Part shown: positions 1-64,000 of the stretch, piece by piece | How positions within the stretch are numbered: the stretch's first letter is position 1 | How the letters are laid out: each line of letters starts with the position of its first letter | Assembly: GCF_000265385.1 (NCBI RefSeq) | Contig: NC_018013.1 | Span: 2,507,001-2,571,000 of the forward strand | Direction: 5' to 3' | DNA: 64,000 nt | Origin: Aequorivita sublithincola DSM 14238 | GTDB taxonomy: Bacteria; Bacteroidota; Bacteroidia; Flavobacteriales; Flavobacteriaceae | Translations under genes and position numbers: made by a program | Notes under the pieces: model-generated | The model's database searches: none | What the model saw: the letters and a program-made list of their open reading frames with translations, nothing else | What the model was told of the DNA's origin: nothing

Positions 1-589
1 GACCAATGTAATTTTCTTGAGTATTAATAAAGTATTTGTTTTCTTTATCGTGACCAGAAAAGATTAATTTACAACTCTTAATTTTTCTTATAGTATTATT
101 ATTTAAAACACTATCTTCAAAATAGTCTGAAAATGATTCTTTTTCTAAATTTAACTTATTAATTAATCTTAATTTTTCGTGGAAATATTTCCCGACATTT
201 CTTTTCTGTTTACCTGTTGGAAATTCTATTTCAAATGATTTGGATATCGAAAAACTTGCTGGGCAATAATCATAATTAGCTAAATCAGTTGCTGTTATAA
301 AATCCTTTTCATTAAATGATTTTAATTTTATCTGTGATAAATCCTTTTTTATTTCAACTTCTTTCAATAATTCTTCTATAACTCCAGAATTGCTATATTT
401 CCAAATCCATTTATCTACTGTAAAACCGTTTGGATAAGTGTCGACTCTTAATTCTTGATAATATCTTCCATAAATATCCTCAAGTTTATTTTTATAGCCG
501 TTTATAAAATCTTGATTTGAAAAGCCAATTTTTTCAAATAAATAATCTAAAAAAATTCGCTGTTTTTCGCTAAATGGCTTCCAAATCAT
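1..589 (-). CDS. PD-(D/E)XK nuclease-superfamily-like protein (3' end beyond window)
   Basis: An uninterrupted frame of 196 codons runs from an ATG at 587-589 off the left edge, so only the N-terminal part is present. Around residues 98-145 it reads TATDLANYDYCPASFSIS followed about 15 residues later by GKYFHEKL. The pattern of a hydrophobic/Tyr-Cys-Pro-x-x-Phe element and then G-x-x-x-H-E-x-L is the N-terminal signature of the Cas4/AddB/RecB-like branch of PD-(D/E)XK nucleases. The last visible residues, ENYIG, fall where the catalytic Asp would follow, but the Asp and E-x-K are outside the window, so catalysis cannot be confirmed. It is divergent from the tyrosine recombinase, and the pair suggests a mobile or defence-related segment. 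The frame is real by length and codon use; the family call is an inference from motif spacing. Confidence 0.6.
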   Translation of the reverse strand, partial: MIWKPFSEKQRIFLDYLFEKIGFSNQDFINGYKNKLEDIYGRYYQELRVDTYPNGFTVDKWIWKYSNSGVIEELLKEVEIKKDLSQIKLKSFNEKDFITATDLANYDYCPASFSISKSFEIEFPTGKQKRNVGKYFHEKLRLINKLNLEKESFSDYFEDSVLNNNTIRKIKSCKLIFSGHDKENKYFINTQENYIG

Positions 590-633
590 ATTAGCTAAAT
601 TTAATTATTTTTTTTGCATTGTTGCCAACTATT

Positions 634-745
634 AGATATACGCAATTTAACAAAAAAGTGCTTATATACAACCTAATTAGTACGGTTATAAGTAACTTTT
701 GTTGTATTTTCACATACACAACCCTTTAGTTGTATATACGCATGT
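634..745. repeat. Short repeated motifs upstream of the recombinase
   Basis: The gap between the nuclease-like gene and the recombinase repeats related short words. ATATACGCA occurs at 636-644 and 734-742. TATACAACC or TACACAACC occurs at about 665-673 and 715-723. The inverse, AGTTGTATATA, is at 728-738. Another CGCATATACAACCC lies inside the recombinase gene at about 919-932. Such clusters often mark recombinase arm or core sites or an autoregulatory operator; which one cannot be decided from the sequence. Confidence 0.4.
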
Positions 746-1566
746 TTACCGAGTTTGAAATATTACTCAAAATTAAAAGATATAGCCCCAACACTATCAG
801 TACATATGTGGGGCTTCTCCAGTCTTTTAGTGACTATATAGGCGAATTTCAGGAAATTTATCGATTGGATGCTAAACACCTGCTTCAAAAAATAAGGGAG
901 ATTATTATAGATAAGAGTTACGCATATACAACCCAAAAGCAATTGTTGAGTGCCTTGCAATTGTATTTAAAAGAAATGCACGGTCGCGAAACAGATTTTA
1001 GCACTTTGCGTCCCAGAAGTCCCCAAAAAGTACTTCCCGATATTTTAGCTTTAACGGAAGTAAAATTGATTTTGGACAGAACCGAAAATATAAAACACAA
1101 AGCCATGCTCACTACTATTTATGCCTTAGGCTTGCGCAGTGGCGAGCTCATAGATCTGGAAATTGTGCATCTGGATGGTAGTCGCAATACGGTGTTTATT
1201 AAACAAGCAAAGGGCAAAAAGGACCGTATGCTTCCTTTTCCTGAAAAACTAAAGGAGCTGCTTAGAGCATATTATAAAACCCACAAACCCAAACGGTTTC
1301 TTTTTGAGGGGCAAGATGGCGGGCCTTATACTGCGGGCAGCTTAAGAGCTGTTTTTAAGCAAGCTACAAAACGTGCTTCTATTAAAAAGAACGTTACTTT
1401 GCACAGTCTTCGGCATGCTTTTGCCACACATCTGTTGGAATCCGGGACAGATCTTAGAGTGATTCAGGAACTATTGGGGCACAATACTATAAAGACCACG
1501 ATGCTCTATACGCACGTGACCTATGCACATCTATTAAAGGTGAAAAGTCCGCTGGAATTACTATAA
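742..1566 (+). CDS. Tyrosine recombinase / site-specific integrase
   Basis: This is a 274-residue XerC/D-like recombinase that cuts and rejoins DNA through a phosphotyrosine link. The N-terminal half is a SAM-like core-binding domain (residues about 1-85), followed by the catalytic domain. All catalytic residues are visible: Arg132 in GLRSGEL, Lys in AKGKKDR, His221-x-x-Arg224 in HSLRHAFATHLL, His247 in ELLGHN and Tyr256 in TMLYTHV. The C-terminus ends KVKSPLELL, typical of a widespread Bacteroidota integrase group. A TTG at 730 would add four residues; the ATG at 742 is preferred. It is longer than a fragment and has no frameshift, so it is probably functional. It is divergent from the nuclease-like gene and convergent with the HTH gene, four bases apart. 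Chromosomal dimer-resolution XerC/D proteins are a less likely alternative because of the accessory context. Confidence 0.88.
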   Translation: MFTEFEILLKIKRYSPNTISTYVGLLQSFSDYIGEFQEIYRLDAKHLLQKIREIIIDKSYAYTTQKQLLSALQLYLKEMHGRETDFSTLRPRSPQKVLPDILALTEVKLILDRTENIKHKAMLTTIYALGLRSGELIDLEIVHLDGSRNTVFIKQAKGKKDRMLPFPEKLKELLRAYYKTHKPKRFLFEGQDGGPYTAGSLRAVFKQATKRASIKKNVTLHSLRHAFATHLLESGTDLRVIQELLGHNTIKTTMLYTHVTYAHLLKVKSPLELL

Positions 1567-1569
1567 CCT

Positions 1570-1935
1570 TCAGCCTTTCCGCAGTACCGCCATCAAGGTT
1601 TCCAACTTAGCATTCAGCAGTTTGTTCTGCTCCTCCAGCTCGGCAAGGCGTTCTTGGAGGGGCAAGGTAGGGTCTGGGGCTTTGGTGGTAAAGTCTTGTG
1701 GCAGCTGGGCGGCGAGATCTGCAAAAAAGTTGTGGTTTAGCCCAAGGGAAAGCTCCCAAAGGATACTGCATGAAAAATTGTTCTGCCTTTGGTAGCGCAT
1801 CACGCTATTGCTGCTCTTGCCCATTACTTTTGCCAAAGAGCCTTTCCGTGTTCGGTTTTGTTTAAAGTATGCTTTTAGCATGGCCCCAAGAGGGGGCATA
1901 GGCACTTCTTGGATGGTATTTTTTTTATAAGTCAT
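1570..1935 (-). CDS. Small HTH-type DNA-binding regulator with C-terminal coiled coil
   Basis: A 121-residue basic protein starting MTYKKNTIQEV. Residues about 14-70 (LGAMLKAYFKQNRTRKGSLA, then VMGKSSNSVMRYQRQ, then ILWELSLGLNHNFFADL) fit the layout of Bacteroidota XRE-like helix-turn-helix proteins, with the second helix pair and the closing L-x-x-x-L-N-x-x-F-F segment. Residues about 95-121 (LQERLAELEEQNKLLNAKLE) form a leucine-zipper-like heptad run, suggesting a dimer. The frame stays open upstream to 2124 only because the upstream DNA is a 21-bp repeat. That extension would be a hydrophobic heptapeptide repeat, so the ATG at 1935 is preferred. The 21-bp array immediately upstream is a natural candidate for its own binding sites. 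The HTH call is by eye and moderately sure. Confidence 0.65.
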   Translation of the reverse strand: MTYKKNTIQEVPMPPLGAMLKAYFKQNRTRKGSLAKVMGKSSNSVMRYQRQNNFSCSILWELSLGLNHNFFADLAAQLPQDFTTKAPDPTLPLQERLAELEEQNKLLNAKLETLMAVLRKG

Positions 1936-1953
1936 AAATACTTGGAATTTAGT

Positions 1954-2155
1954 TAGATAAAGTATGGTATTTATTAGATAAAGTATGGAATATGATAGAT
2001 AAAGTGTGATGTTAGTTAGATAAAGTATGAGTTTTGATAAATAAAATATGGTATTAGTTATATAAAGTATGAAGTCTATTAGATAAGCTATGATTTTTGA
2101 TAGATAAAGTATGGATTGTGACAAATAATGTATGGAATATGGTAGTTAATCTATC
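1954..2155. repeat. Array of ten 21-bp phased direct repeats (iteron-like)
   Basis: The unit TAGATAAAGTATG (plus strand) recurs with exact 21-bp spacing. Units start at 1954, 1975, 1996, 2017, 2038, 2059, 2080, 2101, 2122 and 2143. Units 1, 2, 4 and 8 match exactly, units 3 and 6 differ by one base, and the last two are the most degenerate. The 8-bp remainders are AT-rich and not conserved. Twenty-one base pairs is two helical turns, so every unit faces the same side of the helix. The array fills the gap upstream of the HTH gene (start 1935). Confidence 0.9.
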
Positions 2156-2188
2156 AAAAACCATCATATTTATACTAGCGCCAAGTGC

Positions 2189-2219
2189 AAAAAAAATACG
2201 GACAATGCCCGTATTTTTT
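2189..2219 (-). terminator. Rho-independent terminator of the 162-aa gene
   Basis: A perfect 11-bp stem, AAAAAATACGG at 2191-2201 against CCGTATTTTTT at 2209-2219, with a 7-nt loop. It lies 14 bp past the stop codon at 2233. Because both arms are A/T-tailed it could act in both directions. Confidence 0.8.
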
Positions 2220-2232
2220 AGGTTCGCGCCTT

Positions 2233-2721
2233 TTAGGGTGTAGTTTCATCAACTGGTCTGCCGTTGCCCTGCCCTTCAAAGCGTACTTTCAGCTTTTCAA
2301 AGCTCTGCTTGGCTCCAGAAATGCCAGCTTGGTTGGCAGCGTCATAGTTTTTGAAAACGCTCAACGCCATGGTGTAGGCCTCGTGGCCCGCTATACGTTT
2401 TAAATCTGCTACCTTTTGGGCTGCGTTCTGTAAGCGACTTTCAATGTTATCCAACTGTTCAAAAAGCTGAATGTCATTTTGCAAGAACGTGGCGTTCAGG
2501 TAGGGTGGCAAGATGGAAAGACCGCTTCCGTTCATTTCTGCTAGTACGTCTTCTGCAAACACTTTGTTGTTTACGTTTATGGCGCTGTAAACACCTCGTT
2601 GGTTATCGTCTAGGCTGCCTGTGGGCAACGCTGCTTCCAAAGTGTTGATGGATTCTGTGATGTTTGCAATGGTGGCACCGTCTAGCACCTCATTCAAATT
2701 GTTGTCTGTTAAATTGCTCAT
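2233..2721 (-). CDS. Uncharacterised Bacteroidota protein (162 aa)
   Basis: A soluble acidic protein with no signal peptide or membrane segment. The central and C-terminal parts (LSILPPYLNATFLQNDIQLF, then EQLDNIESRLQNAAQKVADL, then GHEAYTMALSVFKNYDAANQ, then KQSFEKLKVRFEGQG) resemble a small helical family common in Bacteroidota, in which a P-P-Y/F-L element is followed by long helices and a closing Y/F-x-x-L-x-x-R-F. No function is established for that family, and none is assigned here. The gene is single, with its own terminator at 2189-2219. A GGGGG-ATTT-CCCCC palindrome lies 82 bp ahead of the start (2803-2820). It shares the accessory segment with the HTH gene and the recombinase. Confidence 0.75.
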   Translation of the reverse strand: MSNLTDNNLNEVLDGATIANITESINTLEAALPTGSLDDNQRGVYSAINVNNKVFAEDVLAEMNGSGLSILPPYLNATFLQNDIQLFEQLDNIESRLQNAAQKVADLKRIAGHEAYTMALSVFKNYDAANQAGISGAKQSFEKLKVRFEGQGNGRPVDETTP

Positions 2722-2802
2722 AATTAAAAAATTTAAAAATTAATAATGGCGCTAATATTTAAAATTTAGTAATACCAGTCAAGAGGGAAACCCCTGTATT
2801 TA

Positions 2803-2820
2803 ATGGGGGATTTCCCCCAT
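2803..2820. promoter_or_regulatory. GGGGG-ATTT-CCCCC palindrome, copy 1
   Basis: ATGGGGGATTTCCCCCAT is symmetric except for the two central bases. It lies 82 bp upstream of the 162-aa gene. An imperfect second copy, AGGGAAACCCCT, sits just beside it at about 2784-2795. The same palindrome occurs at 13408-13425 and 19387-19400, each time ahead of a gene, so an operator is more likely than a terminator. Confidence 0.5.
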
Positions 2821-2909
2821 TTTTTAGGTGAAGAAATTAGAGGGTAATAGCTTTGGACAGAAAGACTAGCATTTTGTTATGAATTGGTACTGCTTTTTGG
2901 TTTGGCTTG

Positions 2910-3368
2910 CTACGCGTTTTTCAAACTCCGAATCCCTTCATAAACCACAATACTAACGGCATTGGCAAGATTCAAACTTCGAATATGAGGGCTGAAAATA
3001 GGGATGTTGTAAACCGTATCTGGATTTTCTGCTATTATGTTTTTGGGCAAACCAACAGATTCTTTCCCAAAAATAAAAAACATATTGTCTTTGTAATCAA
3101 TAGCGCAGTAATCTTGGGTTCCGTGACTTGAAAAATACACAAAATTTCCACCCTTGTTTTTTGCGTAAAAATCTTCAATACTTTCATAAATAAAGAGAGA
3201 AATATGCTGCCAGTAATCTAAGCCTGCTCGTTTTAAACGGGTATCGGTTATTTCGAAACCAAAGGGTTTTACGAGGTGTAAATGGGCTCCAGACGCTAAA
3301 CTTAGCCGACCTATATTCCCGGTATTGGTGTGTATTTCTGGTTGAAAGAGTACAATATTGAAGGGCAT
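2910..3368 (-). CDS. trmL: tRNA (cytidine(34)-2'-O)-methyltransferase TrmL
   Basis: A 152-residue SPOUT methyltransferase that adds a 2'-O-methyl group to the wobble base of certain tRNA-Leu isoacceptors, using S-adenosylmethionine. Family hallmarks are visible. Near the N-terminus, NTGNIGRLSLASGAHLHLV is motif 1 with the N-x-G-N-I/x-R core. FIFGKESVGLP is motif 2. IPIFSPHIRSLNLANAVSIV is motif 3, which forms the trefoil knot around the cofactor. The length equals that of single-domain TrmL/YibK proteins, which act as homodimers. It is followed upstream by a 122-aa unknown gene in the same direction with a 20-bp gap, so the two may be cotranscribed. This is a confident family assignment; substrate specificity is by homology. 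Confidence 0.92.
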   Translation of the reverse strand: MPFNIVLFQPEIHTNTGNIGRLSLASGAHLHLVKPFGFEITDTRLKRAGLDYWQHISLFIYESIEDFYAKNKGGNFVYFSSHGTQDYCAIDYKDNMFFIFGKESVGLPKNIIAENPDTVYNIPIFSPHIRSLNLANAVSIVVYEGIRSLKNA

Positions 3369-3388
3369 TAGTTATACTTTAGAATTGA

Positions 3389-3757
3389 TTATTCCTTCAC
3401 ATCTTCCACTTCTTCGCTATCCAAAGTATCAGATTTAGCTAAAAGTTTATTGGAGACTTTATAGGTCGCAGCATAAGAAAGTCCAGGGTTACGAGTTTTG
3501 AAAGTTAAAAATGCTTTGTTATACCATTTTGGGTCCGTGGCTTTCTTTTTTAAATCTTCATGCGTGGCAACGGCGGAGACTTCACCATTTAGCGAAGTCT
3601 CAATTTGATATACTCCAATTCCAAAATGTTCAACGCGTTGAAGAAGGGTTTCAAAATCCGACTCTGAAAAGACGTGAACAGTCTCTTTGTCAGGTCCATC
3701 ATTCAAGTTTTTTAAATCAGTAAATATATTTTTTTCTAAAAATTCAGTTTGTTCCAT
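3389..3757 (-). CDS. Uncharacterised acidic protein (122 aa)
   Basis: A soluble, acidic protein starting MEQTEFLEKNIF. I do not recognise the family. Residues about 28-60 (VHVFSESDFETLLQRVEHFG, then IGVYQIETSLNG) look like an alternating beta/alpha unit, and a second strand-rich part precedes a charged tail (DTLDSEEVEDVKE). There is no signal peptide and no membrane segment. It lies 20 bp upstream of trmL on the same strand. A decayed copy of its last third is visible at about 3868-3985, so the gene was once duplicated here. Confidence 0.7.
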   Translation of the reverse strand: MEQTEFLEKNIFTDLKNLNDGPDKETVHVFSESDFETLLQRVEHFGIGVYQIETSLNGEVSAVATHEDLKKKATDPKWYNKAFLTFKTRNPGLSYAATYKVSNKLLAKSDTLDSEEVEDVKE

Positions 3758-3867
3758 ATTGTTGTAAAGGTTAGCTATATTTTTTAAATTTCGGTTTGTT
3801 TGGTTGGTATTTTATTTGCGATTATAGTCAAATAATAGGCTGAAAGTTAATGCATAATTTTTTTTAA

Positions 3868-3985
3868 CTCGGTTGTTCGTTAACTAAAGTAGTGTTTTTT
3901 GTTAAAAGTTTATTGGAAAATTTATAGGTTTCGGAAGCTGAATGTCCAGGTTGCAGTATTTAAGTTTGCTAAAAAAAATTTCAGT
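3868..3985 (-). pseudogene. Decayed copy of the 3' part of the 122-aa gene
   Basis: The stretch aligns with 3405-3520, the 3' third of the neighbouring gene. For example TTAAAAGTTTATTGGAAAAT here faces CTAAAAGTTTATTGGAGACT there. The alignment continues through TTTATAGGT and GTCCAGG, with small indels and many substitutions. No frame is kept. It occupies most of the 3758-4078 gap; the rest of that gap holds the terminator of the cyclophilin gene and nothing else recognisable. Confidence 0.7.
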
Positions 3986-4020
3986 TTTTCTTTCTTCTAC
4001 TTACCTATAGCTATAAGTAT

Positions 4021-4060
4021 AAAAAAGCCTTCGACCGCAGTTATGCAGAAGAAGACTTTT
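4021..4060 (-). terminator. Terminator of the cyclophilin gene
   Basis: On the minus strand AAAAGTCTTC pairs with GAAGGCTTTT across a long loop, with one G-U pair, followed by T residues. It lies just past the stop at 4079. A decayed twin with the same arms is at 5187-5226. Confidence 0.6.
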
Positions 4061-4078
4061 AAGTTGTTAATGATACGT

Positions 4079-4885
4079 TTATTGTTTCACTAAATTTTTT
4101 ACAACAGAACCTTCATTACCAGTAATCCGAACTATATAAACTCCTGAAGCTAAGGATGAAATATCAACTGTTTTTTCACGTGACATTTCTGACAAATCTA
4201 CATTGCTTAGCATTCTTCCACGCATATCATATATGGTCAATTTTTCCAATGACGCATCAGAATATAAAGTGAATTGGTTTTTTGCAGGGTTTGGATAAAT
4301 CGTGTATGAAGATTCGTTTGCATCCAAATCGTTGATGGATAGCGGTTGCGTAACTCTTACCCTATTCATAACTACGGGAGTTAAAGGTCTGTCGTTTCCG
4401 TTAACAGGAACATTTTCAATCAATTCAACAATGTCCCACCCAGAAATTACAATTCCAAAAACGGGGTGTGCAGATGAAAGGGGTGGTTTATCATAATCTA
4501 AAAAGATATTGTCTTTAAGGTTGATAAAAAACTGACTTCCTCCTGAATTAGGTTGCCCTGTGTTTGCCATAGAAAGTGTTTTCTTTACGTTGGAAAGACC
4601 AGGAACAAATTCGTCAGGAATGGTATATCCAGGGCCACCACTTCCAGTTCCCGTGGGATCTCCACCTTGAATGACAAAGTTTTTAATTACGCGATGAAAA
4701 ATAATACCATCGTAAAATTCTTGATCTACTAAGCTTAAAAAATTGCCAACAGTGATAGGCATTTGCGCATCGTAAAGCTCCACTTCAAAATCGCCCAATG
4801 TAGTGTAAAAGGTAACGACGGTTTGGGAGTTTGCAGTTCCATAAGAACCAATAAGTAATAGAAAATAGAGTAGTGTTTTTTTCAT
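4079..4885 (-). CDS. Secreted cyclophilin-type peptidyl-prolyl isomerase with T9SS sorting domain
   Basis: A 268-residue protein. Residues 1-20 are a Sec signal peptide (MKKTLLYFLLLIGSYGTANS). Residues about 22-185 are a cyclophilin domain that catalyses cis-trans isomerisation of Xaa-Pro bonds. The signature elements FHRVIKNFVIQGGDPTGTGSG and SGGSQFFI are present, including the catalytic Arg and the Q-F-F strand. Residues about 195-268 are a T9SS type A sorting domain (YPNPAKNQF, then LTIYDMRGRML, then SGVYIVRI, ending VKNLVKQ). The protein should therefore cross the outer membrane and be anchored or released. Cyclophilins are usually cytoplasmic or periplasmic; the sorting tail makes this an extracellular folding factor. 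The sorting-domain DNA is nearly the same as that of the gene at 7925. It is the first of four consecutive T9SS cargo genes. Confidence 0.88.
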   Translation of the reverse strand: MKKTLLYFLLLIGSYGTANSQTVVTFYTTLGDFEVELYDAQMPITVGNFLSLVDQEFYDGIIFHRVIKNFVIQGGDPTGTGSGGPGYTIPDEFVPGLSNVKKTLSMANTGQPNSGGSQFFINLKDNIFLDYDKPPLSSAHPVFGIVISGWDIVELIENVPVNGNDRPLTPVVMNRVRVTQPLSINDLDANESSYTIYPNPAKNQFTLYSDASLEKLTIYDMRGRMLSNVDLSEMSREKTVDISSLASGVYIVRITGNEGSVVKNLVKQ

Positions 4886-4944
4886 GATGTTTAAGTTTGT
4901 TTAGAAATTAAATATATGTGAATTATTTGGGACTCGTTCAATAA

Positions 4945-5115
4945 CTAAGAAAAATTATTCCAAATATTCCGGTATTTCGCAAGCTGTGCATACTTTTATC
5001 TTCTTGAGAAGAATGGTTAGAATTCGCTTTTAATAACTGCGTAGCACAGATTCAGGCAATCTTTAAAAATTCAGAATCCTTAATCTATCAGTAATTCTAA
5101 GATTATAAAGGATAT
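4945..5115 (-). pseudogene. Relic of the 3' end of recG
   Basis: This non-coding stretch aligns with the last ~170 bp of recG (13547-13720). Shared runs include ATTCCAAATATTCCG, GGCAATCTTTAA and TTCAGAATCCTT, in the same order and orientation. The frame is broken by stops and small indels. It is a decayed partial duplicate, not a second helicase gene. It sits in the 4886-5375 gap, which also holds the sorting-domain relic. Confidence 0.75.
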
Positions 5116-5149
5116 GGTAAAAGTAGCTATGATTGCTAAAAAAGAGTTC

Positions 5150-5362
5150 CAGTCTTTCGATCTTCTAATTACCTATAGCAATAACTAAAAAAGTCTTTGA
5201 CTACAGTTATGTAGAAGAAGACTTTTAAGTTTTTTAAAGATACGTTTACTGTTTCACTAAATTTTTTGCAATGTAACCTTTATCACCAGCAATTCGGACT
5301 ATATACACTCCCAATACTAAGGATGAAATATCAATTGTTTTTTCGTTTGACATTTCAGACAA
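5150..5362 (-). pseudogene. Relic of a T9SS sorting domain with its terminator
   Basis: The stretch repeats 3985-4195, the last ~40 codons of the cyclophilin gene plus its terminator. Examples are TTTCACTAAATTTTTTGCAA against TTTCACTAAATTTTTTACAA, and AAGGATGAAATATCAATTG. The homology stops abruptly at about 5362, 14 bp before the stop codon of the M4 protease gene. No upstream part of the parent gene remains. Confidence 0.8.
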
Positions 5363-5375
5363 ATGATAAGCTTAA

Positions 5376-7901
5376 CTATTCCTTAAGTACTTTAATAATA
5401 TTTGATCTGCCATCAATAGCCGTAACTTTTAAAATATATATTCCGGAACTAAACCCAGTTAAATCAATATAATCCTGACTTGTGTTTGATGCTGCCAATT
5501 GGCCATATATATTATAGACTTCCAAGGTTTTTATTGGGGTTGTGGTCTTTATATTTACAACTCCGCCAGTTGGATTAGGGTATGCCTTAATGGTGTTTTC
5601 AAAACTATTATCTGCAATAGAAAGCGATTCACAATTATAGACCATAATTTCATCCAAGGCCCAACCCAATACACCAGCACATTTATCTGTTCCTACTTCA
5701 AACCTGAATTGAATGGTTGAGTTTGCCGTTACTCCAAGGGTAGATAGATCTATAACACTAGTTCCCCATGTTAGATAAGCAGCTGCACCATCTGAAGAAG
5801 TAAAGCCTGGCTCGCCAGATAACGGATTTTCAGTGGTATATAATGCATTATAATTATAGGGGTTCTCAGTGAATGAAGATGATTCAACTAAGTTCCAATT
5901 CCCTCCATCTACACTATACTTAATGTTTGCTCCGTCATATCCTTTTTGTAAAGAGATTGTGTGATTAAAAGCCATTTCAAATATAGGGTTAGGATCATTT
6001 GGCATGGTAATAATTGGACTCGTTAGCCGAACAATACCTTCTTGACCATTTGTTGAGCAAGTGGCATAATTATCTGCGGGTCCATAAGCAATATTTCCTG
6101 CTCTATTAGATAACGGGCCAGTATAAATCATCCAATCTCTAGGTACCCATAAAGCTGGATGCACAGGTAGTTCCTCATGGGTCCAATCGCCAAATCCATT
6201 TTCCCAATCTTCAAAAAATATTGGATTAGCAGTTGCGGCTTCACATAAATCAATTGTTAAAGGTTGCAAAATGGTTGTAAAACATTCGGGGCGTGGATCG
6301 TTTCTTAATTCTACGGCAAGTATGGTATTGCTAACTTGCGTAAGGTCATTTGCCGTAATTATTTCGCCGGAAGGTCCTGCTGGTGTTGTGGTTGACAATC
6401 CTTCCAGATTGATGCCCATTAAATCTGTAGTGGCAGCCTCCAAAGCATCTGCGAAGGTAATGAACCCACTAGTCTCGGTTAGATATTGGCTCTGTGCCCT
6501 CCAAAAAATATGGGCAGCTTTTGTAAAACCAATACCAGAGATGGTCTGTCCATTATAACTACCGCCATCTACCAATAGTGCATAAAGATGGTTGGGAACC
6601 CCAGAATTTCTATGTACTCCAGCTTGATCGGTTCCCAAACACCAAAATTGGGGATCACTTACTTTTCCTGGGTCTCCTTTGCAAGTAGGATCCCACATAT
6701 CTCTTATTGCTCCTCCATAACCACTTGCGTCTTCACCCTCCATCCAGCGATCAGAGCTATTACATCCAGTTCTAAGTGAAAGATCTTCCCCATCATCTTC
6801 ATACCCATTCAATAAATCGACAGTTTCTCCCCAAATATCCGAATAGGATTCACTAAGAGCACCAGATTGCCAACTATAGATTAATCCACTGTTATATTCA
6901 GTATAGGCGTGTCCCCATTCGTGAGCAATAATATCATCTGTAGCTGTTCCATCACAAAAATTTGCAGTGGTGCCGTTCCAGTTGGCATTTGGGCAAACGA
7001 TTCTTGGGTCGTTATTAATTACTTTCATTGGTATATCTGCTCCATTATACGATACATATCCAAAAGCATTTTTAAAAAAATTATAGGTATGTTCAGACAC
7101 CACTACTTCATTCTGTTGCCATTGGTTAAGCGTCCCGGGAAATGGATCGCCTTCTTTCCAAACAATGTTTGAAGTATCTACTTCATAAATAGTGCGGTCT
7201 ATGGCATGGGCTATTCCGGTATATTGTTCTACTAGTTTGCCTGTGTGAGCGTCTATAAATAGAAATTCCCTTACATCCACTTGGTTGCCCACTTCAACTT
7301 TATAAACAAGATGTTGTGCACCGCGATAGCCCTGTGTCATACCTTTTTGAAATATGTACAAGGTGCTTTCCTTTACTTGTAAAGGGACTCCTGAAAAATT
7401 GATGTTTTGGTTGTGTATTGTCTCCAGCGCAATGGATGAAGCTTGCGACTGGGAGATACTGGGAATAGGATTTATATAAATGTTGGAAATATAGTTTCCA
7501 TTAATGGCAGTCAGCTTTTTTTCAGTATTAAAATGAAAATATAATTTGCCGTCAAAAATGGGAACCCCATTATAAACTTGCGTTAATACAACCCGTTTTA
7601 ACCCATATTGGTCTGTTTCGGTTGCTTTATGAATAAAAGATTCGTTTACGTCTTCTACATTGTAAATGCCTTTGTTTTTTTCTAGAAAAGACATTGTTTT
7701 CTTATAAACTGTGTTGCCTTTTAGCTTTAAAGGTTTCGAATATGGAAATCGAACAAATTGTACAATTCCACAGTTTTTGTTTACGGTGATTACCGCATTT
7801 GTCTGTTTTGTTAAAGCATCAATTGATGTTTGAACATTTTGCGCGAATGTCAATGTACTAACTAGTAGTAAACATATGACGATTGAAATAATTTTTTTCA
7901 T
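5376..7901 (-). CDS. Secreted M4 (thermolysin-like) metalloprotease with T9SS sorting domain
   Basis: An 841-residue zinc endopeptidase. Residues 1-20 are a signal peptide. Residues about 25-230 are the FTP/PepSY propeptide. The M4 catalytic domain follows with zinc ligands HEWGH (327-331) and the downstream Glu in SESYSDIWGE (residue 351). GVHRNSGVPNHLY carries the transition-state His typical of M4. A beta-sandwich of MAM/jelly-roll type follows at about 575-760 (EDWENGFGDW, then GWALDEIMVYNC). A T9SS type A domain closes the protein (AYPNPTGGVV to IIKVLKE). It probably degrades extracellular proteins for nutrition. It is second in a run of four T9SS genes, 23 bp from the next one. A short relic of its 5' end lies at about 10888-10925. 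Confidence 0.93.
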   Translation of the reverse strand: MKKIISIVICLLLVSTLTFAQNVQTSIDALTKQTNAVITVNKNCGIVQFVRFPYSKPLKLKGNTVYKKTMSFLEKNKGIYNVEDVNESFIHKATETDQYGLKRVVLTQVYNGVPIFDGKLYFHFNTEKKLTAINGNYISNIYINPIPSISQSQASSIALETIHNQNINFSGVPLQVKESTLYIFQKGMTQGYRGAQHLVYKVEVGNQVDVREFLFIDAHTGKLVEQYTGIAHAIDRTIYEVDTSNIVWKEGDPFPGTLNQWQQNEVVVSEHTYNFFKNAFGYVSYNGADIPMKVINNDPRIVCPNANWNGTTANFCDGTATDDIIAHEWGHAYTEYNSGLIYSWQSGALSESYSDIWGETVDLLNGYEDDGEDLSLRTGCNSSDRWMEGEDASGYGGAIRDMWDPTCKGDPGKVSDPQFWCLGTDQAGVHRNSGVPNHLYALLVDGGSYNGQTISGIGFTKAAHIFWRAQSQYLTETSGFITFADALEAATTDLMGINLEGLSTTTPAGPSGEIITANDLTQVSNTILAVELRNDPRPECFTTILQPLTIDLCEAATANPIFFEDWENGFGDWTHEELPVHPALWVPRDWMIYTGPLSNRAGNIAYGPADNYATCSTNGQEGIVRLTSPIITMPNDPNPIFEMAFNHTISLQKGYDGANIKYSVDGGNWNLVESSSFTENPYNYNALYTTENPLSGEPGFTSSDGAAAYLTWGTSVIDLSTLGVTANSTIQFRFEVGTDKCAGVLGWALDEIMVYNCESLSIADNSFENTIKAYPNPTGGVVNIKTTTPIKTLEVYNIYGQLAASNTSQDYIDLTGFSSGIYILKVTAIDGRSNIIKVLKE

Positions 7902-7924
7902 GACTTTTGATTTTATTGATTAGT

Positions 7925-8899
7925 TTATTGTTTCAGTAATTTTTTTACAACTGAATTTTTATCATCGGTAATCCGAACGAAATATACTCCCGAGGTTAAG
8001 GATGAAATATCAATTGTTTTTTCCTGCGGCATTTCCGACAGATCTATATTGCTCATCATTCTTCCACGAATATCATATATTGTCAATTTTTTTAATGACA
8101 CATTAGATTGTAAAATGAATTGATTTTTTGCTGGGTTTGGATACAAGGTAACAGCTGTTTCCAGAGAATTGGAGTTTATGCTAAGAGCCTCGTTAAAGGA
8201 TATATCCATTATCAAATCTAGTCCTTCGGAGGTTAATCCGCAATTTGTATATGGAGACCAAACAATACAGCCACCACCAAATCCATCTAGGGGGTTCTGC
8301 CAAGCATAAATCTCTCCGTTTCCGTCTGTTGCAGTATCCCAATACCATTGTCCTGCTTTAATAACATTTAATACTGCCTGAACACTCAACCAATATTTTG
8401 TGCCACCCGTTAATGCCGGCCCTCCAGTTAGTTCTAAAATGAAATCCCCATCATAGTTATCATCAACAGTTCCAGAAAAATTTTCAGTGTATATCAGAGT
8501 TCCCGGCAATCCGCCATCATTTTCAAACAACCTAAGTACTATCTCACTGTCGGGATCTCCACTAAAACCAATCTTGTCGAAAAATCCCATTATTGAAACT
8601 TCACAAATTGTGGATTCGCCAGTACCGCGAGCCTCAAAATCATCTGCCGCCATATTGTCATAGGCATCATAGGTTTCTTCAAAATCTTGGGATGTTACCC
8701 CTCGTAAATTATTAGGTATAGCGTTGGTATAATTTGAAAGAACTCCGTCACAAGTAACTAAACTGGAAGGTGTAATAGTAGGATTGGGTGAAAGCATGCC
8801 AGAAGAAATTACTGGAGTGCTTTTTTTGGCGGCTTGTTGTCCTGACATCGAGAGGGTCAAGAGTGCGCAAAATACGAATGGAAAAGTATATGTTTTCAT
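7925..8899 (-). CDS. Secreted protein of unknown function with T9SS sorting domain
   Basis: A 324-residue protein. Residues 1-20 form a signal peptide (MKTYTFPFVFCALLTLSMSG). The middle part (residues about 45-235) has the layout of secreted beta-sandwich repeats found in many bacteria: A-A-D-D-F near residue 85, then a C-x-V element, then V-L-R-L-F-x-N-D-G-G-L-P-G, and T-K-Y-W-L-S-V. No catalytic motif is seen. The tail from about residue 248 (LYPNPAKNQF, then LTIYDIRGRMM, then SGVYFVRI, ending VKKLLKQ) is a T9SS type A domain, almost the same as that of the cyclophilin at 4079. A cell-surface or released binding protein is likely. It could be cotranscribed with the M4 gene 23 bp downstream. 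Confidence 0.8.
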   Translation of the reverse strand: MKTYTFPFVFCALLTLSMSGQQAAKKSTPVISSGMLSPNPTITPSSLVTCDGVLSNYTNAIPNNLRGVTSQDFEETYDAYDNMAADDFEARGTGESTICEVSIMGFFDKIGFSGDPDSEIVLRLFENDGGLPGTLIYTENFSGTVDDNYDGDFILELTGGPALTGGTKYWLSVQAVLNVIKAGQWYWDTATDGNGEIYAWQNPLDGFGGGCIVWSPYTNCGLTSEGLDLIMDISFNEALSINSNSLETAVTLYPNPAKNQFILQSNVSLKKLTIYDIRGRMMSNIDLSEMPQEKTIDISSLTSGVYFVRITDDKNSVVKKLLKQ

Positions 8900-9069
8900 A
8901 ATTTGAAAAATTTAAGATTAGTAATAGAATATATAAATCATTGCTTTCCGGTTACATTAACGCAGGATTCCTGTATAGGGATAACAAGGTGGTAATAGAC
9001 TAAGGTTATAATTGGGGAGAATTAAAATAAAATATTAAGCCATTTTAGCTTTTAAATTCGAATTGTAAT

Positions 9070-10653
9070 TTAATCCGCAATAATAAAACTCAGGGATTTT
9101 GTGACATTCCCAGATTTAAACCTAAGGATGTAAGAGCCGTTAGCTAAATTTTGTAAATCAATTTCGGAATTGCTGGTGCCTGCTGAAAATTCTAGAACGT
9201 CCTGATAAACACGTTTTCCAACTAAGTCGTAAATTTCAACACGCGATGTAAATCCAGTTTTAGCATTCTCAACCCGTAATGACAAGAGGCCATTTGAAGG
9301 ATTTGGAAATATAAATATGTCTGCTACAAACGGTTGATCGTGTTCGCCAATGCTCAGCCAGGTAGATAAATCGGCTTCGTCAAAACCTGCGCTAATGGGT
9401 ACGGCCAGTTCGGCGGCGGTGGCTAAAACTGCTTTTACTACATTCTTCATAAATTCGAAATCGAGGGTGCCAATGTTATCACCTGGAGTGTGATAATTGG
9501 GGTTTCTAAAATTAGCAGTATCAGTAAGCATTAGCGCTTGTAAACCTGCATCCCAAAACATTGCGTGATCACTTCTGCGAAGATCCGGTGCAATTTGGCC
9601 CGTACCGGAAACAGAGACCGTAATTAATCTTAATTCGGGAACATAGTTTTCAGAAGCATCGATAAAAGCTGTTAATAGCGGATTTGAATTAGTGTTGCCA
9701 ACGCCAAATAGAAAATTTCCGCGGAAATCGTCATCTGCCATCTCTTGTACAGCTTCTGGAAAGAGTGTCCCGAAACCCGCAGGCACCGTTTGCGAATTTA
9801 TTTCATAAGAATAAAAACCGATCATCTCCATATTTAAAGTTCCTTGTAAATCCTCAAATGGTTTAATGCCGTTATAAATGTACCTGTTGCTTCCGTTAGG
9901 CCATATACTTTCCTCAGCATCAAAGCCAATAAAGCGAATGGAATGCTCAAAAGAATATTGTGATAAGATACGAAGTGCTTCCAACGTTCCTGCAACCGCC
10001 GAGCCGTTGTCGTCTGCCGCTGGACTGCCAGCAACCCCATCAAAATGACCATCTATAATATAGGTGGTGGCTTCATCTTTTACACCGGGTTGACGACCTA
10101 TAATATTCTGCATCATAGTATGGTAATGAAGGAAAGAATGGCGTTCGGTCTGAAGATTTGCATCCCAAAAAGCATCTTCAATAAATGTACGTACTTCTTC
10201 CAGATGAACAGGGGTCGTTAAATAATGTCGCTCACCTTCAATAAATTGTAAGTTGCTCAGTAATTTCGTTTCATCTACCTGACTGACCATTTCGGCTATA
10301 TCAACCGCTTGGTTATCTGAGGCAAATAGTTTAATGTCCACACTTCTAATTCCTACGGTCAAGTCTGAGTAATCCCAAGTTAAAGAAAGTGTTGGGTTAG
10401 GATTTATACCTGTACCGATATCTCCGGTAATGTTAGCTTGTGGAATCGTTTCAAAATAAATTCCATCGTCTAATGACATTTTAAGCCATACTTCACATAT
10501 ATTACTTTCAGCATCGTTTAAAGAGTAATTAACGGTAAGGGTTTTTGCAGTTTCATCTGCTGTTACATCGGTAATCTGAATTTGTGGGGCAGTGTTTTGA
10601 GCAAAGCCCACTAAAGTGAAAAGAGCTACAATTAATGTTAGAAAATAATTCAT
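9070..10653 (-). CDS. Secreted M28-family metallopeptidase with T9SS sorting domain
   Basis: A 527-residue zinc aminopeptidase-type protein. The ATG at 10653 is preferred because a clean signal peptide follows (MNYFLTLIVALFTLVGFAQ). The same frame is open to 10785, but that adds 44 charged residues ahead of the signal. After an N-terminal beta domain, the M28 domain shows the metal ligands in order: IIDGHFDG, ADDNGSAVAG, FDAEES and RRSDHAMFWDAG. The last ~85 residues form a T9SS type A domain (IFPNPSNGLL to KSLSFIIAD). It would trim amino-terminal residues from peptides outside the cell, complementing the neighbouring M4 endoprotease. It is the promoter-proximal member of the four-gene T9SS run, though the 170-bp gap to the next gene may hold a separate promoter. 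Confidence 0.9.
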   Translation of the reverse strand: MNYFLTLIVALFTLVGFAQNTAPQIQITDVTADETAKTLTVNYSLNDAESNICEVWLKMSLDDGIYFETIPQANITGDIGTGINPNPTLSLTWDYSDLTVGIRSVDIKLFASDNQAVDIAEMVSQVDETKLLSNLQFIEGERHYLTTPVHLEEVRTFIEDAFWDANLQTERHSFLHYHTMMQNIIGRQPGVKDEATTYIIDGHFDGVAGSPAADDNGSAVAGTLEALRILSQYSFEHSIRFIGFDAEESIWPNGSNRYIYNGIKPFEDLQGTLNMEMIGFYSYEINSQTVPAGFGTLFPEAVQEMADDDFRGNFLFGVGNTNSNPLLTAFIDASENYVPELRLITVSVSGTGQIAPDLRRSDHAMFWDAGLQALMLTDTANFRNPNYHTPGDNIGTLDFEFMKNVVKAVLATAAELAVPISAGFDEADLSTWLSIGEHDQPFVADIFIFPNPSNGLLSLRVENAKTGFTSRVEIYDLVGKRVYQDVLEFSAGTSNSEIDLQNLANGSYILRFKSGNVTKSLSFIIAD

Positions 10654-11194
10654 TCTACTGCGCCGACACCCATTTTTGCGAGTACTAGATCTATTGTGGT
10701 CTCTTAATTGGAGTGGTTCGGCAGGAATGCCAAGGTAATTCTCTGTTCTTCCTGTTTCGGAGTGGATAAAGTTTAAATGTCCCATAGTGGTATATTTAAA
10801 GAGGTTAATATTCTTTTTTTACAATCAATTGTGGGAGTTGGTATTTTTATAAGTAATTAGGAAATCGTTTAAAGAGTTGTATAGAACTTATGCTAAAGCA
10901 TCAATCGATGTTCGAACATTTTATGCAGTTAACATAAACATCTGGTTGAGAGAGGTTGACACGATGTCAACTTTTATTAGTATCAAAGTACATCAATATC
11001 TAAGTTTAGGTGTTGTAGAAAACAGGCAATCCCTAGTTTATTTCGTGCATTTTGTTGAAATTTTCACGCAAGGCAATGCTCGGCACGTCTATGTAAAGTT
11101 GTAGAGATGGTAAAAATGAATAAGTTTTATTGTGTTGGAAGACCCAAAAAGGGTTTTGGGGATTACAAGATGTGCGACTATATTTCTTGGGTTT
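10654..11194. other. Intergenic region between the M28 gene and the AraC/TPR gene
   Basis: No gene is supported here. It contains the open-frame extension of the M28 gene (10654-10785), a relic of the M4 protease start (10888-10925), and an inverted repeat GTTGACA-CGA-TGTCAAC at 10955-10971. A weak hairpin, CCCAAAA/TTTTGGG, near 11142-11160 could terminate the AraC/TPR gene. Small frames on the plus strand have no recognisable content. Confidence 0.6.
10888..10925 (-). pseudogene. Short relic of the 5' end of the M4 protease gene
   Basis: About 35 bp (CTAAAGCATCAATCGATGTT and what follows to CATTTTATGC) match the complement of 7812-7848 in the M4 gene with about six mismatches. They correspond to the residues just after the signal peptide, and stops interrupt the frame. 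Because it is short, chance similarity is not fully excluded. Confidence 0.45.
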
Positions 11195-13333
11195 TTACTT
11201 TTCAGGAATTGGAATGTAAAACTCTTTTAAAAGTGCCTTATAACGAGGATCATTTTTGTAAGGCTCGAATTCTGGAGTGCCGTTTGTTATTGTAAAGGGA
11301 TTATAGTAACTATATCTTACTTTATTTAAGTAATAATACATAGAGTCCCGTTCTTTCAATATAGCATGCACATAAGCTCTGTAAAAATATTTGTGTTCTC
11401 CTTGTACAAAATATAATTTATTGATGCTATCTAGTTTTGTTCTATCTCCCAATTGTGCATAGGTTTTTGAGAGTTCACTGTATTTAAATACTTCTGGATA
11501 TTTTTCTATTTCGTTTTGAGCTTGTTCATAGTTCCCCGTGTAGTATTGGTATTCCCAGGTATAATATCTTTTACCTTCTTCAGGAAGATTTTTAAAAACA
11601 TCAGACTTCAGGAATTCGGCTGCCTTATCGTGAAATCCATTTATCATTAAATTATAAATATAGAAATATAAAAAATCATCATTTAAATCATAAGCCTTTT
11701 TAGCGCACTCCATCGACTTTAATTTGTCTATGTATATTTGATTGTACCCTTGCGCTAAATAATGGTAGTACATTGGCGCATTTTCGGGATCACTCTTAAT
11801 TAGGGTATATGCCCAATCAAAGAGGGGATGCCAATCTTTATTTTTCCGACTTCCTAAATGTAAGCTAATTAGAAACCGCTCATCCGTAGGGATAACAAAT
11901 CCGTAAGCTGTAAGATATGCTTCAGCTTCATCAAATTTATTATTTAAAACCATTAACCATGCATATCTGGCAGCAATTTCAGGAGAAAATGGACTTAATC
12001 TAGAGGCTATAGTTGCTTGCTTGAGGGCTTGTTTTAAATCTGAATTTTCAGACTTCAAAAAATAATCTGCATACCAATAACGTGTTTCGCTGTCATTTGG
12101 ATTTAGGGCAATGGCTTTTTTAAAATACTTTTCACTCTCACTCCAATCATTACCCAATAAAAGTCTCGCTTTTACTGCATTGGCTCTGGCAGAATTTGGG
12201 TCTAAGGCCAAAGCATCATTAACGTATTCTCGGGCTTCTTTTACGTATTTAGTATTACCGCTTAATTCGTAGTTAATGGCAACCACGAGATTTGTAGATG
12301 CTACTTGGGCATAGGCTTCTACAAAATTGGAATCTAACGCAATGGCTTTTTTATTGTTCTTAATGTTTTTTTCTAAATCCTCAAAATTTCTACTATCATT
12401 GATCAAACGCCCTTCTAAATGTAATGCATAGGCCTTCATATTTTTTGTAGGGTAGGCATTTAAGGTTTGCTCGTCTAATGGAGTTAGGGTTGTTTTAAAC
12501 TGACTTACCACCTCTTGGGCTACATTGTTCTGAATATCTATAATATTTTCGAAATCATCAGAATATTCCTTGGACCAAATATGATTGTCGTTACAATCAA
12601 TCAACTGAACAATGATTTTTGTTTTGTTATCATGCAGTACCACACTGCCTTCCAGAATATAGGAGACTCCCAACTCCTTAGCTATTTCTGGAATACGCTT
12701 TTCTGAATTTCTATAGGTAGATGATGAAGTGAAAGAAGTGACCGTTACATCTTTTATCTGCGCCAGGGAATGTAAAATATTTTCTGAAACGCCATCGCAA
12801 AACCATTGATTGTCCTGTTGGCTCAAATCTTTAAAAGGTAAAACCGCGATAGAATTGGGTAAGGAATGATTTTTTGCCGTTATGCCATTTATAATAAAAT
12901 ATCCTGCTAGTAACGCCAGGAGTAAAATACCAATATAAAGAGTTGCTTTGCTGGTGATAATACTACGTAAGCTGTGCGTGGGCTTGATAGCATCCAATTC
13001 CTCCGAACTGATTTTTCGTACTTTAAACTCACTGGGGGTAATTCCATAATAGTTACTAAATGTTTTACTGAAATAGGATGCACTGTTAAAACCTACTTTA
13101 TATGAGATTTCAGCAAGAGAGAGCTCGGTTTCCTGGATTAATCGGGCGGCTTCCTTTAATCGCAGATCCCTAATATATTTATTTACCGATTTTCCTGTGG
13201 CGGCCTTTATTTTCCTGAGTGTTTGTGAGGTACTCAATCCCAAGAGTAATGCAAGACTGTTTGCCCCGAAATTTTCATCGGAAAGGTTGCTCATCACAAC
13301 ACAATGCGCTTTTTCTATAAACTTTTCACTCAT
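11195..13333 (-). CDS. Membrane-anchored AraC-type regulator with TolB-like and TPR domains
   Basis: A 712-residue protein. Residues about 5-105 are an AraC-type DNA-binding domain with both helix-turn-helix units (LALLLGLSTSQTLRKIK, and LAEISYKVGFNSASYFSKTF followed by YYGITPSEF). A single membrane helix lies at about 131-149 (TLYIGILLLALLAGYFIING). Residues about 161-285 (SIAVLPFKDLSQQDNQWFCD onward, with ELGVSYILEGSV) are the TolB/FlgO-like domain found in adenylate-cyclase-type and TPR regulators. The rest is a series of tetratricopeptide repeats (for example ALDPNSARANAVKARLLLGN). The topology puts the DNA-binding part in the cytoplasm and the sensor part in the periplasm. Possible targets are the neighbouring protease genes; this is inference. 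The palindrome at 13408-13425 lies 74 bp upstream. Confidence 0.85.
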   Translation of the reverse strand: MSEKFIEKAHCVVMSNLSDENFGANSLALLLGLSTSQTLRKIKAATGKSVNKYIRDLRLKEAARLIQETELSLAEISYKVGFNSASYFSKTFSNYYGITPSEFKVRKISSEELDAIKPTHSLRSIITSKATLYIGILLLALLAGYFIINGITAKNHSLPNSIAVLPFKDLSQQDNQWFCDGVSENILHSLAQIKDVTVTSFTSSSTYRNSEKRIPEIAKELGVSYILEGSVVLHDNKTKIIVQLIDCNDNHIWSKEYSDDFENIIDIQNNVAQEVVSQFKTTLTPLDEQTLNAYPTKNMKAYALHLEGRLINDSRNFEDLEKNIKNNKKAIALDSNFVEAYAQVASTNLVVAINYELSGNTKYVKEAREYVNDALALDPNSARANAVKARLLLGNDWSESEKYFKKAIALNPNDSETRYWYADYFLKSENSDLKQALKQATIASRLSPFSPEIAARYAWLMVLNNKFDEAEAYLTAYGFVIPTDERFLISLHLGSRKNKDWHPLFDWAYTLIKSDPENAPMYYHYLAQGYNQIYIDKLKSMECAKKAYDLNDDFLYFYIYNLMINGFHDKAAEFLKSDVFKNLPEEGKRYYTWEYQYYTGNYEQAQNEIEKYPEVFKYSELSKTYAQLGDRTKLDSINKLYFVQGEHKYFYRAYVHAILKERDSMYYYLNKVRYSYYNPFTITNGTPEFEPYKNDPRYKALLKEFYIPIPEK

Positions 13334-13407
13334 CTAGTTTAAGATTGGTTGTTTTGAATCTTATCTTTTTAATATTCAACAAGATACGATAAATACATAA
13401 GGAAAGG

Positions 13408-13425
13408 TAGGGGGAAATCCCCCTA
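13408..13425. promoter_or_regulatory. GGGGG-AAAT-CCCCC palindrome, copy 2
   Basis: TAGGGGGAAATCCCCCTA lies 74 bp ahead of the AraC/TPR gene and 121 bp past the stop of recG. It is symmetric except for two central bases. On the minus strand no run of T follows it, so a terminator for recG is unlikely. Confidence 0.5.
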
Positions 13426-13546
13426 AAAAATGAAGTTTTTACTTACAAGATAGAGTGTTACACCCTTTATTACAATTCTTCTATATCGTTTCTCTCCTTT
13501 GAGATTTCTATCTCTCTAAAAAGAAAAATAAATTTCTGTGGTAGAA

Positions 13547-15652
13547 TTAAGAAATATAATTCCAAATATTCCGATACTTCACAAGTTGCTCGAATGTATT
13601 TTTTATAGGAATATTTTCTTCGGAAGCAAAGTTGGGGTCTGCCTTTAGGGTTTGCATTGCGTAGCTTCGGGCAATCTTTAATATTTCAGAATCCTTTATT
13701 ATATCTGCAATACGTAGGTTTAGCACACCGCTTTGTTGTGTGCCCATCATATCGCCAGGACCGCGGAGTTTTAGGTCAACTTCTGCAATTTCAAATCCGT
13801 CACTGGTTCGGACCATGGTTTGCAATCTGGTTTTAGCATCTGCAGAAAGTTTGTGGCTCGTCATTAAAATACAATAGCTCTGTTCGGCACCACGACCAAC
13901 ACGACCACGCAATTGATGTAGTTGCGAAAGACCGAAACGTTCTGCACTTTCAATAATCATTACACTGGCGTTTGGAACGTTTACGCCAACTTCAATAACC
14001 GTAGTGGCGACCATAATTTGAGTTTCGCCTTTAATGAAGCGATTCATTTCATATTCCTTATCTGCAGATTTCATTTGTCCGTGAACGATAGAAACTTGGT
14101 ATTCAGGTAGGGGAAATTCACGTGTAATACTCTCGTATCCGTCCATCAAATCCTTGTAATCCATGGTCTCACTTTCCTGTATTAAAGGGTACACAATATA
14201 GACCTGTCTGCCCTTGGAAATTTCGTCTTTTATAAACCGAAAAACCTTGAGTCTATTTGCATCAAAACGATGCACGGTTTTAATGTCTTTTCTACCCGGC
14301 GGAAGCTCGTCAATTACACTAATGTCTAGATCGCCATAAACACTCATGGCAAGAGTGCGGGGGATGGGGGTGGCGGTCATTACAAGTACGTGTGGCGGGT
14401 ACTCATTTTTGTGCCAAAGTTTGCTGCGTTGTTCCACGCCAAAACGGTGCTGCTCATCCACAATTGCGAGCCCTAAATTTTTGAATTTCACCTTTTCTTC
14501 TAGTAGTGCGTGGGTGCCAATTAACATGTCTAATTCACCATTTTCCAACTTTTCGTGAATTTCTCTTCGCTTTGAAGTTTTAGTTGAGCCAGTTAGCAAT
14601 TCAATACTGGTGTTCAGGTTTTTACACATTTCAACTAAACCGTTATAGTGCTGGACTGACAAAATTTCAGTCGGTGCCATTAAGCAGGCTTGAAAACCGT
14701 TGTCAAGTGCTATTAACATTGCCATTATTGCTACTATCGTCTTGCCCGAACCTACATCGCCTTGCAAGAGTCGATTCATCTGGGCATTGCTTCCTAAATC
14801 ATTGCGGATTTCTTTGATAACTCGCTTCTGTGCTTCGGTCAATTCAAAGGGTAAATGTTCCGAAAAAAAGGTGTTGAAATGGTCTCCAATTTTATCAAAA
14901 GGATAGCCCTTAATTTTCGATTTATGAAGCAGATTTTTCCTGATTAATTGCAGTTGAATGTAGAACAATTCTTCAAACTTTAATCGGTATTGTGCACGTG
15001 CTAAATGGGCCTGACTTTTTGGAAAATGTATGTTGAAAAGTGCTTCCCTTTTGGAGGCTAATTTTAGCTCATCCAAAAGTGGTTTTGAAAGGGTCTCCGC
15101 GAAGTTGTTTTTGCTCTCCAAAAATAGTTGCTGCATCAGTCCATTTATCACCCGATTTGTGATGCCGCTATTCCCTAATTTTTCGGTGGAAGGATACACA
15201 GGTTGCATTGCCGAACGGATACTTTTTTCGTGTGCATCTAGCAATTCCATTTCAGGATGTGGCATAGAGAAACTTCCGTTGAAATAATTCGTTTTTCCGA
15301 AGATTACATAGGGAACGTTCAATTTTAGATTCTCCCGAATCCACTTTTGACCGCGAAACCATACAAGTTCTATACTGCCAGTTTCGTCAATAAACGTTGC
15401 AACGAGCCTTTTTCCACGTTTTTGTTCTACGGTTTTTATATGTGTAATCTTTCCAATAATTTGAACTTCGGAATTGGTTTGCTGTAATTGTGCAATTTTG
15501 TAATACTGAGTTCTATCTAAATACCGATTCGGAAAAAGATTCAGCAAATCCTGAAAAGTGTGGATACCAAGCTCTTTTTTGAGCAAATCTGCCCTGTTTG
15601 GACCGACGCCTTTTAAGTAATCTATTGGAGTTTGGAGAAAATTGGCATTCAT
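13547..15652 (-). CDS. recG: ATP-dependent DNA helicase RecG
   Basis: A 701-residue superfamily 2 helicase that remodels stalled replication forks and branch-migrates Holliday junctions. The N-terminal wedge domain has an OB fold (residues about 60-160). Helicase motifs follow: Walker A GDVGSGKT, the DEQH-type motif II in IVDEQHRFG, motif III in VMTATPIPRTL, motif V in TTVIEVGVNVPNA, and motif VI QLRGRVGRG. The frame extends to 15697, but the ATG at 15652 (MNANFLQTPIDYLKGVGP) matches the family start. The extra residues would derive from a hairpin repeat at 15669-15688. Length is normal. A decayed duplicate of its 3' end lies at 4945-5115. It is divergent from the small nucleotidyltransferase pair. 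Confidence 0.96.
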   Translation of the reverse strand: MNANFLQTPIDYLKGVGPNRADLLKKELGIHTFQDLLNLFPNRYLDRTQYYKIAQLQQTNSEVQIIGKITHIKTVEQKRGKRLVATFIDETGSIELVWFRGQKWIRENLKLNVPYVIFGKTNYFNGSFSMPHPEMELLDAHEKSIRSAMQPVYPSTEKLGNSGITNRVINGLMQQLFLESKNNFAETLSKPLLDELKLASKREALFNIHFPKSQAHLARAQYRLKFEELFYIQLQLIRKNLLHKSKIKGYPFDKIGDHFNTFFSEHLPFELTEAQKRVIKEIRNDLGSNAQMNRLLQGDVGSGKTIVAIMAMLIALDNGFQACLMAPTEILSVQHYNGLVEMCKNLNTSIELLTGSTKTSKRREIHEKLENGELDMLIGTHALLEEKVKFKNLGLAIVDEQHRFGVEQRSKLWHKNEYPPHVLVMTATPIPRTLAMSVYGDLDISVIDELPPGRKDIKTVHRFDANRLKVFRFIKDEISKGRQVYIVYPLIQESETMDYKDLMDGYESITREFPLPEYQVSIVHGQMKSADKEYEMNRFIKGETQIMVATTVIEVGVNVPNASVMIIESAERFGLSQLHQLRGRVGRGAEQSYCILMTSHKLSADAKTRLQTMVRTSDGFEIAEVDLKLRGPGDMMGTQQSGVLNLRIADIIKDSEILKIARSYAMQTLKADPNFASEENIPIKNTFEQLVKYRNIWNYIS

Positions 15653-15668
15653 AAAACGAAAATACTTA

Positions 15669-15688
15669 ATTCCTGCGAAGGCAGGAAT
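15669..15688. repeat. Small intergenic hairpin between recG and the nucleotidyltransferase pair
   Basis: ATTCCTGCGAAGGCAGGAAT is a perfect 8-bp stem with a GAAG tetraloop. Short repeats of this kind are common in flavobacterial intergenic DNA. It lies in the divergent promoter region, and a TATCTTTA box resembling the Bacteroidota -7 element follows at 15705-15712. Confidence 0.6.
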
Positions 15689-15716
15689 CCCAACCAAGAA
15701 TTATTATCTTTAACGT

Positions 15717-15899
15717 ATGGAAATTAATTTCAGAACAAAGGAAGAAAGTAAAAAGCTACAAGAAGCAGAATTCTTGGCTCTTTCTGGTGCTGAGCGAGTT
15801 TTTGCTTTTTTTAGGTTATGTTATGAAATGAGGGATTTTCCCACTCAAGAAACTTCGGATAAAAAAGATAATTTCATAATTCATTTTAAAAATAGATGA
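15717..15899 (+). CDS. Small protein upstream of a nucleotidyltransferase (possible antitoxin partner)
   Basis: A 60-residue protein with no recognised family. It starts MEINFRTKEESKKLQEAEFL and has a helical, charged N-terminal half and a short aromatic stretch (FAFFRLCYEM). Its stop overlaps the start of the nucleotidyltransferase gene in an ATGA, so the two are translationally coupled. A small helical protein coupled to a minimal nucleotidyltransferase is the layout of several type IV/VII toxin-antitoxin and MNT/HEPN-like pairs. That role is inference from arrangement only. A TATCTTTA box lies just upstream. Confidence 0.6.
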   Translation: MEINFRTKEESKKLQEAEFLALSGAERVFAFFRLCYEMRDFPTQETSDKKDNFIIHFKNR

Positions 15900-16375
15900 T
15901 TGAAGCTTGGGATAATAATATTCGCGATTTTATTAAGGGTTGCAAAGAGCACGAAGTAAAAATGATTATGGTTGGTGGTGGTGCAGTAAATTTTCACGGC
16001 TACCAAAGACATTCAGCCGACGTTGATTTTTGGTTAGAACCGGTTGCTGAAAACTTTAAAAAATTAATTCTTGTTTTTCAAGAAATGGGCTTTGAAATTG
16101 ACGATTTTCCTGAAGAAGTAAAAGAGCAGCAGCAAAATATTTCGATTAAATTCACTCCGAGTATTCTTAACTTAGAGATTATCACGAATTTCTCGGTAAA
16201 TAAGTCTTTTTCTAAAGCTTTTGAGGAAGCAGTAATTGTTAAAAGAAGGGACTTGGAATGGCGTGTTTTGTCTTTTGATGATTTAATTACGAGCAAGATT
16301 AAAGCGGGACGTACAAAGGATTTATTGGACATTCAAGAATTGCAACGAACAAAAAATAATTTAGATAAAGAATAA
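15896..16375 (+). CDS. Minimal nucleotidyltransferase (AbiEii/DUF6036-like)
   Basis: A 159-residue protein of the polymerase-beta nucleotidyltransferase fold. The GGGAVNFHGYQRHSADVDFW segment (residues about 26-45) carries the glycine-rich turn and the D-x-D metal-binding pair. A later acidic strand (LNLEIITNF, residues about 85-95) may supply the third metal ligand, as Glu. The C-terminal part (LSFDDLITSKIKAGRTKDLL) has the K-x-x-x-x-R-x-K-D pattern common in AbiEii-like and related proteins, in which the Lys/Arg contact the nucleotide. The gene overlaps the upstream small gene by four bases, and its stop overlaps the aminopeptidase start by one base. Toxin, antitoxin or RNA-modifying activity cannot be told from the sequence. 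Confidence 0.75.
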   Translation: MIEAWDNNIRDFIKGCKEHEVKMIMVGGGAVNFHGYQRHSADVDFWLEPVAENFKKLILVFQEMGFEIDDFPEEVKEQQQNISIKFTPSILNLEIITNFSVNKSFSKAFEEAVIVKRRDLEWRVLSFDDLITSKIKAGRTKDLLDIQELQRTKNNLDKE

Positions 16376-18435
16376 TGACAAAATATTTTTTAGCGTTTTC
16401 CTGCTTTTTATTTTCCCTTCAAATATTTTCCCAGCAGACTGAGGTTGCGGACTTTTTGAAGATTGAGGCATTAATAGGTACTGATATAATTGAAAAGAAA
16501 ATTGGAGGACATTTTTTAGTCACATTTAGAGTTTTAAAAGAGACGGATTCCATATTTATGGATGCTGTGAGCATTCAGATTAATAAGGTAGAAACTAAAG
16601 ATTTCAAAATAACTTCCGACGAAAAAAAGCTTTGGTTTACAGGTAATTTTGAAGAGGGCAAAGACTATAAGGCAGAATTATGGTACAACATGAAACCCAA
16701 GCAAACCCTATATTTCTTCGGAAATGAAATCTGGACGCAAGGTCAAGGAAAATACACTTCGCATTGGTTACCAAGCATCGACGATATAAATGATAAAATT
16801 GAGTTTGACCTTCAAGTAATGGCTCCAGAAGATAAAAATGTAATAGCCAATGGAGCGCTATTGAAAGTTGAAAGTAATTCAGATGAAAAATACTGGCATT
16901 TCGATATGAAAGAACCAATGTCTAGCTATCTGGTAGCCTTCGCCATTGGAAATTTCAACAAAAAAGAACTCGTTTCAAATTCAGGAATTCCCATTGAATT
17001 ATACTATCAACCTTCAGATTCACTAAAAGTTGAGCCAACCTACCGTTACAGCAAACAGATTTTTGATTTTCTGGAAACTGAAATCGGTTTTCCTTATCCG
17101 TGGCAAAATTACAAACAAGTTCCCGTTCGCGATTTTCTGTATGCCGGAATGGAAAACACAACCGCCACCTTCTTTTCCGAAGCTTTTATGGTTGATTCCA
17201 CAGGTTTTAACGATAGAAATTACGTAAACGTAAACGCCCACGAACTCGCACATCAATGGTTTGGAGATATGGTTACGGAAAAATCTAGTGAAGACCATTG
17301 GCTACAGGAAGGGTTTGCAACTTATTACGCTTTGCTTGCCGAAAAAGAAATTTTCGGCGATGATTATTATTACTGGCAGTTATACCAAACTGCTGAACAG
17401 TTAAAGACTGCGAGCGATGAAGGGAAGGGAGAATCACTTTTAAACCCTAAGGCTAGTTCGCTTACATTTTACCAAAAAGGTGCTTGGGCGCTTCATATTT
17501 TAAGGGAGAAAATAGGGGATGAGGCTTTTAAAACTGCTATCAAGAATTATTTAGAAAAATATAAATTCAAAAACGTTTCCACCGAAGATTTTTTGAATGA
17601 AGTGAAAGCGGTTGCACAAGCAGATATTTCAGCTTTTGAAAGGGATTGGTTGCAACAGACTGCTTTTCAAAGTGAAGAAGCCTATCAATCTTTGCTGAAA
17701 TCTTCCTTCGTAAATAAATATTTTGAAGTTGCTGCTCTTCGCGCTGTTCCAATTTCTGATAAAAAGCTTCAGTTGAAGACGGCGCTCACGTTTCCGAATG
17801 ATTTTATTGGCCAGGAAGCCGTTTATCAGTTGGTGGATGAACCGCTTTCTGAAACGCTCCCGCTGTACAAAACTGCTTTTGAAAGTAATAATCTCTATGT
17901 TCGGCAGGCTGTAGCACTTTCGTTACAAACCATTCCGAAGGAACTTCAAAAGGAATATGAAACTTTGTTAAATGACGAATCTTATGTAACGATGGAAGCT
18001 GCATTGTATCAAACATGGACACAGTTTCCAGAAAGAAAATCGGAATATCTCAACAAAACAAAAGCTGTTGAAGGTTTTCAGAATAAAAACATAAGGCAAT
18101 TGTGGCTCGCTTTGGCACTAATTACTGAAGATTATAACAATACTGAGAAGGAAAATTATTTAAAGGAACTGAAAAATTACACATCAACCGAATATAGTTT
18201 CGAAATTCGTGAGAAATCTTTCGAATACGTAAATGAGCTTCAACTTTGGGATTTGGAAACGATTAAAAATCTTGCAGAAGCCTGTGTGCATCCCACTTGG
18301 CGATTTTCTAAGCCTTCAAAAGAAATGTTGAACAAGCTGCTTCAGGAGAAAAAACACTATGAACAAATTAAGGTTTTGGGGAGACAAGTTTCAGACAAGG
18401 CAGCGAATTATTTGAATTCAATAATAAAGGAATGA
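16375..18435 (+). CDS. M1-family aminopeptidase
   Basis: A 686-residue zinc aminopeptidase. Residues about 1-20 are a Sec signal peptide ending FSQQ, so the enzyme acts in the periplasm or outside. After an N-terminal beta domain, the catalytic domain shows GMENTTATFF (the M1 exopeptidase GxMEN element) and the zinc site HELAHQWFGD with ligands His289, His293 and Glu312 in LQEGFATYY. The C-terminal half is helical and HEAT-like, as in other M1 enzymes. The start overlaps the previous gene's stop by one base and the end overlaps the patatin gene by four, so all four genes from 15717 probably share one transcript. No T9SS tail is present. Confidence 0.92.
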   Translation: MTKYFLAFSCFLFSLQIFSQQTEVADFLKIEALIGTDIIEKKIGGHFLVTFRVLKETDSIFMDAVSIQINKVETKDFKITSDEKKLWFTGNFEEGKDYKAELWYNMKPKQTLYFFGNEIWTQGQGKYTSHWLPSIDDINDKIEFDLQVMAPEDKNVIANGALLKVESNSDEKYWHFDMKEPMSSYLVAFAIGNFNKKELVSNSGIPIELYYQPSDSLKVEPTYRYSKQIFDFLETEIGFPYPWQNYKQVPVRDFLYAGMENTTATFFSEAFMVDSTGFNDRNYVNVNAHELAHQWFGDMVTEKSSEDHWLQEGFATYYALLAEKEIFGDDYYYWQLYQTAEQLKTASDEGKGESLLNPKASSLTFYQKGAWALHILREKIGDEAFKTAIKNYLEKYKFKNVSTEDFLNEVKAVAQADISAFERDWLQQTAFQSEEAYQSLLKSSFVNKYFEVAALRAVPISDKKLQLKTALTFPNDFIGQEAVYQLVDEPLSETLPLYKTAFESNNLYVRQAVALSLQTIPKELQKEYETLLNDESYVTMEAALYQTWTQFPERKSEYLNKTKAVEGFQNKNIRQLWLALALITEDYNNTEKENYLKELKNYTSTEYSFEIREKSFEYVNELQLWDLETIKNLAEACVHPTWRFSKPSKEMLNKLLQEKKHYEQIKVLGRQVSDKAANYLNSIIKE

Positions 18436-19346
18436 GAGCATTAGTAATATCTGGAGGTGGTAGTAAAGGCGCGTTTGCGGGCGGTGTGGCGCAATATTTA
18501 ATGGATGAGCTGCATCACGAGTACGACCTTTTTGTGGGCACATCTACTGGAAGTTTGCTCATTTCGCATTTGGCGTTAGATAAGATTGCCGATATTAAAG
18601 ATGTTTTTACTTCGGTGAACCAAAAGAGTATTTTTAACAGCTGTCCGTTTGTTATTAAGGAAGATAAATTTGGCGGAAAGCAAATAGCAATAAACCATTA
18701 CACGGTTCTAAAGAATTTTTTTAAAGGAAAAAAAACCTTCGGCGAAAGCCTGAATTTGCGAAAACTCATTGAAAAAACCTTTACCGAAAATGAATTTAAT
18801 ACGCTTAAAGCTTCAGAAAAAGAAGTAGTGGTTACGGTTTCAAACCTTTCGCTAAACCAAGTGGAATACAAATCTGTAAATGATTTTGAATATCAGGATT
18901 TTCTGGATTGGATTTGGATTTCTTCGAACTACACTCCATTTATGAGTCTAGCTAAAAAAGATGGTTGCGAATATGCCGATGGTGGTTTTGGAAGTATGGT
19001 TCCTATTGAAGAAGCCATAAACCGAGGTGCCACAACGGTCGACGTGATTATACTTGAAACAGAAGTGATGTATTACAATAGGCTCCCTTCAAAAAATGTG
19101 TTTTCGTTGCTGACCAATATGCATAGTTATATGGCAGACCGTATTGAAAAACAAAACATTCGCATTGGTAAGTTTGTGGCTGCCAATAAGGACGTTATTA
19201 TCAATCTTTACTACACACCTACGGTGTTAACCACCAATTCCTTAATTTTTGATAAGGAAATGATGAAAAAATGGTGGGAACGTGGCTATGAATATGCATA
19301 CCAAAAAAACGAAGAGCTGAACGAGATTCGGGTTATGGAGGATTGA
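18432..19346 (+). CDS. Patatin-like phospholipase
   Basis: A 304-residue lipid acyl hydrolase. The oxyanion loop ISGGGSKGAFAGG is at residues 6-18, the nucleophile elbow FVGTSTGSLL (Gly-x-Ser-x-Gly) at about 35-44, and the catalytic Asp in YADGGFGSMVP at about residue 180. This Ser-Asp dyad is complete, so activity is expected. There is no signal peptide and no outer-membrane domain, so it is probably cytoplasmic and acts on membrane lipids. Its ATG overlaps the stop of the M1 gene (ATGA), indicating translational coupling. Family assignment is confident; the substrate is unknown. Confidence 0.92.
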   Translation: MRALVISGGGSKGAFAGGVAQYLMDELHHEYDLFVGTSTGSLLISHLALDKIADIKDVFTSVNQKSIFNSCPFVIKEDKFGGKQIAINHYTVLKNFFKGKKTFGESLNLRKLIEKTFTENEFNTLKASEKEVVVTVSNLSLNQVEYKSVNDFEYQDFLDWIWISSNYTPFMSLAKKDGCEYADGGFGSMVPIEEAINRGATTVDVIILETEVMYYNRLPSKNVFSLLTNMHSYMADRIEKQNIRIGKFVAANKDVIINLYYTPTVLTTNSLIFDKEMMKKWWERGYEYAYQKNEELNEIRVMED

Positions 19347-19386
19347 TTTTATACTTTTTCTTGTCCAAAAAGCATAGTAAAAGCTT

Positions 19387-19400
19387 AGGGGGAAATCCCC
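19387..19400. promoter_or_regulatory. GGGGG-AAAT-CCCCC palindrome, copy 3
   Basis: GGGGGAAATCCCCC lies 160 bp upstream of the lipoprotein that opens the two-component locus. A CCCTGTATT word follows at about 19418, as near copy 1 (2791-2799). The 214-bp gap 19347-19560 contains no other recognised feature. Confidence 0.5.
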
Positions 19401-19560
19401 CAGGTTTTAAGTGTTTTCCCTGTATTTTTTTTGAAACTTGATATTAATTGGCTAATTATCAGTTGTTATGACGTATCTTTCCTTTAAGATTATGAATGTC
19501 CATTTTTAAATTAGCGCATTTGTAATTACATTTATACCTCAACCCTAAAATCTTTTAGTT

Positions 19561-20241
19561 ATGACAACAAAAATGACCAACCGATTCTTGTTACTGATTT
19601 TTACTAGCTTGTTGTTTATTGCTTGTGAAAACCCAACTCACACCGAGCCACCTTATGAAGGCCCACCAAAGGACAATATAATTTCTGTTGAGCAAGCTCA
19701 GGAAATGTATGATGCTTATTCAGAAAGACGTTCTGGCATTATTCAAAAATACGAGGACAGCGTACTTCCAAGCCCAGAGAAATTTACACCCACACGTTAC
19801 GCAGAGTATGACTTAAAAACCATAAAACAATACATTGCATACATAGAACACGAAGCAAAAGAAGCCAATGTAGATATTAACACATTGCGCTTTTATCTTT
19901 CCAATTACCCAAATAGCGATAAATTTCCGAATGGCGATGTAGTAAAATATCCAAGAAGAAATAGCTTTTTTGTAGTTCCTACAATGTCTTATAAAGGTGA
20001 AAACGTTGGGTTTTCAATTGAAGATATTGATGGAAAATATACAGCTGTACCATTAAAAGGGCGCAACTCGAATGAAGAAAGAACCCAAGATAATGATCAA
20101 ACGGATTCTACTGGCCAAATGAATGAGGCTGGATTTTTTATGTCTAATAATGCTACAGTTGGTGAAACTACTAGTTTGATTTTAAATGATGGAACTATCA
20201 CACCACCACCAGGAAATAATCCTTTTGATCATGGAAATTAA
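19561..20241 (+). CDS. Lipoprotein of a two-component signalling locus
   Basis: A 226-residue protein with a type II signal peptide: a hydrophobic segment followed by the lipobox LLFIACEN, with Cys at about residue 22. It should be acylated and placed in the inner or outer membrane. The mature part begins with acidic and Pro-rich residues. A helical segment follows (VEQAQEMYDAYSERRSGIIQ) and then a beta-rich part (NSFFVVPTMSYKGENVGFSI). The tail is low-complexity (Asn/Gly/Pro). I do not recognise a characterised family. It lies 13 bp ahead of a seven-helix protein, then a histidine kinase and a response regulator, so it may be a sensor accessory or a signalling ligand. That role is inference from the operon. 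Confidence 0.75.
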   Translation: MTTKMTNRFLLLIFTSLLFIACENPTHTEPPYEGPPKDNIISVEQAQEMYDAYSERRSGIIQKYEDSVLPSPEKFTPTRYAEYDLKTIKQYIAYIEHEAKEANVDINTLRFYLSNYPNSDKFPNGDVVKYPRRNSFFVVPTMSYKGENVGFSIEDIDGKYTAVPLKGRNSNEERTQDNDQTDSTGQMNEAGFFMSNNATVGETTSLILNDGTITPPPGNNPFDHGN

Positions 20242-20254
20242 ATACTAATCATTC

Positions 20255-20905
20255 TTGGAAACAATTTTATCTAATCTACAAACCATCTTTTTGGCTTTAT
20301 ATGTTATTGTATTTATTTTGTCGATTTTTAAATATCCGCTTTATAAAAACACACCTTTAAAGTTATTGCCGATAATTTTGTTTTTAAGCTTATTTGCAGA
20401 ATTTTTCGGAAAGTTCATTAGCGAGACATATGATGTGCCAAATATTGTGATATTCAACATATATTACTTTTTTTATTTTACGTTGTTTTTTTACCTTTTT
20501 ATGAAGGCTATTGAAGAAGTGAAATTCAAAAATTATATTAAAATAGGTATTGGAATTTTTTGGATATTTTATTTAGGTGATTTAATATTTACCGATATTA
20601 TTAATGAATCTTTTACAAAATCCTACATTGCTGGTGCAGGAGTATTAATATTCAGTATAACACTTTATTATATAAGTATTTTGCAGTCATCATTAGTTCT
20701 GGTGGTTAGAAACGACCTATTGTTTTGGATAAGTGTTGGTTTGTTTTTGTTTTATATTGGGTATCTTCCAATCAAAATAATTCGTTCTTGGTATTATAAT
20801 TTCAATAGTTTTTTTGAGCTTTTACAGCTTATTCAGTTTTCGCTCATTATCATTATGTATTTGTGCTTTTTGACAGGGTTTTTATGGATGAAAAAGAGGT
20901 CATAA
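20255..20905 (+). CDS. Seven-transmembrane-helix protein of the signalling locus
   Basis: A 216-residue integral membrane protein with seven clear hydrophobic segments spaced along the whole length (for example FLALYVIVFILSIF, IVIFNIYYFFYFTLFFYLF, SYIAGAGVLIFSITLYYI and LIQFSLIIIMYLCFLTGF). Loops are short. The start codon is TTG at 20255; no in-frame ATG lies close to the first helix. Its end overlaps the histidine kinase start (20884) by 22 bp, which couples the two. The topology resembles the membrane part of 7TM sensor proteins, here made as a separate polypeptide next to a kinase with a single helix. Function is inferred from context only. Confidence 0.8.
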   Translation: METILSNLQTIFLALYVIVFILSIFKYPLYKNTPLKLLPIILFLSLFAEFFGKFISETYDVPNIVIFNIYYFFYFTLFFYLFMKAIEEVKFKNYIKIGIGIFWIFYLGDLIFTDIINESFTKSYIAGAGVLIFSITLYYISILQSSLVLVVRNDLLFWISVGLFLFYIGYLPIKIIRSWYYNFNSFFELLQLIQFSLIIIMYLCFLTGFLWMKKRS

Positions 20906-21636
20906 TAATAATGGCGATAGCCATTCCGGTAACGTTGGTTATTATTGTTATCGTTCTGTTCAGCGTTTTTTCCCGCAGGAAAAACCGGTTGCTTCGGGAA
21001 CAAGCAGAGACCAAAAAAGCGTATGATCGGGAACTTGCAGAATCGCAAATAGAGATAAGAGAAGAAACCCTGAGAAACATAAGCTGGGAATTGCACGACA
21101 ATATTGGTCAGCTAATGACCTTGGCAAAAATACAAGCCCAAATGTCATTAGAAAAACCAGAAATGATGCCAGAGGTTTGTGAAACTATTGGCTCAGGAAT
21201 TGATGAGCTAAGGGCGCTTTCAAAATTGATAAATCCAGAAGCACTGAAAAGCCTTAGTTTAAAAGAAGCAGTGAGTCTGGAAATTGAACGGTTTAATAGA
21301 TTGAAATTTATAGCGGCAAAATTAAAAGTTGTTGGAACTATAGCGCCAATAGAAGGAAATACCCAAATTATACTTTTTAGAATTTTGCAGGAGTTTTTTT
21401 CAAACACTATAAAGCATTCCAAAGCGGCATCTTTAAATGTTGTTCTTGATTATTCTGAAAAGCACCTAACCATATCAGCAATTGACGATGGAGTAGGGTT
21501 TTCAAAAGATGACGATTTTATGGGAATTGGTTTGAAAAATATGAAAACAAGAGCAAAACTTATCAATTCAACCTTAAGGATAGAGTCAACTAAAGGAGAA
21601 GGAACGTCGTTGCACTTAAAATATAACATGGTTTAA
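20884..21636 (+). CDS. Sensor histidine kinase (NarX/HisKA_3 type)
   Basis: A 250-residue kinase. One membrane helix (VIIIMAIAIPVTLVIIVIVL, residues about 6-26) is followed by a coiled-coil linker and the HisKA_3 dimerisation/phosphoacceptor region. The phospho-His lies in ISWELHDNIGQ. The HATPase domain shows the N box (EFFSNTIKHSKA), G1 (IDDGVGF) and G2 (GIGLKNMKTRA). There is no periplasmic sensor domain, so sensing probably comes from the 7TM protein with which it overlaps. The ATG at 20884 gives a natural start; an earlier in-frame start at 20863 is less likely. It would phosphorylate the NarL-type regulator 37 bp downstream. Confidence 0.9.
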   Translation: MDEKEVIIIMAIAIPVTLVIIVIVLFSVFSRRKNRLLREQAETKKAYDRELAESQIEIREETLRNISWELHDNIGQLMTLAKIQAQMSLEKPEMMPEVCETIGSGIDELRALSKLINPEALKSLSLKEAVSLEIERFNRLKFIAAKLKVVGTIAPIEGNTQIILFRILQEFFSNTIKHSKAASLNVVLDYSEKHLTISAIDDGVGFSKDDDFMGIGLKNMKTRAKLINSTLRIESTKGEGTSLHLKYNMV

Positions 21637-21673
21637 TATATAAGCTTTCAATAATTTTAAATAGAAGATTCTA

Positions 21674-22306
21674 ATGAAATATACAGTAGTAGTAGTTGAC
21701 GATCATTTTTTACTCTCTCAGGCCATAGGGGGTTTGGTTCAGGATTTTGAAAACTTTGAAGTGCTTTATCTATGTAAAAATGGACAGGATCTTCTAGATA
21801 GATTGAAAGAGCCAAAAAACATCCCAGATTTGGTACTTATGGATATTAAAATGCCCATTTTGAACGGAATAGAAACCACAGAAAAACTTAGAACGCAATA
21901 TCCAAAGATAAAGGTACTCGCGCTTTCAATTGAAGAAGATGAATACACAATACTAAAAATGCTTCGCGCTGGTGCCAAAGGTTATTTAATGAAGGATACC
22001 AAAAAAGAAATCCTTAAAGAAGCATTGCAAAAAGTAATGGAAAGTGGTCATTACTATACAAGCACCGTTTCGCAAATACTTATGGAGTCTTTGGAAAAAA
22101 ACATTCAAACCGAAATAAAAGATAAAGAATTGGAATTCATAAAACTAGCTTGTACAGATATGAGCTATAAAGAAATTGCCGAAGCCATGATCTGTAGTTA
22201 CAAAACCGTAGAAGGTTACAGGGATTCCCTCTATAAAAAACTCGGGCTAAAAAACAGAATTGGTCTTATGCTTTTTGCGATTCGAAATAATCTATTTACT
22301 ACTTAA
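21674..22306 (+). CDS. Response regulator, NarL/LuxR type
   Basis: A 210-residue two-domain regulator. The receiver domain (residues about 3-120) has the acidic pocket VVVVDDH, the phosphorylated Asp in LVLMDIKMP, the Thr/Ser switch in LALSIEED and Lys in YLMKDTKK. The C-terminal LuxR-type helix-turn-helix (residues about 140-200) reads ELEFIKLACTDMSYKEIAEA and then YKTVEGYRDSLYKKLGLKNR. It is the cognate partner of the kinase just upstream. The group lacks a usual periplasmic sensor, so input is likely through the 7TM protein or lipoprotein. Possible targets include genes carrying the nearby palindrome; this is speculative. Confidence 0.93.
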   Translation: MKYTVVVVDDHFLLSQAIGGLVQDFENFEVLYLCKNGQDLLDRLKEPKNIPDLVLMDIKMPILNGIETTEKLRTQYPKIKVLALSIEEDEYTILKMLRAGAKGYLMKDTKKEILKEALQKVMESGHYYTSTVSQILMESLEKNIQTEIKDKELEFIKLACTDMSYKEIAEAMICSYKTVEGYRDSLYKKLGLKNRIGLMLFAIRNNLFTT

Positions 22307-22432
22307 AAAGAGACTAAGGACGAAAGGATGTATGACTTAAGACTAAAAAAATAATTTATACATCTAAAAAATCTTTTGAATCATTAGGCCATCACCTGCC
22401 TTACGTCCTGATTCTTTTGGTCATAAGTCATT

Positions 22433-22957
22433 CTAAAAAAGCTCACTCACTTCTTTTTTTATGTATGCCAAAGCCTTTTGTGAAGGTGTAATTTCTTCCA
22501 TAAAATTTTGTAAAAGCCACTCTCGCATTTTATCTACATTGCCTTCCTTTTCGTGCATAGCACCTTGTCTAATGATATGAATTGTAGCGTTTTTGGCCGC
22601 ACTCACCAAATTCCAACATTCTGGAGTAACATATATTTGTTGCGTAAGATTGTGCTCAAACTCCTGCTCAATATTCTTTACTAATAAGTTTTCATAATCG
22701 TCTTTTGAGTCTGAAAACGGTTTTACCCGAATCAATAATTTATTCAAATCTATTCGCTCTAAAAGAAGCGTGATGCGTTCATAAGCTTGCAAACGAAGCG
22801 GTAATACTTGTTTTTGTGCTTCCTTCTGAATTAAATATCTTCTACGACCTTCTTCATTTGCAGTGTGGCCTTTAAAGAAAAAATATGCTACAAGACCTAC
22901 CACAATTGCAGGTAATAAATAAGCTACATAACTAATAATTTGGGTTGCTTCTTCCAT
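22433..22957 (-). CDS. Uncharacterised flavobacterial membrane-anchored protein
   Basis: A 174-residue protein starting MEEATQIISY. The frame extends seven codons further to 22978, but this ATG places the membrane helix (YVAYLLPAIVVGLVAYFFFK) at the N-terminus. The remaining ~145 residues are charged and mostly helical (for example LRLQAYERITLLLERIDLNK and IEQEFEHNLTQQIYVTPECW). No catalytic motif is seen. Proteins of this layout recur in flavobacterial genomes without an assigned function. It is convergent with the response regulator across 126 bp and divergent from the T9SS gene at 23274. Confidence 0.75.
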   Translation of the reverse strand: MEEATQIISYVAYLLPAIVVGLVAYFFFKGHTANEEGRRRYLIQKEAQKQVLPLRLQAYERITLLLERIDLNKLLIRVKPFSDSKDDYENLLVKNIEQEFEHNLTQQIYVTPECWNLVSAAKNATIHIIRQGAMHEKEGNVDKMREWLLQNFMEEITPSQKALAYIKKEVSELF

Positions 22958-23273
22958 AGAATTTTTAATAGTGAACAAACTTAAGCTCTTTTTGGTTTAT
23001 GAACAAAAAAACTCCTCCATATCCCCCTATTTCAAAAGATTTTTACATTTATATCTTATCCTTTGAAATCCCTTTGTTTTAATTCTAAAAGGATTTTTTT
23101 GATAAAATCATAATAAAATTTTTAAAAATTCCGAAAATTAGGTAACAAAAGTTGAATCCGGTTGATATAAGCATAGAAGACAATAATTATATGTCTTTTA
23201 AAATATTGAAAACACTAAGGAGGAAACTGAAAATCCTATAATAAATAGAGTAGGTAAACTAAATAACTTTATT

Positions 23274-25154
23274 ATGAAAACAATTAGACACACAATTGTA
23301 ATGTTTTGCTTACTTATGATAGGTCTATCTTATGGGCAAAATGAAATCTGCACTAACTTTGAAAGTGGTTCATTTGATGGATGGCAAAACAGATATTCGA
23401 CCTCATCAATCAATAGCCCAGCTCTTGACGGCACCAATTATCTCAGGGTAAGAGATGGATCTGGAGGTTCATGGGTTTATAATAGTACTTCCTATCCCAA
23501 AGATTGGAAACGGTTTATAGACCATTGCCTGTGCTTTGATTACAAGGTATTTAATGATGGTATTGCGAGTTCTTCAGCTAACATCAATCCAAAAATAGTT
23601 TTGTATGACGGTGCTTCCCCGCAAGCTTCAACTGTTTATGCAGTATTTGTGGCTACTAACACGGTTACGGAAAATGACGATTGGGTGCATGTTTGCGCAC
23701 CTATTTTGCCAAGTGACGGCGTAACTTTGCCAGGAAATGGTGATGGTCAATGGACCAATGTTACGCCTGCTCAGTGGAATGCTTTACTCTCGAATGTAGG
23801 CGGAGTTGCATTTGCTATAGATATTGCAGGATCAAGTGCCCAAACTGAAATTATTGGAGTAGATAATATCTGTATTCAAGATTGTAACAATGTAGAACCG
23901 CCAAGTAATGAAGGTTCATACTGCTGCGATGGGGAAAACCTTGTGGTAAACGGTAACTTTGAGTTTGGTAATAGCGGCTTTAATAGTAGTTATTCTAACA
24001 ATCCAGCGGTATATCCTGGCCAATATGATGTTACAAATTCTGCAAGTGCCTTTGGAGCTACTGTAACAGATCATTCTTTCTGTGCAGATCCAATAGCCTA
24101 CGCAACAAATGATGATTTTATGATTGTAAATGGAAAAACCCAACAATCTGGAAATGCTGTAATTTGGCAGCAAACAATCTCTGGTCTTGAAAGAGGCGCT
24201 AGATATAAATTTTGTGCAAACTTCAAAAACATGCCTCAATGTACTTTTGATATTCTTCCGAGAATTAACATGATAGTATCTGGCTCTGGCGCTACCGGCT
24301 TTAGTGCTGTATCTGTAAATCCAGCAGATCCATGTGATTGGGATAGTAGAGAGTATAACTTTACGGCTTCCAGCAGTTCAGTATCTTTGAGAATTGTACT
24401 TGATCAAACTGGAAACGGAGATGGTAATGATTTAGCAATAGATGATATTGCGGTAACTAAATTGATTGATCCAAATCTTAGTATCACCGTGCAGCACCAA
24501 GGTAATCCACAAGAGATAACAGGTTCTATTAATACAATAAGTCCTTCGGATGATTCTTTACACGGATCAGATTGTGAATACTATTGGTTTGTTTCTGAAG
24601 TAACAAGCTATCCTCCAATTGTAGTATCAGGACCAGCTTTCGCTTCTGGAAATGCCTCTGGGAATAGCCTTGGTGCCTCTCCGTGGAATTTAACAACTAC
24701 TTTCCCTGATTATAATTTCAACCAAAATACAATGTATATTGTTGGAATGTACACACCAGAATGTGGCTGTTATGATGAAGGTTTTACTTATCAATTAACC
24801 TACAACAATCGTCCAATGGGAGACGATATGACCGAAGAGCAAAAACAGTTAATTATATATTGGATTCTCAATGGTTACAAAGGGCCTGCCAATACCAGTC
24901 AAGATGTAGGTTCAAATAATCTATTAATTTACCCTAACCCAGTTGAAAATAGTTTTAATGTTTCATTGATAGGTGATAGCCTGAAAAGTGTAGAGATTTT
25001 ATCACTAACTGGTCAATCTATCCTGTCCAAAAAATTTAAGGATGGAAAAACTGAAGAAACTTTGGACATCTCTTCGTTTGCAGCGGGTATTTATCTCGTA
25101 AAAGCTTACGGATTAGATAATAAACAGTTTACTGCCAAGTTGGTTAAAAAGTAG
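23274..25154 (+). CDS. Secreted carbohydrate-binding-like protein with T9SS sorting domain
   Basis: A 626-residue protein with a signal peptide (residues 1-21, ending YGQN). Residues about 25-200 form a beta-sandwich of the kind found in secreted adhesins and enzymes (CTNFESGSFDGWQ, closing with IIGVDNICIQDC). Residues about 215-400 form a second carbohydrate-binding-like jelly roll (ENLVVNGNFEFGNSGF, closing with LAIDDIAVTKL). A further beta-rich stretch follows. The end (IYPNPVENSFNVSLIGDSL to FTAKLVKK) is a T9SS type A domain. No catalytic residues are recognised. It is likely a surface or released binding protein. It is a single gene with 295 bp upstream, in which no promoter could be identified with confidence, and a strong terminator downstream. 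Confidence 0.83.
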   Translation: MKTIRHTIVMFCLLMIGLSYGQNEICTNFESGSFDGWQNRYSTSSINSPALDGTNYLRVRDGSGGSWVYNSTSYPKDWKRFIDHCLCFDYKVFNDGIASSSANINPKIVLYDGASPQASTVYAVFVATNTVTENDDWVHVCAPILPSDGVTLPGNGDGQWTNVTPAQWNALLSNVGGVAFAIDIAGSSAQTEIIGVDNICIQDCNNVEPPSNEGSYCCDGENLVVNGNFEFGNSGFNSSYSNNPAVYPGQYDVTNSASAFGATVTDHSFCADPIAYATNDDFMIVNGKTQQSGNAVIWQQTISGLERGARYKFCANFKNMPQCTFDILPRINMIVSGSGATGFSAVSVNPADPCDWDSREYNFTASSSSVSLRIVLDQTGNGDGNDLAIDDIAVTKLIDPNLSITVQHQGNPQEITGSINTISPSDDSLHGSDCEYYWFVSEVTSYPPIVVSGPAFASGNASGNSLGASPWNLTTTFPDYNFNQNTMYIVGMYTPECGCYDEGFTYQLTYNNRPMGDDMTEEQKQLIIYWILNGYKGPANTSQDVGSNNLLIYPNPVENSFNVSLIGDSLKSVEILSLTGQSILSKKFKDGKTEETLDISSFAAGIYLVKAYGLDNKQFTAKLVKK

Positions 25155-25177
25155 AATTTTTTATAATATCTGAAATT

Positions 25178-25216
25178 ATTAGGCTCTTCAAATTTCTTGA
25201 AGAGCCTAATTTTTTT
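25178..25216 (+). terminator. Rho-independent terminator of the T9SS gene
   Basis: A perfect 13-bp stem, TTAGGCTCTTCAA at 25179-25191 against TTGAAGAGCCTAA at 25197-25209, with a five-base loop and a run of T. It lies 24 bp past the stop. The remaining 200 bp before the next gene shows nothing recognisable. Confidence 0.92.
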
Positions 25217-25416
25217 CAGAAAAGGTATTATAATTTTAAGAGGAAATATTATAAGAAGAATATCTTCTCAATATTTGATAAAGAGATAAAATTAACGTTC
25301 TTACAATTAAAATTTCCGAATTGAAAGTTGAAACTATTTATTGTAAATATTCTGGAACGAGGGCACGCAATAAACTGCGAGCTGACTGAAAACTGAGACT
25401 AAATACTGAACACTAA

Positions 25417-27033
25417 TTAATACCTCACCTTATTCTCCTTCTTCATTGCTTTAACTTCCTTTTTAGCCTCTTTCTCGTGAAAGTTTCCACCTAAATGCTC
25501 ACAGTGCAATAATGCTTTCATGCTTTCAAAAGGAACTTCGTGTTTATGATACATAAAAGATTCCGCCAAGGTTTTGATTAGGTTTTTATCGCCCACCGTT
25601 AAATCTACATCGTCCATCGTAAACTGGCATGGATGTTCATAACCACATGCGTGTGTCATTTCTAACAATTCTTTTCTAAAGTTTTTAAAGTAAAAATGTG
25701 CTCTAACAGATTTATCCTGAATATCTATTCCTCTTTGGAGCCATTTACTTTGTGTTGCAACACCACTAGGGCAACGGTTGGTATGACATAATTGTGCTTG
25801 TATACAACCAATGCTCATCATTGCTTCGCGCGCAACATTCACCAAATCTGCGCCCATAGAAAATGCCATTGCAGCTTTTGCAGGAAAACCTAATTTTCCA
25901 CTACCAATAAAAACAATTTGATCGCAGATGTCGTGTTTTTTAAAGATTTTATAAACCGCTGCAAAACCGAAAAGCCAAGGCAATGAAACGTGGTCTGCAA
26001 AACTTGGAGGGGATGCTCCAGTTCCACCTTCACCACCATCTATAGTAACAAAGTCAGGACCTTTACCGGTTTCCTTCATTATTTTGGCCAACTGTTCCCA
26101 TTCACCCAAACGACCAACAGCAGATTTAATTCCAACAGGAAGTCCAGTTGCTTCAGCAATACTTTCTACAAATTCAACCATACCTTTAACGCCTTCAAAA
26201 GCAGAATGGTTTGGTGGTGAAAGCACATCTTGGCCCAAAGGTACGTGGCGAATTTCAGCAATTTCAGATGTAATTTTAGCTCCTGGAAGAACTCCTCCTT
26301 TTCCTGGTTTAGCACCTTGCGAAAGCTTCACTTCAATTGCGCGTACTTGTGGATTGTCTTTAACAAGCTGCACGATTTTCTCCATTGAAAAATTTCCGTG
26401 TTCATCGCGAACTCCGAAATATCCAGTTCCAAAGTGAAAAACAACATCAGCACCAGTTTTATGATAGGGTGAAAGCCCGCCCTCACCTGTATTATGGTAG
26501 CAATAAGCAAGCCCGCAACCTTTGTTCAAAGATTCCACAGCTCTTGCAGAAAGCGACCCGAAACTCATTGCCGAGACATTTATAACGGAAGTGGGACGAT
26601 ACGGACGACGACGTTTGTGAAAATCGCCCATCAATTTTGCACAAGGCAAGAAATAAGGATTTTTATAATTTGGATTATCCTTTTCTACTTTAAAAGGAAG
26701 CATCGCATTATTTATGAAAATATAGTTAGGTTCATAAATATCGCGGTCTGTTCCAAAACCTTCATAATTGTTTTCGTTCTTAGCGGATGCATATATCCAA
26801 CCTCGCTCAATTCGATTAAAAGGAAGCTCTTCACGGTTGTTGGCTACAATATATTGCCTTATTTCTGGCCCAATACTTTCCAACATATACCGAATGTGAC
26901 CAACAATAGGAAAGTTATGGCTAACGGCGTGATGCTTGTTGAAAAAGATGTCGCGAATGGCAACAAGTAATAGAAAAATGAGGATCCAGGCCCACCAAGG
27001 GATTGCTGAAATAAAGTTTATAATTCCATCCAT
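25417..27033 (-). CDS. FMN-binding glutamate synthase family protein
   Basis: A 538-residue protein similar to the central FMN-binding part of the glutamate synthase large subunit (GltB2-type), without the amidotransferase domain. An N-terminal membrane helix (WWAWILIFLLLVAI) is present. The TIM-barrel part shows INVSAMSFGSLSARAVESLN, then KLSQGAKPGKGGVLPGAKIT, then VTIDGGEGGTGASPPSFADH, and VNVAREAMMSIGCIQAQLCH with the cysteines that hold the 3Fe-4S cluster in related enzymes (C-I-Q-A-Q-L-C-x-x-x-x-C-P). It may oxidise a substrate and pass electrons to the membrane; the true reaction is unknown for this stand-alone class. It is a single gene divergent from the helicase at 27245, with a hairpin repeat of family B in the gap. 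Confidence 0.9.
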   Translation of the reverse strand: MDGIINFISAIPWWAWILIFLLLVAIRDIFFNKHHAVSHNFPIVGHIRYMLESIGPEIRQYIVANNREELPFNRIERGWIYASAKNENNYEGFGTDRDIYEPNYIFINNAMLPFKVEKDNPNYKNPYFLPCAKLMGDFHKRRRPYRPTSVINVSAMSFGSLSARAVESLNKGCGLAYCYHNTGEGGLSPYHKTGADVVFHFGTGYFGVRDEHGNFSMEKIVQLVKDNPQVRAIEVKLSQGAKPGKGGVLPGAKITSEIAEIRHVPLGQDVLSPPNHSAFEGVKGMVEFVESIAEATGLPVGIKSAVGRLGEWEQLAKIMKETGKGPDFVTIDGGEGGTGASPPSFADHVSLPWLFGFAAVYKIFKKHDICDQIVFIGSGKLGFPAKAAMAFSMGADLVNVAREAMMSIGCIQAQLCHTNRCPSGVATQSKWLQRGIDIQDKSVRAHFYFKNFRKELLEMTHACGYEHPCQFTMDDVDLTVGDKNLIKTLAESFMYHKHEVPFESMKALLHCEHLGGNFHEKEAKKEVKAMKKENKVRY

Positions 27034-27038
27034 AATGT

Positions 27039-27064
27039 GTAGGCGCGCGATTCATCACGCGCAT
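27039..27064. repeat. Palindromic repeat, family B, copy 1
   Basis: TGTAGGCGCGCGATTCATCA followed by CGCGC forms a stem of GCGCGCGA with TCACGCGC around a TTCA loop, with one mismatch, and then a run of T. The same core recurs at 38018-38043. It lies just upstream of the glutamate-synthase-like gene, in an otherwise featureless 211-bp divergent gap. Confidence 0.6.
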
Positions 27065-27244
27065 TTTTTTAATGTTTAAGAATTGAATTTAAGTTAGATA
27101 TTATCTATCCATTATTCAACATCAGACTTTAAAGATATTTATTTTCAGTCAATCAAAAATGAAAAGATGTTTATAATTTGCCAAAAATCTATTTAAATAT
27201 TCCTTTCATAATAACTATTTTCACAGCTTGAAGAAAATGAAGTT

Positions 27245-29566
27245 TTGGAAACATATTTAGAACAACTTAACGATGCTCAGCGTGCACCAGTGCTGCAAAA
27301 AGATGGCGCGATGATAGTTATAGCTGGAGCTGGTTCGGGCAAGACACGCGTGCTTACATTTCGTATTGCATACTTAATGTCGCAAGGTGTTGACCCATTT
27401 AATATTTTGTCGCTGACCTTTACCAACAAGGCGGCACGTGAAATGAAAAACCGTATTTCAAAGATTGTAGGTTCTAGTGAAGCCAAAAATCTTTGGATGG
27501 GAACTTTCCACAGTATTTTTGCGAAAATCCTTCGGTTTGAAGCTGATAAGTTGGGCTATCCTTCAAATTTTACAATTTATGATACTCAAGATTCCCAAAG
27601 TGTGATACGTGCAGTCATCAAGGAAATGCACTTAGACAAAGATGTATATAAATACAAGCAGGTTTATTCGCGGATTTCTTCCTATAAAAATAGCTTGATT
27701 ACCGTAAAGGCATATTTCAGCAATTCAGATTTAATGGAAGCCGATGCAATGGCAAAAATGCCACGTTTGGGCGATATTTATAAATCTTACGTTGACAAAT
27801 GCTTCAAAGCTGGGGCTATGGATTTTGATGATTTACTTTTGAAAACCAACGAACTTTTAACTCGTTTTCCAGAAGTCTTAGCAAAATATCAAAACCGTTT
27901 CCGCTACATTTTGGTGGACGAGTACCAAGATACAAATCACAGTCAGTATTTGATAGTAAGAGCACTTTCAGATAAGTTTCAAAATATATGTGTTGTAGGC
28001 GATGATGCGCAGAGTATCTATGCTTTCCGAGGCGCGAACATCAACAATATCCTGAATTTTCAGAAGGATTATGATGAAGTAAAAGTATTTCGATTGGAAC
28101 AGAATTACCGTTCCACAAAAAACATCGTAAATGCCGCAAACAATATTATTGAAAAGAATAAAACCAGACTCGAAAAAGTAGTTTGGACGGCGAATGACGA
28201 AGGCGCTAAAATTCTCGTAAACCGAACAATGACTGATGGTGACGAAGGTCGTTTTGTTGCGAGTTCCATTTTTGAAAACAAAATGAACCATCAAATGAAA
28301 GATGGTGATTTTGCAATTTTATATAGAACAAACGCCCAAAGTCGTGCAATGGAAGATGCCCTTCGGAAGAAAGACATTCCATACAGAATTTACGGCGGAC
28401 TCAGTTTTTATCAACGAAAGGAAATAAAGGATGTCCTGTCTTATTTACGATTGGTTTTAAACCCGAAAGACGAAGAAGCCCTTAAACGCGTAATCAATTA
28501 TCCCGCACGTGGAATTGGAGGAACTACAATTGATAAATTGATTGTTGCTGCAAATCATTACAATCGTTCAATTTTTGAAGTGATGAAAAACATAGATAAA
28601 ATTGATTTGAAGATAAATTCTGGAACCAAAACCAAGTTACAGGATTTCGTGACGATGATTGAAAGTTTTCAGGTTTTGAATCAAAATTATGATGCTTTTA
28701 CAATTACTGAGCACGTTTCCAAAAAAACTGGTTTACTTCAAGAACTGAAGAAAGACGGCACGCCAGAAGGAATCGCTCGCATTGAAAATATTGAGGAATT
28801 ATTAAACGGAATGCGCGATTTTGTTGAAGAACAAAAAGAAATCGCCGATGCCACAGGCTCGCTTTCAGAATTTATGGAAGATGTTGCCCTCGCCACAGAT
28901 GCAGACAGTGATAAAGGCGATAGCGACCGTGTAGCACTGATGACCGTCCATTTGGCGAAAGGTTTGGAATTTCCGTACGTTTATATCGTTGGGATGGAAG
29001 AAGATCTTTTCCCAAGCGGGATGAGTATGAATACCCGCAGCGAACTTGAAGAAGAACGAAGACTTTTCTACGTTGCCGTAACTCGTGCCGAAAAGCAAGC
29101 CTATTTAACTTACACCCAATCCCGCTATCGTTGGGGAAAATTGATAGATGCCGAACCCAGCCGTTTTATTGAAGAAATTGATGAGAGTTTTTTGGAGTAT
29201 TTAACGCCAATCACTGAAAATCGTTACAAACCATTACTTGATGCGGACATTTTTGACGATGTGGACCACAGCAAACTCAGATTGAAAAAACCAGTTTCAA
29301 GCAAAGCGCCGATGGGACCGACGGAAGATCAGCTTCGGAAACTGCGAAGATTAAAACCCGTAACTAGTGACACCGACAAAAATTTCAATGCCGAAGATGC
29401 AAATCTAAATGTTGGAACAATAGTGGAACACGTTCGTTTCGGAAAAGGAAAAATTAAAAGTATAGAAGGCCTAGGCGCAGACACAAAAGCTGAAATAGAT
29501 TTCGAAAATGGTGGTTTAAAGAAATTACTGCTTCGTTTCGCGAAGCTAAAGGTTGTTAATTCGTGA
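27245..29566 (+). CDS. ATP-dependent DNA helicase, UvrD/PcrA type
   Basis: A 773-residue superfamily 1 helicase that unwinds DNA in excision repair, mismatch repair and recombination control. Motifs in order: Q motif LNDAQRAPV, Walker A AGAGSGKTR, Ia LSLTFTNKAAREM, motif II ILVDEYQDTNHSQY, motif III CVVGDDAQSIYAFRGA, motif IV LEQNYRSTKNIV, motif V ALMTVHLAKGLEFPYVYIV and motif VI RRLFYVAVTRAEK. The start codon is TTG at 27245, which matches the family N-terminus (METYLEQLN); an ATG at 27237 is in another frame. The C-terminal Tudor-like end (IVEHVRFGKGKI) is as in PcrA. The gene ends inside the first arm of a long inverted repeat. Confidence 0.95.
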   Translation: METYLEQLNDAQRAPVLQKDGAMIVIAGAGSGKTRVLTFRIAYLMSQGVDPFNILSLTFTNKAAREMKNRISKIVGSSEAKNLWMGTFHSIFAKILRFEADKLGYPSNFTIYDTQDSQSVIRAVIKEMHLDKDVYKYKQVYSRISSYKNSLITVKAYFSNSDLMEADAMAKMPRLGDIYKSYVDKCFKAGAMDFDDLLLKTNELLTRFPEVLAKYQNRFRYILVDEYQDTNHSQYLIVRALSDKFQNICVVGDDAQSIYAFRGANINNILNFQKDYDEVKVFRLEQNYRSTKNIVNAANNIIEKNKTRLEKVVWTANDEGAKILVNRTMTDGDEGRFVASSIFENKMNHQMKDGDFAILYRTNAQSRAMEDALRKKDIPYRIYGGLSFYQRKEIKDVLSYLRLVLNPKDEEALKRVINYPARGIGGTTIDKLIVAANHYNRSIFEVMKNIDKIDLKINSGTKTKLQDFVTMIESFQVLNQNYDAFTITEHVSKKTGLLQELKKDGTPEGIARIENIEELLNGMRDFVEEQKEIADATGSLSEFMEDVALATDADSDKGDSDRVALMTVHLAKGLEFPYVYIVGMEEDLFPSGMSMNTRSELEEERRLFYVAVTRAEKQAYLTYTQSRYRWGKLIDAEPSRFIEEIDESFLEYLTPITENRYKPLLDADIFDDVDHSKLRLKKPVSSKAPMGPTEDQLRKLRRLKPVTSDTDKNFNAEDANLNVGTIVEHVRFGKGKIKSIEGLGADTKAEIDFENGGLKKLLLRFAKLKVVNS

Positions 29567-29623
29567 TCCGTTAATTCGGGATTCGTTACATCCAATTAAC
29601 AAATCCCGAATTAACGGATCACG
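29562..29623. repeat. Long hairpin repeat, family A, copy 1
   Basis: Two 27-bp arms, 29562-29588 and 29597-29623, are complementary with a single mismatch around an eight-base loop. The stem begins at the stop codon of the helicase and ends 3 bp before the stop of the esterase, so it can terminate both convergent genes. Its TTAATTCGGGATT word is shared with the hairpin at 34175-34229. Confidence 0.85.
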
Positions 29624-29625
29624 AT

Positions 29626-30495
29626 TCAGTTCACTCCCAAATAAGTATCAACAAAAGCACTCAATTGCGCTTTTACATCTTCAATATCATTTGGAGCCCA
29701 ATCTCCGTGACCACCATTGTAAACCGTGAAATTATGGTCTATTCCCGCATTGTTTAACTTTGAGTTTAGCGTAGTTGCATTGGAAAGCGGCACCAATGGA
29801 TCCGCATTTCCGTAGAAAAGTAGGGTAGGACTGCTAGCATTTGAAACTCGAAATGCAGGGCTCAAAACAGTTGCATAATCTGTTCCAGTAGGGTAAGCAC
29901 TCTCATCAACCAAAGCCGCCATATAAGCTGGAAACGCAGGATTTTCACTATAAAATGGATCCGTAAAATCTGAAGGTCCCACAATATCACCCACCATTTT
30001 TACTTGGTCGTCTGGATCATAGGCATAATCATACATTAAAGAAATATGTGCGCCAGCACTCACGCCAATTAGTCCAAATTGTGGTAAAATGTTTAATTCA
30101 TTTTTTTCAGTAGTCAGTTTGTTTATTACCGCATCCAAATTTAAAAATTGGTTAGGGAATGCAGGGGTATTTGCATCAGCTAAAACATAGTTGATGTTAA
30201 CTATTGCGTGGTTCGGGTGTCTCAGTTTTATATAAGGAATAAAAAATTCCATTTCCGCTTTGTCGCCTTCAACCCAACCACCACCGTGAACCAAGACGAT
30301 AACCTTCGTTTTTTCAGTGGATCGATCTGCGGGTAAATAAAGATCGTATTTTTGTTGCGCATTACTTCCGTAGGAAACATTCATAAATGTTTCAGCCATT
30401 AAAATTTGTTCATTGATAGAATCGCTGTCTTTTGAACAGGAAACGAAAGAAAATTGAATTCCGAAGAAAAGAACAATTACGAGGATTTTTTTCAT
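29626..30495 (-). CDS. Alpha/beta-hydrolase lipoprotein (esterase)
   Basis: A 289-residue protein. A type II signal peptide ends in the lipobox FSFVSCSKDSDS (Cys at about 20), with acidic residues after the Cys that favour surface export in flavobacteria. The hydrolase domain has the HGGGW oxyanion motif (VLVHGGGWVEG), the nucleophile elbow GVSAGAH and a C-terminal GGHGDWAP with the catalytic His; the Asp would be in YGNADPLVP. This matches the BD-FAE/hormone-sensitive-lipase-like group of small-ester hydrolases. The substrate is not known. It is convergent with the helicase gene. Confidence 0.88.
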   Translation of the reverse strand: MKKILVIVLFFGIQFSFVSCSKDSDSINEQILMAETFMNVSYGSNAQQKYDLYLPADRSTEKTKVIVLVHGGGWVEGDKAEMEFFIPYIKLRHPNHAIVNINYVLADANTPAFPNQFLNLDAVINKLTTEKNELNILPQFGLIGVSAGAHISLMYDYAYDPDDQVKMVGDIVGPSDFTDPFYSENPAFPAYMAALVDESAYPTGTDYATVLSPAFRVSNASSPTLLFYGNADPLVPLSNATTLNSKLNNAGIDHNFTVYNGGHGDWAPNDIEDVKAQLSAFVDTYLGVN

Positions 30496-30608
30496 AAAAA
30501 AGATTTGTTGTTACCCATAACGATGAAAAACTATTTTTATGTTATAACAATTTGTGTGAAGTTGTTAATTTCTATAAATTCATTTATATTTAAAACAAAA
30601 AGAGTGCG

Positions 30609-31226
30609 ATGGCTGAATTCATAAAAATTTACGAAGAAAACCCGAATCCGAAAGAAATTAAACGTGTAGTAAAAATCCTTCGCGATGGCGGCGTCATAAT
30701 TTATCCAAGCGATACCGTTTATGCCTTGGGTTGCGATATAAAAAGTAATCGAGCAATGGAACGGGTTGCGCAACTTCGGGGCGTAAAACTTGAAAAGGCT
30801 AATTTCTCTTTTGTTTGTGAAGATTTAAGCAATTTAAGCGATTATGTAAAGCAAATTGATACACCTACTTTTAAATTATTAAAACGAAATTTGCCAGGAC
30901 CTTATACCTTTATCCTTCCAGGAAACAACAATCTTCCCTCCGTATTTAAGAAAAAAAAGGAAGTGGGAATTCGGGTTCCAGATAACTCCATAACACGTGC
31001 CATTGTTCAGGAATTGGGCAATCCCATTATTTCAACTTCTATAAAAGATGAAGATGAAGTGATAGAGTACACCACAGATCCAGAACTTATTTTGGAGAAA
31101 TGGGACAACTTAGTGGATCTTGTAATTGACGGTGGTTATGGTGGAAATATACCTTCAACGGTAATTGATCTTACTGGTGATGAACCAATTGTAGTAAGAG
31201 AAGGGAAGGGGAGCTTGGAGCTTTAA
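30609..31226 (+). CDS. L-threonylcarbamoyladenylate synthase family (Sua5/YciO/YrdC)
   Basis: A 205-residue YrdC-domain protein. This family makes threonylcarbamoyl-AMP for the t6A modification of tRNAs reading ANN codons. Family elements are VKILRDGGVIIYPSDTVYAL near residue 20, ERVAQLRGVKLEKANFSFVC, GPYTFILPG, VGIRVPDN, PIISTSIKDEDE and PSTVIDLTGDEPIVVREGKG. It ends soon after the YrdC domain and lacks the C-terminal Sua5 domain, so it is closest to the TsaC/YciO short form. YciO-type proteins are weaker in the reaction, and which one this is cannot be settled here. Its stop overlaps that of the convergent NTF2-like gene in a shared TTAA. Confidence 0.85.
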   Translation: MAEFIKIYEENPNPKEIKRVVKILRDGGVIIYPSDTVYALGCDIKSNRAMERVAQLRGVKLEKANFSFVCEDLSNLSDYVKQIDTPTFKLLKRNLPGPYTFILPGNNNLPSVFKKKKEVGIRVPDNSITRAIVQELGNPIISTSIKDEDEVIEYTTDPELILEKWDNLVDLVIDGGYGGNIPSTVIDLTGDEPIVVREGKGSLEL

Positions 31227-31657
31227 TTTTTAGGAATTTGTTTTTTGTGAAATTCAGAAAGTAAAAATCTTGTTTGAGAATTCATCTTTTTTCTGAAGAA
31301 TGCTGTCCAACCCACCAAAAATCCTTTGAATCCTATTGCTTGTTTAGACCATTTGTAAAGGCTGAATTTATCAATATGGTTAATGATTTTTCCATCTTTA
31401 AATTTGAAAGTAGCATTAATCACGTTATGAATCTTTCTACCTGTTTTGGAAAAAGTGTAGTAAGCTTCCCAACGCGCTTTTCCGGCTTCGGGAGTATATT
31501 CTATTTTTGAAGTAATAACTTTAAAATCCTTTCCTTGCTGGGTTTCGCAAAGCATGCGCCACATGTTTTTAGCTTCTTCACCTTTTAAAACTCCGAAAGC
31601 GGGATCTTCAAAAGTAACATCGTCGTGGTACCATTCTAACATTCGCTCTGCATCCAA
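31223..31657 (-). CDS. NTF2/SnoaL-like protein (true start uncertain)
   Basis: The fold is that of small NTF2-like proteins: YHDDVTFEDPAFGVLKGEEA, then GRKIHNVINATFKFKDGKII and a C-terminal amphipathic segment. The only ATG/GTG/TTG start in frame ahead of the conserved core is the TTG at 31657. This would cut off the family's first helix, which is nevertheless encoded upstream (INIIENFYEAFADLDAERM) in the same open frame. No ATG, GTG or TTG lies between the previous gene's stop (31730-31732) and 31657, so an ATT start at 31696 is the best candidate. Function is unknown; SnoaL-like proteins range from isomerases to binding proteins. It lies directly after the TerB-like gene, in the same frame. 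Confidence 0.7.
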   Translation of the reverse strand: MDAERMLEWYHDDVTFEDPAFGVLKGEEAKNMWRMLCETQQGKDFKVITSKIEYTPEAGKARWEAYYTFSKTGRKIHNVINATFKFKDGKIINHIDKFSLYKWSKQAIGFKGFLVGWTAFFRKKMNSQTRFLLSEFHKKQIPKN

Positions 31658-31729
31658 GTCTGCAAAGGCTTCGTAGAAATTTTCGATGATATTAATTTCT
31701 TCTTTTTCGATGATTTTAGTGTTTTCGAA

Positions 31730-32068
31730 TTATTTCTTCAGTAAATGTTTTAATCCACGATACAGATTTTGTTCCAAAATATCCATTTCGCCATCTGCTA
31801 AAAATAACTTTTTTATGCTTTGGAAAGCTTCGTCTATTTCTTCCTTGGAATATTCAAATCTTTCGATAGCGGCATTTATTTTTTGAATTTGTTGATAGTC
31901 ATTATCCTCATCAAATTCCTTACGAATTTTACGGTATTTTTCTTCTCCTACTCTAGATTTTATATATTCTTTTTCTTCGTGAGAAACATTAAAATCTGCG
32001 TGGGCGCAATATAATAACATATAACCTTTTAATTCTTCGTGGCTCCAATTGGTGGTGAATTCTTCCAT
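31730..32068 (-). CDS. TerB-like protein
   Basis: A 112-residue helical protein. The two duplicated acidic motifs of the TerB/DjlA-type fold are seen as LLYCAHADFNVSHEEKEYI and LFLADGEMDILEQNL, each with an A-D-x-x-x/E element that binds metal in relatives. There is no signal peptide, so it should be cytoplasmic. TerB proteins are linked to tellurite resistance and membrane stress, but the flavobacterial stand-alone copies have no established role. The gene is immediately followed by the NTF2-like frame without an intervening ATG. Confidence 0.75.
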   Translation of the reverse strand: MEEFTTNWSHEELKGYMLLYCAHADFNVSHEEKEYIKSRVGEEKYRKIRKEFDEDNDYQQIQKINAAIERFEYSKEEIDEAFQSIKKLFLADGEMDILEQNLYRGLKHLLKK

Positions 32069-32149
32069 TTTACTAAAATTTTGGGTTGGTTTAATCGCTA
32101 TACAAGATACAAAAAGCTTGGTGATAACCTTATAAATTGTGAAAACAAA

Positions 32150-32175
32150 AAACCCGGCCTTGTGGGGCCGGGTTT
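32150..32175 (-). terminator. Rho-independent terminator of the OmpA-like gene
   Basis: AACCCGGCC at 32151-32159 pairs with GGCCGGGTT at 32166-32174 in a perfect 9-bp GC-rich stem. On the minus strand it is followed by a run of T. It lies 23 bp past the stop at 32198. Confidence 0.9.
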
Positions 32176-32197
32176 AAGAATTATAAGCTTTCAGAAA

Positions 32198-33061
32198 TTA
32201 TTTTCCGCCAGTTTCAAGGTTTTTCATTTCCTTTTCAATCATATCATAGAATTGATCGATTTTTGGAAGAACCAAGATACGTGTACGTCTGTTGGTAGCT
32301 CTGTTTTCAGCAGTAGTATTCGGTACTAATGGTACATATTCTGAACGACCTGCAGCAACCAAACGTGATGGCGCAACACCAAGGTTTTGAAGTTCTCTAA
32401 CAATTGCAGTGGCTCGTTTTACACTCAAATCCCAGTTGTCTAACAATTCTCCTCTTTTTCCGTAAGGAACGTTGTCGGTGTGACCTTCAACCATTGCTTC
32501 AAAATCAGGCTTACCGTTGATTACTTTAGCAACTTTAGTTAATATTTCGGTAGCTCTGTTTGAAATTTGGTAACTTCCGCTCTTGAAGATTACTTTATCT
32601 GAAAGAGAAATATAAACAACTCCTTTTTCAACATTTACTTCAATATCTGGATCGTTCATCCCAACTTCTCTTTTGAGACTTGTAACAAGTGCAAGTGTAA
32701 CGCTATCTTTTTTGGTAAGCGCATCCTGCAAGCGTGTAATCTTCAAATCTTTTTCTTTTAAACTTTCCAAAGACTTTTCAAGATTAGTTGCTCCTTTAGA
32801 GGTTAACATTGTAAGGTCTTTTGAACTTTGAATCAAGTCTGAATTTGTCTTTTTCATATCTGCTAGACGCTCTTCAAGTTCTTTAGCACGTGCCATAGAG
32901 GCTGCTCTATCAGAAAGACAATCGTTAAGTTTAACGGTTGCCGTGTTCAATAAATCTTGTGTATTTTTTTGTTTTGTTTCCAACTCGGTATATTTTTTCT
33001 TGGACACGCAAGAAGTAAATACCAAACCAGAGCACATTGCAAGAATCAATAGTTTCTTCAT
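32198..33061 (-). CDS. OmpA-family lipoprotein
   Basis: A 287-residue cell-envelope protein. A lipobox (GLVFTSCVSKKK, Cys at about 17) follows a short signal. Residues about 25-130 form a long coiled coil (for example ETKQKNTQDLLNTATVKLND). The C-terminal ~130 residues form an OmpA peptidoglycan-binding domain: MVEGHTDNVPYG and NWDLSVKRATAIVRELQNLG, then RLVAAGRSEYVPLVPN and ENRATNRRTRILVLPK carry the Asp/Arg pair that binds diaminopimelate. It should tether the outer membrane to the wall, as Pal and YiaD-type proteins do. It is a single gene with its own terminator. Confidence 0.92.
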   Translation of the reverse strand: MKKLLILAMCSGLVFTSCVSKKKYTELETKQKNTQDLLNTATVKLNDCLSDRAASMARAKELEERLADMKKTNSDLIQSSKDLTMLTSKGATNLEKSLESLKEKDLKITRLQDALTKKDSVTLALVTSLKREVGMNDPDIEVNVEKGVVYISLSDKVIFKSGSYQISNRATEILTKVAKVINGKPDFEAMVEGHTDNVPYGKRGELLDNWDLSVKRATAIVRELQNLGVAPSRLVAAGRSEYVPLVPNTTAENRATNRRTRILVLPKIDQFYDMIEKEMKNLETGGK

Positions 33062-33157
33062 AATTTGTAAGTTTTATATTAGATTGTTTGTTTCAATAAT
33101 TCCGACCAAAATTATAAAATTGGCTATGAGCCAAGAAACGATTAACAATACTTTATG

Positions 33158-34150
33158 TTATAGTTTGTTAAAATATTTCTTTTTTCGCATAAAATATTGA
33201 AATACAATAGATTTGATCTTGAAATATTTAAAATTTGAAGAATATTTCTTTCTTTTCTTTAGAAATTTGGGAAACAAGCCATAAAAACTAAAGTGTGCTT
33301 TTAGAATAGCAACGAAGTGTTTGGGTTTTCCTTGAATTAAAAATTGAAATGCTGCAATTCCATCCAATAGCATTCGTGCAAAAATAGAGCTGAAAGTGCT
33401 GAATCCACTTGTGTTTTTTAAAATATTTAAAAGTGAATTTCGGAAGTTGAAGAAGGTTTTTTGAGGATTTAAAGCTGCTAAAGTAGCACCGCCAACATGA
33501 TACACTTTTGAGGTTCCGATATAAAATATTTTTCCACCTTTAGATTGCAAACGCCAGCAAAGATCGATTTCCTCTTGATGAGCGAAGTAGTCTTCATCCA
33601 GTCCGCCAGCTTTCCAAAAAGCTTGAGCTTTCACAAAAAGACAGGCTCCCGAAGCCCAAAAGATTTCAGAAATATCATTGTATTGACCTTCATCTTTTTC
33701 CAAAGTATCAAAAATGCGTCCACGGCAATAAGGGTAGCCGTATTTGTCAATGAATCCGCCAGCTGCTCCTGCATATTCAAAATATTCCTTGTTTTTATAA
33801 TCAAGGATTTTTGGTTGAGCGGCAACTACCGAGTTATCTTTTTCGAATTCTGAAATGATTGGTTGTAACCAGTTTTTAGTTACTTCAACATCACTGTTAA
33901 GAAGAACGAAGATTTCTTCGGAAAGATTTTTTAGTGCATCGTTATAACCTTTCGCATAGCCGCCATTCACTCTGTTTTGAATGATTTGTACCGTCGGAAA
34001 AAATTCTGAAATAAAAGAAACGGAATCATCTGTAGAATCATTATCTGCAACATAAATGGTAGCTTCGGAAGAAAAATTTACCACTGAGGGTAGGAATTTT
34101 TCGAGCAAATCCTTTCCGTTCCAATTGAGTATGACCACTGCTACTTTCAC
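33158..34150 (-). CDS. Glycosyltransferase family 2
   Basis: A 330-residue GT-A fold enzyme. The N-terminal VVILNWNGKDLLEKFLPSV is the usual start, with GTG as initiation codon at 34150. Nucleotide-sugar and metal residues are in YVADNDSTDDS and in VLLNSDVEV (the D-x-D-like element). The acceptor region has DEDYFAHQEEIDLCWRLQSK, typical of rhamnosyl/glucosyl transferases of GT2. The C-terminus is basic with amphipathic helices (HFSFYGLFPKFLKKRKKYSS), which may hold it at the inner membrane. A role in polysaccharide or glycolipid synthesis is likely, but the sugar and acceptor are unknown. A hairpin repeat of family A separates it from the HsdR-N-like gene. Confidence 0.9.
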   Translation of the reverse strand: MKVAVVILNWNGKDLLEKFLPSVVNFSSEATIYVADNDSTDDSVSFISEFFPTVQIIQNRVNGGYAKGYNDALKNLSEEIFVLLNSDVEVTKNWLQPIISEFEKDNSVVAAQPKILDYKNKEYFEYAGAAGGFIDKYGYPYCRGRIFDTLEKDEGQYNDISEIFWASGACLFVKAQAFWKAGGLDEDYFAHQEEIDLCWRLQSKGGKIFYIGTSKVYHVGGATLAALNPQKTFFNFRNSLLNILKNTSGFSTFSSIFARMLLDGIAAFQFLIQGKPKHFVAILKAHFSFYGLFPKFLKKRKKYSSNFKYFKIKSIVFQYFMRKKKYFNKL

Positions 34151-34174
34151 GCTGCAAACTTAATCAAAAGTAGT

Positions 34175-34229
34175 TAATTCGGGATTTGGGATTTGGGATT
34201 TGTTAAGCCGAATCCCAAATCCCGAATTA
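34175..34229. repeat. Long hairpin repeat, family A, copy 2
   Basis: A perfect 19-bp stem, TAATTCGGGATTTGGGATT at 34175-34193 against 34211-34229. It lies just past the stop of the HsdR-N-like gene and upstream of the glycosyltransferase, so it may terminate the former. The word TTAATTCGGGATT is shared with 29562-29623. Confidence 0.8.
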
Positions 34230-34230
34230 C

Positions 34231-34674
34231 CTAATCCCTAACCGGAATATCTTTCAGAAAATTATAGCGTTTATTTTCAAAATCTATTTGACAATAAAAG
34301 TGTTCCAAGCCGTTGGTAACCATTAGATATTCAGCATCTAACGCAAGGTTGTATCTGGCAATTTGATCAAAAGTGAGCTGGGTAATCGGTATTGACGGCG
34401 CTTTGCATTCCACAATCAAAAATATACTGCCGTCGTTGTTGAAAACCACAACGTCATATCTTTTTATTGTGTTGTTAAGTTTCAATTGTTTTTCAACGTT
34501 TATAAGGCTTTTGGGATATTTTTTTTCTTTCAAAAGAAATTGAACAACGTGCAATCGAACCCATTCCTCTGGTGCGAGTACCACGAATTTTTTTCGAATT
34601 TCATCAAAAACCAACGTTTTATTTTCGCTACTTTTGAAGCGGAAGGAATATTTGGGGAAGTTGAGGTTTTGCAT
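34231..34674 (-). CDS. Type I restriction enzyme R-like N-terminal domain protein (stand-alone)
   Basis: A 147-residue protein starting MQNLNFPKYSFRFK. The frame extends ten codons upstream to 34704, but this ATG fits the family. The HsdR_N-type PD-(D/E)XK core is visible as KKFVVLAPEEWVRLHVVQFL, then LNVEKQLKLNNTIKRYDVVV, then IFLIVECKAPSIPI, giving Asp in RYDVVV and Glu-Cys-Lys in VECKA. No helicase domain follows, so it is not a complete HsdR. Such short stand-alone forms are common in Bacteroidota, often divergent from holA as here. The role is unknown; DNA repair or housekeeping is as likely as restriction. Confidence 0.8.
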   Translation of the reverse strand: MQNLNFPKYSFRFKSSENKTLVFDEIRKKFVVLAPEEWVRLHVVQFLLKEKKYPKSLINVEKQLKLNNTIKRYDVVVFNNDGSIFLIVECKAPSIPITQLTFDQIARYNLALDAEYLMVTNGLEHFYCQIDFENKRYNFLKDIPVRD

Positions 34675-34812
34675 CGAGTAAAAGTAATAAATTCCGAATT
34701 TCAAGTGCCAAATCCTAAATAAATCTCAAAAATTCAAAATTTAAAAATAACTCAGAAACTAGAAACCAAAAACATTTTCTTTTTCTAAACTCATAAACTT
34801 TTAAACCTTTTC

Positions 34813-35817
34813 ATGCCTTTAGACAAAGTTAAATCCATCATCAACGATATTAAAAACGGAAACACTAAACCAATCTACTTTTTGATGGGTGAGGAGCCGT
34901 ATTATATTGATGGCATTTCAAAATACATTGAACAGCAGGTTTTGTCTGAAGAAGAAAAGGGTTTCAACCAGATGGTGCTTTACGGTCGTGATGTTACTAT
35001 TGAAGATATTATCAGCAACGCCAAGCGCTACCCTATGATGGCTGAAAAACAAGTTGTGATTGTTAAAGAGGCGCAAGACCTTTCCAGAACTATAGAAAAT
35101 TTGGTGAGTTATGCCGCTAATCCGCAACCTACAACCATTTTAGTGCTTTGCTACAAATATAAAACCTTAGATAAGCGAAAGAAACTTGCTAAAACAGCCG
35201 CCAAAACAGGTGTTCTTTTTGAAAGCAAAAAATTATACGACAATCAAGTTCCAGATTGGATAAAGCGAGTTTTGGCGGGTAAAGGATATACAATCACTCC
35301 AAAAGCCGCGCAAATGTTGGTGGAGTTTCTAGGGAATGATTTAGGAAAAGTAAACAATGAGCTTGAAAAGTTGCAGCTAATTTTAAAACCTGGAGAGCAA
35401 ATCACACCACAAATAATTGAAGAAAATATTGGAATCAGCAAGGATTTCAACAACTTTGAATTACAGAATGCCATTGGTGCAAAGGATATAAAAAAGGCAT
35501 TTGCCATTATTCAATATTTTTCGCAGAACCCAAAAAACAATCCGTTGGTGGTGACGGTATCTTTGCTTTACAGTTTCTTTTCAAAATTGTTGAAATATCA
35601 CGCACTAACCAACAAAGGCGATGCAGCAAAAGCATTGGGAGTTCATCCTTTCTTTATAAAAGATTACCAAACTGCAGCCCGCAATTATCCTATGAAAAAA
35701 GTTAGTGCGATTATATCTGCAATTCGTGAAGTAGATATGAAAAGTAAAGGAGTAGGCGCTGCTAACCTTCCACAAGGCGATTTGTTGAAAGAATTGTTGG
35801 TTAATATTTTTAATTAA
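34813..35817 (+). CDS. holA: DNA polymerase III subunit delta
   Basis: A 334-residue clamp-loader subunit that opens the beta clamp. The start MPLDKVKSIINDIKNGNTKP is typical. KPIYFLMGEEPYYIDGISKY is the conserved N-terminal element (family G-E-E-P-Y-L/Y). AKRYPMMAEKQVVIVKEA, then LVSYAANPQPTTILVLCY, then a helical C-terminal collar follow. No Walker A is present, as expected for delta. It is divergent from the stand-alone HsdR-N-like gene, with 138 bp between. It is an essential replication gene and a confident call. Confidence 0.93.
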   Translation: MPLDKVKSIINDIKNGNTKPIYFLMGEEPYYIDGISKYIEQQVLSEEEKGFNQMVLYGRDVTIEDIISNAKRYPMMAEKQVVIVKEAQDLSRTIENLVSYAANPQPTTILVLCYKYKTLDKRKKLAKTAAKTGVLFESKKLYDNQVPDWIKRVLAGKGYTITPKAAQMLVEFLGNDLGKVNNELEKLQLILKPGEQITPQIIEENIGISKDFNNFELQNAIGAKDIKKAFAIIQYFSQNPKNNPLVVTVSLLYSFFSKLLKYHALTNKGDAAKALGVHPFFIKDYQTAARNYPMKKVSAIISAIREVDMKSKGVGAANLPQGDLLKELLVNIFN

Positions 35818-35862
35818 TATCATTACAATTTGTACTGCCAACTGCAACTGCCAACTAAAAAC

Positions 35863-36240
35863 TTATTTCCTATCAACCGAATACTTTCCAGGACCCAAAA
35901 ACGCAATTGCAAGAAAGCCGACTAAAAACAGTATTGCTTTTTCTTTTGTTCCCAAAGGATCAGCGGCATGAACTATAAAAGCAGCAACTGCCATTGTAAT
36001 TATTACGGGAATTGAAGTTAATCGAGTTTTGAATCCAACAATAACAAGTATAGGAAAAAGAACTTCACCCATATTGACCAAAATTAAGGATGCGGTAGCT
36101 CCAATACCAATAGGATCGCCAAAAGATAAATCGCCAGAAAGCAATTTCAACAGTTTTGGTATTCCGTGAGTTAGCATCATTCCACCAAAACCTATGCGAA
36201 GTAATAGTAATCCTAAGTTATGACTAGATGTGTTGTTCAT
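35863..36240 (-). CDS. DoxX-family membrane protein
   Basis: A 125-residue protein with four transmembrane helices (LGLLLLRIGFGGMMLTHGIP, then ATASLILVNMGEVLFPILVI, then IPVIITMAVAAFIVHA, then KAILFLVGFLAIAFLGPGKY). The Arg in LLRIGFG and the HG-x-P after the first helix are the DoxX signature. DoxX-like proteins are linked to quinone- or thiol-dependent oxidoreduction in membranes; the precise role is not known. It is convergent with holA and divergent from menA. No partner gene is adjacent on the same strand. Confidence 0.88.
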   Translation of the reverse strand: MNNTSSHNLGLLLLRIGFGGMMLTHGIPKLLKLLSGDLSFGDPIGIGATASLILVNMGEVLFPILVIVGFKTRLTSIPVIITMAVAAFIVHAADPLGTKEKAILFLVGFLAIAFLGPGKYSVDRK

Positions 36241-36323
36241 AATTATTTATATTTTGAAAATTTTAAAAAACGAATATAATAAAACTAAACTTTCAAATTA
36301 AAAAATAACCGATTTTCAAAAAA

Positions 36324-36354
36324 TTGGAACAGCCCTTTTTTAAATGTATTTTTG
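36324..36354 (+). promoter_or_regulatory. Promoter of the menaquinone operon
   Basis: A Bacteroidota-type promoter: TTG (-33) at 36324-36326, 20 bp, then TATTTTTG (-7, consensus TAnnTTTG) at 36347-36354. It lies 21 bp ahead of menA. Confidence 0.65.
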
Positions 36355-36374
36355 CAGCTTCAAAGAAATCTTGA

Positions 36375-37310
36375 ATGAAAAAAATTACAGCTTGGTTTGC
36401 CGCGGCTAGATTGCGAACATTACCGCTTTCGGTTTCGGGGATTATTGTGGGAGCGTCTTTTGGCAATGAGCATTCGCTAATTGAAAGACCTTTGGCTTTC
36501 GGTTTTGGAGGTTCATCTGTTTGGCAATCTGGTCTTTTCTGGTTGGCAATATTCGTTACTGTTGGCTTCCAAGTACTTTCAAATTTCGCAAACGATTATG
36601 GCGATGGCATCCGTGGAACCGATACTATAAGACACGGAGAAAAACGAATGGTCGCTTCGGGAATTATTTCACCCAAAGAAATGAAAATCGGGATGTTCAT
36701 TATAGGAATCATCACTTTCATTCTAGCTTCAATTTTAATCTTTATGGCTTTTGGAAATGAAAGTCTTATAATTTCATTTATATTTTTCAATCTTGCTATT
36801 GTTTCAATAATTGCCGCCGTAAAATATACTGTTGGTAAAAAAGCATACGGCTACTCTGGCTTGGGCGATGTTTTCGTGTTTCTGTTTTTTGGATTGGTAA
36901 GTGTTTTGGGAAGTTATTATTTATTTACACATTTCATCAATTGGCAACTCATTTTACCGGCAATTGCAATTGGATGTTTTAGTGCTGCTGTATTAAATCT
37001 TAACAATATGCGCGATATCGAAAATGACGCGGCTGCCGGAAAAAACACGTTAGTTGTAAAATTGGGAAGTGAAAAGTCAAAACGATATCACACTTTTCTA
37101 TTAATTTTTGGGATGTTGAGCGCTGTTTTATTCACATTCCTAAACTATGTTGAGCCATTGCAATTTGTATATCTCATTGCTTTTGTTCCGTTCTTATTAA
37201 ACATTAAAACAGTATTCAAAAATAAAGAACCTAAATTGTTAGATGCAGAATTGAAAAAGGTTGCCTTGAGCACTTTTTTGTTTGCAATCTTGTTTAGTAT
37301 ATTTATGTAA
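36375..37310 (+). CDS. menA: 1,4-dihydroxy-2-naphthoate polyprenyltransferase
   Basis: A 311-residue UbiA-superfamily prenyltransferase that joins a polyprenyl chain to dihydroxynaphthoate in the membrane, giving demethylmenaquinone. The two Asp-rich motifs are present: NDYGDGIRGTD (residues about 75-85) and NNMRDIENDAAAGKNTL (about 213-229). About eight hydrophobic helices fit the family. KMGRATLR-type start elements appear as AWFAAARLRTLPLSVSGII. It opens an operon: the metallo-hydrolase follows after 12 bp, then menC, a CPBP protease and menE. Confidence 0.94.
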   Translation: MKKITAWFAAARLRTLPLSVSGIIVGASFGNEHSLIERPLAFGFGGSSVWQSGLFWLAIFVTVGFQVLSNFANDYGDGIRGTDTIRHGEKRMVASGIISPKEMKIGMFIIGIITFILASILIFMAFGNESLIISFIFFNLAIVSIIAAVKYTVGKKAYGYSGLGDVFVFLFFGLVSVLGSYYLFTHFINWQLILPAIAIGCFSAAVLNLNNMRDIENDAAAGKNTLVVKLGSEKSKRYHTFLLIFGMLSAVLFTFLNYVEPLQFVYLIAFVPFLLNIKTVFKNKEPKLLDAELKKVALSTFLFAILFSIFM

Positions 37311-37322
37311 TAAAAAAAAGCT

Positions 37323-38003
37323 ATGAAAATTACATTCTACGGTCAAAATTGCCTCGGTATTGAAATAAAAGGAAAACACATTATAGTAGATCCTTTCATT
37401 TCCGGAAATGACTTGGCAAAAGACAAAATAGACGTTGACAGTCTGAAAGCCGATTATATTCTGCTAACGCACGCACATCAAGATCATACCTTAGATGCTG
37501 CAAGAATAGCGAGAAGAACTGGTGCTATTATTGTTAGCAATTTTGAAATTGCAAATCATTATGAAGCAAAAGGCATTGAGGTTCATCCAATGAATCACGG
37601 TGGAAGCTGGAAGTTTGAGTTTGGAAAGGTGAAGTTTGTAAACGCCATTCACACCAGCAGTTTTCCTGATGGCAGTTACGGCGGCCAGCCTGGCGGTTTT
37701 GTAATTGAAGGCGAACACAAAAACATCTACATTGCAGGCGATACTGCCTTAACGATGGATATGAAATTAATCCCAATGCATACAAAACTGGATTTGGCGA
37801 TTCTTCCCATCGGCGATAACTTTACTATGGGAATAGACGACGCGATTATTGCCAGCGATTTTGTGCAGTGCGATAAAGTGCTAGGCGTACATTATGATAC
37901 GTTCGGTTATATAGAAATTGACCACGAAGAAGCAAAGCGTAAGTTTTATGATGCCAATAAGGATTTGATGTTATTAGAAATAGGAGAGTCTATTGAACTA
38001 TAA
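37323..38003 (+). CDS. Metal-dependent hydrolase, MBL fold (UPF0173)
   Basis: A 226-residue metallo-beta-lactamase-fold protein. The metal site is complete: LLTHAHQDHTLDA (H-x-H-x-D-H), HTSSFPDGSYGG with a His at the following ligand position, IAGDTALT with the bridging Asp, and a late His in LGVHYDTFGY. The UPF0173 group is cytoplasmic and its substrate is unknown. It lies between menA and menC in one operon, which suggests a supporting hydrolysis in the menaquinone route, perhaps as a thioesterase; that is inference only. Confidence 0.9.
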   Translation: MKITFYGQNCLGIEIKGKHIIVDPFISGNDLAKDKIDVDSLKADYILLTHAHQDHTLDAARIARRTGAIIVSNFEIANHYEAKGIEVHPMNHGGSWKFEFGKVKFVNAIHTSSFPDGSYGGQPGGFVIEGEHKNIYIAGDTALTMDMKLIPMHTKLDLAILPIGDNFTMGIDDAIIASDFVQCDKVLGVHYDTFGYIEIDHEEAKRKFYDANKDLMLLEIGESIEL

Positions 38004-38017
38004 ATAAACAATCAATT

Positions 38018-38043
38018 TGTAGGCTCGCGATTTATCGCGTGCC
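38018..38043. repeat. Palindromic repeat, family B, copy 2
   Basis: TGTAGGCTCGCGATTTATCG followed by CGTGCC forms a 10-bp stem, GGCTCGCGAT with ATCGCGTGCC, with one mismatch around TT. The core TGTAGGC-CGCGATT-ATC is shared with 27039-27064. It lies within the menaquinone operon between the hydrolase and menC. Confidence 0.65.
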
Positions 38044-38082
38044 AAACAGAATACAGCAACTTTGCGTCTTTGTGAGAAAAAA

Positions 38083-39123
38083 ATGAAAGCTGAATTTCAA
38101 AAACATATCCTAATCTTCAAACGTCCCAGCGGAACTTCTCGAGGGGTTTTGAACACGAAAGAAACGTATTTTCTTGTTCTTAAAAACGAAGAAAGTTTTG
38201 GAGTGGGAGAGTGTGGCTTGCTTCGCGGACTGAGCATAGATGATCTTCCAGAATATGAAGAAGAGTTGAAAGGAGTATGCGAGAATATTGATTTAGGCGT
38301 AAATGAAGCAAATTTATACGAAGCCTTACAAGAATTTCCATCAATTCAGTTTGGCTTGGAAACCGCCTTCAAATCTTTAAATTCAAAAAACCCGTTTGAA
38401 ATTTTTTCTTCGGAATTTACGCGTGGCGAAGCTTCAATCCCAATAAATGGTTTGGTTTGGATGGGTGATAAAGTTTTTATGAAGGAACAGATTTCAGAAA
38501 AACTGAAACAAGGTTTCACTTGCATCAAAATGAAGATCGGCGCGATTGATTTCAAAACCGAATTGGAGCTTTTAAAATCAATACGCAAAGAATTTTCAGC
38601 TTCAGAAGTAGAATTACGCGCAGATGCAAACGGTGCTTTTTCACCCAAAGAAGCGCTAGAGAAATTGAAAGTACTTTCAGATTTACAACTTCATTCCATA
38701 GAACAACCCATAAAACAAGGACAATGGCAAGAAATGGCGCGACTTTGTGAAGAAACGCCACTTGCAATAGCATTGGATGAGGAACTTATCGGCGTTTTTT
38801 CAGAAGAAGAAAAAAACAACTTGCTCAACACTATAAAACCACAATTCATCATCTTAAAACCCTCGTTAATTGGCGGTTTTCGCGGAAGCGATAGGTGGAT
38901 AAACCTCGCAGAAAAGCACAATGCCGGTTGGTGGATTACTTCGGCCTTGGAAAGCAATGTAGGTTTGAGTGCTATTTCGCAATATACCTTCACAAAAAAC
39001 AGTAAATTGCCGCAAGGTTTGGGCACGGGTAGCCTTTACACAAATAATATTGAAAGTCCACTGAGAGTTTCCAATGGAGCACTACATTATAATCAAAATG
39101 CTAATTGGAATTTTCAGTTTTAA
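38083..39123 (+). CDS. menC: o-Succinylbenzoate synthase
   Basis: A 346-residue enolase-superfamily enzyme that dehydrates SHCHC to o-succinylbenzoate. The ATG at 38083 is preferred to the in-frame one at 38062. Family residues: Lys in CIKMKIGAIDF (the K-x-K pair), the metal ligands in LRADANGAF (Asp), SIEQPIKQGQ (Glu) and ALDEELIG (Asp/Glu), and Lys in FIILKPSLIGGF. Together they give a complete active site. It is the middle gene of the menaquinone operon. Related racemases share the fold, but the menA/menE neighbours support menC. Confidence 0.92.
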   Translation: MKAEFQKHILIFKRPSGTSRGVLNTKETYFLVLKNEESFGVGECGLLRGLSIDDLPEYEEELKGVCENIDLGVNEANLYEALQEFPSIQFGLETAFKSLNSKNPFEIFSSEFTRGEASIPINGLVWMGDKVFMKEQISEKLKQGFTCIKMKIGAIDFKTELELLKSIRKEFSASEVELRADANGAFSPKEALEKLKVLSDLQLHSIEQPIKQGQWQEMARLCEETPLAIALDEELIGVFSEEEKNNLLNTIKPQFIILKPSLIGGFRGSDRWINLAEKHNAGWWITSALESNVGLSAISQYTFTKNSKLPQGLGTGSLYTNNIESPLRVSNGALHYNQNANWNFQF

Positions 39124-39150
39124 ATTTTATCTCATAACTAAAATCAAAAA

Positions 39151-40122
39151 ATGTACATAAAACAAGCCTTTAAATCCCTGCACGAATGGTGGCGCTATCT
39201 AGTAGGTTTTATTGTAATTTTTCTTGCTAGTCAGTTTGGGTCTATTCCATTACTTATGGCAGTTATGTTTAAAGTGATGGCTGATGGTGGAGACATAGAA
39301 TCCATTCAAGATCCGAATGTAATGATGACAGTTTTGGATTCTAACCTCACGCTGTTTTTGATGTTGCTCAGTTTTGCAGTTGGTTTATTAGGCGTTTATT
39401 TTGTGGTTCGCTACCTTCATAGACAACCATTTGTTGAACTAACAACCTCACGAAAAAAAACCGATTGGGGCCGTATTTTTTTCGGTTTTGGACTTATAAC
39501 AATAACCACACTTGTGGTAACTGGTTTAGATTATTATAGCAATCCAGAAGATTACGTTTTGCAATTCGATTTGGTTCCTTTTGTAATTCTAGCGGTTATT
39601 GCTGTAATTATGATTCCATTGCAAACAAGTTTTGAGGAATATCTCTTTAGGGGTTATTTAATGCAAGGAATTGGTGTAATGGCAAAAAATAAATGGTTGC
39701 CTTTAATTATTACATCAGTAGTTTTTGGTGGACTGCACCTCGCTAATCCAGAGGTGGATAAGTTTGGAAACATAATAATGATTTATTACATAGGTACAGG
39801 TTTTTTCTTAGGAATAATGACTTTGATGGACGAAGGAATGGAACTAGCGCTAGGTTTCCACGCTGGAAATAACTTGATTACGGCGCTTTTGGTAACTGCG
39901 GATTGGACCGTTTTTAAGACTAATTCAGTTCTTAAAGATATTTCAGATCCTTCTGCAGGATTTGATGTAATTGCTCCGGTGCTAATTCTATATCCAATTT
40001 TCTTACTCCTTATGGCTTGGCGCTACAAATGGTGTGATTGGGGTGGGAAACTCTTTGGGAAAGTGGAAGAACCAGTTGTTATTGTAGAAGAAAACAATCC
40101 GAATTCAACATTTATTGAATAG
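39151..40122 (+). CDS. CPBP-family intramembrane glutamic endopeptidase
   Basis: A 323-residue protein with about eight transmembrane helices. The ABI/CAAX-protease motif is seen as TSFEEYLFRGYL (E-E-x-x-x-R), then FGGLHLANPE with the catalytic His, and GFHAGNNLITALL (H-x-x-x-N). These make a complete CPBP/Rce1-like active site. Such enzymes cleave membrane-bound peptides or process bacteriocins, but no target is known here. It sits in the menaquinone operon, whose next gene (menE) starts on its last base. Confidence 0.92.
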   Translation: MYIKQAFKSLHEWWRYLVGFIVIFLASQFGSIPLLMAVMFKVMADGGDIESIQDPNVMMTVLDSNLTLFLMLLSFAVGLLGVYFVVRYLHRQPFVELTTSRKKTDWGRIFFGFGLITITTLVVTGLDYYSNPEDYVLQFDLVPFVILAVIAVIMIPLQTSFEEYLFRGYLMQGIGVMAKNKWLPLIITSVVFGGLHLANPEVDKFGNIIMIYYIGTGFFLGIMTLMDEGMELALGFHAGNNLITALLVTADWTVFKTNSVLKDISDPSAGFDVIAPVLILYPIFLLLMAWRYKWCDWGGKLFGKVEEPVVIVEENNPNSTFIE

Positions 40123-41189
40123 TGAAACAGTTGTTGCATCCAAATTTTAAATTAAACAGCGAGGCTTTTTCTTCTTCGGAAGCGTTAAAGAAACATGCGA
40201 AATTTCTATGCGAAAAAGGGAAGAATGATGAAACCACCATTGGGAAATTTATTTCTGAATGGTTAGATGAAAATGATTTCATTACTGTAAAAACCTCAGG
40301 TTCTACAGGAGTTCCAAAAGAAATTAAACTTCAAAAAAACCACGTTTTTAACAGTGCAGAAGCTACGACAACTTACTTCGATTTAAAGGAAGAAACTAAA
40401 GCATTACTATGCCTTCCTTCAGAATATATTGCTGGAAAGATGATGTTAGTCCGTGCAATGACGGGGGGTTGGGATTTACACACGGGGGCGCCAGATAAGA
40501 ATCCTTTGGAAAATGCTAACGACGATTTTGATTTTACGGCAATGGTTCCATACCAAGTTTTTCATTCTTTATCAGATTTACATAATGTGAAAAAACTTAT
40601 TGTTGGTGGAGGAGCAATTCCGTGGAAGTTGGAGGAACAACTACAAAAAATCAAAACGCAAGTTTTTGCAACCTACGGAATGACTGAAACCATCAGTCAT
40701 ATCGCGGTTCGACCTGTTAATGGAGTTGGTAAATCTGTTGTTTTTTCGGCACTTCCGAAAGTGAATTTTTCACAAACTGAAAATGGTTGTTTGCAGATTC
40801 ACGCTTCAGAAATCTCGGAAGAAATGGTTGTTACCAATGATGTAGTTGAATTAATTTCTTCAACTTCATTCAAGTTTTTAGGAAGAATTGATAATGTGAT
40901 AAATACTGGCGGCGTAAAAGTGCATCCCGAAACAGTTGAAGAAAAGCTTTCTCAACACATAAATCAGCAATTTTTTATCGCTTCAGAAAAAGATGATGCT
41001 TTAGGAGAACAAGTAATTTTAATTGTTGAAACGGATGAAAATATATCGCTAGAAAACTTTTACGAAGCATTCCAAAACATTTCTAATTTCGAAAAACCTC
41101 GAAAAATCTACACTTTGTCTAAATTTCATTACACTGAAACTGGTAAAATAAAACGGGCGGAAGTATTGAAAACTCTTTTCGGAAATTAG
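40122..41189 (+). CDS. menE: o-Succinylbenzoate-CoA ligase (MenE-like)
   Basis: A 355-residue AMP-dependent synthetase that activates o-succinylbenzoate with ATP and CoA. The P-loop is VKTSGSTGVPKEI (residues about 58-70). ATYGMTETISHIAVRP carries the Y-G-M-T-E core, then GRIDNVINTGGVKVHPETV and the C-terminal catalytic Lys in TGKIKRAEV. It is shorter than usual ANL enzymes, as found for flavobacterial MenE, because the N-terminal part is reduced. The start is GTG at 40122, overlapping the CPBP stop by one base. The operon context supports the MenE role. Confidence 0.9.
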   Translation: MKQLLHPNFKLNSEAFSSSEALKKHAKFLCEKGKNDETTIGKFISEWLDENDFITVKTSGSTGVPKEIKLQKNHVFNSAEATTTYFDLKEETKALLCLPSEYIAGKMMLVRAMTGGWDLHTGAPDKNPLENANDDFDFTAMVPYQVFHSLSDLHNVKKLIVGGGAIPWKLEEQLQKIKTQVFATYGMTETISHIAVRPVNGVGKSVVFSALPKVNFSQTENGCLQIHASEISEEMVVTNDVVELISSTSFKFLGRIDNVINTGGVKVHPETVEEKLSQHINQQFFIASEKDDALGEQVILIVETDENISLENFYEAFQNISNFEKPRKIYTLSKFHYTETGKIKRAEVLKTLFGN

Positions 41190-41217
41190 TTTTTCAGAAA
41201 TTTCTCAAAGCCCAACT

Positions 41218-41715
41218 TTAAACTAAAGGGTGGTCTCCTTGTTGAAATTCATATTTTAAACTTCCTTCCAACTTTAAATCGCTTTCAACTTTGTCTTTAG
41301 TAGGTCTTTGCATAATGAGCCAGCCTAGAAGTAGTACGGAAAAAATTAAGTAGTACTGATTCCCTTCATTCATAAATGCCACAATTCCCAAGAAAGCGGG
41401 GCCTTCTAAAAGCGCATACCTTATGACGGAAGCAGATTGAAAACCGTTGAGTTTTTCCCTTAACGTTTTCATTGAGGCTAATCCTTTAAGCATATTTCCG
41501 TAAAGATAATTGCCCGCCAATATTCCTGCAACGGCCATAAATGGAACTACAAAATACATTACATCGCCAGTATAATTCAAATTCAATTGTTGGTTTTTGG
41601 TTTGTAAAAACATCATTACACCAAACACTAGCACTCCAGCGGTCAAGGCGGTATGAATAAGTTTAAAAGTTCTTAAAAATGATTTTGGGGTAATTGAAGG
41701 TGTATCTTTTTCCAT
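41218..41715 (-). CDS. Uncharacterised membrane protein (165 aa)
   Basis: A protein with four predicted transmembrane helices (LIHTALTAGVLVFGVMMFLQ, then YFVVPFMAVAGILAGNYLYG, then ALLEGPAFLGIVAFM, then YYLIFSVLLLGWLIM). Charged ends are short. I recognise no characterised family. It is convergent with menE and lies 38 bp upstream of the glycosyltransferase on the same strand. Confidence 0.78.
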   Translation of the reverse strand: MEKDTPSITPKSFLRTFKLIHTALTAGVLVFGVMMFLQTKNQQLNLNYTGDVMYFVVPFMAVAGILAGNYLYGNMLKGLASMKTLREKLNGFQSASVIRYALLEGPAFLGIVAFMNEGNQYYLIFSVLLLGWLIMQRPTKDKVESDLKLEGSLKYEFQQGDHPLV

Positions 41716-41753
41716 GCTTTTTATAGAATATAATATTGCTGAAAAGTTTCCTA

Positions 41754-42509
41754 TTAAAGTTTCCTATATTTATTCCAAATTATAAACAACTCAATCGGAG
41801 CGTATAAAAAATTCCCTAGTTTTAATTTTGAACCAGGAATATCAGTCCATTTAGATAATGGATGTTCGTAAATCATATTTACATTATTTGGGAAGTACGC
41901 TTTCCATCTAAAAAGCAATTCTACATCAAAAAGCCATTTACTTATAAACTCTTCTTTGAAAAGCTCAAAAACCACAGATTTATGAATTAATTTAATTCCG
42001 CATTGGGTGTCGTACACAGGCTCATTGAGTAAGGAACTTACAAATGTTGCGAAAATTCTTCCTAAATAATGTCTTCTTTTTTTCCGCTTAATATTCGCTC
42101 CCAAACGCGCAAGTCTAGCACCCATCAAAAATTTGATGTTTTTATTTTTTTGAAGAATGCTTAAAAAATCAGATATTTCAGCAAGTGGAACGGACAGATC
42201 TGCGTCCAAATAACCTATAAACTCATAATTTTCTGTATTGCCTTTGTTTGCTAGTACGCCACTTCTTATAGCTTCAGCTTTGCCAACATTTTTTTCAAGA
42301 GAAAGAAAAGAAAAGTGTTGCATTTTCTTAGAAAGCTCTTCAATCACTTTTATCGTCTGATCTTGACTTCCGTCATTTACAAATAGAAAATGCACATTTG
42401 GGTTGTCCTTTCCGAATTGTAAAAATGCTTCCGATTTTAACCTGAATTCTTCATTATAACAGGGTATAACGAGTAAAACCTTTATTGTTGACAGATAGCT
42501 ATTATCCAA
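41754..42509 (-). CDS. Glycosyltransferase family 2 (polyprenyl-phosphate sugar synthase-like)
   Basis: A 251-residue GT2 enzyme. LLVIPCYNEEFRLKSEAF is the N-terminal signature. FLFVNDGSQDQTI is the first Asp motif, IGYLDADLSVPL is the D-x-D metal-binding element, and YDTQCGIKLIHKSVVFELF is the T-x-C-G element of dolichyl/polyprenyl-phosphate mannose synthases. WLFDVELLFRWK carries the acidic acceptor motif. It has no membrane helices, so it would act on a membrane lipid from the cytoplasmic side. No ATG precedes the conserved start; TTG at 42509 is used. Sugar and acceptor are not known. Confidence 0.9.
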   Translation of the reverse strand: MDNSYLSTIKVLLVIPCYNEEFRLKSEAFLQFGKDNPNVHFLFVNDGSQDQTIKVIEELSKKMQHFSFLSLEKNVGKAEAIRSGVLANKGNTENYEFIGYLDADLSVPLAEISDFLSILQKNKNIKFLMGARLARLGANIKRKKRRHYLGRIFATFVSSLLNEPVYDTQCGIKLIHKSVVFELFKEEFISKWLFDVELLFRWKAYFPNNVNMIYEHPLSKWTDIPGSKLKLGNFLYAPIELFIIWNKYRKL

Positions 42510-42538
42510 TACTTTGTTATTTATTGATTTGGATGATT

Positions 42539-44182
42539 TTAAACCTGAATAACCCCCATATTAAATGGCTTTTCAATAGGTGCGTGATTAGCGGCTTCAA
42601 TACCCATAGAAATCCATTTTCTAGTGTCCAAAGGATCAATTACTGCATCAGTCCAAATTCTAGAAGCTGCGTAATAAGGGGAAATTTGCCTGTCGTAGCG
42701 CGCTTTAATTTCTTCGAACATTGCTTTTTCAACTTCGGGAGTGATTGTTTCACCTTTCTTTTTAAGCGAAGCAGTTTCTATTTGAAGCAAAACTTTGGCA
42801 GCGCTGTTTCCGCTCATTACGGCAAGTTCAGCACTTGGCCAAGCTACAATTAATCGTGGGTCGTAAGCTTTTCCACACATTGCATAATTACCTGCACCGT
42901 AACTGTTTCCTAGTATAACTGTGAATTTTGGAACCACACTGTTACTAACGGCATTCACCATTTTAGCACCGTCTTTTATAATTCCGCCGTGCTCGCTTTT
43001 ACTGCCCACCATAAATCCAGTAACATCTTGCAAAAAGACAAGTGGAATTTTCTTTTGATTACAATTTGCTATAAAACGAGTGGCTTTGTCCGCACTGTCG
43101 CTATATATAACTCCGCCAAACTGCATTTCGCTAGGTTTGGTTTTTGCCTTTGTGGTTTTTACCAAAGTACGTTGATTAGCTACAATTCCCACAGCCCAAC
43201 CGTCAATACGAGCGTAACCTGTTAAGATTGTTTGTCCATATCCTTCCTTGTATTCTTCAAAATCACTATCGTCAACGAGGCGTTTTATAATTTCACGCAT
43301 ATCGTATTGTTCGGCTCTAGACTTTGGCAGAATTCCGTATATGTCATCTTGTTTTTCTTTTGGCTTTAAAGCTTTTTCACGGTTGAAGCCAGCTTTGTCA
43401 TAATCTCCAATTTTAGAAATAATATTTTTTATTTTGTCGAGTGCATCTTTATCGTCCTTTGCTTTGTAATCCGTAACGCCACTTACTTCGCAATGAGTTG
43501 TTGCGCCGCCAAGTGTTTCGTTATCGATGGTTTCACCTATTGCTGCTTTTACTAGATAGCTTCCTGCAAGGAAAATACTTCCGGTTTTATCAACGATTAA
43601 AGCTTCATCACTCATAATTGGTAGATATGCACCACCAGCAACACAACTGCCCATAACGGCGGCAATTTGGGTGATTCCCATACTGCTCATCACGGCGTTA
43701 TTTCTAAAAATTCTTCCGAAGTGTTCCTTATCGGGGAAAATTTCGTCTTGCATAGGAAGGTAAACTCCAGCACTATCCACCAAATAAATAATTGGCAAAC
43801 GGTTTTCAATTGAAATTTCCTGCGCACGAAGATTTTTTTTCGCAGTAATAGGAAACCAAGCGCCTGCTTTTACAGTGGCATCATTAGCAACAACAATACA
43901 TTGCTTTCCTTTCACATAACCAATTTTCACAACCACGCCGCCACCTGGTGCGCCGCCGTGTTCTTCATACATTCCGTCGCCAGCAAAAGCGCCGATTTCT
44001 ATACTCGGTTTCTTTTCGTCGAGCAAATATGCAATGCGTTCACGGGCCGTTAATTTGCCTTGAGAATGCTGTTTGTCAATTCTTTTCTGACCTCCGCCAA
44101 GTTTTACTTTGGCCAGTCTGTTTCGCAAATCGGAAACTAAAAGTTTATTGTGATCTTCGTTTTTGTTAAAGTTTAAATCCAT
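42539..44182 (-). CDS. Acyl-CoA carboxylase beta subunit (carboxyltransferase)
   Basis: A 547-residue carboxyltransferase that moves CO2 from biotin to an acyl-CoA, most likely methylcrotonyl- or propionyl-CoA. The acyl-CoA oxyanion regions are seen in VVANDATVKAGAWFP and GGAYLPIMSDEALIVDKTGS. The second crotonase-like half shows IPLVFLQDVTGFMVGSKSEH and GNSYGAGNYAMCGKAYDPRL, then AELAVMSGNSAAKVL. The ending ISPYYAASRIWTDAVIDPLD is common to methylcrotonyl-CoA carboxylase beta subunits. No biotin carboxylase gene is adjacent, so the alpha subunit must be elsewhere. The gene stands alone on the minus strand. Confidence 0.9.
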   Translation of the reverse strand: MDLNFNKNEDHNKLLVSDLRNRLAKVKLGGGQKRIDKQHSQGKLTARERIAYLLDEKKPSIEIGAFAGDGMYEEHGGAPGGGVVVKIGYVKGKQCIVVANDATVKAGAWFPITAKKNLRAQEISIENRLPIIYLVDSAGVYLPMQDEIFPDKEHFGRIFRNNAVMSSMGITQIAAVMGSCVAGGAYLPIMSDEALIVDKTGSIFLAGSYLVKAAIGETIDNETLGGATTHCEVSGVTDYKAKDDKDALDKIKNIISKIGDYDKAGFNREKALKPKEKQDDIYGILPKSRAEQYDMREIIKRLVDDSDFEEYKEGYGQTILTGYARIDGWAVGIVANQRTLVKTTKAKTKPSEMQFGGVIYSDSADKATRFIANCNQKKIPLVFLQDVTGFMVGSKSEHGGIIKDGAKMVNAVSNSVVPKFTVILGNSYGAGNYAMCGKAYDPRLIVAWPSAELAVMSGNSAAKVLLQIETASLKKKGETITPEVEKAMFEEIKARYDRQISPYYAASRIWTDAVIDPLDTRKWISMGIEAANHAPIEKPFNMGVIQV

Positions 44183-44218
44183 TGAAAATATATATTTAGG
44201 CTAAAATACGAAATGCAA

Positions 44219-44260
44219 CAAAGTTTTAAGTTTAAAGTTCAAAGTTTTAAGTTTAAAGTT
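44219..44260. repeat. Two perfect 21-bp tandem repeats
   Basis: CAAAGTTTTAAGTTTAAAGT plus T occurs twice head to tail (44219-44239 and 44240-44260). AT-rich repeats of this kind are frequent in flavobacterial intergenic DNA. No link to the 21-bp array at 1954 is seen; the words are unrelated. Confidence 0.75.
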
Positions 44261-44357
44261 ATAAGTCAACCATATCAAGGGCATACGACTTCCGTCACCC
44301 GTCACCTAACACCCGTCAAAAAACTATGACATTTTGTTAACGAAAATCCATTATATA

Positions 44358-44388
44358 TTGCCGATATTTGTTTTTGCACTTAAATTTG
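44358..44388 (+). promoter_or_regulatory. Promoter of the 60-aa membrane protein
   Basis: TTG at 44358-44360, 20 bp, then TAAATTTG (fits TAnnTTTG) at 44381-44388. The start codon is 32 bp downstream at 44420. Confidence 0.6.
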
Positions 44389-44419
44389 CACCGTAAAATC
44401 AACTAAAGAATATTAGACT

Positions 44420-44602
44420 ATGGGAATGAATAAAAATACTGTACTGGCTTGGGCCACTTTTATAATGATGGTTGTTGGCGTAGTCCTGATTGCCTTGGGA
44501 GCTTTCCGATATGACGATGTTGCAGGTTGGGGTTTTGCCGCCGTAGGCATTGGTTTCTTCGCTATCGCTTGGGTTTTTAACGCATTAAAAGGCAGGGTAT
44601 GA
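44420..44602 (+). CDS. Small flavobacterial membrane protein (CAL67264-like family)
   Basis: A 60-residue protein with two membrane helices (WATFIMMVVGVVLIALGAF and FAAVGIGFFAIAWVFNAL) joined by a short polar turn (RYDDVAGWG). The sequence fits a small conserved flavobacterial family (CAL67264-type) of unknown function; I recall the family by pattern, not by search. It has a promoter at the right distance. A frame of similar length on the opposite strand is its shadow. Confidence 0.8.
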   Translation: MGMNKNTVLAWATFIMMVVGVVLIALGAFRYDDVAGWGFAAVGIGFFAIAWVFNALKGRV

Positions 44603-44694
44603 GCAAGATAACTGCCATTAATCACATATAAATATGATTTATTTGGCTTCCTCACAAACTAATAGATTCACAAACTCACAAATTACCACATAAA

Positions 44695-46386
44695 ATGTCC
44701 GACGATAAAAAAGTAATTTTCTCAATGTCTGGGTTGACTAAAACCTATCAGAATGCCCAGACTCCAGTACTTAAAAATATATATTTAAGCTTCTTCTACG
44801 GTGCCAAAATTGGTATTCTCGGTCTTAACGGAAGTGGTAAATCCACGTTATTGCGAATCATTGCAGGCGAAGAAAAAAACTATCAAGGTGATGTGGTTTT
44901 CGCTCCGGGATATACAGTTGGTTATCTAGAACAGGAGCCAAAGTTGGACGAAACTAAAACAGTTCTTGAAGTTGTAAAAGAAGGCGTACAGGAAGTGGTT
45001 GATATTCTTGATGAATACAACAAGATAAACGATATGTTCGGCTTGCCAGAAGTTTATGAAAATCCAGCAAAGATGGATGAACTTATGGAAAAACAAGCGA
45101 AACTTCAAGATAAAATTGATGCCACAAACGCTTGGGAACTTGACACTAAACTAGAAATAGCTATGGATGCCTTGCGAACTCCAGAACCTGATAAACTTAT
45201 TAGCGTTCTTTCAGGAGGAGAAAAACGTCGTGTTGCACTTTGTAGACTTCTTCTAAAAGAACCAGACGTACTATTATTAGATGAGCCAACAAACCACTTG
45301 GATGCTGAAAGTGTTCATTGGTTGGAACACCACCTTTCCGAATATAAAGGAACCGTGATTGCTGTAACCCACGATAGATATTTTCTAGATAATGTGGCAG
45401 GTTGGATTTTGGAATTGGACAGGGGAGAAGGCATTCCTTGGAAAGGGAATTATTCTTCTTGGTTAGATCAAAAATCGAAAAGATTAGCACAAGAATCCAA
45501 AATAGCTGGAAAACGTCAAAAGACATTAGAGCGAGAGTTGGAATGGGTTCGTCAAGGTGCGAAAGGTCGTCAAACAAAACAAAAGGCGCGTTTACAGAAT
45601 TACGACAAACTTTTAAGCCAAGACCAAAAACAATTGGACGAAAAGCTGGAAATATACATTCCGAATGGACCACGTTTGGGAACCAATGTTATTGAAGCCA
45701 AAGGCGTTTCAAAGGCATTTGGAGATAAACTACTTTATGAAGATTTGAATTTCAAACTTCCGCAAGCAGGAATTGTTGGAATTATTGGACCAAATGGTGC
45801 TGGTAAAACCACCATTTTCAAAATGATTATGGGTGAAGAAGCACCTGATAAAGGAACTTTTGAAATGGGTGAAACTGCCCAAATAGCCTACGTTGACCAA
45901 GCACATTCAAATATTAATCCTGATAAAACTATTTGGGAAAACTTCAGCGATAGCCAGGAATTGATTATGATGGGAGGTCGTCAAGTTAATTCACGCGCAT
46001 ATTTAAGTCGATTTAATTTCAGCGGAAGTGAGCAGAACAAAAAAGTTTCTATGCTTTCGGGTGGGGAACGAAATCGTTTGCATTTGGCGATGACTTTAAA
46101 AGAAGAAGGAAACGTGCTTTTATTGGATGAGCCAACAAACGATTTGGACGTAAACACGCTTCGTGCTTTGGAAGAAGGTCTTGAAAACTTCGCAGGTTGT
46201 GCAGTTGTTATTAGCCACGACCGTTGGTTTTTAGACAGAATTTGTACACACATTCTTGCTTTTGAAGGCAATAGTGAAGTATATTATTTTGAAGGAGGTT
46301 TTAGCGAGTATGAAGAAAATAAAAAGAAACGTTTGGGCGGAGATTTAATGCCAAAACGAATTAAATACAAAAAATTGATACGTTAA
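44695..46386 (+). CDS. ettA: Energy-dependent translational throttle protein EttA
   Basis: A 563-residue ABC-F protein with two ATP-binding domains that binds the ribosomal E site and links translation to ATP level. Domain 1: Walker A GLNGSGKST, signature LSGGEKRRVAL, Walker B VLLLDEPTNHLD. Domain 2: GPNGAGKTT, LSGGERNRLHLA and VLLLDEPTNDLD. The arm between them (residues about 245-320, with the basic EWVRQGAKGRQTKQKARLQN stretch) and the EttA-type length support this assignment over resistance-type ABC-F proteins. No transmembrane part is present. A small lipoprotein gene follows after 3 bp. Confidence 0.95.
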   Translation: MSDDKKVIFSMSGLTKTYQNAQTPVLKNIYLSFFYGAKIGILGLNGSGKSTLLRIIAGEEKNYQGDVVFAPGYTVGYLEQEPKLDETKTVLEVVKEGVQEVVDILDEYNKINDMFGLPEVYENPAKMDELMEKQAKLQDKIDATNAWELDTKLEIAMDALRTPEPDKLISVLSGGEKRRVALCRLLLKEPDVLLLDEPTNHLDAESVHWLEHHLSEYKGTVIAVTHDRYFLDNVAGWILELDRGEGIPWKGNYSSWLDQKSKRLAQESKIAGKRQKTLERELEWVRQGAKGRQTKQKARLQNYDKLLSQDQKQLDEKLEIYIPNGPRLGTNVIEAKGVSKAFGDKLLYEDLNFKLPQAGIVGIIGPNGAGKTTIFKMIMGEEAPDKGTFEMGETAQIAYVDQAHSNINPDKTIWENFSDSQELIMMGGRQVNSRAYLSRFNFSGSEQNKKVSMLSGGERNRLHLAMTLKEEGNVLLLDEPTNDLDVNTLRALEEGLENFAGCAVVISHDRWFLDRICTHILAFEGNSEVYYFEGGFSEYEENKKKRLGGDLMPKRIKYKKLIR

Positions 46387-46389
46387 ATT

Positions 46390-46839
46390 ATGTGGAAAAA
46401 TATTGCAATTTTATCTTTATTAATCATAGTTTCTTCCTGCGGAAGTAAAAAAACATTGGTTAATTCTGAAAAAAATAAAACTGATAACGTAACCACCCTT
46501 GAAGGTGTTAACATGGCTTACAAAAGTCTAGGAAATGATATGGGTTCAATACATCTTCAGCTTTTCGAAAACAATACTTTCAAATTCAACATGAAAGTAT
46601 TTGCTTCTGAAGATGACGATGATGGAAAATCTACCAACATTGATACCAAAGGGACCTATACAAATGATGGCGATTGGAAAATACTGAGCTTTAAAAATCC
46701 TAAATTTTCACTTGCCGCAATTTTTGATTCCCAATATGGAGATGCTTCATATTTTAAAGTTTTAGACAACCAAACTGTTAAGATAAATACTTCGAAAGAA
46801 GCGCTGCCGGTTTGGGGTATAGTTTGTGAAAAACAATAA
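46390..46839 (+). CDS. Small lipoprotein of unknown function
   Basis: A 149-residue protein with a short signal peptide and lipobox (LLIIVSSCGSKK, Cys at 17). The mature part is beta-rich (SLGNDMGSIHLQLFENNTFK, then KVFASEDDDDGK, then TYTNDGDWKILSFKN), which recalls small lipocalin-like or NlpE-like barrels in flavobacteria. No function can be given. It follows ettA with a 3-bp gap, but this need not reflect a shared role. A strong terminator follows. Confidence 0.8.
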   Translation: MWKNIAILSLLIIVSSCGSKKTLVNSEKNKTDNVTTLEGVNMAYKSLGNDMGSIHLQLFENNTFKFNMKVFASEDDDDGKSTNIDTKGTYTNDGDWKILSFKNPKFSLAAIFDSQYGDASYFKVLDNQTVKINTSKEALPVWGIVCEKQ

Positions 46840-46880
46840 AATGTATTTTTAACAAAGTACTTTTTTTCGATCTTAAAGCT

Positions 46881-46936
46881 ATTTGGCATTTTAGTTTCTC
46901 TAATTTAGAGAAGATTAAAATGCCAAATTTTTTTTC
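46881..46936 (+). terminator. Strong bidirectional terminator
   Basis: ATTTGGCATTTTA at 46881-46893 pairs perfectly with TAAAATGCCAAAT at 46916-46928, with a second inner stem (TTCTCTAA/TTAGAGAA) and a run of T on the plus strand. It lies between the convergent lipoprotein and oxidoreductase genes. Confidence 0.9.
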
Positions 46937-46955
46937 TACTATAACTTAAAATAGA

Positions 46956-47930
46956 CTAATCCATCGTTAATAAAATTTTCCCGATGTGCTCGCTGCTTTC
47001 CATTAATTTATGTGCTTCTGAAGCATCTTCCAAAGGGAATTTTTTATAAATAATAGGTCGTATTTTTTCTGAATGAAAAAGTGGCCAAATGTTTTTTTCA
47101 ACTTCTTTGGCAATTTGTGTCTTTACTTGCGCTGATTGAGGTTTTAGAAAACTTCCGGTTAGGATTAGATTTTTTGCCATAATGGTGCGCAGGTTTATAT
47201 TTACCTCATTACTTTTCATTCCATTTATATTAATGAGGCGTCCTTTTGTGTTCAGGATTTCGAGATTTTTTTGAGTATAGTCTCCACCCACCATATCTAA
47301 AATGACATCAATTTTCTCGTCTTTTAAAACATCCTCAAAAGCTTCTTTTTTGTAGTTTATTACACTTCCAAGATCCATATTATTTAGAAAATCAACTTTC
47401 TTGTCCGTTCCTGCGGTGGTATAAATTTTTGAACCCATTGCTTTTGCCATTTGCAAACCCATAGTGCCAATGCCACTAGTGCCACCGTGAATTAGCAGTT
47501 TTTCACCTGGCTGAAGTTTACCCAACTGAAATACATTAAACCAAACAGTGAAAACGGTTTCAGGAAGTGCAGCTGCATCCGTGAGACTTATTCCTTCAGG
47601 TATAGTAAGGCAGTGCGAGCTTTCTACGGCAACATATTCAGCATAGCCGCCCCTTGTGATGAGTGCGCAGACTTTATCACCAATTTTTTTATCTGAAACG
47701 TCCTCGCCAATTTCTATAATTTCTCCTGAAACTTCCAGCCCTGGAATTATTGTTCCATTAATTTCTTTGCCGTATGTACTCGTATTTTTGCGCGTTATAA
47801 CATCGCTCCGATTAACTCCTGCTGCTTTTACCTTAATAAGAACCTCGCTTTTCTGTGGTTTTGGCCGAGGTGATTCCTTGATTTGCAACACTTCGGGTCC
47901 ACCGGATTTTGTAATGTGAATGGCTTTCAT
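46956..47930 (-). CDS. NAD(P)H quinone oxidoreductase, PIG3/QOR family
   Basis: A 324-residue medium-chain dehydrogenase/reductase. The N-terminal GroES-like part (residues about 25-120) lacks the catalytic zinc cysteines, as in quinone reductases. The Rossmann part has LLIHGGTSGIGTMGLQMAKA, then KIYTTAGTDKKVDFL and VILDMVGGDYTQKNLEIL. This matches the PIG3/zeta-crystallin-like group, which reduces quinones with NADPH. It is cytoplasmic. The oxidoreductase start lies eight bases from the end of the large T9SS gene on the same strand; whether they share a transcript is not known. Confidence 0.9.
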   Translation of the reverse strand: MKAIHITKSGGPEVLQIKESPRPKPQKSEVLIKVKAAGVNRSDVITRKNTSTYGKEINGTIIPGLEVSGEIIEIGEDVSDKKIGDKVCALITRGGYAEYVAVESSHCLTIPEGISLTDAAALPETVFTVWFNVFQLGKLQPGEKLLIHGGTSGIGTMGLQMAKAMGSKIYTTAGTDKKVDFLNNMDLGSVINYKKEAFEDVLKDEKIDVILDMVGGDYTQKNLEILNTKGRLININGMKSNEVNINLRTIMAKNLILTGSFLKPQSAQVKTQIAKEVEKNIWPLFHSEKIRPIIYKKFPLEDASEAHKLMESSEHIGKILLTMD

Positions 47931-47938
47931 AAGTGTAT

Positions 47939-50491
47939 TTATCTTGCGATAATAAGTTTTTTGGTTATAGATTGATTGCCAAGATTTACTTTTACTAAAT
48001 AAACTCCCGCGGGAATCCCTTCAGTTTTTACAATAATATTTTTATCGTTACTGAAATTTCCACTGAACAAATCCTTTATCTTTTTTCCTGAAATATCAAA
48101 CAATTGAACCGTTCCTTCCGAAGAAAGACTTTGCGAAATAGTAAATTCTGAAGTCGCTGGATTCGGATAAATTTTAATTGAATTTGAAGCCAATTCATTT
48201 TCGCCAATATCTAAAATATCGCTTACATCATAACTGTGCATTGCTCTTCCGAAAGTTCCTGCAAAAAGTGTTTTGGTAGGTTCGTGGAATTTTAAATCCA
48301 TCACGACAGTAAGAGGAAGATTATTTCCTAAGATTGTCCAATTCGCCCCATCGTCTTTGGAATACCAAACGTTTAGATCAGTTGCAACGAAAAGAATATT
48401 TTCTGCTGGATAGGTAATAATATCATTCACAGGAATGTTTGGTAAGTTTGATGAAATATCTGTCCAATTCTGTCCGCCATCGGTCGTTTTGAAAATATGC
48501 GGAGTATAATCCAAATATTTAAAGCCCGAAACAGCTACGTAAGCAATCATATCATCACTCGGCACCATCGCGATGGAAGTGATGTATTGATCAGGCAAAC
48601 CAGCGCTTACGTCCGTCCAAGTTGCGCCGCCGTCAAAGGTTACGTTTACGTTCCCATCGTCACTTCCTGTGTAAATTACATCAAGATTATTATATGAAGC
48701 TGCAATCGCAGTAAGTGTTCCAAAAGCCAAAGAACCACTTGGGTGAAGACCATCCGTTAAATCTGGGCTAATGGCTGTCCAAGAAACTGCGCGAGTAGAT
48801 GTGTATAGTTTATTGCTACCATAAAACATTTTTTCTGGACTAAAAGGCGAAAGAATTACGGGAGTATTCCAGTTTACACGGTCGCTACCATTAATTCCAT
48901 TCGTTCCATTTTGAAAAGAATTTCCGCCGTTGGTTGACCGTCTTAGGTTTCCGTATTGTGATTCCGCATAAACATATTTATTATCAATTGGATCCACATT
49001 TACGTGAAATCCATCACCACCAATAATTGATTGCCAATCGCTCAAACCGCCCGTTAATGTGCGAATGGTGTTGTTATCTTGGGTTCCACCATAAAGTCTT
49101 TCTGGGTGCTGATAATCAACTTCAATATTATAAAATTGAGTAATAGGAAGATTTTCAAAATGCGTCCAACTATTTCCGCCATTTTCAGAAAAATAGGCGC
49201 CACCATCATTTCCGGCGAGCATAAAATTGCTGTTTGTTCTAGAAAAATCCAATGCATGATGGTCAACGTGCATTCCGCCCAAGGTGCTCCAGGACGAACC
49301 GCTATTAGTAGATTTTGCTATATCAAAACCTATAATATAAACTTCGGAAGAATTTGTAGGGTTTACCCGAACATTGCCAAAATACCAACCAAAATTAGCA
49401 TCTATTCCGCTCAGTGCTCCGGCTGAAGTTACTAAAGTCCAATTGTCACCATTATTAGTAGACTTATAAAGCCCGTCGAATTCATTAGTGATTTGATTTG
49501 TTGTAAAACGTGCATAAACAGTAGCAGGATCTGATTCTGAAACTGCAATACCAATTCTTCCAGTTTGTGCATTTGGAGCAGGTAATCCGTTGGCAGTTCC
49601 TAATTCAGACCAAGTAGTTCCACCATCCATAGAACGATGAATTGCTGAAGATAGTCCGCCATAATCGCGTTCCCAAGGTTTGCGGGTGCGTTCCCACATT
49701 GCAGCATAAATAATGTTTGTGTTGGATACATTCATTGCTACATCTATTGCGGCTGTAGAGTCGGTTACAAAAAGAACTTGTTCCCAGTTTGTGCCGCCGT
49801 TTGTGGTTCTATAAACTCCACGCTCGTTGTTTTTTCCGTAGAGCTGTCCCGTTGCTGCTACAAAAACGCGGTCTGGATTTGTAGGATCAACTACAATTCG
49901 GCCAATATGATTACTTTCTGGTAAGCCTACGTTTGTCCATGTATCTCCAGCATTATTACTTTTGTATATTCCATCGCCAAAATAGGCTCCGTCTGTTGCG
50001 CTTCCGTTGGCTTCTCCGGTTCCTGCATAAATTATTTGTGGATTTGATTGCGCAATTGCAATATCGCCAATGGAAAGTTTGGATTCGTTGTCAAAAATTG
50101 GAGTCCAATTGACGCCGCGATCGTAGCTTCTAAAAATCCCGCCAGTTGCAGTCGCCAAATAGAGATGGTCGTCGTTATCTGGAGCTATTGCCGCATCGGT
50201 AATCCGTCCACCAGTATTTAATGGACCAACAAAAGTCCATTCTCCAGCAGCTTCTGGAGATCTGTTGGCAAGAATCTGTTTGGACTGCGCAATAGCTTCC
50301 TTATAAGCATCCTTATTGATGTAATTGTTTGGATAGGCGCGTTGGTTGTACATCCACTCTGCGGGATATTCCATTTTTCCAGTTTCCTTTTCAGCTACTT
50401 TTTCTTCTGAAGAGTTTTTACAATTTATAAAAAGAAGTGCTGAAAAGAATGAAAGCACAATTAAGTTGAAGGGGAGTTTGTAGTTTTTCAT
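47939..50491 (-). CDS. Large beta-propeller (VPS10/BNR-like) protein with lipobox and T9SS sorting domain
   Basis: An 850-residue protein. The N-terminus has a signal ending SALLFINCKNSSEE, a probable lipobox (Cys at about 25) with an acidic stretch behind it, as in surface-exposed flavobacterial lipoproteins. Residues about 75-740 hold repeated BNR/Asp-box-like blades (for example GGIFRSYDRGVNW, then GIYKSNNAGDTW, then GVYRTTNGGTNW, then AIHRSMDGGTTW, then HIFKTTDGGQNW), which fold as sialidase/VPS10-type propellers. The last ~80 residues (IYPNPATSEFTIS to SITKKLIIAR) are a T9SS type A domain. A lipid anchor and a T9SS tail together are unusual. The ATG at 50491 is taken; the codon before it is GTG. 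No catalytic residues are recognised. Confidence 0.85.
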   Translation of the reverse strand: MKNYKLPFNLIVLSFFSALLFINCKNSSEEKVAEKETGKMEYPAEWMYNQRAYPNNYINKDAYKEAIAQSKQILANRSPEAAGEWTFVGPLNTGGRITDAAIAPDNDDHLYLATATGGIFRSYDRGVNWTPIFDNESKLSIGDIAIAQSNPQIIYAGTGEANGSATDGAYFGDGIYKSNNAGDTWTNVGLPESNHIGRIVVDPTNPDRVFVAATGQLYGKNNERGVYRTTNGGTNWEQVLFVTDSTAAIDVAMNVSNTNIIYAAMWERTRKPWERDYGGLSSAIHRSMDGGTTWSELGTANGLPAPNAQTGRIGIAVSESDPATVYARFTTNQITNEFDGLYKSTNNGDNWTLVTSAGALSGIDANFGWYFGNVRVNPTNSSEVYIIGFDIAKSTNSGSSWSTLGGMHVDHHALDFSRTNSNFMLAGNDGGAYFSENGGNSWTHFENLPITQFYNIEVDYQHPERLYGGTQDNNTIRTLTGGLSDWQSIIGGDGFHVNVDPIDNKYVYAESQYGNLRRSTNGGNSFQNGTNGINGSDRVNWNTPVILSPFSPEKMFYGSNKLYTSTRAVSWTAISPDLTDGLHPSGSLAFGTLTAIAASYNNLDVIYTGSDDGNVNVTFDGGATWTDVSAGLPDQYITSIAMVPSDDMIAYVAVSGFKYLDYTPHIFKTTDGGQNWTDISSNLPNIPVNDIITYPAENILFVATDLNVWYSKDDGANWTILGNNLPLTVVMDLKFHEPTKTLFAGTFGRAMHSYDVSDILDIGENELASNSIKIYPNPATSEFTISQSLSSEGTVQLFDISGKKIKDLFSGNFSNDKNIIVKTEGIPAGVYLVKVNLGNQSITKKLIIAR

Positions 50492-50558
50492 CACGGACGG
50501 TTTAGAGTTTGTTTTTTTGAAGACGTTTTATATAATTCATTGATTGTAAATGTCGTAA

Positions 50559-51359
50559 TTATTTTTTTGGATACCAATCCAATTGGATTACCTTAATATT
50601 AGGATCTCCAGCTTCCACCAGAGATTTAAACTTTGAAACATCGCTCAAACCCTCCGTTCCTCTATAGTGATAAGGGTAAACGGTTTTTGGTTTGAAAGCC
50701 AAAACTGCTTCTGCAGCTTTTTCAACGGTCATTGTGTAGGGTAAATTCATACAGACAAAGGCGATATCAATATTTTTCAGATTGCGCATTTCTGGAATAT
50801 CTTCTGTGTCGCTAGAAATATAGATTCGCTCACCATTTTTCTCAAGCACATAACCATTTCCTCTTCCTTTTTCGTGAAATTTTAAAGCTTCTGGTCGTAG
50901 ATTATACATTGGTATGGCTTCAAAAGCAATGTCAAAATCTGAAATTTTTTCGCCATTGCTCATTACTTTCGATTTGCTTTGTAGGTTTTTTGGTAATTTG
51001 TCAAAGACCGCTTTGGGAGCAATCAATTTTGTTTTAGCTACCACAATAGATTCAAGCGTTGGAATGTCCATATGGTCGCGGTGAATGTCAGTAATCAAAA
51101 CAAGATCGGGCTCGCGGAATTTTGAAAATAGATCTTTTCCGCCTACTGGATCAACATAAATGGTTGTTTCGCCCCAGTTCAGAACCATTGATGCGTGTTC
51201 TACAGGGTTGATTGCGAGTTCTTTATTTGTTACGACTTCCTCATCATCCAAATCAGTTGCAGGAGCTATTACAGATGCCTCGGATTCGGTTTTTTCTGTT
51301 GTGTTTTTGCAACTAATTAGTGCAACGGAAAAGAAAATGGTAAGAGCAATACCTTTCAT
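50559..51359 (-). CDS. MBL-fold metallo-hydrolase lipoprotein
   Basis: A 266-residue protein with a lipobox signal (FFSVALISCKNTT, Cys at about 17). The metallo-beta-lactamase-fold core shows LITDIHRDHMDIPTL (H-x-D-H, where the first His position of H-x-H-x-D-H is Asp), EKGRGNGYVLEKN, then ISSDTEDIPEM and YPYHYRGTEGL. This is the short UlaG/UPF0173-like group. The replacement at the first His may weaken one metal site. It is probably anchored in the envelope and faces the periplasm. It lies downstream of hutG on the same strand (61-bp gap), but no link is evident. Confidence 0.82.
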   Translation of the reverse strand: MKGIALTIFFSVALISCKNTTEKTESEASVIAPATDLDDEEVVTNKELAINPVEHASMVLNWGETTIYVDPVGGKDLFSKFREPDLVLITDIHRDHMDIPTLESIVVAKTKLIAPKAVFDKLPKNLQSKSKVMSNGEKISDFDIAFEAIPMYNLRPEALKFHEKGRGNGYVLEKNGERIYISSDTEDIPEMRNLKNIDIAFVCMNLPYTMTVEKAAEAVLAFKPKTVYPYHYRGTEGLSDVSKFKSLVEAGDPNIKVIQLDWYPKK

Positions 51360-51420
51360 AAAAAATAATTTTGAATGAAGATACTAAGAAAGAAATGTTT
51401 AGAAAGGTATTTTTAAGATT

Positions 51421-52422
51421 TTATGAAATAGAATCACTTACTAAATAAGTAATTGCCTTCCCAACTTGATTCGGAAACACTCCCGCCGATGGCGAACCTT
51501 CACAAATATGAAGGTAACTAGCATTTTCGTTTTTTGTGAAATAGGAAACAAATTGTCGAGCTTCATTTAAAGAAAATCCACTTGGCGAAATGGCGCTACT
51601 TCCCATCATTTCAATTGCATCCATATCTAGCTCAATTCCGAAGTTTTCGTTGCAGCAGAAGTTTTCAGCATCTTTTAAAGCTACAGAAAAGGACAGTTTT
51701 TGGTTTACTGAAATATCTTCAAAAAGATTGAAGTTTACTCTGTGTGAATTTTTTTCCATTGAATTGAAAACCGCTGCAGAAGAATAATTTCTATGAAGTC
51801 CGAAGATGAAATATTTCGCCAAAAAACCATCCACAAAAGCATACGAAAATCCGTTGCCACTATGACGATGTTCCAAACTCCGGAAATCTGTATGCGCATC
51901 AAAATTGATGCAGTTTATGGGTTTTTTTAATGCTTGCGAAGTTCCTTTTAAATTTCCAAAACTGTTGTTATGACCGCCACCAATGATAATGGGAAACTTA
52001 CCAGCTTCAACAATTGCTTTTATAACTAAAGAAATTTTATCATCAATCTGACTCACCAAACCGCCTAGTTCTTCGGCATAATGAATTTCTTCTTTTGAAA
52101 TACTTTCGGCCTGCTTCATTTGGGTTTCGCAATCAATTTCGCCTAAAAGAATTACATTTTCAGCATTCGTTAAATGATTATGCTGAATATTCAAAAGGCT
52201 TCCTAGCGCGGCTTCCCAAGCTTTTGAAGTTCCGGGATTACCAAAATTTGCCCGAACGCCAATATCTTCGGGTATTCCTAAAAGCACATATTTTGCAGCA
52301 TGGTTTTTTAAATCTTCTAGCGATTTAACAAAGGACACTTTTTCGCCAAACTTGGTTTCTCCAGCTCTCTTTTTTAGGAAGGAAGTACTATTTTTTTCAG
52401 AATAAATTTTCAGTAGGCTCAT
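51421..52422 (-). CDS. hutG: Formimidoylglutamase
   Basis: A 333-residue arginase-family enzyme that cleaves N-formimidoyl-glutamate to glutamate and formamide, the last step of one branch of histidine degradation. The dinuclear manganese site is seen in IIGGGHNNSFGN (His), NFDAHTDFRSL (D-x-H-x-D) and ELDMDAI (D-x-D), as in all arginase-fold enzymes. It is followed by hutI upstream with a four-base overlap (52419-52422), so the two are translationally coupled, and the context supports HutG over agmatinase. hutH and hutU are not in this window. Confidence 0.92.
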   Translation of the reverse strand: MSLLKIYSEKNSTSFLKKRAGETKFGEKVSFVKSLEDLKNHAAKYVLLGIPEDIGVRANFGNPGTSKAWEAALGSLLNIQHNHLTNAENVILLGEIDCETQMKQAESISKEEIHYAEELGGLVSQIDDKISLVIKAIVEAGKFPIIIGGGHNNSFGNLKGTSQALKKPINCINFDAHTDFRSLEHRHSGNGFSYAFVDGFLAKYFIFGLHRNYSSAAVFNSMEKNSHRVNFNLFEDISVNQKLSFSVALKDAENFCCNENFGIELDMDAIEMMGSSAISPSGFSLNEARQFVSYFTKNENASYLHICEGSPSAGVFPNQVGKAITYLVSDSIS

Positions 52423-53657
52423 TTCACTTCTTTTCCGCCAATAATCACTGAATCAATCAAATTACTTCCAAAAGCGTATGGTAAATAACCATACGATGGA
52501 ATTGGTTTTGTGATAATGAGATTTGCTACTTTTCCTCTGCATATACTGCCGTGAGTTTCGCTCAATCCCATTGCGTATGCACCGTTGATGGTTGCGGCAT
52601 TTATTGCTTCTTCGGGAGTTAAGCGCATTTTTATACAGGCTGTAGCAACTACAAAATTCATATTTCCACTTGGTGTGGAACCTGGATTGTAATCTGTGGC
52701 TAGTGCCAAAGGTAATCCGGCATCAATTATTTTTCTTCCTGGAGTATAGGGAATACTCAAAAAGTATGAGCAGGAGGGAAGTGCCACAGGCATTGTTTCG
52801 CTGTTTTTTAAAGCTGCCAAGTCTTCATCTGTAAAAACTTCCAAATGATCCACGCTCAGGGCTTTGTGCTTGACGGCAGAGGCAATCCCGCCAATACTGT
52901 TGAATTGATTTACGTGTACTTTTGGGATGAGGTTGTATTTTTTTCCTTCAGAAAGAACGCGATCCATATCTGCCACAGAAAAATAACCTTCTTCACAGAA
53001 AATATCTATGTATTCCGCTAAACTTTCTTCAGCAACTTTTGGAAGCATTTCGTTGCAGAGCAAATCTAAATAACCGTCTTTATTTCCTTTGTATTCCGTG
53101 GGAATTGCGTGCGCGCCTAAAAATGTTGTTTTAATGGTAATAGGATATTCTTCAGCAAGTTTTTTTGCAACGCGGAGCATTTTCAGTTCGGCATCTGTAG
53201 TGAGACCGTAGCCGCTTTTAATTTCTATTGCACCAGTGCCAAGTTTCATTACTTCTTCTAGGCGTGCAGCAGATTGATGGTACAAATCTTCTTCCGAAGT
53301 TTCTTGTAGTTTTTTTGCACTGTTTACGATCCCACCCCCTTTTTCGGCGATTTCTTGATAACTAAGACCGTTGATTCTATCTACAAATTCCTGCTCACGA
53401 TTGCCTGCGTAAACGATATGGCTGTGGCTATCGCACCAAGCGGGAAGAACCGTTTTTCCGCTGCAATCTATGGTTTTGAAACCTTGGTGTGGGCCCATTT
53501 TGGCCATAATTCCGTAATCTTCAATAATTCCGTGGTTGATATATAACCATGCGTTTTTGAGTGTTGGGAGTTCTGCCATTTCTTTTCCGCTGAGTTTTGT
53601 TGGGAAGTTTTCGCGGACTTGGAGTAGTTCTTTTATGTTAGTGAGTAGTAGTTTCAT
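52419..53657 (-). CDS. hutI: Imidazolonepropionase
   Basis: A 412-residue amidohydrolase-superfamily enzyme that opens 4-imidazolone-5-propionate to N-formimidoyl-glutamate in the third step of histidine breakdown. The metal site HSHIVYAGNRE (H-x-H), the His of FLGAHAIP, VHVNQFNSIGG and ALATDYNPGSTPSGNM with the catalytic Asp match HutI. Its product is the substrate of the enzyme encoded by hutG, with which it overlaps by four bases. The gene order hutI-hutG in one transcript is sensible. It is cytoplasmic and of normal length. Confidence 0.95.
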   Translation of the reverse strand: MKLLLTNIKELLQVRENFPTKLSGKEMAELPTLKNAWLYINHGIIEDYGIMAKMGPHQGFKTIDCSGKTVLPAWCDSHSHIVYAGNREQEFVDRINGLSYQEIAEKGGGIVNSAKKLQETSEEDLYHQSAARLEEVMKLGTGAIEIKSGYGLTTDAELKMLRVAKKLAEEYPITIKTTFLGAHAIPTEYKGNKDGYLDLLCNEMLPKVAEESLAEYIDIFCEEGYFSVADMDRVLSEGKKYNLIPKVHVNQFNSIGGIASAVKHKALSVDHLEVFTDEDLAALKNSETMPVALPSCSYFLSIPYTPGRKIIDAGLPLALATDYNPGSTPSGNMNFVVATACIKMRLTPEEAINAATINGAYAMGLSETHGSICRGKVANLIITKPIPSYGYLPYAFGSNLIDSVIIGGKEVK

Positions 53658-53739
53658 TGTAATTGTGTTTTAAAACTCAATTAGTTTCAGTGGTTTTTTT
53701 GTATTCGAGTTGTTTTTTAGTCTTGTTTATTCTGAAAAA

Positions 53740-55176
53740 TTACAAACTGCAATTGCCGTCTATGATGTCTTGTTTTGTTGGGTTGTAGGCGTTGCTAAAA
53801 ATTGATAAACCGATTATGCTTCCATTGGTGACTAAATTTCGAATAGCACATAGATCGGTAAGATTTTTATTCGTAGAAATTTCTAAATGTTTCACGTCTG
53901 TTAGATTCTCAAAACCATTTAAACTCATTAAATTATTATTTTGAGAAATTTTGATAGGATACCCAACAATCGTCAAATTATTAAGACCACTTAAATCGGT
54001 TAAAGAACTGTTGTTACTAATTTCTAAATAAGAGGTCAAGGTTGTTACTTTCAAAAGACCATTTAAATTTACTAATTGAGAATTATTACTTATAACAATA
54101 CTGCCAGTAACGTTCATATTTTCAAGACCTATTAAATTTTTTAAAGAATTATTTTTTCCAATTTTTAAAAACTCTATGCTTTCTTTTAAGTTCTGAAGGC
54201 CATCGAAATTTTTTAAAGAAGGATTGTTATTCACAATCAATTCCTTGATTGTTTCAAGTTTAGCTAAAGAATTAAAATTTTGAATATCTGCTAAATTTGA
54301 AAGAGTAAGCGTTCTTTCTATAGAAACAAGATTGCCTAAAAAGTCTAAGTTTGGAATTTTCACGTTGGAGGTTATAAACAACTGTCCACCAACGGTAGTT
54401 ACATTATTGATTCCATCCAAATTGTTTAAAACAGGATTGTAATTAATTATTAAATTCCCGACAATTCCCGATGCTATATTATTAAATCCTTCAATTTTTA
54501 GCAATGATGCATTATCTATAAATGCGAGATCATTTCCCAAAGAAGTAAGATTATTAAGACCTGCTGTAGTGTTTAAAATTTCATTGTATTGAATATAAAG
54601 ATGTCCGCCAATACGCTCTAAAGTAAGTAGAGGTGATAAATCTGTAATATCACTATAGCCACTATTTGGTAATTTACCAATTATTAAATCTCCAGTAATT
54701 TCAACATAATTGTGGGTTCCAAAATCATTAACTTCTGCTTGAGAAGATAACACTACATTTCCCTGAAATATATTTTCTTCAACCACATCATTCAAATTAA
54801 TAGTAACCGAAGCGTTTTTAGAAATAATTCCATTATATACTTTTATAGTTCCAGTGATGGTTGGATTTTTCTCAAAATCGAATAGAATTGCATTCAACAC
54901 CTTCAATTCGCCCGTAGTTTCATTAATTGTGAATGCATTTGCCGGAGTTTGTTCCAGTAATAAAAATGTAACTGATCCTGAACTTGTACTTCCAGAGACA
55001 GTGCCAATAACTTGTCCATTCACTGGATTCTCGTCCATCATTTTTGAGAAATTTGTAGTTGTTACCGTTATTTCAAAAGGATTAGGATCATTACTTTCTT
55101 TTGAGCAGGAAACCAAGCCTAAAATAACAAGTGCTAATACTATTCTGGATTGGAGGATCATTTTCATTTTTTTCAT
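53740..55176 (-). CDS. Leucine-rich surface lipoprotein with cadherin-like domain
   Basis: A 478-residue protein. The lipobox is LGLVSCSKESND (Cys at about 24), with an acidic tail that may direct it to the surface. Residues about 35-130 are a cadherin-like repeat (IGTVSGSTSSGSVTFLLLEQ, then FTINETTGELKVLNAILFDF). Residues about 150-460 are receptor-L-domain-like leucine-rich repeats with a period near 23 residues (for example LNNLTSLGNDLAFIDNASLL, and LENMNVTGSIVISNNSQLVN). The C-terminus ends NAYNPTKQDIIDGNCSL. No T9SS tail is present. It is the paralogue of the next gene, 10 bp away. A binding or adhesion role is likely. Confidence 0.83.
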   Translation of the reverse strand: MKKMKMILQSRIVLALVILGLVSCSKESNDPNPFEITVTTTNFSKMMDENPVNGQVIGTVSGSTSSGSVTFLLLEQTPANAFTINETTGELKVLNAILFDFEKNPTITGTIKVYNGIISKNASVTINLNDVVEENIFQGNVVLSSQAEVNDFGTHNYVEITGDLIIGKLPNSGYSDITDLSPLLTLERIGGHLYIQYNEILNTTAGLNNLTSLGNDLAFIDNASLLKIEGFNNIASGIVGNLIINYNPVLNNLDGINNVTTVGGQLFITSNVKIPNLDFLGNLVSIERTLTLSNLADIQNFNSLAKLETIKELIVNNNPSLKNFDGLQNLKESIEFLKIGKNNSLKNLIGLENMNVTGSIVISNNSQLVNLNGLLKVTTLTSYLEISNNSSLTDLSGLNNLTIVGYPIKISQNNNLMSLNGFENLTDVKHLEISTNKNLTDLCAIRNLVTNGSIIGLSIFSNAYNPTKQDIIDGNCSL

Positions 55177-55186
55177 TTTTCACGAA

Positions 55187-56398
55187 TTATAAACGGCAAT
55201 TTCCGTCTTTAATATCTTGTACTGTTGGATTGTAAGCGTTAAAGTTTACAGTGTATGAACCTTCTAATCCATTCCCTAATAGTAAGTTTTTTAATCCACA
55301 AAAATCAGTTAAGGCATTGTTAGAACTGATTATTAAATTATCTATAACGATTGAAAGATTACTTAAACCGTCGAGATTCATTAATGCCTCATTATTTTGA
55401 ATTTTTATTCTTCCTAAAACGCTTTGGAGGGATTGTAAACCACTTATTGTTTCCAACAAAGGATTATAGTCAATCGTTAAAGCTTCTTCAACATTAGTAA
55501 TATTACTCAGTCCATCTATATTTTTTAAAGAATTGTTTTTAGAAACTTTTAGTTGGGTAACTGTAGTTATATTACTAAGCGCATTTATATTAGTTAATGA
55601 ATTATTCTGTGCAACTGTCAAATATTTGCAAGTTTTTATATCGTTTAATCCTTCAAGGTTTACTAAAGATTCGTTATCAGTAATAAGTAGTGTATTAAGG
55701 TCAATATTTGTTAAATTAATTAGACCTTCAATATTTAAAAGAGATTTATTAAAATTTATCCATAACTCTTCTTGTATAGTTGTTAATCCACTAATACCAT
55801 CCAGATTTTCTAAGGCATCATTTTCACTAATATATAAACTACGACCTATAATTTTTAGATTTTGAAGCGCATTAATATTTTTTAATAAAGGACTTCCTAC
55901 AATCGCAAAATCTCCATCTAAACTTACCAAATTTTCTAATCCATTTAAATTCAGTAAAGAAATATTACCTGAAATTTCTAAAGTTGCCGAAATAGTAGTT
56001 AAACCATTTAACCCTTCCAAATTTTGAAGAAGATAATTATCCCAGATAGATAAGAGCCCTGTTACTTCTTTAATATTCTCTAATCCTGTGAGTTTTGGAA
56101 GATTTTCATTATTAATAACTTGTAAAATACCTCCAACACTTGTAACGGTGTTTAGAACGCTTAAGTTAGAAATTTCGCCATTCATAATTACTTGATCTCC
56201 AATGATTAAGTTGCCAGTTATTGCTGTGTACTTATTACTGCCAAAGGTTTCAACTTCTTGTTGTGTACGTAATTGAACATCTCCAACAAAAATTTTATCT
56301 ACAACGGGATCATCAATGTCGTCTTCGGAACAGGAGCTAAAAGTAAAAACTGAAAAAAGAAACAGAATTAAAAAGCGATGGTTGAGTGAGAATTTCAT
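55187..56398 (-). CDS. Leucine-rich surface lipoprotein, paralogue of the preceding
   Basis: A 403-residue protein with a lipobox (SVFTFSSCSEDD, Cys at about 23) and acidic residues behind it. The body is receptor-L-domain-like leucine-rich repeats (for example LENIKEVTGLLSIWDNYLLQ, and LQNLKIIGRSLYISENDALE). It lacks the cadherin-like domain. It ends NAYNPTVQDIKDGNCRL, nearly the same C-terminal motif as its neighbour. The pair arose by duplication and sits 10 bp apart on the same strand, so cotranscription is likely. No enzyme motif is present; a binding or adhesion function is inferred from the fold. Confidence 0.83.
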   Translation of the reverse strand: MKFSLNHRFLILFLFSVFTFSSCSEDDIDDPVVDKIFVGDVQLRTQQEVETFGSNKYTAITGNLIIGDQVIMNGEISNLSVLNTVTSVGGILQVINNENLPKLTGLENIKEVTGLLSIWDNYLLQNLEGLNGLTTISATLEISGNISLLNLNGLENLVSLDGDFAIVGSPLLKNINALQNLKIIGRSLYISENDALENLDGISGLTTIQEELWINFNKSLLNIEGLINLTNIDLNTLLITDNESLVNLEGLNDIKTCKYLTVAQNNSLTNINALSNITTVTQLKVSKNNSLKNIDGLSNITNVEEALTIDYNPLLETISGLQSLQSVLGRIKIQNNEALMNLDGLSNLSIVIDNLIISSNNALTDFCGLKNLLLGNGLEGSYTVNFNAYNPTVQDIKDGNCRL

Positions 56399-56495
56399 AA
56401 TTGATACATTTTAATGGATAATGCTTTTCAAATATAAAGAAAAAATCCCGCCGCTTTGGCGACAGGATTTTCTATAATTGAAGTATTACCAATTA

Positions 56496-57944
56496 TTAAT
56501 AGTAAGTAAATCTTCTAACTTGTGCAATATATTTCGCCAAGCGTATTACTTGATGGCTATAACCATATTCATTATCATACCAAATATAAAGTACTATGTT
56601 TTTGCCGTCTTCTGTTACGATGGTAGCATTGCTATCATAAATTGCTGGAGCAGAAGAGCCAACAATGTCACTAGAAACTAATTCATTGCTTAAGGAATAT
56701 TTAATTTGTTCAACCAAATCGCCTTCCAAAGCATATTTTTTCATTGTAGCGTTAATGTCTTCAATAGAAGTTGGTTTTGCAACTTCAAGACTCAAAACTA
56801 CCAATGAACCGTTTGGAACAGGAACGCGAATTGCGTTGCTCGTAAGTTTGCCAGCCAAAACAGGCAATGCTTTTGCAACGGCACTTCCGGCGCCAGTTTC
56901 AGTAATAACCATGTTCAAAGCTGCAGCGCGACCACGACGGTATTTGCTGTGCATATTATCTACCAAATTCTGGTCGTTTGTATATGCGTGAATGGTTTCC
57001 AAATGCCCACGAACTACACCAAAAGAGTCTTCAACTGCTTTCAAAATAGGAGTGATGGCATTGGTAGTACAGGATGCTGCTGAAAAAATATCAACCGTGT
57101 TTGGGTCGTAATCGTTTTGGTTTACACCGTGAACGATGTTTGGAACCCCTTTTCCAGGAGCCGTAAGCAATACTTTTGAAGCGCCTTTAGACTGTAAATG
57201 TCTGCTCAATTCTTTATCATCGCGGAAAGCGCCTGTGTTGTCTATTACCAAGGCATCTTCAATTCCGTATTGCGTGTAATCAATATCTTCAGGATTGTTT
57301 GCAGAAATTATATGAACGGTAGTTCCGTTAATAATCAATGCGCTATTTTCAATGTCTGTACGTACAGTTCCTGGGAAATCGCCGTGAACAGAATCATACT
57401 GTAGCAAGGATGCTCTTTTGTCCAAAACTGTTTGGTCCATTTTTCCGCGAACCACGATAGCGCGAAGACGAAGCTGATTGCCCTGTCCTGTTCTGGTCAT
57501 AAGCTCACGAGCCAATAAACGCCCAATACGTCCAAAACCATAAAGAACTACATCTTTAGGAACTACTGTTTTTGCCTCTTTGGCGTTTTTCAATTTATCT
57601 GAAACAAAAGCCAAAGCGTTTGAATATTTATCGTCTTCTAAATGAAACTCATAGGTAAGTTTACCGATGTCCAACTTTGCTGGTGGAAGATCTAAGGTTT
57701 TGATAGCCTGCGCAATTTCAACAGAGTCGAAAATTGAGATTGGTTTGTTTACAAATTCGCCTGCATATTCGTGAAGGTTTAAGATTTCACTCACGTTGCG
57801 ATCTATAAGTTGGTTGCGGAAAAGCACCAATTCAATAGACTTGTCGTACCAAAGGTCACTAATGATTTTAATAAATTCTACTGAAGCTTTACGGCGGTCA
57901 GTTTGAAAAGACAGTTCTTTTTCATAAACGTCATCTAAACTCAT
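56496..57944 (-). CDS. gapA: Glyceraldehyde-3-phosphate dehydrogenase, long form
   Basis: A 482-residue enzyme. Residues about 130-470 are a full GAPDH: NAD-binding LYGFGRIGRLLAREL, DNTGAFRD, the catalytic Cys292 in SAASCTTNAI, and TGSAVAKALPVLAGKLTSNA with the phosphate-binding residues. Residues 1-130 form an N-terminal extension not found in the ~335-residue classical enzyme. It is common in the long flavobacterial form and its role is unknown. This form may run glycolysis, gluconeogenesis or both with NADP; the cofactor preference cannot be read safely here. It is a single gene. Confidence 0.92.
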   Translation of the reverse strand: MSLDDVYEKELSFQTDRRKASVEFIKIISDLWYDKSIELVLFRNQLIDRNVSEILNLHEYAGEFVNKPISIFDSVEIAQAIKTLDLPPAKLDIGKLTYEFHLEDDKYSNALAFVSDKLKNAKEAKTVVPKDVVLYGFGRIGRLLARELMTRTGQGNQLRLRAIVVRGKMDQTVLDKRASLLQYDSVHGDFPGTVRTDIENSALIINGTTVHIISANNPEDIDYTQYGIEDALVIDNTGAFRDDKELSRHLQSKGASKVLLTAPGKGVPNIVHGVNQNDYDPNTVDIFSAASCTTNAITPILKAVEDSFGVVRGHLETIHAYTNDQNLVDNMHSKYRRGRAAALNMVITETGAGSAVAKALPVLAGKLTSNAIRVPVPNGSLVVLSLEVAKPTSIEDINATMKKYALEGDLVEQIKYSLSNELVSSDIVGSSAPAIYDSNATIVTEDGKNIVLYIWYDNEYGYSHQVIRLAKYIAQVRRFTYY

Positions 57945-58087
57945 AAGGAAGTATGTTTAAGGGTTTTAAATTTGGTGCAAAAGTAGTCCTTTTCATCCTT
58001 GTAATGAAATATATAATGAAAATTAAAGTGCTTTCTTAGATGCAAAAAAAGGAACCGAATAGATATTTGGGAATATTTAAAAACTAA

Positions 58088-58139
58088 ACCACAAACACAC
58101 GATTGTTTAAGTTTTAAAACATTCGTGTATTCGTGGTTA
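58088..58139 (-). terminator. Hairpin downstream of the DegP-like gene
   Basis: AACCACAAACACACGA at 58088-58103 pairs with TCGTGTATTCGTGGTT at 58124-58139 (14 of 16 Watson-Crick). On the minus strand T-rich DNA follows. It lies between the DegP-like stop (58161) and the GAPDH start (57944). The 216-bp gap shows nothing else. Confidence 0.6.
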
Positions 58140-58160
58140 AAAAATAGATAAGAAAAATTT

Positions 58161-59549
58161 CTACCTAAATATAAATGAATTGATATTTCCTGCGCCATCC
58201 ATAAACGTCATTTTTATAGGTGTGCGGTAATCGCGTTGCGACATTATTCTTTTTACATCTTCAGTGTCTTTAACGGATTCATCGTTAATTTTGGTAATGA
58301 TTATCCCTTCCAATTTATACTGAGCCATATCTGGCGTAAGAGCGCGAGTAACGGTGACACCATTTTTAAGACCACGTTGTTTTAGTTCTTCGGAAGAGGT
58401 GTTTTTTACTTCCAGCCCCAAATCGTCAATAGAAAATGTCTCTAATTTTTCAAGTGTAACGGGAATTTTCTTTTCGCTGCCTTCACGAAGCACGGTAACT
58501 TCAACTACATCTTTCGGTCTCTTAGAGCCTAAATATCCTGAAAGATCTGCAAATTTTGAAACTTTGTATCCGTCAAGTTGTTTGATGATGTCGCCTTCTT
58601 TTATTCCAGCTTTATCTGCGCCGCTTCCTTTTTCAATTCCGCCAACAAAAACGCCTTCAGTATCATTGATTCCGTATTTTTCAACAACTTGCTGATTTAT
58701 GTTACCTACTTGAATCCCTAAAATTCCGCGTTGCACGTTTCCGTATTCCATAATGTCTTCAATCACTTTTCTGGCATTGTTTGAAGGAACTGCGAAGGAA
58801 TAACCCACATAACTTCCAGTTTCCGAAGTAATCGCAGTATTAATACCAATCAATTCGCCTCGGGTGTTTACCAAAGCGCCGCCACTATTTCCACGGTTTA
58901 CGGCTGCATCAGTTTGGATAAAAGATTGTGGGTTGCCATCAAATTGGTTTAAATCCCGCGCTTTCGCACTAATAATTCCCGCGGTTACGGTGGAAGTTAA
59001 ATTGAAAGGATTCCCCACTGCAAGCACCCATTCGCCAATTTTCACATTGTTTGAATCGCCAAAGGGTATAAATGCGAAGTCGTCATCTCCGTCAATTTTT
59101 ATCAAAGCGATGTCAGTGGCTGGGTCGGTGCCAATCAATTTGGCGGTGTACGTTTTGTTATTATTTAAGGTAACTTCAAGGTTTGAAGCATTCGCAATAA
59201 CGTGGTTGTTGGTCACTATATAACCATCTGGCGAAATAATCACGCCACTCCCACTACCAACCATTTCCCGAGGTTGGCCGCCACCTTGAAAATATTCCAT
59301 AATATTTGAAGGTTTTCTGCTGACGGTCGTATTTTTTACGTGAACCACAGCGTGCACCGTTTTTTCAGCGGCTTGGGTGAAATCTGTATTCATTTCAGCA
59401 CCCGTCGAAGAAAAACTAGTGGGTATAAAATTTGAGTTTTGTTGAGGGGCAAAAGAAGTAAATTCTTTTTTTTCTAAATACTTGTAGCCTCCAAGTGTAA
59501 CTGCTCCGGCAAACAATGCTACCAGAAATAAACGGACTGTTTGTTTCAT
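58161..59549 (-). CDS. DegP/Do-type periplasmic serine protease
   Basis: A 462-residue envelope protease. Residues 1-25 are a signal anchor. The trypsin-like domain has the triad His in YIVTNNHVIAN, Asp in ATDIALIKID and Ser in RGNSGGALVN. Two PDZ domains follow (residues about 275-365 and 375-455). The N-terminal half also has the GSGSGVIISPDG element of HtrA proteins. It degrades or refolds damaged exported proteins, which fits an organism with heavy T9SS export. It is divergent from dapF with 263 bp between. Confidence 0.93.
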   Translation of the reverse strand: MKQTVRLFLVALFAGAVTLGGYKYLEKKEFTSFAPQQNSNFIPTSFSSTGAEMNTDFTQAAEKTVHAVVHVKNTTVSRKPSNIMEYFQGGGQPREMVGSGSGVIISPDGYIVTNNHVIANASNLEVTLNNNKTYTAKLIGTDPATDIALIKIDGDDDFAFIPFGDSNNVKIGEWVLAVGNPFNLTSTVTAGIISAKARDLNQFDGNPQSFIQTDAAVNRGNSGGALVNTRGELIGINTAITSETGSYVGYSFAVPSNNARKVIEDIMEYGNVQRGILGIQVGNINQQVVEKYGINDTEGVFVGGIEKGSGADKAGIKEGDIIKQLDGYKVSKFADLSGYLGSKRPKDVVEVTVLREGSEKKIPVTLEKLETFSIDDLGLEVKNTSSEELKQRGLKNGVTVTRALTPDMAQYKLEGIIITKINDESVKDTEDVKRIMSQRDYRTPIKMTFMDGAGNINSFIFR

Positions 59550-59797
59550 TGTGTTGAAATTTTAATTAATGATACTTTAGAATAATTCAAAAACGTTGTA
59601 CTCAATTTTTGCATTTTTAATGTGTTTTAAGCATTTCGTTTCAGAGAAGAACAGAGAAAGGAAACACTTTTTTGAAGAAACATTATTTCAATACTTCTAC
59701 AAATTTAACAACGATAGCCTTAAAAAAGTATGCCATAAAGTGGTATTTAACTTGTATTTAACGTGAAAACAATCCTGAAACCTGTTACGGCTTTTTA

Positions 59798-59805
59798 TAT
59801 CTTTG
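59798..59805 (+). promoter_or_regulatory. -7 element of dapF
   Basis: TATCTTTG fits the Bacteroidota -7 consensus TAnnTTTG and lies seven bases ahead of the dapF ATG at 59813. A clear -33 TTG is not seen. The leader would be very short or absent. Confidence 0.5.
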
Positions 59806-59812
59806 CGCACGT

Positions 59813-60586
59813 ATGGAATTCACTTTTTATAAATATCAAGGCACGGGCAACGATTTTGTAATAATCGACAATCGGGAAAATTTTTTTCCGAAGGAAAATA
59901 CAGAACTCGTAGCCAAAATTTGCGACCGTCGTTTTGGCGTGGGTGCAGATGGATTGTTATTGCTAGAAAACCATCCTTCTGCAGATTTCAGGATGGTATA
60001 TTACAATAGTGATGGCAATTTGAGCTCTATGTGCGGAAATGGTGGAAGATGCATTTCACATTTTGCAAAATTTCTGGGAATTATTTCAGAAAAAACAACT
60101 TTTGAAGCGGTGGACGGAATGCACGAAGCTACAGTTGAAAAAGACTGGGTTTCCCTAAAAATGAACGATGTTGAAAGAGTAAACGTTTCTGAAAGTCACA
60201 CTTTTTTAAATACAGGTTCACCACATCACGTTCAAATGGTTACACAACTTCAGGATTTTGATGTTTTTGCAAATGGAAGGAATATTCGCAATAAAATCTA
60301 CGGAAAAGAAGGCGCGAACGTGAATTTTGTAGAACAACAAGACGACGCGACATTTTCAGTAAGAACATACGAACGCGGTGTAGAAGACGAAACCCTTTCC
60401 TGCGGAACTGGCGTTACTGCCGTTGCAATCGCGATGTTTGAAACTGGTAAAACCTCTGAGAATAAGGTAACACTTAAAACACCAGGCGGACAATTACAAG
60501 TCCGTTTTGAAAAAGATGACTCAGCATATAAAGATGTATATTTGGAAGGACCAGCAACCCTTGTCTTTAAAGGAATTTGGAAATGA
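59813..60586 (+). CDS. dapF: Diaminopimelate epimerase
   Basis: A 257-residue enzyme that converts LL- to meso-diaminopimelate for lysine and peptidoglycan. Two symmetric halves carry the catalytic cysteines: SSMCGNGGRC (Cys of M-C-G-N-G) and LSCGTGVTAVA (Cys of S-C-G-T-G). The start FTFYKYQGTGNDFVIIDNRE is typical. It is the first gene of a run: the acetyltransferase overlaps its stop, and mltG follows, so the group links to cell-wall synthesis. Confidence 0.96.
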   Translation: MEFTFYKYQGTGNDFVIIDNRENFFPKENTELVAKICDRRFGVGADGLLLLENHPSADFRMVYYNSDGNLSSMCGNGGRCISHFAKFLGIISEKTTFEAVDGMHEATVEKDWVSLKMNDVERVNVSESHTFLNTGSPHHVQMVTQLQDFDVFANGRNIRNKIYGKEGANVNFVEQQDDATFSVRTYERGVEDETLSCGTGVTAVAIAMFETGKTSENKVTLKTPGGQLQVRFEKDDSAYKDVYLEGPATLVFKGIWK

Positions 60587-61113
60587 AAACACTAAAAGGA
60601 GAACAATTATTTTTACGCGCTTTAGAACCTTCCGATTTGGATTTTCTTTATAATTTGGAAAATTTTGAAAAGCTTTGGGAAGTAAGTAACACTACAACAC
60701 CTTTTTCAAAATATATCTTGAAAAAATATTTGAGTAACAGCCATCGCGATATCTACGACGTAAAGCAATTAAGACTTGTAATCTGTAAAAACGAAGATGA
60801 AAGTCAGGTAGGGTTTATCGATTTATTCGACTTTGATCCAAAGCACAAAAGAGTAGGAGTGGGCATCGTTATTTTTTCTGAGGAAGATAAAAGAAAAGGT
60901 TTTGCATTAGAAGCATTAAATCTAACCTGTAATTACGCTTTCACACATCTAAACGTGCATCAAATTTTTGCAGGAATTACTGAAGATAACCAAGGAAGCA
61001 TAAATTTATTCGAAAAAGCTGGCTTCGAAAAAAGCGGCGTTAAAAAGGACTGGATTTTTTCCGAAGGAAATTTTAAAAACGAATACTTCTACCAATTAAT
61101 TCCCAATTCCTAA
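60583..61113 (+). CDS. GNAT-family acetyltransferase
   Basis: A 176-residue acetyltransferase of the RimJ/RimL-like type. The N-terminal LKGEQLFLRALEPSDLDFLY, then VGFIDLFDFDPKHKRVGVGI and the acetyl-CoA loop KRKGFALEALNLTCNYAF (with the R/Q-x-x-G-x-G/A core) fit the family, as does the closing GITEDNQGSINLFEKAGFEK. The ATG at 60583 overlaps the dapF stop in ATGA; the in-frame TTG at 60577 is less likely. The substrate is unknown. Related proteins acetylate ribosomal protein ends, amino acids or antibiotics. Confidence 0.88.
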   Translation: MKTLKGEQLFLRALEPSDLDFLYNLENFEKLWEVSNTTTPFSKYILKKYLSNSHRDIYDVKQLRLVICKNEDESQVGFIDLFDFDPKHKRVGVGIVIFSEEDKRKGFALEALNLTCNYAFTHLNVHQIFAGITEDNQGSINLFEKAGFEKSGVKKDWIFSEGNFKNEYFYQLIPNS

Positions 61114-61127
61114 TCCCTAAATTCAAA

Positions 61128-62171
61128 ATGTACATTAAAAAAATATTGCTAATTATTGTTTTACTTGGCGCCGTTGGGATGGGCGCTTTTGCTTGGTATG
61201 TTTACAATACAGCCTTTTCTGGAAACACAGCCTTCAACAATAATGAAGCACATGTTTATATTCCTAGCAATGCCTCAATAGATGCCGTCGTCGCTGAGTT
61301 GGAGCCACTTTTGAAAGACACGGAAACGTTTTATGCAGTTGCAAATCAGAAGAAATATACTTCGAATTTAAAGCCGGGACATTTCATAATTACGAAAGGA
61401 ATGACTAATAATGATATCATAAATACATTGCGAAGCAGAAATATTCCAATTGACATAAAATTCAACAATCAAGAACGTTTAGAGGATTTGGCAGGTCATA
61501 TTTCTAAACAAATTGAAGCGGATAGCACTTCTCTTATAAAAGCAATGCGCGACCCAGAATTTTTGAAGGAAGTTGGTTTAGACGAAGAAACCGCGCTTTC
61601 ATTATACATTCCAAATACGTACGAATTTTATTGGAACAGTTCTGCAGAAACTTTCCGAAATAGAATGAAAACCGAATACGAACGTTTTTGGAACGAGTCA
61701 AGAACCAAAAAAGCAAAAAACCTAAACCTTACCAAAGAACAGATTATGTCTTTGGCGGCAATAGTTCAAAAGGAAACGGCGAAAGTTGATGAAAGGTCAA
61801 GAGTTGCAGGCGTTTATATTAACCGATTAAAAGTTGGAATGCTACTTCAAGCAGACCCAACGGTTATTTATGCCCTAAAACGCGAAAGTGGCGATTACAA
61901 CCAAATAATTAAAAGAGTTCTCTATGTAGATTTGGAGTTGGATTCGCCATACAACACTTATAAGTATGCAGGTGTTCCACCAGGACCAATCACGATGCCC
62001 GATATTTCTTCAATAGATGCCGTTCTAAATCCTGAAAAGCACGATTATTACTACTTTGTGGCGGATGTTACCAACTTTGGGTATCATAAATTCGCTAAAA
62101 ACTTGGCGCAGCACAATTCAAATAAAGTGGAATATGTGCGTTGGGTAAATAGTCAGGGATTAAATCGTTGA
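61128..62171 (+). CDS. mltG: Endolytic murein transglycosylase MltG
   Basis: A 347-residue inner-membrane enzyme that cuts nascent peptidoglycan strands. A membrane helix lies at residues about 4-25 (ILLIIVLLGAVGMGAFAWYV). The YceG-like domain has LSLYIPNTYEFYWNSSAETF, then the catalytic Glu in LAAIVQKETA, and VAGVYINRLKVGMLLQADPT and YAGVPPGPITMPDISSIDAV. It follows the acetyltransferase by 14 bp and probably belongs to the same transcript as dapF. Family length and all motifs are as expected. Confidence 0.94.
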   Translation: MYIKKILLIIVLLGAVGMGAFAWYVYNTAFSGNTAFNNNEAHVYIPSNASIDAVVAELEPLLKDTETFYAVANQKKYTSNLKPGHFIITKGMTNNDIINTLRSRNIPIDIKFNNQERLEDLAGHISKQIEADSTSLIKAMRDPEFLKEVGLDEETALSLYIPNTYEFYWNSSAETFRNRMKTEYERFWNESRTKKAKNLNLTKEQIMSLAAIVQKETAKVDERSRVAGVYINRLKVGMLLQADPTVIYALKRESGDYNQIIKRVLYVDLELDSPYNTYKYAGVPPGPITMPDISSIDAVLNPEKHDYYYFVADVTNFGYHKFAKNLAQHNSNKVEYVRWVNSQGLNR

Positions 62172-62277
62172 TATTTTAAAAATGAATTGAACTCTCTTGT
62201 AACTCCTATGAATAAAGGGGCGTTTTTGTTTTCACATTAATTTAACAGCCTATAAATCAGATTTTTAAAAAAAGCTG

Positions 62278-62285
62278 TATCTTTG
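62278..62285 (+). promoter_or_regulatory. -7 element of the lysozyme-like gene
   Basis: TATCTTTG fits TAnnTTTG and lies 46 bp upstream of the ATG at 62332. No clear -33 TTG is seen. Confidence 0.5.
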
Positions 62286-62331
62286 CGCGCTGAAACTAAG
62301 ATGTAATTATACATCCGAATTTTAAAAATTG

Positions 62332-62979
62332 ATGAAAAAAAACATATATCTAATTGCAGTATTACTTGTTGTTACCTTACTGGTAGGGACGGGTTTCATT
62401 ACAAAAGATGGCTTCGACTTCTCTGATTTTAGTACAGAAGGGTTGGAGTTAGATTACAACGTTCCCACAGAAGCTGAATTTACTCCTTTATTGGCTCCTG
62501 TGACCCCGAAATTTTATTTGTTTTTGGGGAAATCCTATGTTGGATTTAAAGAGGCCCTTGGTTTTAAAGAGTCAAGAGGTAATTATCATATCGTGAATGA
62601 TTATGGTTATATGGGTAAATATCAGTTTTCTGCTGCTACCCTTAGAATGATGGGACTTAAGGATACAGATAATTTTCTTTACAATACACGTCAACAAGAA
62701 TCGGCTTTTTTGGCTTACACTTCTTTAAACAAGTGGGTTCTTAGAAAAGACATTAAGCGTTCTGTTGGAAAAACGATTGGTGGTGTAAAAATTACCGAAT
62801 CTGGAATTTTAGCTGCTGCGCATCTTGCGGGAGCAGGAAATGTTCAAAAATTTCTTAGAAGTGGTGGTGAAAATGGTTTCGAAGATGCCAATGGCGCTTC
62901 AATCCGTTATTACTTGAAAAAGTTTTCGGGTTATGACACTTCGCACATTATTCCAAACAAGAAACCGAGGATAATGTAA
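62332..62979 (+). CDS. Lysozyme-like exported protein (possible peptidoglycan hydrolase)
   Basis: A 215-residue protein with an N-terminal membrane segment (residues about 3-23). Residues about 70-185 resemble the lysozyme-like fold of lytic transglycosylases: a Glu in GFKESRGNYHIVNDYGYMGK (the E-S-x-G-x-Y region) and the G-K-Y-Q-F element, followed by ILAAAHLAGAGNVQKFL with the A-H-x-x-G pattern typical of the family. The Glu of KESRG is the likely catalytic residue. Related proteins are named peptidoglycan-binding or SLT-like. It is downstream of mltG with its own promoter. Confidence 0.78.
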   Translation: MKKNIYLIAVLLVVTLLVGTGFITKDGFDFSDFSTEGLELDYNVPTEAEFTPLLAPVTPKFYLFLGKSYVGFKEALGFKESRGNYHIVNDYGYMGKYQFSAATLRMMGLKDTDNFLYNTRQQESAFLAYTSLNKWVLRKDIKRSVGKTIGGVKITESGILAAAHLAGAGNVQKFLRSGGENGFEDANGASIRYYLKKFSGYDTSHIIPNKKPRIM

Positions 62980-62982
62980 ATT

Positions 62983-63696
62983 TTATCCTTGAATGATAAA
63001 TAAGGTGGGTCTTTTATGAAGGTCCACCTTTATTTTTTTCCATAGTTCCGCTGGCGCCGTTTTTATGTATTCTGTTGGCAGGGTTATATCACAAGCCACG
63101 CAGATTCTTGTTTTAGCGTTTAGGTTTTCCGTTAAGCTTTGCAGCATTTGGTTGTTTCTATATGGCGTTTCAATAAACAATTGCGATTGGTCAAAGTCTT
63201 TTGATAGTTTTTCCAAACGTTTCAATTCTGATTTTCTTTCGCCTTTATCAATCGGCAAATAACCGTTAAACGAAAAATTCTGACCATTAAAACCGCTGGC
63301 CATCATAGCCAACAAAATCGATGACGGCCCAACCAAGGGAATTACTTTAATTCCAGATTCGTGCGCATAATGTACAGCACGAGCACCAGGATCCGCAATT
63401 CCGGGGCAACCGGCATCGCTAATTATACCTACATCAAAACCTTCAAGACACGGATTTAGCATTGGTGGAATTTCTTCCGGCTTGGTAAACTTATTTATTT
63501 CTTGAATATTCAGATCAGCTTGACTTTTTTCAGGAATAATACTTTTTATAAATCGACGTGCATTTTTTTCGTGCTCTACAATATAATGGTCAATTTTTTC
63601 AACCGCATTTTTTACTGAAATTGGTAATACGACCAATGGCGACACATCTCCCAACGGACAAGGGATTAGGTATAGGTTTCCTTTCTGAACAGTCAT
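62983..63696 (-). CDS. SAM-dependent methyltransferase, RsmI/YraL-like
   Basis: A 237-residue tetrapyrrole-methylase-fold protein. GNLYLIPCPLGDVSP is the N-terminal element and VGIISDAGCPGIADPGARAV the SAM-binding loop. VIPLVGPSSILLAMMASGFN and LFIETPYRNNQMLQSLTENL follow. Canonical RsmI (16S rRNA C1402 2'-O-methyltransferase) has the same order but starts with G-T-L-Y-V-V-A-T-P-I-G-N; here P-C-P-L-G-D replaces it. It is a second, flavobacterial-type relative of RsmI whose substrate is not settled. It is convergent with the lysozyme-like gene. Confidence 0.83.
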   Translation of the reverse strand: MTVQKGNLYLIPCPLGDVSPLVVLPISVKNAVEKIDHYIVEHEKNARRFIKSIIPEKSQADLNIQEINKFTKPEEIPPMLNPCLEGFDVGIISDAGCPGIADPGARAVHYAHESGIKVIPLVGPSSILLAMMASGFNGQNFSFNGYLPIDKGERKSELKRLEKLSKDFDQSQLFIETPYRNNQMLQSLTENLNAKTRICVACDITLPTEYIKTAPAELWKKIKVDLHKRPTLFIIQG

Positions 63697-63703
63697 TGCT
63701 TAA

Positions 63704-64000
63704 TTATTGAACGATTAATTTTTTAACTGCGGTTTGTCCTTTTTCTGAAGTTACTTTTGTGAAATAGATTCCTGAATTCAATATTTCAATTGAAATTGTT
63801 TTTTCGTTGCTGGAAATATTTTCCTCGGAAAAAACCAAACTGCCTCGAATATCAAAAATCTGAATATTTTGAAGATTTTCATCTTTCAAGCTGAAAACAA
63901 CATTACCCGAAGCTGGATTTGGATGCATCCGAAGCGAATTTTCAATAGAAAAATCTTCAATACGTACTATTTGCCCTCCTTTAACCTTGTAAATGTCACC
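63704..64000 (-). CDS. C-terminal end of a T9SS cargo protein (5' end beyond window)
   Basis: The frame is open from the right edge to the stop at 63704, giving 98 residues. The last ~75 are a T9SS type A sorting domain (MHPNPASGNVVFSL, then IQIFDIRGSLVF, then SGIYFTKV, ending AVKKLIVQ). The residues ahead of it (DIYKVKGGQIVRIEDFSIEN) belong to an unknown body outside the window. It is on the same strand as the RsmI-like gene, seven bp upstream of it. It is the seventh T9SS cargo gene seen in the window. Confidence 0.85.
   Translation of the reverse strand, partial: GDIYKVKGGQIVRIEDFSIENSLRMHPNPASGNVVFSLKDENLQNIQIFDIRGSLVFSEENISSNEKTISIEILNSGIYFTKVTSEKGQTAVKKLIVQ

Follow-up and report, generated by a model that had tools for sequence, protein, structure and literature searches.

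A phased repeat array upstream of an HTH/coiled-coil gene in Aequorivita sublithincola, probably the binding platform of a chromosomal module with diversifying specificity

Direct repeats about two helical turns apart, beside the gene of a DNA-binding protein, are characteristic of the iterons of theta-replicating plasmids. A related layout is found in ParR/parC, where repeats and protein diverge jointly between families and so set compatibility, ParR is typically a ribbon-helix-helix protein that works with the filament-forming ParM, and the repeats of pSK41 are 20 bp (PMC9426499). A third comparison is offered by HipB, which binds cooperatively to four operators that precede its own gene (PMC3920265).

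Here we describe a module that resembles each of these in part. It lies in a window of 64,000 nucleotides (positions 2,507,001 to 2,571,000 of NC_018013.1) from the 3.52-Mb single-contig genome of Aequorivita sublithincola DSM 14238, and consists of a phased array with the gene of an HTH/coiled-coil protein on one side and a second small gene, here called gene A, on the other. Like ParMRC, the module places the gene of a small DNA-binding protein beside an array of direct repeats, although the reading of the array by that protein is deduced here from covariation. It differs in being chromosomal, in having a Cro/C1 HTH with a coiled coil and in having gene A as the other partner. ParMRC and TubZRC systems are defined by an adjacent filament-forming NTPase (ParM/TubZ) or ParA and by carriage on plasmids or low-copy replicons; gene A is not recognizable as any of these proteins, and no plasmid or phage relative was found. 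With HipBA and the C proteins of restriction-modification systems it shares the DNA-binding fold and the multi-operator layout, the repeated sites lying directly upstream of the regulator's gene. Unlike these, it has about ten strictly two-turn-phased sites and a C-terminal coiled coil, no toxin or methylase was found in it, and its array and DNA-binding half are exchanged jointly. Unlike iterons, the array has no Rep protein beside it, its neighbours being the HTH gene and gene A, and relatives on plasmids or phages were not found. We file the module as a variant of multi-site HTH/operator systems. A literature search, with most subscription papers outside its reach, returned no publication on this array/HTH/gene A system.

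The features of the window discussed here are as follows.

742-1566, plus strand: Xer-type tyrosine recombinase, convergent with the HTH gene (Phage_integrase, E 6.6e-39)
1570..1935, minus strand: HTH/coiled-coil protein of 121 aa with a predicted Cro/C1-type HTH (AlphaFold2 model, Foldseek)
1573..1740, minus strand: HTH codons 66-121, comprising the HNFFADLAAQLP motif, a linker and the predicted coiled coil
1741..1935, minus strand: HTH codons 1-65, exchanged along with the array between orthologous loci of relatives
1954..2155, minus strand: 21-bp-spaced array of ten 13-bp units (positions, Tandem Repeats Finder, period test)
2191..2219, minus strand: terminator-like hairpin with a stretch of T, lying between the array and gene A (identified by eye)
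2233..2721, minus strand: gene A, a 162-aa protein, predicted to be all-helical, of a Bacteroidota-wide family (homology searches, structure model)

The unit consensus is TAGATAAAGTATG on the plus strand and CATACTTTATCTA on the minus strand. Units start at 1954, 1975, 1996, 2017, 2038, 2059, 2080, 2101, 2122 and 2143, so that the exact 21-bp step described in an earlier note on this DNA holds for all ten. In this order they match TAGATAAAGTATG at 13, 13, 12, 13, 11, 12, 11, 13, 10 and 9 of 13 bases, and the neighbouring positions outside the array match at 6 of 13 (1933) and 3 of 13 (2164). Summed over the ten 21-bp units, the majority bases reach 168 of 210, compared with 107.4 +/- 4.3 (maximum 122) in 200 first-order Markov resamplings. 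Tandem Repeats Finder also detects the array (periods 21, 42 and 63), and its value in the period test (locus L001) was reached in 0 of 200 resamplings. Two finer claims of the earlier note need qualification. Identity does tend to decay away from the gene, but the eighth unit (2101) is perfect, and the supposedly unconserved 8-bp filler carries T as its fourth base in nine of ten units and is thus not wholly unconserved.

Read along the minus strand, gene A (2721 to 2233) comes first, followed by the hairpin (2219 to 2191), the array (2155 to 1954) and finally the HTH gene (1935 to 1570), whose ATG lies 18 bp beyond the array end. Gene A thus bounds the array on the far side from the HTH gene, on the same strand. 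The hairpin was absent from the output of a pattern scan; comparable hairpins were seen by eye 3' of gene A in several loci. Exact copies of the 12-mer AGATAAAGTATG number four in the genome, and all lie within the array. When one mismatch was allowed, 31 occurrences were found genome-wide, array included, with no excess over a reversed-pattern control (32). The confinement of close unit matches to the array speaks against a regulon, and we rejected a global regulator on this ground. Elsewhere in the window (44219-44266) lies a short AT-rich tandem repeat with periods 7, 14 and 21, which apparently has no relation to the array.

The HTH protein has a predicted four- to five-helix fold of the Cro/C1 (XRE) type. 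Its AlphaFold2 model (pLDDT 84.7) contains helices at residues 16-27, 31-38, 42-50 and 56-66, and the C-terminal helix (residues 90-120) is a predicted coiled coil. Foldseek aligned the model to HipB, C.BclI and C.Esp1396I with probability 1.00 and a best E-value of 1.6e-3, none falling below 0.001. PF13443 (HTH_26) was matched by seven of 14 homologues (best E 2.3e-5), while the window copy had no match. In the window, the reading frame of the HTH gene runs on through the array, giving an open frame of 191 aa, against 119-144 aa in the 14 other intact homologues from a single-protein search of 397 genomes of the family. Since the long extension occurs in the window copy only, among 15 intact homologues, and nine arrays have a 22-bp period, we rejected a translated heptapeptide, in line with the earlier view that conservation acts on the DNA.

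The recombinase that converges on the HTH gene matched NCBIfam XerA, XerD and integron integrase models, all below their cut-offs. The earlier note had linked the array to this gene, but among 16 loci of 11-18 kb each a relative of the Xer-type gene was found only at the window's own locus and at none of the other 15, so that its place beside the module looks incidental. The suggestion that the array serves replication or partition of a mobile element fared no better. The window's two proteins matched none of 72,556 plasmid or 50,697 phage records, a motif scan of IMG/VR found no relative, and several loci occupy conserved chromosomal positions. A recombinase attachment or mobile-element site was rejected because the Xer gene is unlinked elsewhere and plasmid and phage relatives were not found.

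The single-protein search of the 397 genomes found homologues of the HTH protein in four, and a profile search of 388 returned the same four, which hold 3, 3, 4 and 6 matches. The three of the window genome include a broken one, L003 (L052 8843-8998; G000:C1:76842-77000), a remnant of a third module of which a C-terminal HTH piece remains, without an array. In the named collection, homologues occur in Aequorivita, Halomarinibacterium sedimenti and some metagenome bins (30 loci). Further members, in Flavobacterium-like and Weeksellaceae-like genomes (labels inferred from protein names), were reached via gene A. The intact paralogue in the window genome, L002, lies 104 kb away and is 39% identical; it has about eleven units of period 21 with a quite different unit, GATAAAATCCAACTCAAGTAA, for which nine of 11 genome matches with at most one mismatch fall in its own array (control 0). 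At L002 gene A is split over two reading frames (701-1206) and this copy is thus probably broken, whereas the array and HTH gene look intact.

We then took a census of arrays upstream of HTH homologues. HTH and gene A loci came from profile searches in sampled, partly overlapping genome sets. Removal of 11 duplicates (at least 95% identical) and four copies without an N-terminus reduced 62 HTH loci to 47; the remnant L003 was outside the 62, as were the re-fetched places L143-L146, L148 and L173 onward. The strict test scanned periods 12-40 and demanded that the 320 bp upstream beat all 200 resamplings. These controls were first-order Markov rather than exact dinucleotide shuffles, which were used for folding; one scan used mononucleotide controls.

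An upstream array was found in 40 of the 47 homologues, with period 21 in 30, 22 in nine and 23 in one, so that the expected association of array and HTH gene is borne out. Two others, L084 and L160, have a 43-bp period that lies beyond the scan (identity 0.95 and 0.72, reached in 0 of 200 resamplings each). L058, L150 and L163 narrowly miss the strict test (lags 22, 21 and 21; reached by 3, 2 and 1 of 200 resamplings). Intact homologues without an array, which the earlier note had named as refuting its reading, are few: L082 has no clear array (best lag 31), and L064 fails the strict test (lag 21, reached by 20 of 200). None of 45 other window genes passed the strict test. Nor did any of 14 related HTH genes have an upstream array, namely L159 and 13 Bacteroidota regulators with a 'YDFF/FDFF' motif (Chryseobacterium-like L151-L158 and L165-L169), whose N-terminal domain is detected by the same HTH profile but whose C-terminal part is different. 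Homologues share kinship, and the array counts are thus not independent events.

By a rough criterion, the array ends a median of 24 bp from the start codon and within 60 bp of it in 42 of the 47 loci; in L029, L085 and L171 it stops 124-191 bp short. The remnants that lack the N-terminus (L003, L066, L073 and L074) have no array within 500 bp upstream, and a truncated HTH copy, L162, retains one. The Bacteroidota-type promoter TAnnTTTG was not enriched before the HTH gene (7 versus 8.5 expected). Periods are held to 21-22 bp across quite different sequences, a limit that would fit two helical turns.

Comparison of the arrays with the proteins shows which part of the protein the unit follows. 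Array similarity was scored as z against unit-scrambled arrays for the 47 modules (1081 pairs). In partial Mantel tests it correlated with N-terminal identity given C-terminal identity (r 0.44, p 0.0005), and not with C-terminal identity given N-terminal identity (r -0.03, p 0.73). Pairs with C-terminal identity of at least 0.75 but N-terminal identity below 0.5 had a mean z of 0.33, with z>3 in five of 79; at the same C-terminal identity and N-terminal identity of at least 0.7 the mean z was 15.8, with z>3 in 12 of 13. Overall, 14 of 15 pairs with N-terminal identity of at least 0.7 had similar arrays (z>3), a likeness that partly reflects common descent. Within genomes z exceeded 3 in five of 36 pairs, which indicates that specificities are mostly, not strictly, distinct. 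With a cruder first measure (k-mer cosine with rank correlation, 49 modules) arrays and N-termini showed no overall correlation in similarity (-0.05; partial -0.07; permutation p 0.82), a null that we ascribe to AT-rich k-mers common to the arrays; the pair means still showed the contrast (0.567 vs 0.183). At the level of sequence comparison, then, the unit follows the DNA-binding half of the HTH protein and not its coiled coil; covariation with the recognition helix was a check that the earlier note had proposed.

Replacement of blocks at orthologous loci points the same way. Codons 66-121 are often conserved between alleles with unrelated arrays, and two loci shared by the Aequorivita-genus genomes G027 and G254 show where the exchange stops. 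At L038/L044 the flanking DNA shows 85.5% identity over 8.8 kb, rising to 95-100% in the last 480 bp ahead of gene A; from gene A through the array to codon ~65 of the HTH gene the level is that of unrelated sequence, and the remaining HTH gene returns to 92-100%. At L039/L042 identity in gene A is mostly 92-98%, with lower values of 80% where the gene starts and 73-87% toward its 3' end; the array and HTH N-terminus are unrelated and the C-terminal part is 73-92% identical. A third pair from these genomes, L043/L046, is 93-100% identical from gene A through about codon 78 of the HTH gene, and here the last part of that gene differs (82%, then 57%). This is the reverse of the two swaps, and the coiled coil may be exchanged too. 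In the fourth orthologous pair, an intact G254 module (L040) corresponds to the decayed L003 in the window genome (L052). Two copies of one module, 98% identical, stand in different surroundings in G027; the 1333 bp that they share begin ~80 bp ahead of gene A and end ~85 bp past the HTH gene. The swaps and this duplicate imply that site and reader travel jointly and that the module can be copied as a unit.

Two long repeats were also seen. A 461-bp stretch, 99.6% identical at distant places of the window genome (L051 4911-5371 and L052 17541-18001), is likely a recent repeat or insertion element. In G254 a 1699-bp stretch shared at 99.8% identity by two module-bearing loci (L040 1321-3019 and L042 9139-10837) is probably an insertion sequence.

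Gene A across the array, and the presence of arrays at gene A homologues that lack the HTH gene, go beyond what the earlier note described. The window copy had no Pfam, PHROG, PADLOC or NCBIfam match, and its model, all-helical with a 55-residue helix (pLDDT 87.3, pTM 0.67), had no match at E <= 0.001 among PDB or viral folds. The family has 1273 homologous proteins with E <= 1e-5, and gene A turned up in 39 of 395 genomes sampled from the order and in 31 of 395 from the phylum, the latter covering 22 of 171 genera. Gene A stands upstream of the array in 22 of 33 distinct HTH-search loci (two partial), where a few loci have too little upstream DNA; several HTH loci have an array with no adjoining gene A. 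Viewed from the other side, the HTH gene accompanies gene A at eight of 60 gene A loci, two of the eight being the window itself.

Arrays at gene A loci without this HTH were tested at 44 places, left from 47 after removal of one duplicate and two partial loci, with seven re-fetched or HTH-bearing places among L089-L142 excluded beforehand. By the strict test, the 400 bp downstream contain an array of period 21 or 22 at 21 of the 44, compared with 0 of 44 in the upstream control. One more has lag 15. The value of the other 20 was reached by more than 2 of 200 resamplings, and five of these (the Chryseobacterium-like L093, L094, L095, L099 and L101) have a 22-bp array further downstream. Strong arrays also occur in other orders and other classes (L121, L123, L132, L135 and L138). 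The link between gene A and arrays is thus common, not universal, and such arrays are not only operators of this HTH family. Directly downstream of one gene A array, at L103 1067-1154 on the minus strand, lies a Flavo-1 RNA (RF01705, 65.7 bits, E 2.7e-12).

We also considered what might read the gene A arrays. Another XRE-type HTH gene with a coiled-coil-like tail lies near gene A in L094, L101, L102 and L104 (about 780-1195, gene A orientation) and in L117 (2745-3140), that is, in one Chryseobacterium-like clade and once in another order, and it is a possible reader of some of these arrays. As a general reader it was rejected, since a syntenic copy was found at 11 of the 60 gene A loci (L083-L142), mostly in that clade, with one copy weak and L099 and L122 the same place. 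Reading of a gene A array in trans by an orphan HTH protein was likewise rejected, because in the two genomes compared by eye (G457 and G449) the array of the orphan HTH is unlike the gene A array of the same genome.

Taken together, we think it likely that the array is the dedicated cooperative binding platform of the HTH/coiled-coil protein, in a chromosomal module with diversifying specificity. HTH dimers would occupy successive units two helical turns apart on a single face of the DNA, and the C-terminal coiled coil would hold bound dimers together; the many sites, their strict phasing and the coiled coil are suggestive of a nucleoprotein complex that forms cooperatively. As the array of most loci stops no more than a few tens of bases short of the start codon, occupancy should block the HTH gene's own promoter. 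The filled array would then shut this promoter, and the protein would keep itself at a level that saturates its array. Each module would have a largely private specificity, made up of the array and the DNA-binding half of the HTH gene. This block, sometimes with gene A, would be replaced via recombination in the conserved flanks and the coiled coil. Gene A would act as a partner, either at the array or through it.

A plainer reading, possible if doubtful, is that the array is an over-built operator of an autorepressor and nothing else, with units that diverge to avoid cross-talk between paralogues. The short distance from array to start codon suits it, as does a genome without other close sites, and Cro/C1 proteins such as HipB bind several operators before their own gene (PMC3920265). 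About ten sites, however, exceed what such operators seem to need. Plain autorepression also leaves aside gene A, which so often adjoins the array, and the gene A loci without the HTH gene, which keep their arrays with no obvious regulator following in the loci inspected.

It is rather unlikely that the array belongs primarily to gene A, whose protein, or a factor encoded elsewhere, would act on phased palindromes, the HTH gene being a later addition in Flavobacteriales that made the array private. Arrays follow gene A across Bacteroidota where this HTH is absent, and they are more often dyad-symmetric (18 of 30; 12 of 17 with lag identity of at least 0.5) than those of HTH loci (15 of 47 at p<=0.05; 14 of 41 with lag identity of at least 0.5). 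Gene A is nevertheless nearly unchanged at L039/L042 while the array is replaced, and by eye the arrays differ among Chryseobacterium-like genomes with very similar gene A. A protein so constant across differing arrays is unlikely to be the sequence reader, and the HTH loci that have an array but no gene A alongside argue in the same direction.

A chromosomal centromere-like or incompatibility module, in which a segrosome-like body of HTH protein and array anchors, pairs or marks DNA with private specificities as in plasmid partition, seems unlikely to us. As many as six HTH homologues per genome and the exchange of specificity as a block are consistent with it, and ParR/parC offers the precedent of a small DNA-binding protein next to an array of repeats, where both the protein and the repeat sequence differ from family to family (PMC9426499). 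The expected motor-like partner is missing, however, as gene A matches no known family or fold; the DNA-binding protein is an HTH rather than a ribbon-helix-helix fold, plasmid, phage and IMG/VR relatives were not found, and the five within-genome pairs with detectably similar arrays do not suit strict incompatibility.

We consider it very unlikely that the two genes act like a toxin-antitoxin pair, with gene A as an effector restrained by the array-binding HTH protein. HipB antitoxins are the best Foldseek matches of the HTH model and the two small genes have been duplicated as one unit, but each gene is also found without the other adjoining, so that they form no obligate pair, the window has a terminator-like hairpin (by eye) between them and its gene A has no family match. 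Least of all, and to our mind barely credible, the repeat could be no DNA site but a translated heptad repeat or structured RNA: in favour are the window's open frame and the arrays L002, L026 and L132, which fold far below shuffles on both strands, yet 22-bp periods are unable to encode heptads, L028 and L036 show no coding-strand folding signal (z 0.2 and -0.2) and no Rfam match at the arrays reaches the gathering score, so that a conserved hairpin RNA or RNA family was rejected, folding being strong in some arrays and absent in others.

Beyond the binding platform that we favour, a broader idea may be offered tentatively, as one that is more probably wrong than right. Gene A and a two-turn-phased palindromic array might be the ancient core of a Bacteroidota-wide chromosomal identity system, centromere-like but motor-less, that relies on DNA shape and phase rather than on a fixed sequence. 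In Flavobacteriales the HTH/coiled-coil protein might have made the arrays private. A single chromosome would then harbour several mutually blind modules, and specificities would be traded between strains in the manner of plasmid incompatibility groups or prophage immunity types.

If the proposed reading is right, these loci form a natural library of dozens of HTH proteins, each with about ten copies of its target site adjoining its gene, and would offer a direct route to how Cro/C1 recognition helices select DNA. The analysis also exposes a Bacteroidota-wide gene A family with a phased 21/22-bp array as a frequent companion. Finally, that site and reader are exchanged together at fixed places in the chromosome suggests that selection favours private specificity outside plasmids and phages, an unusual situation.
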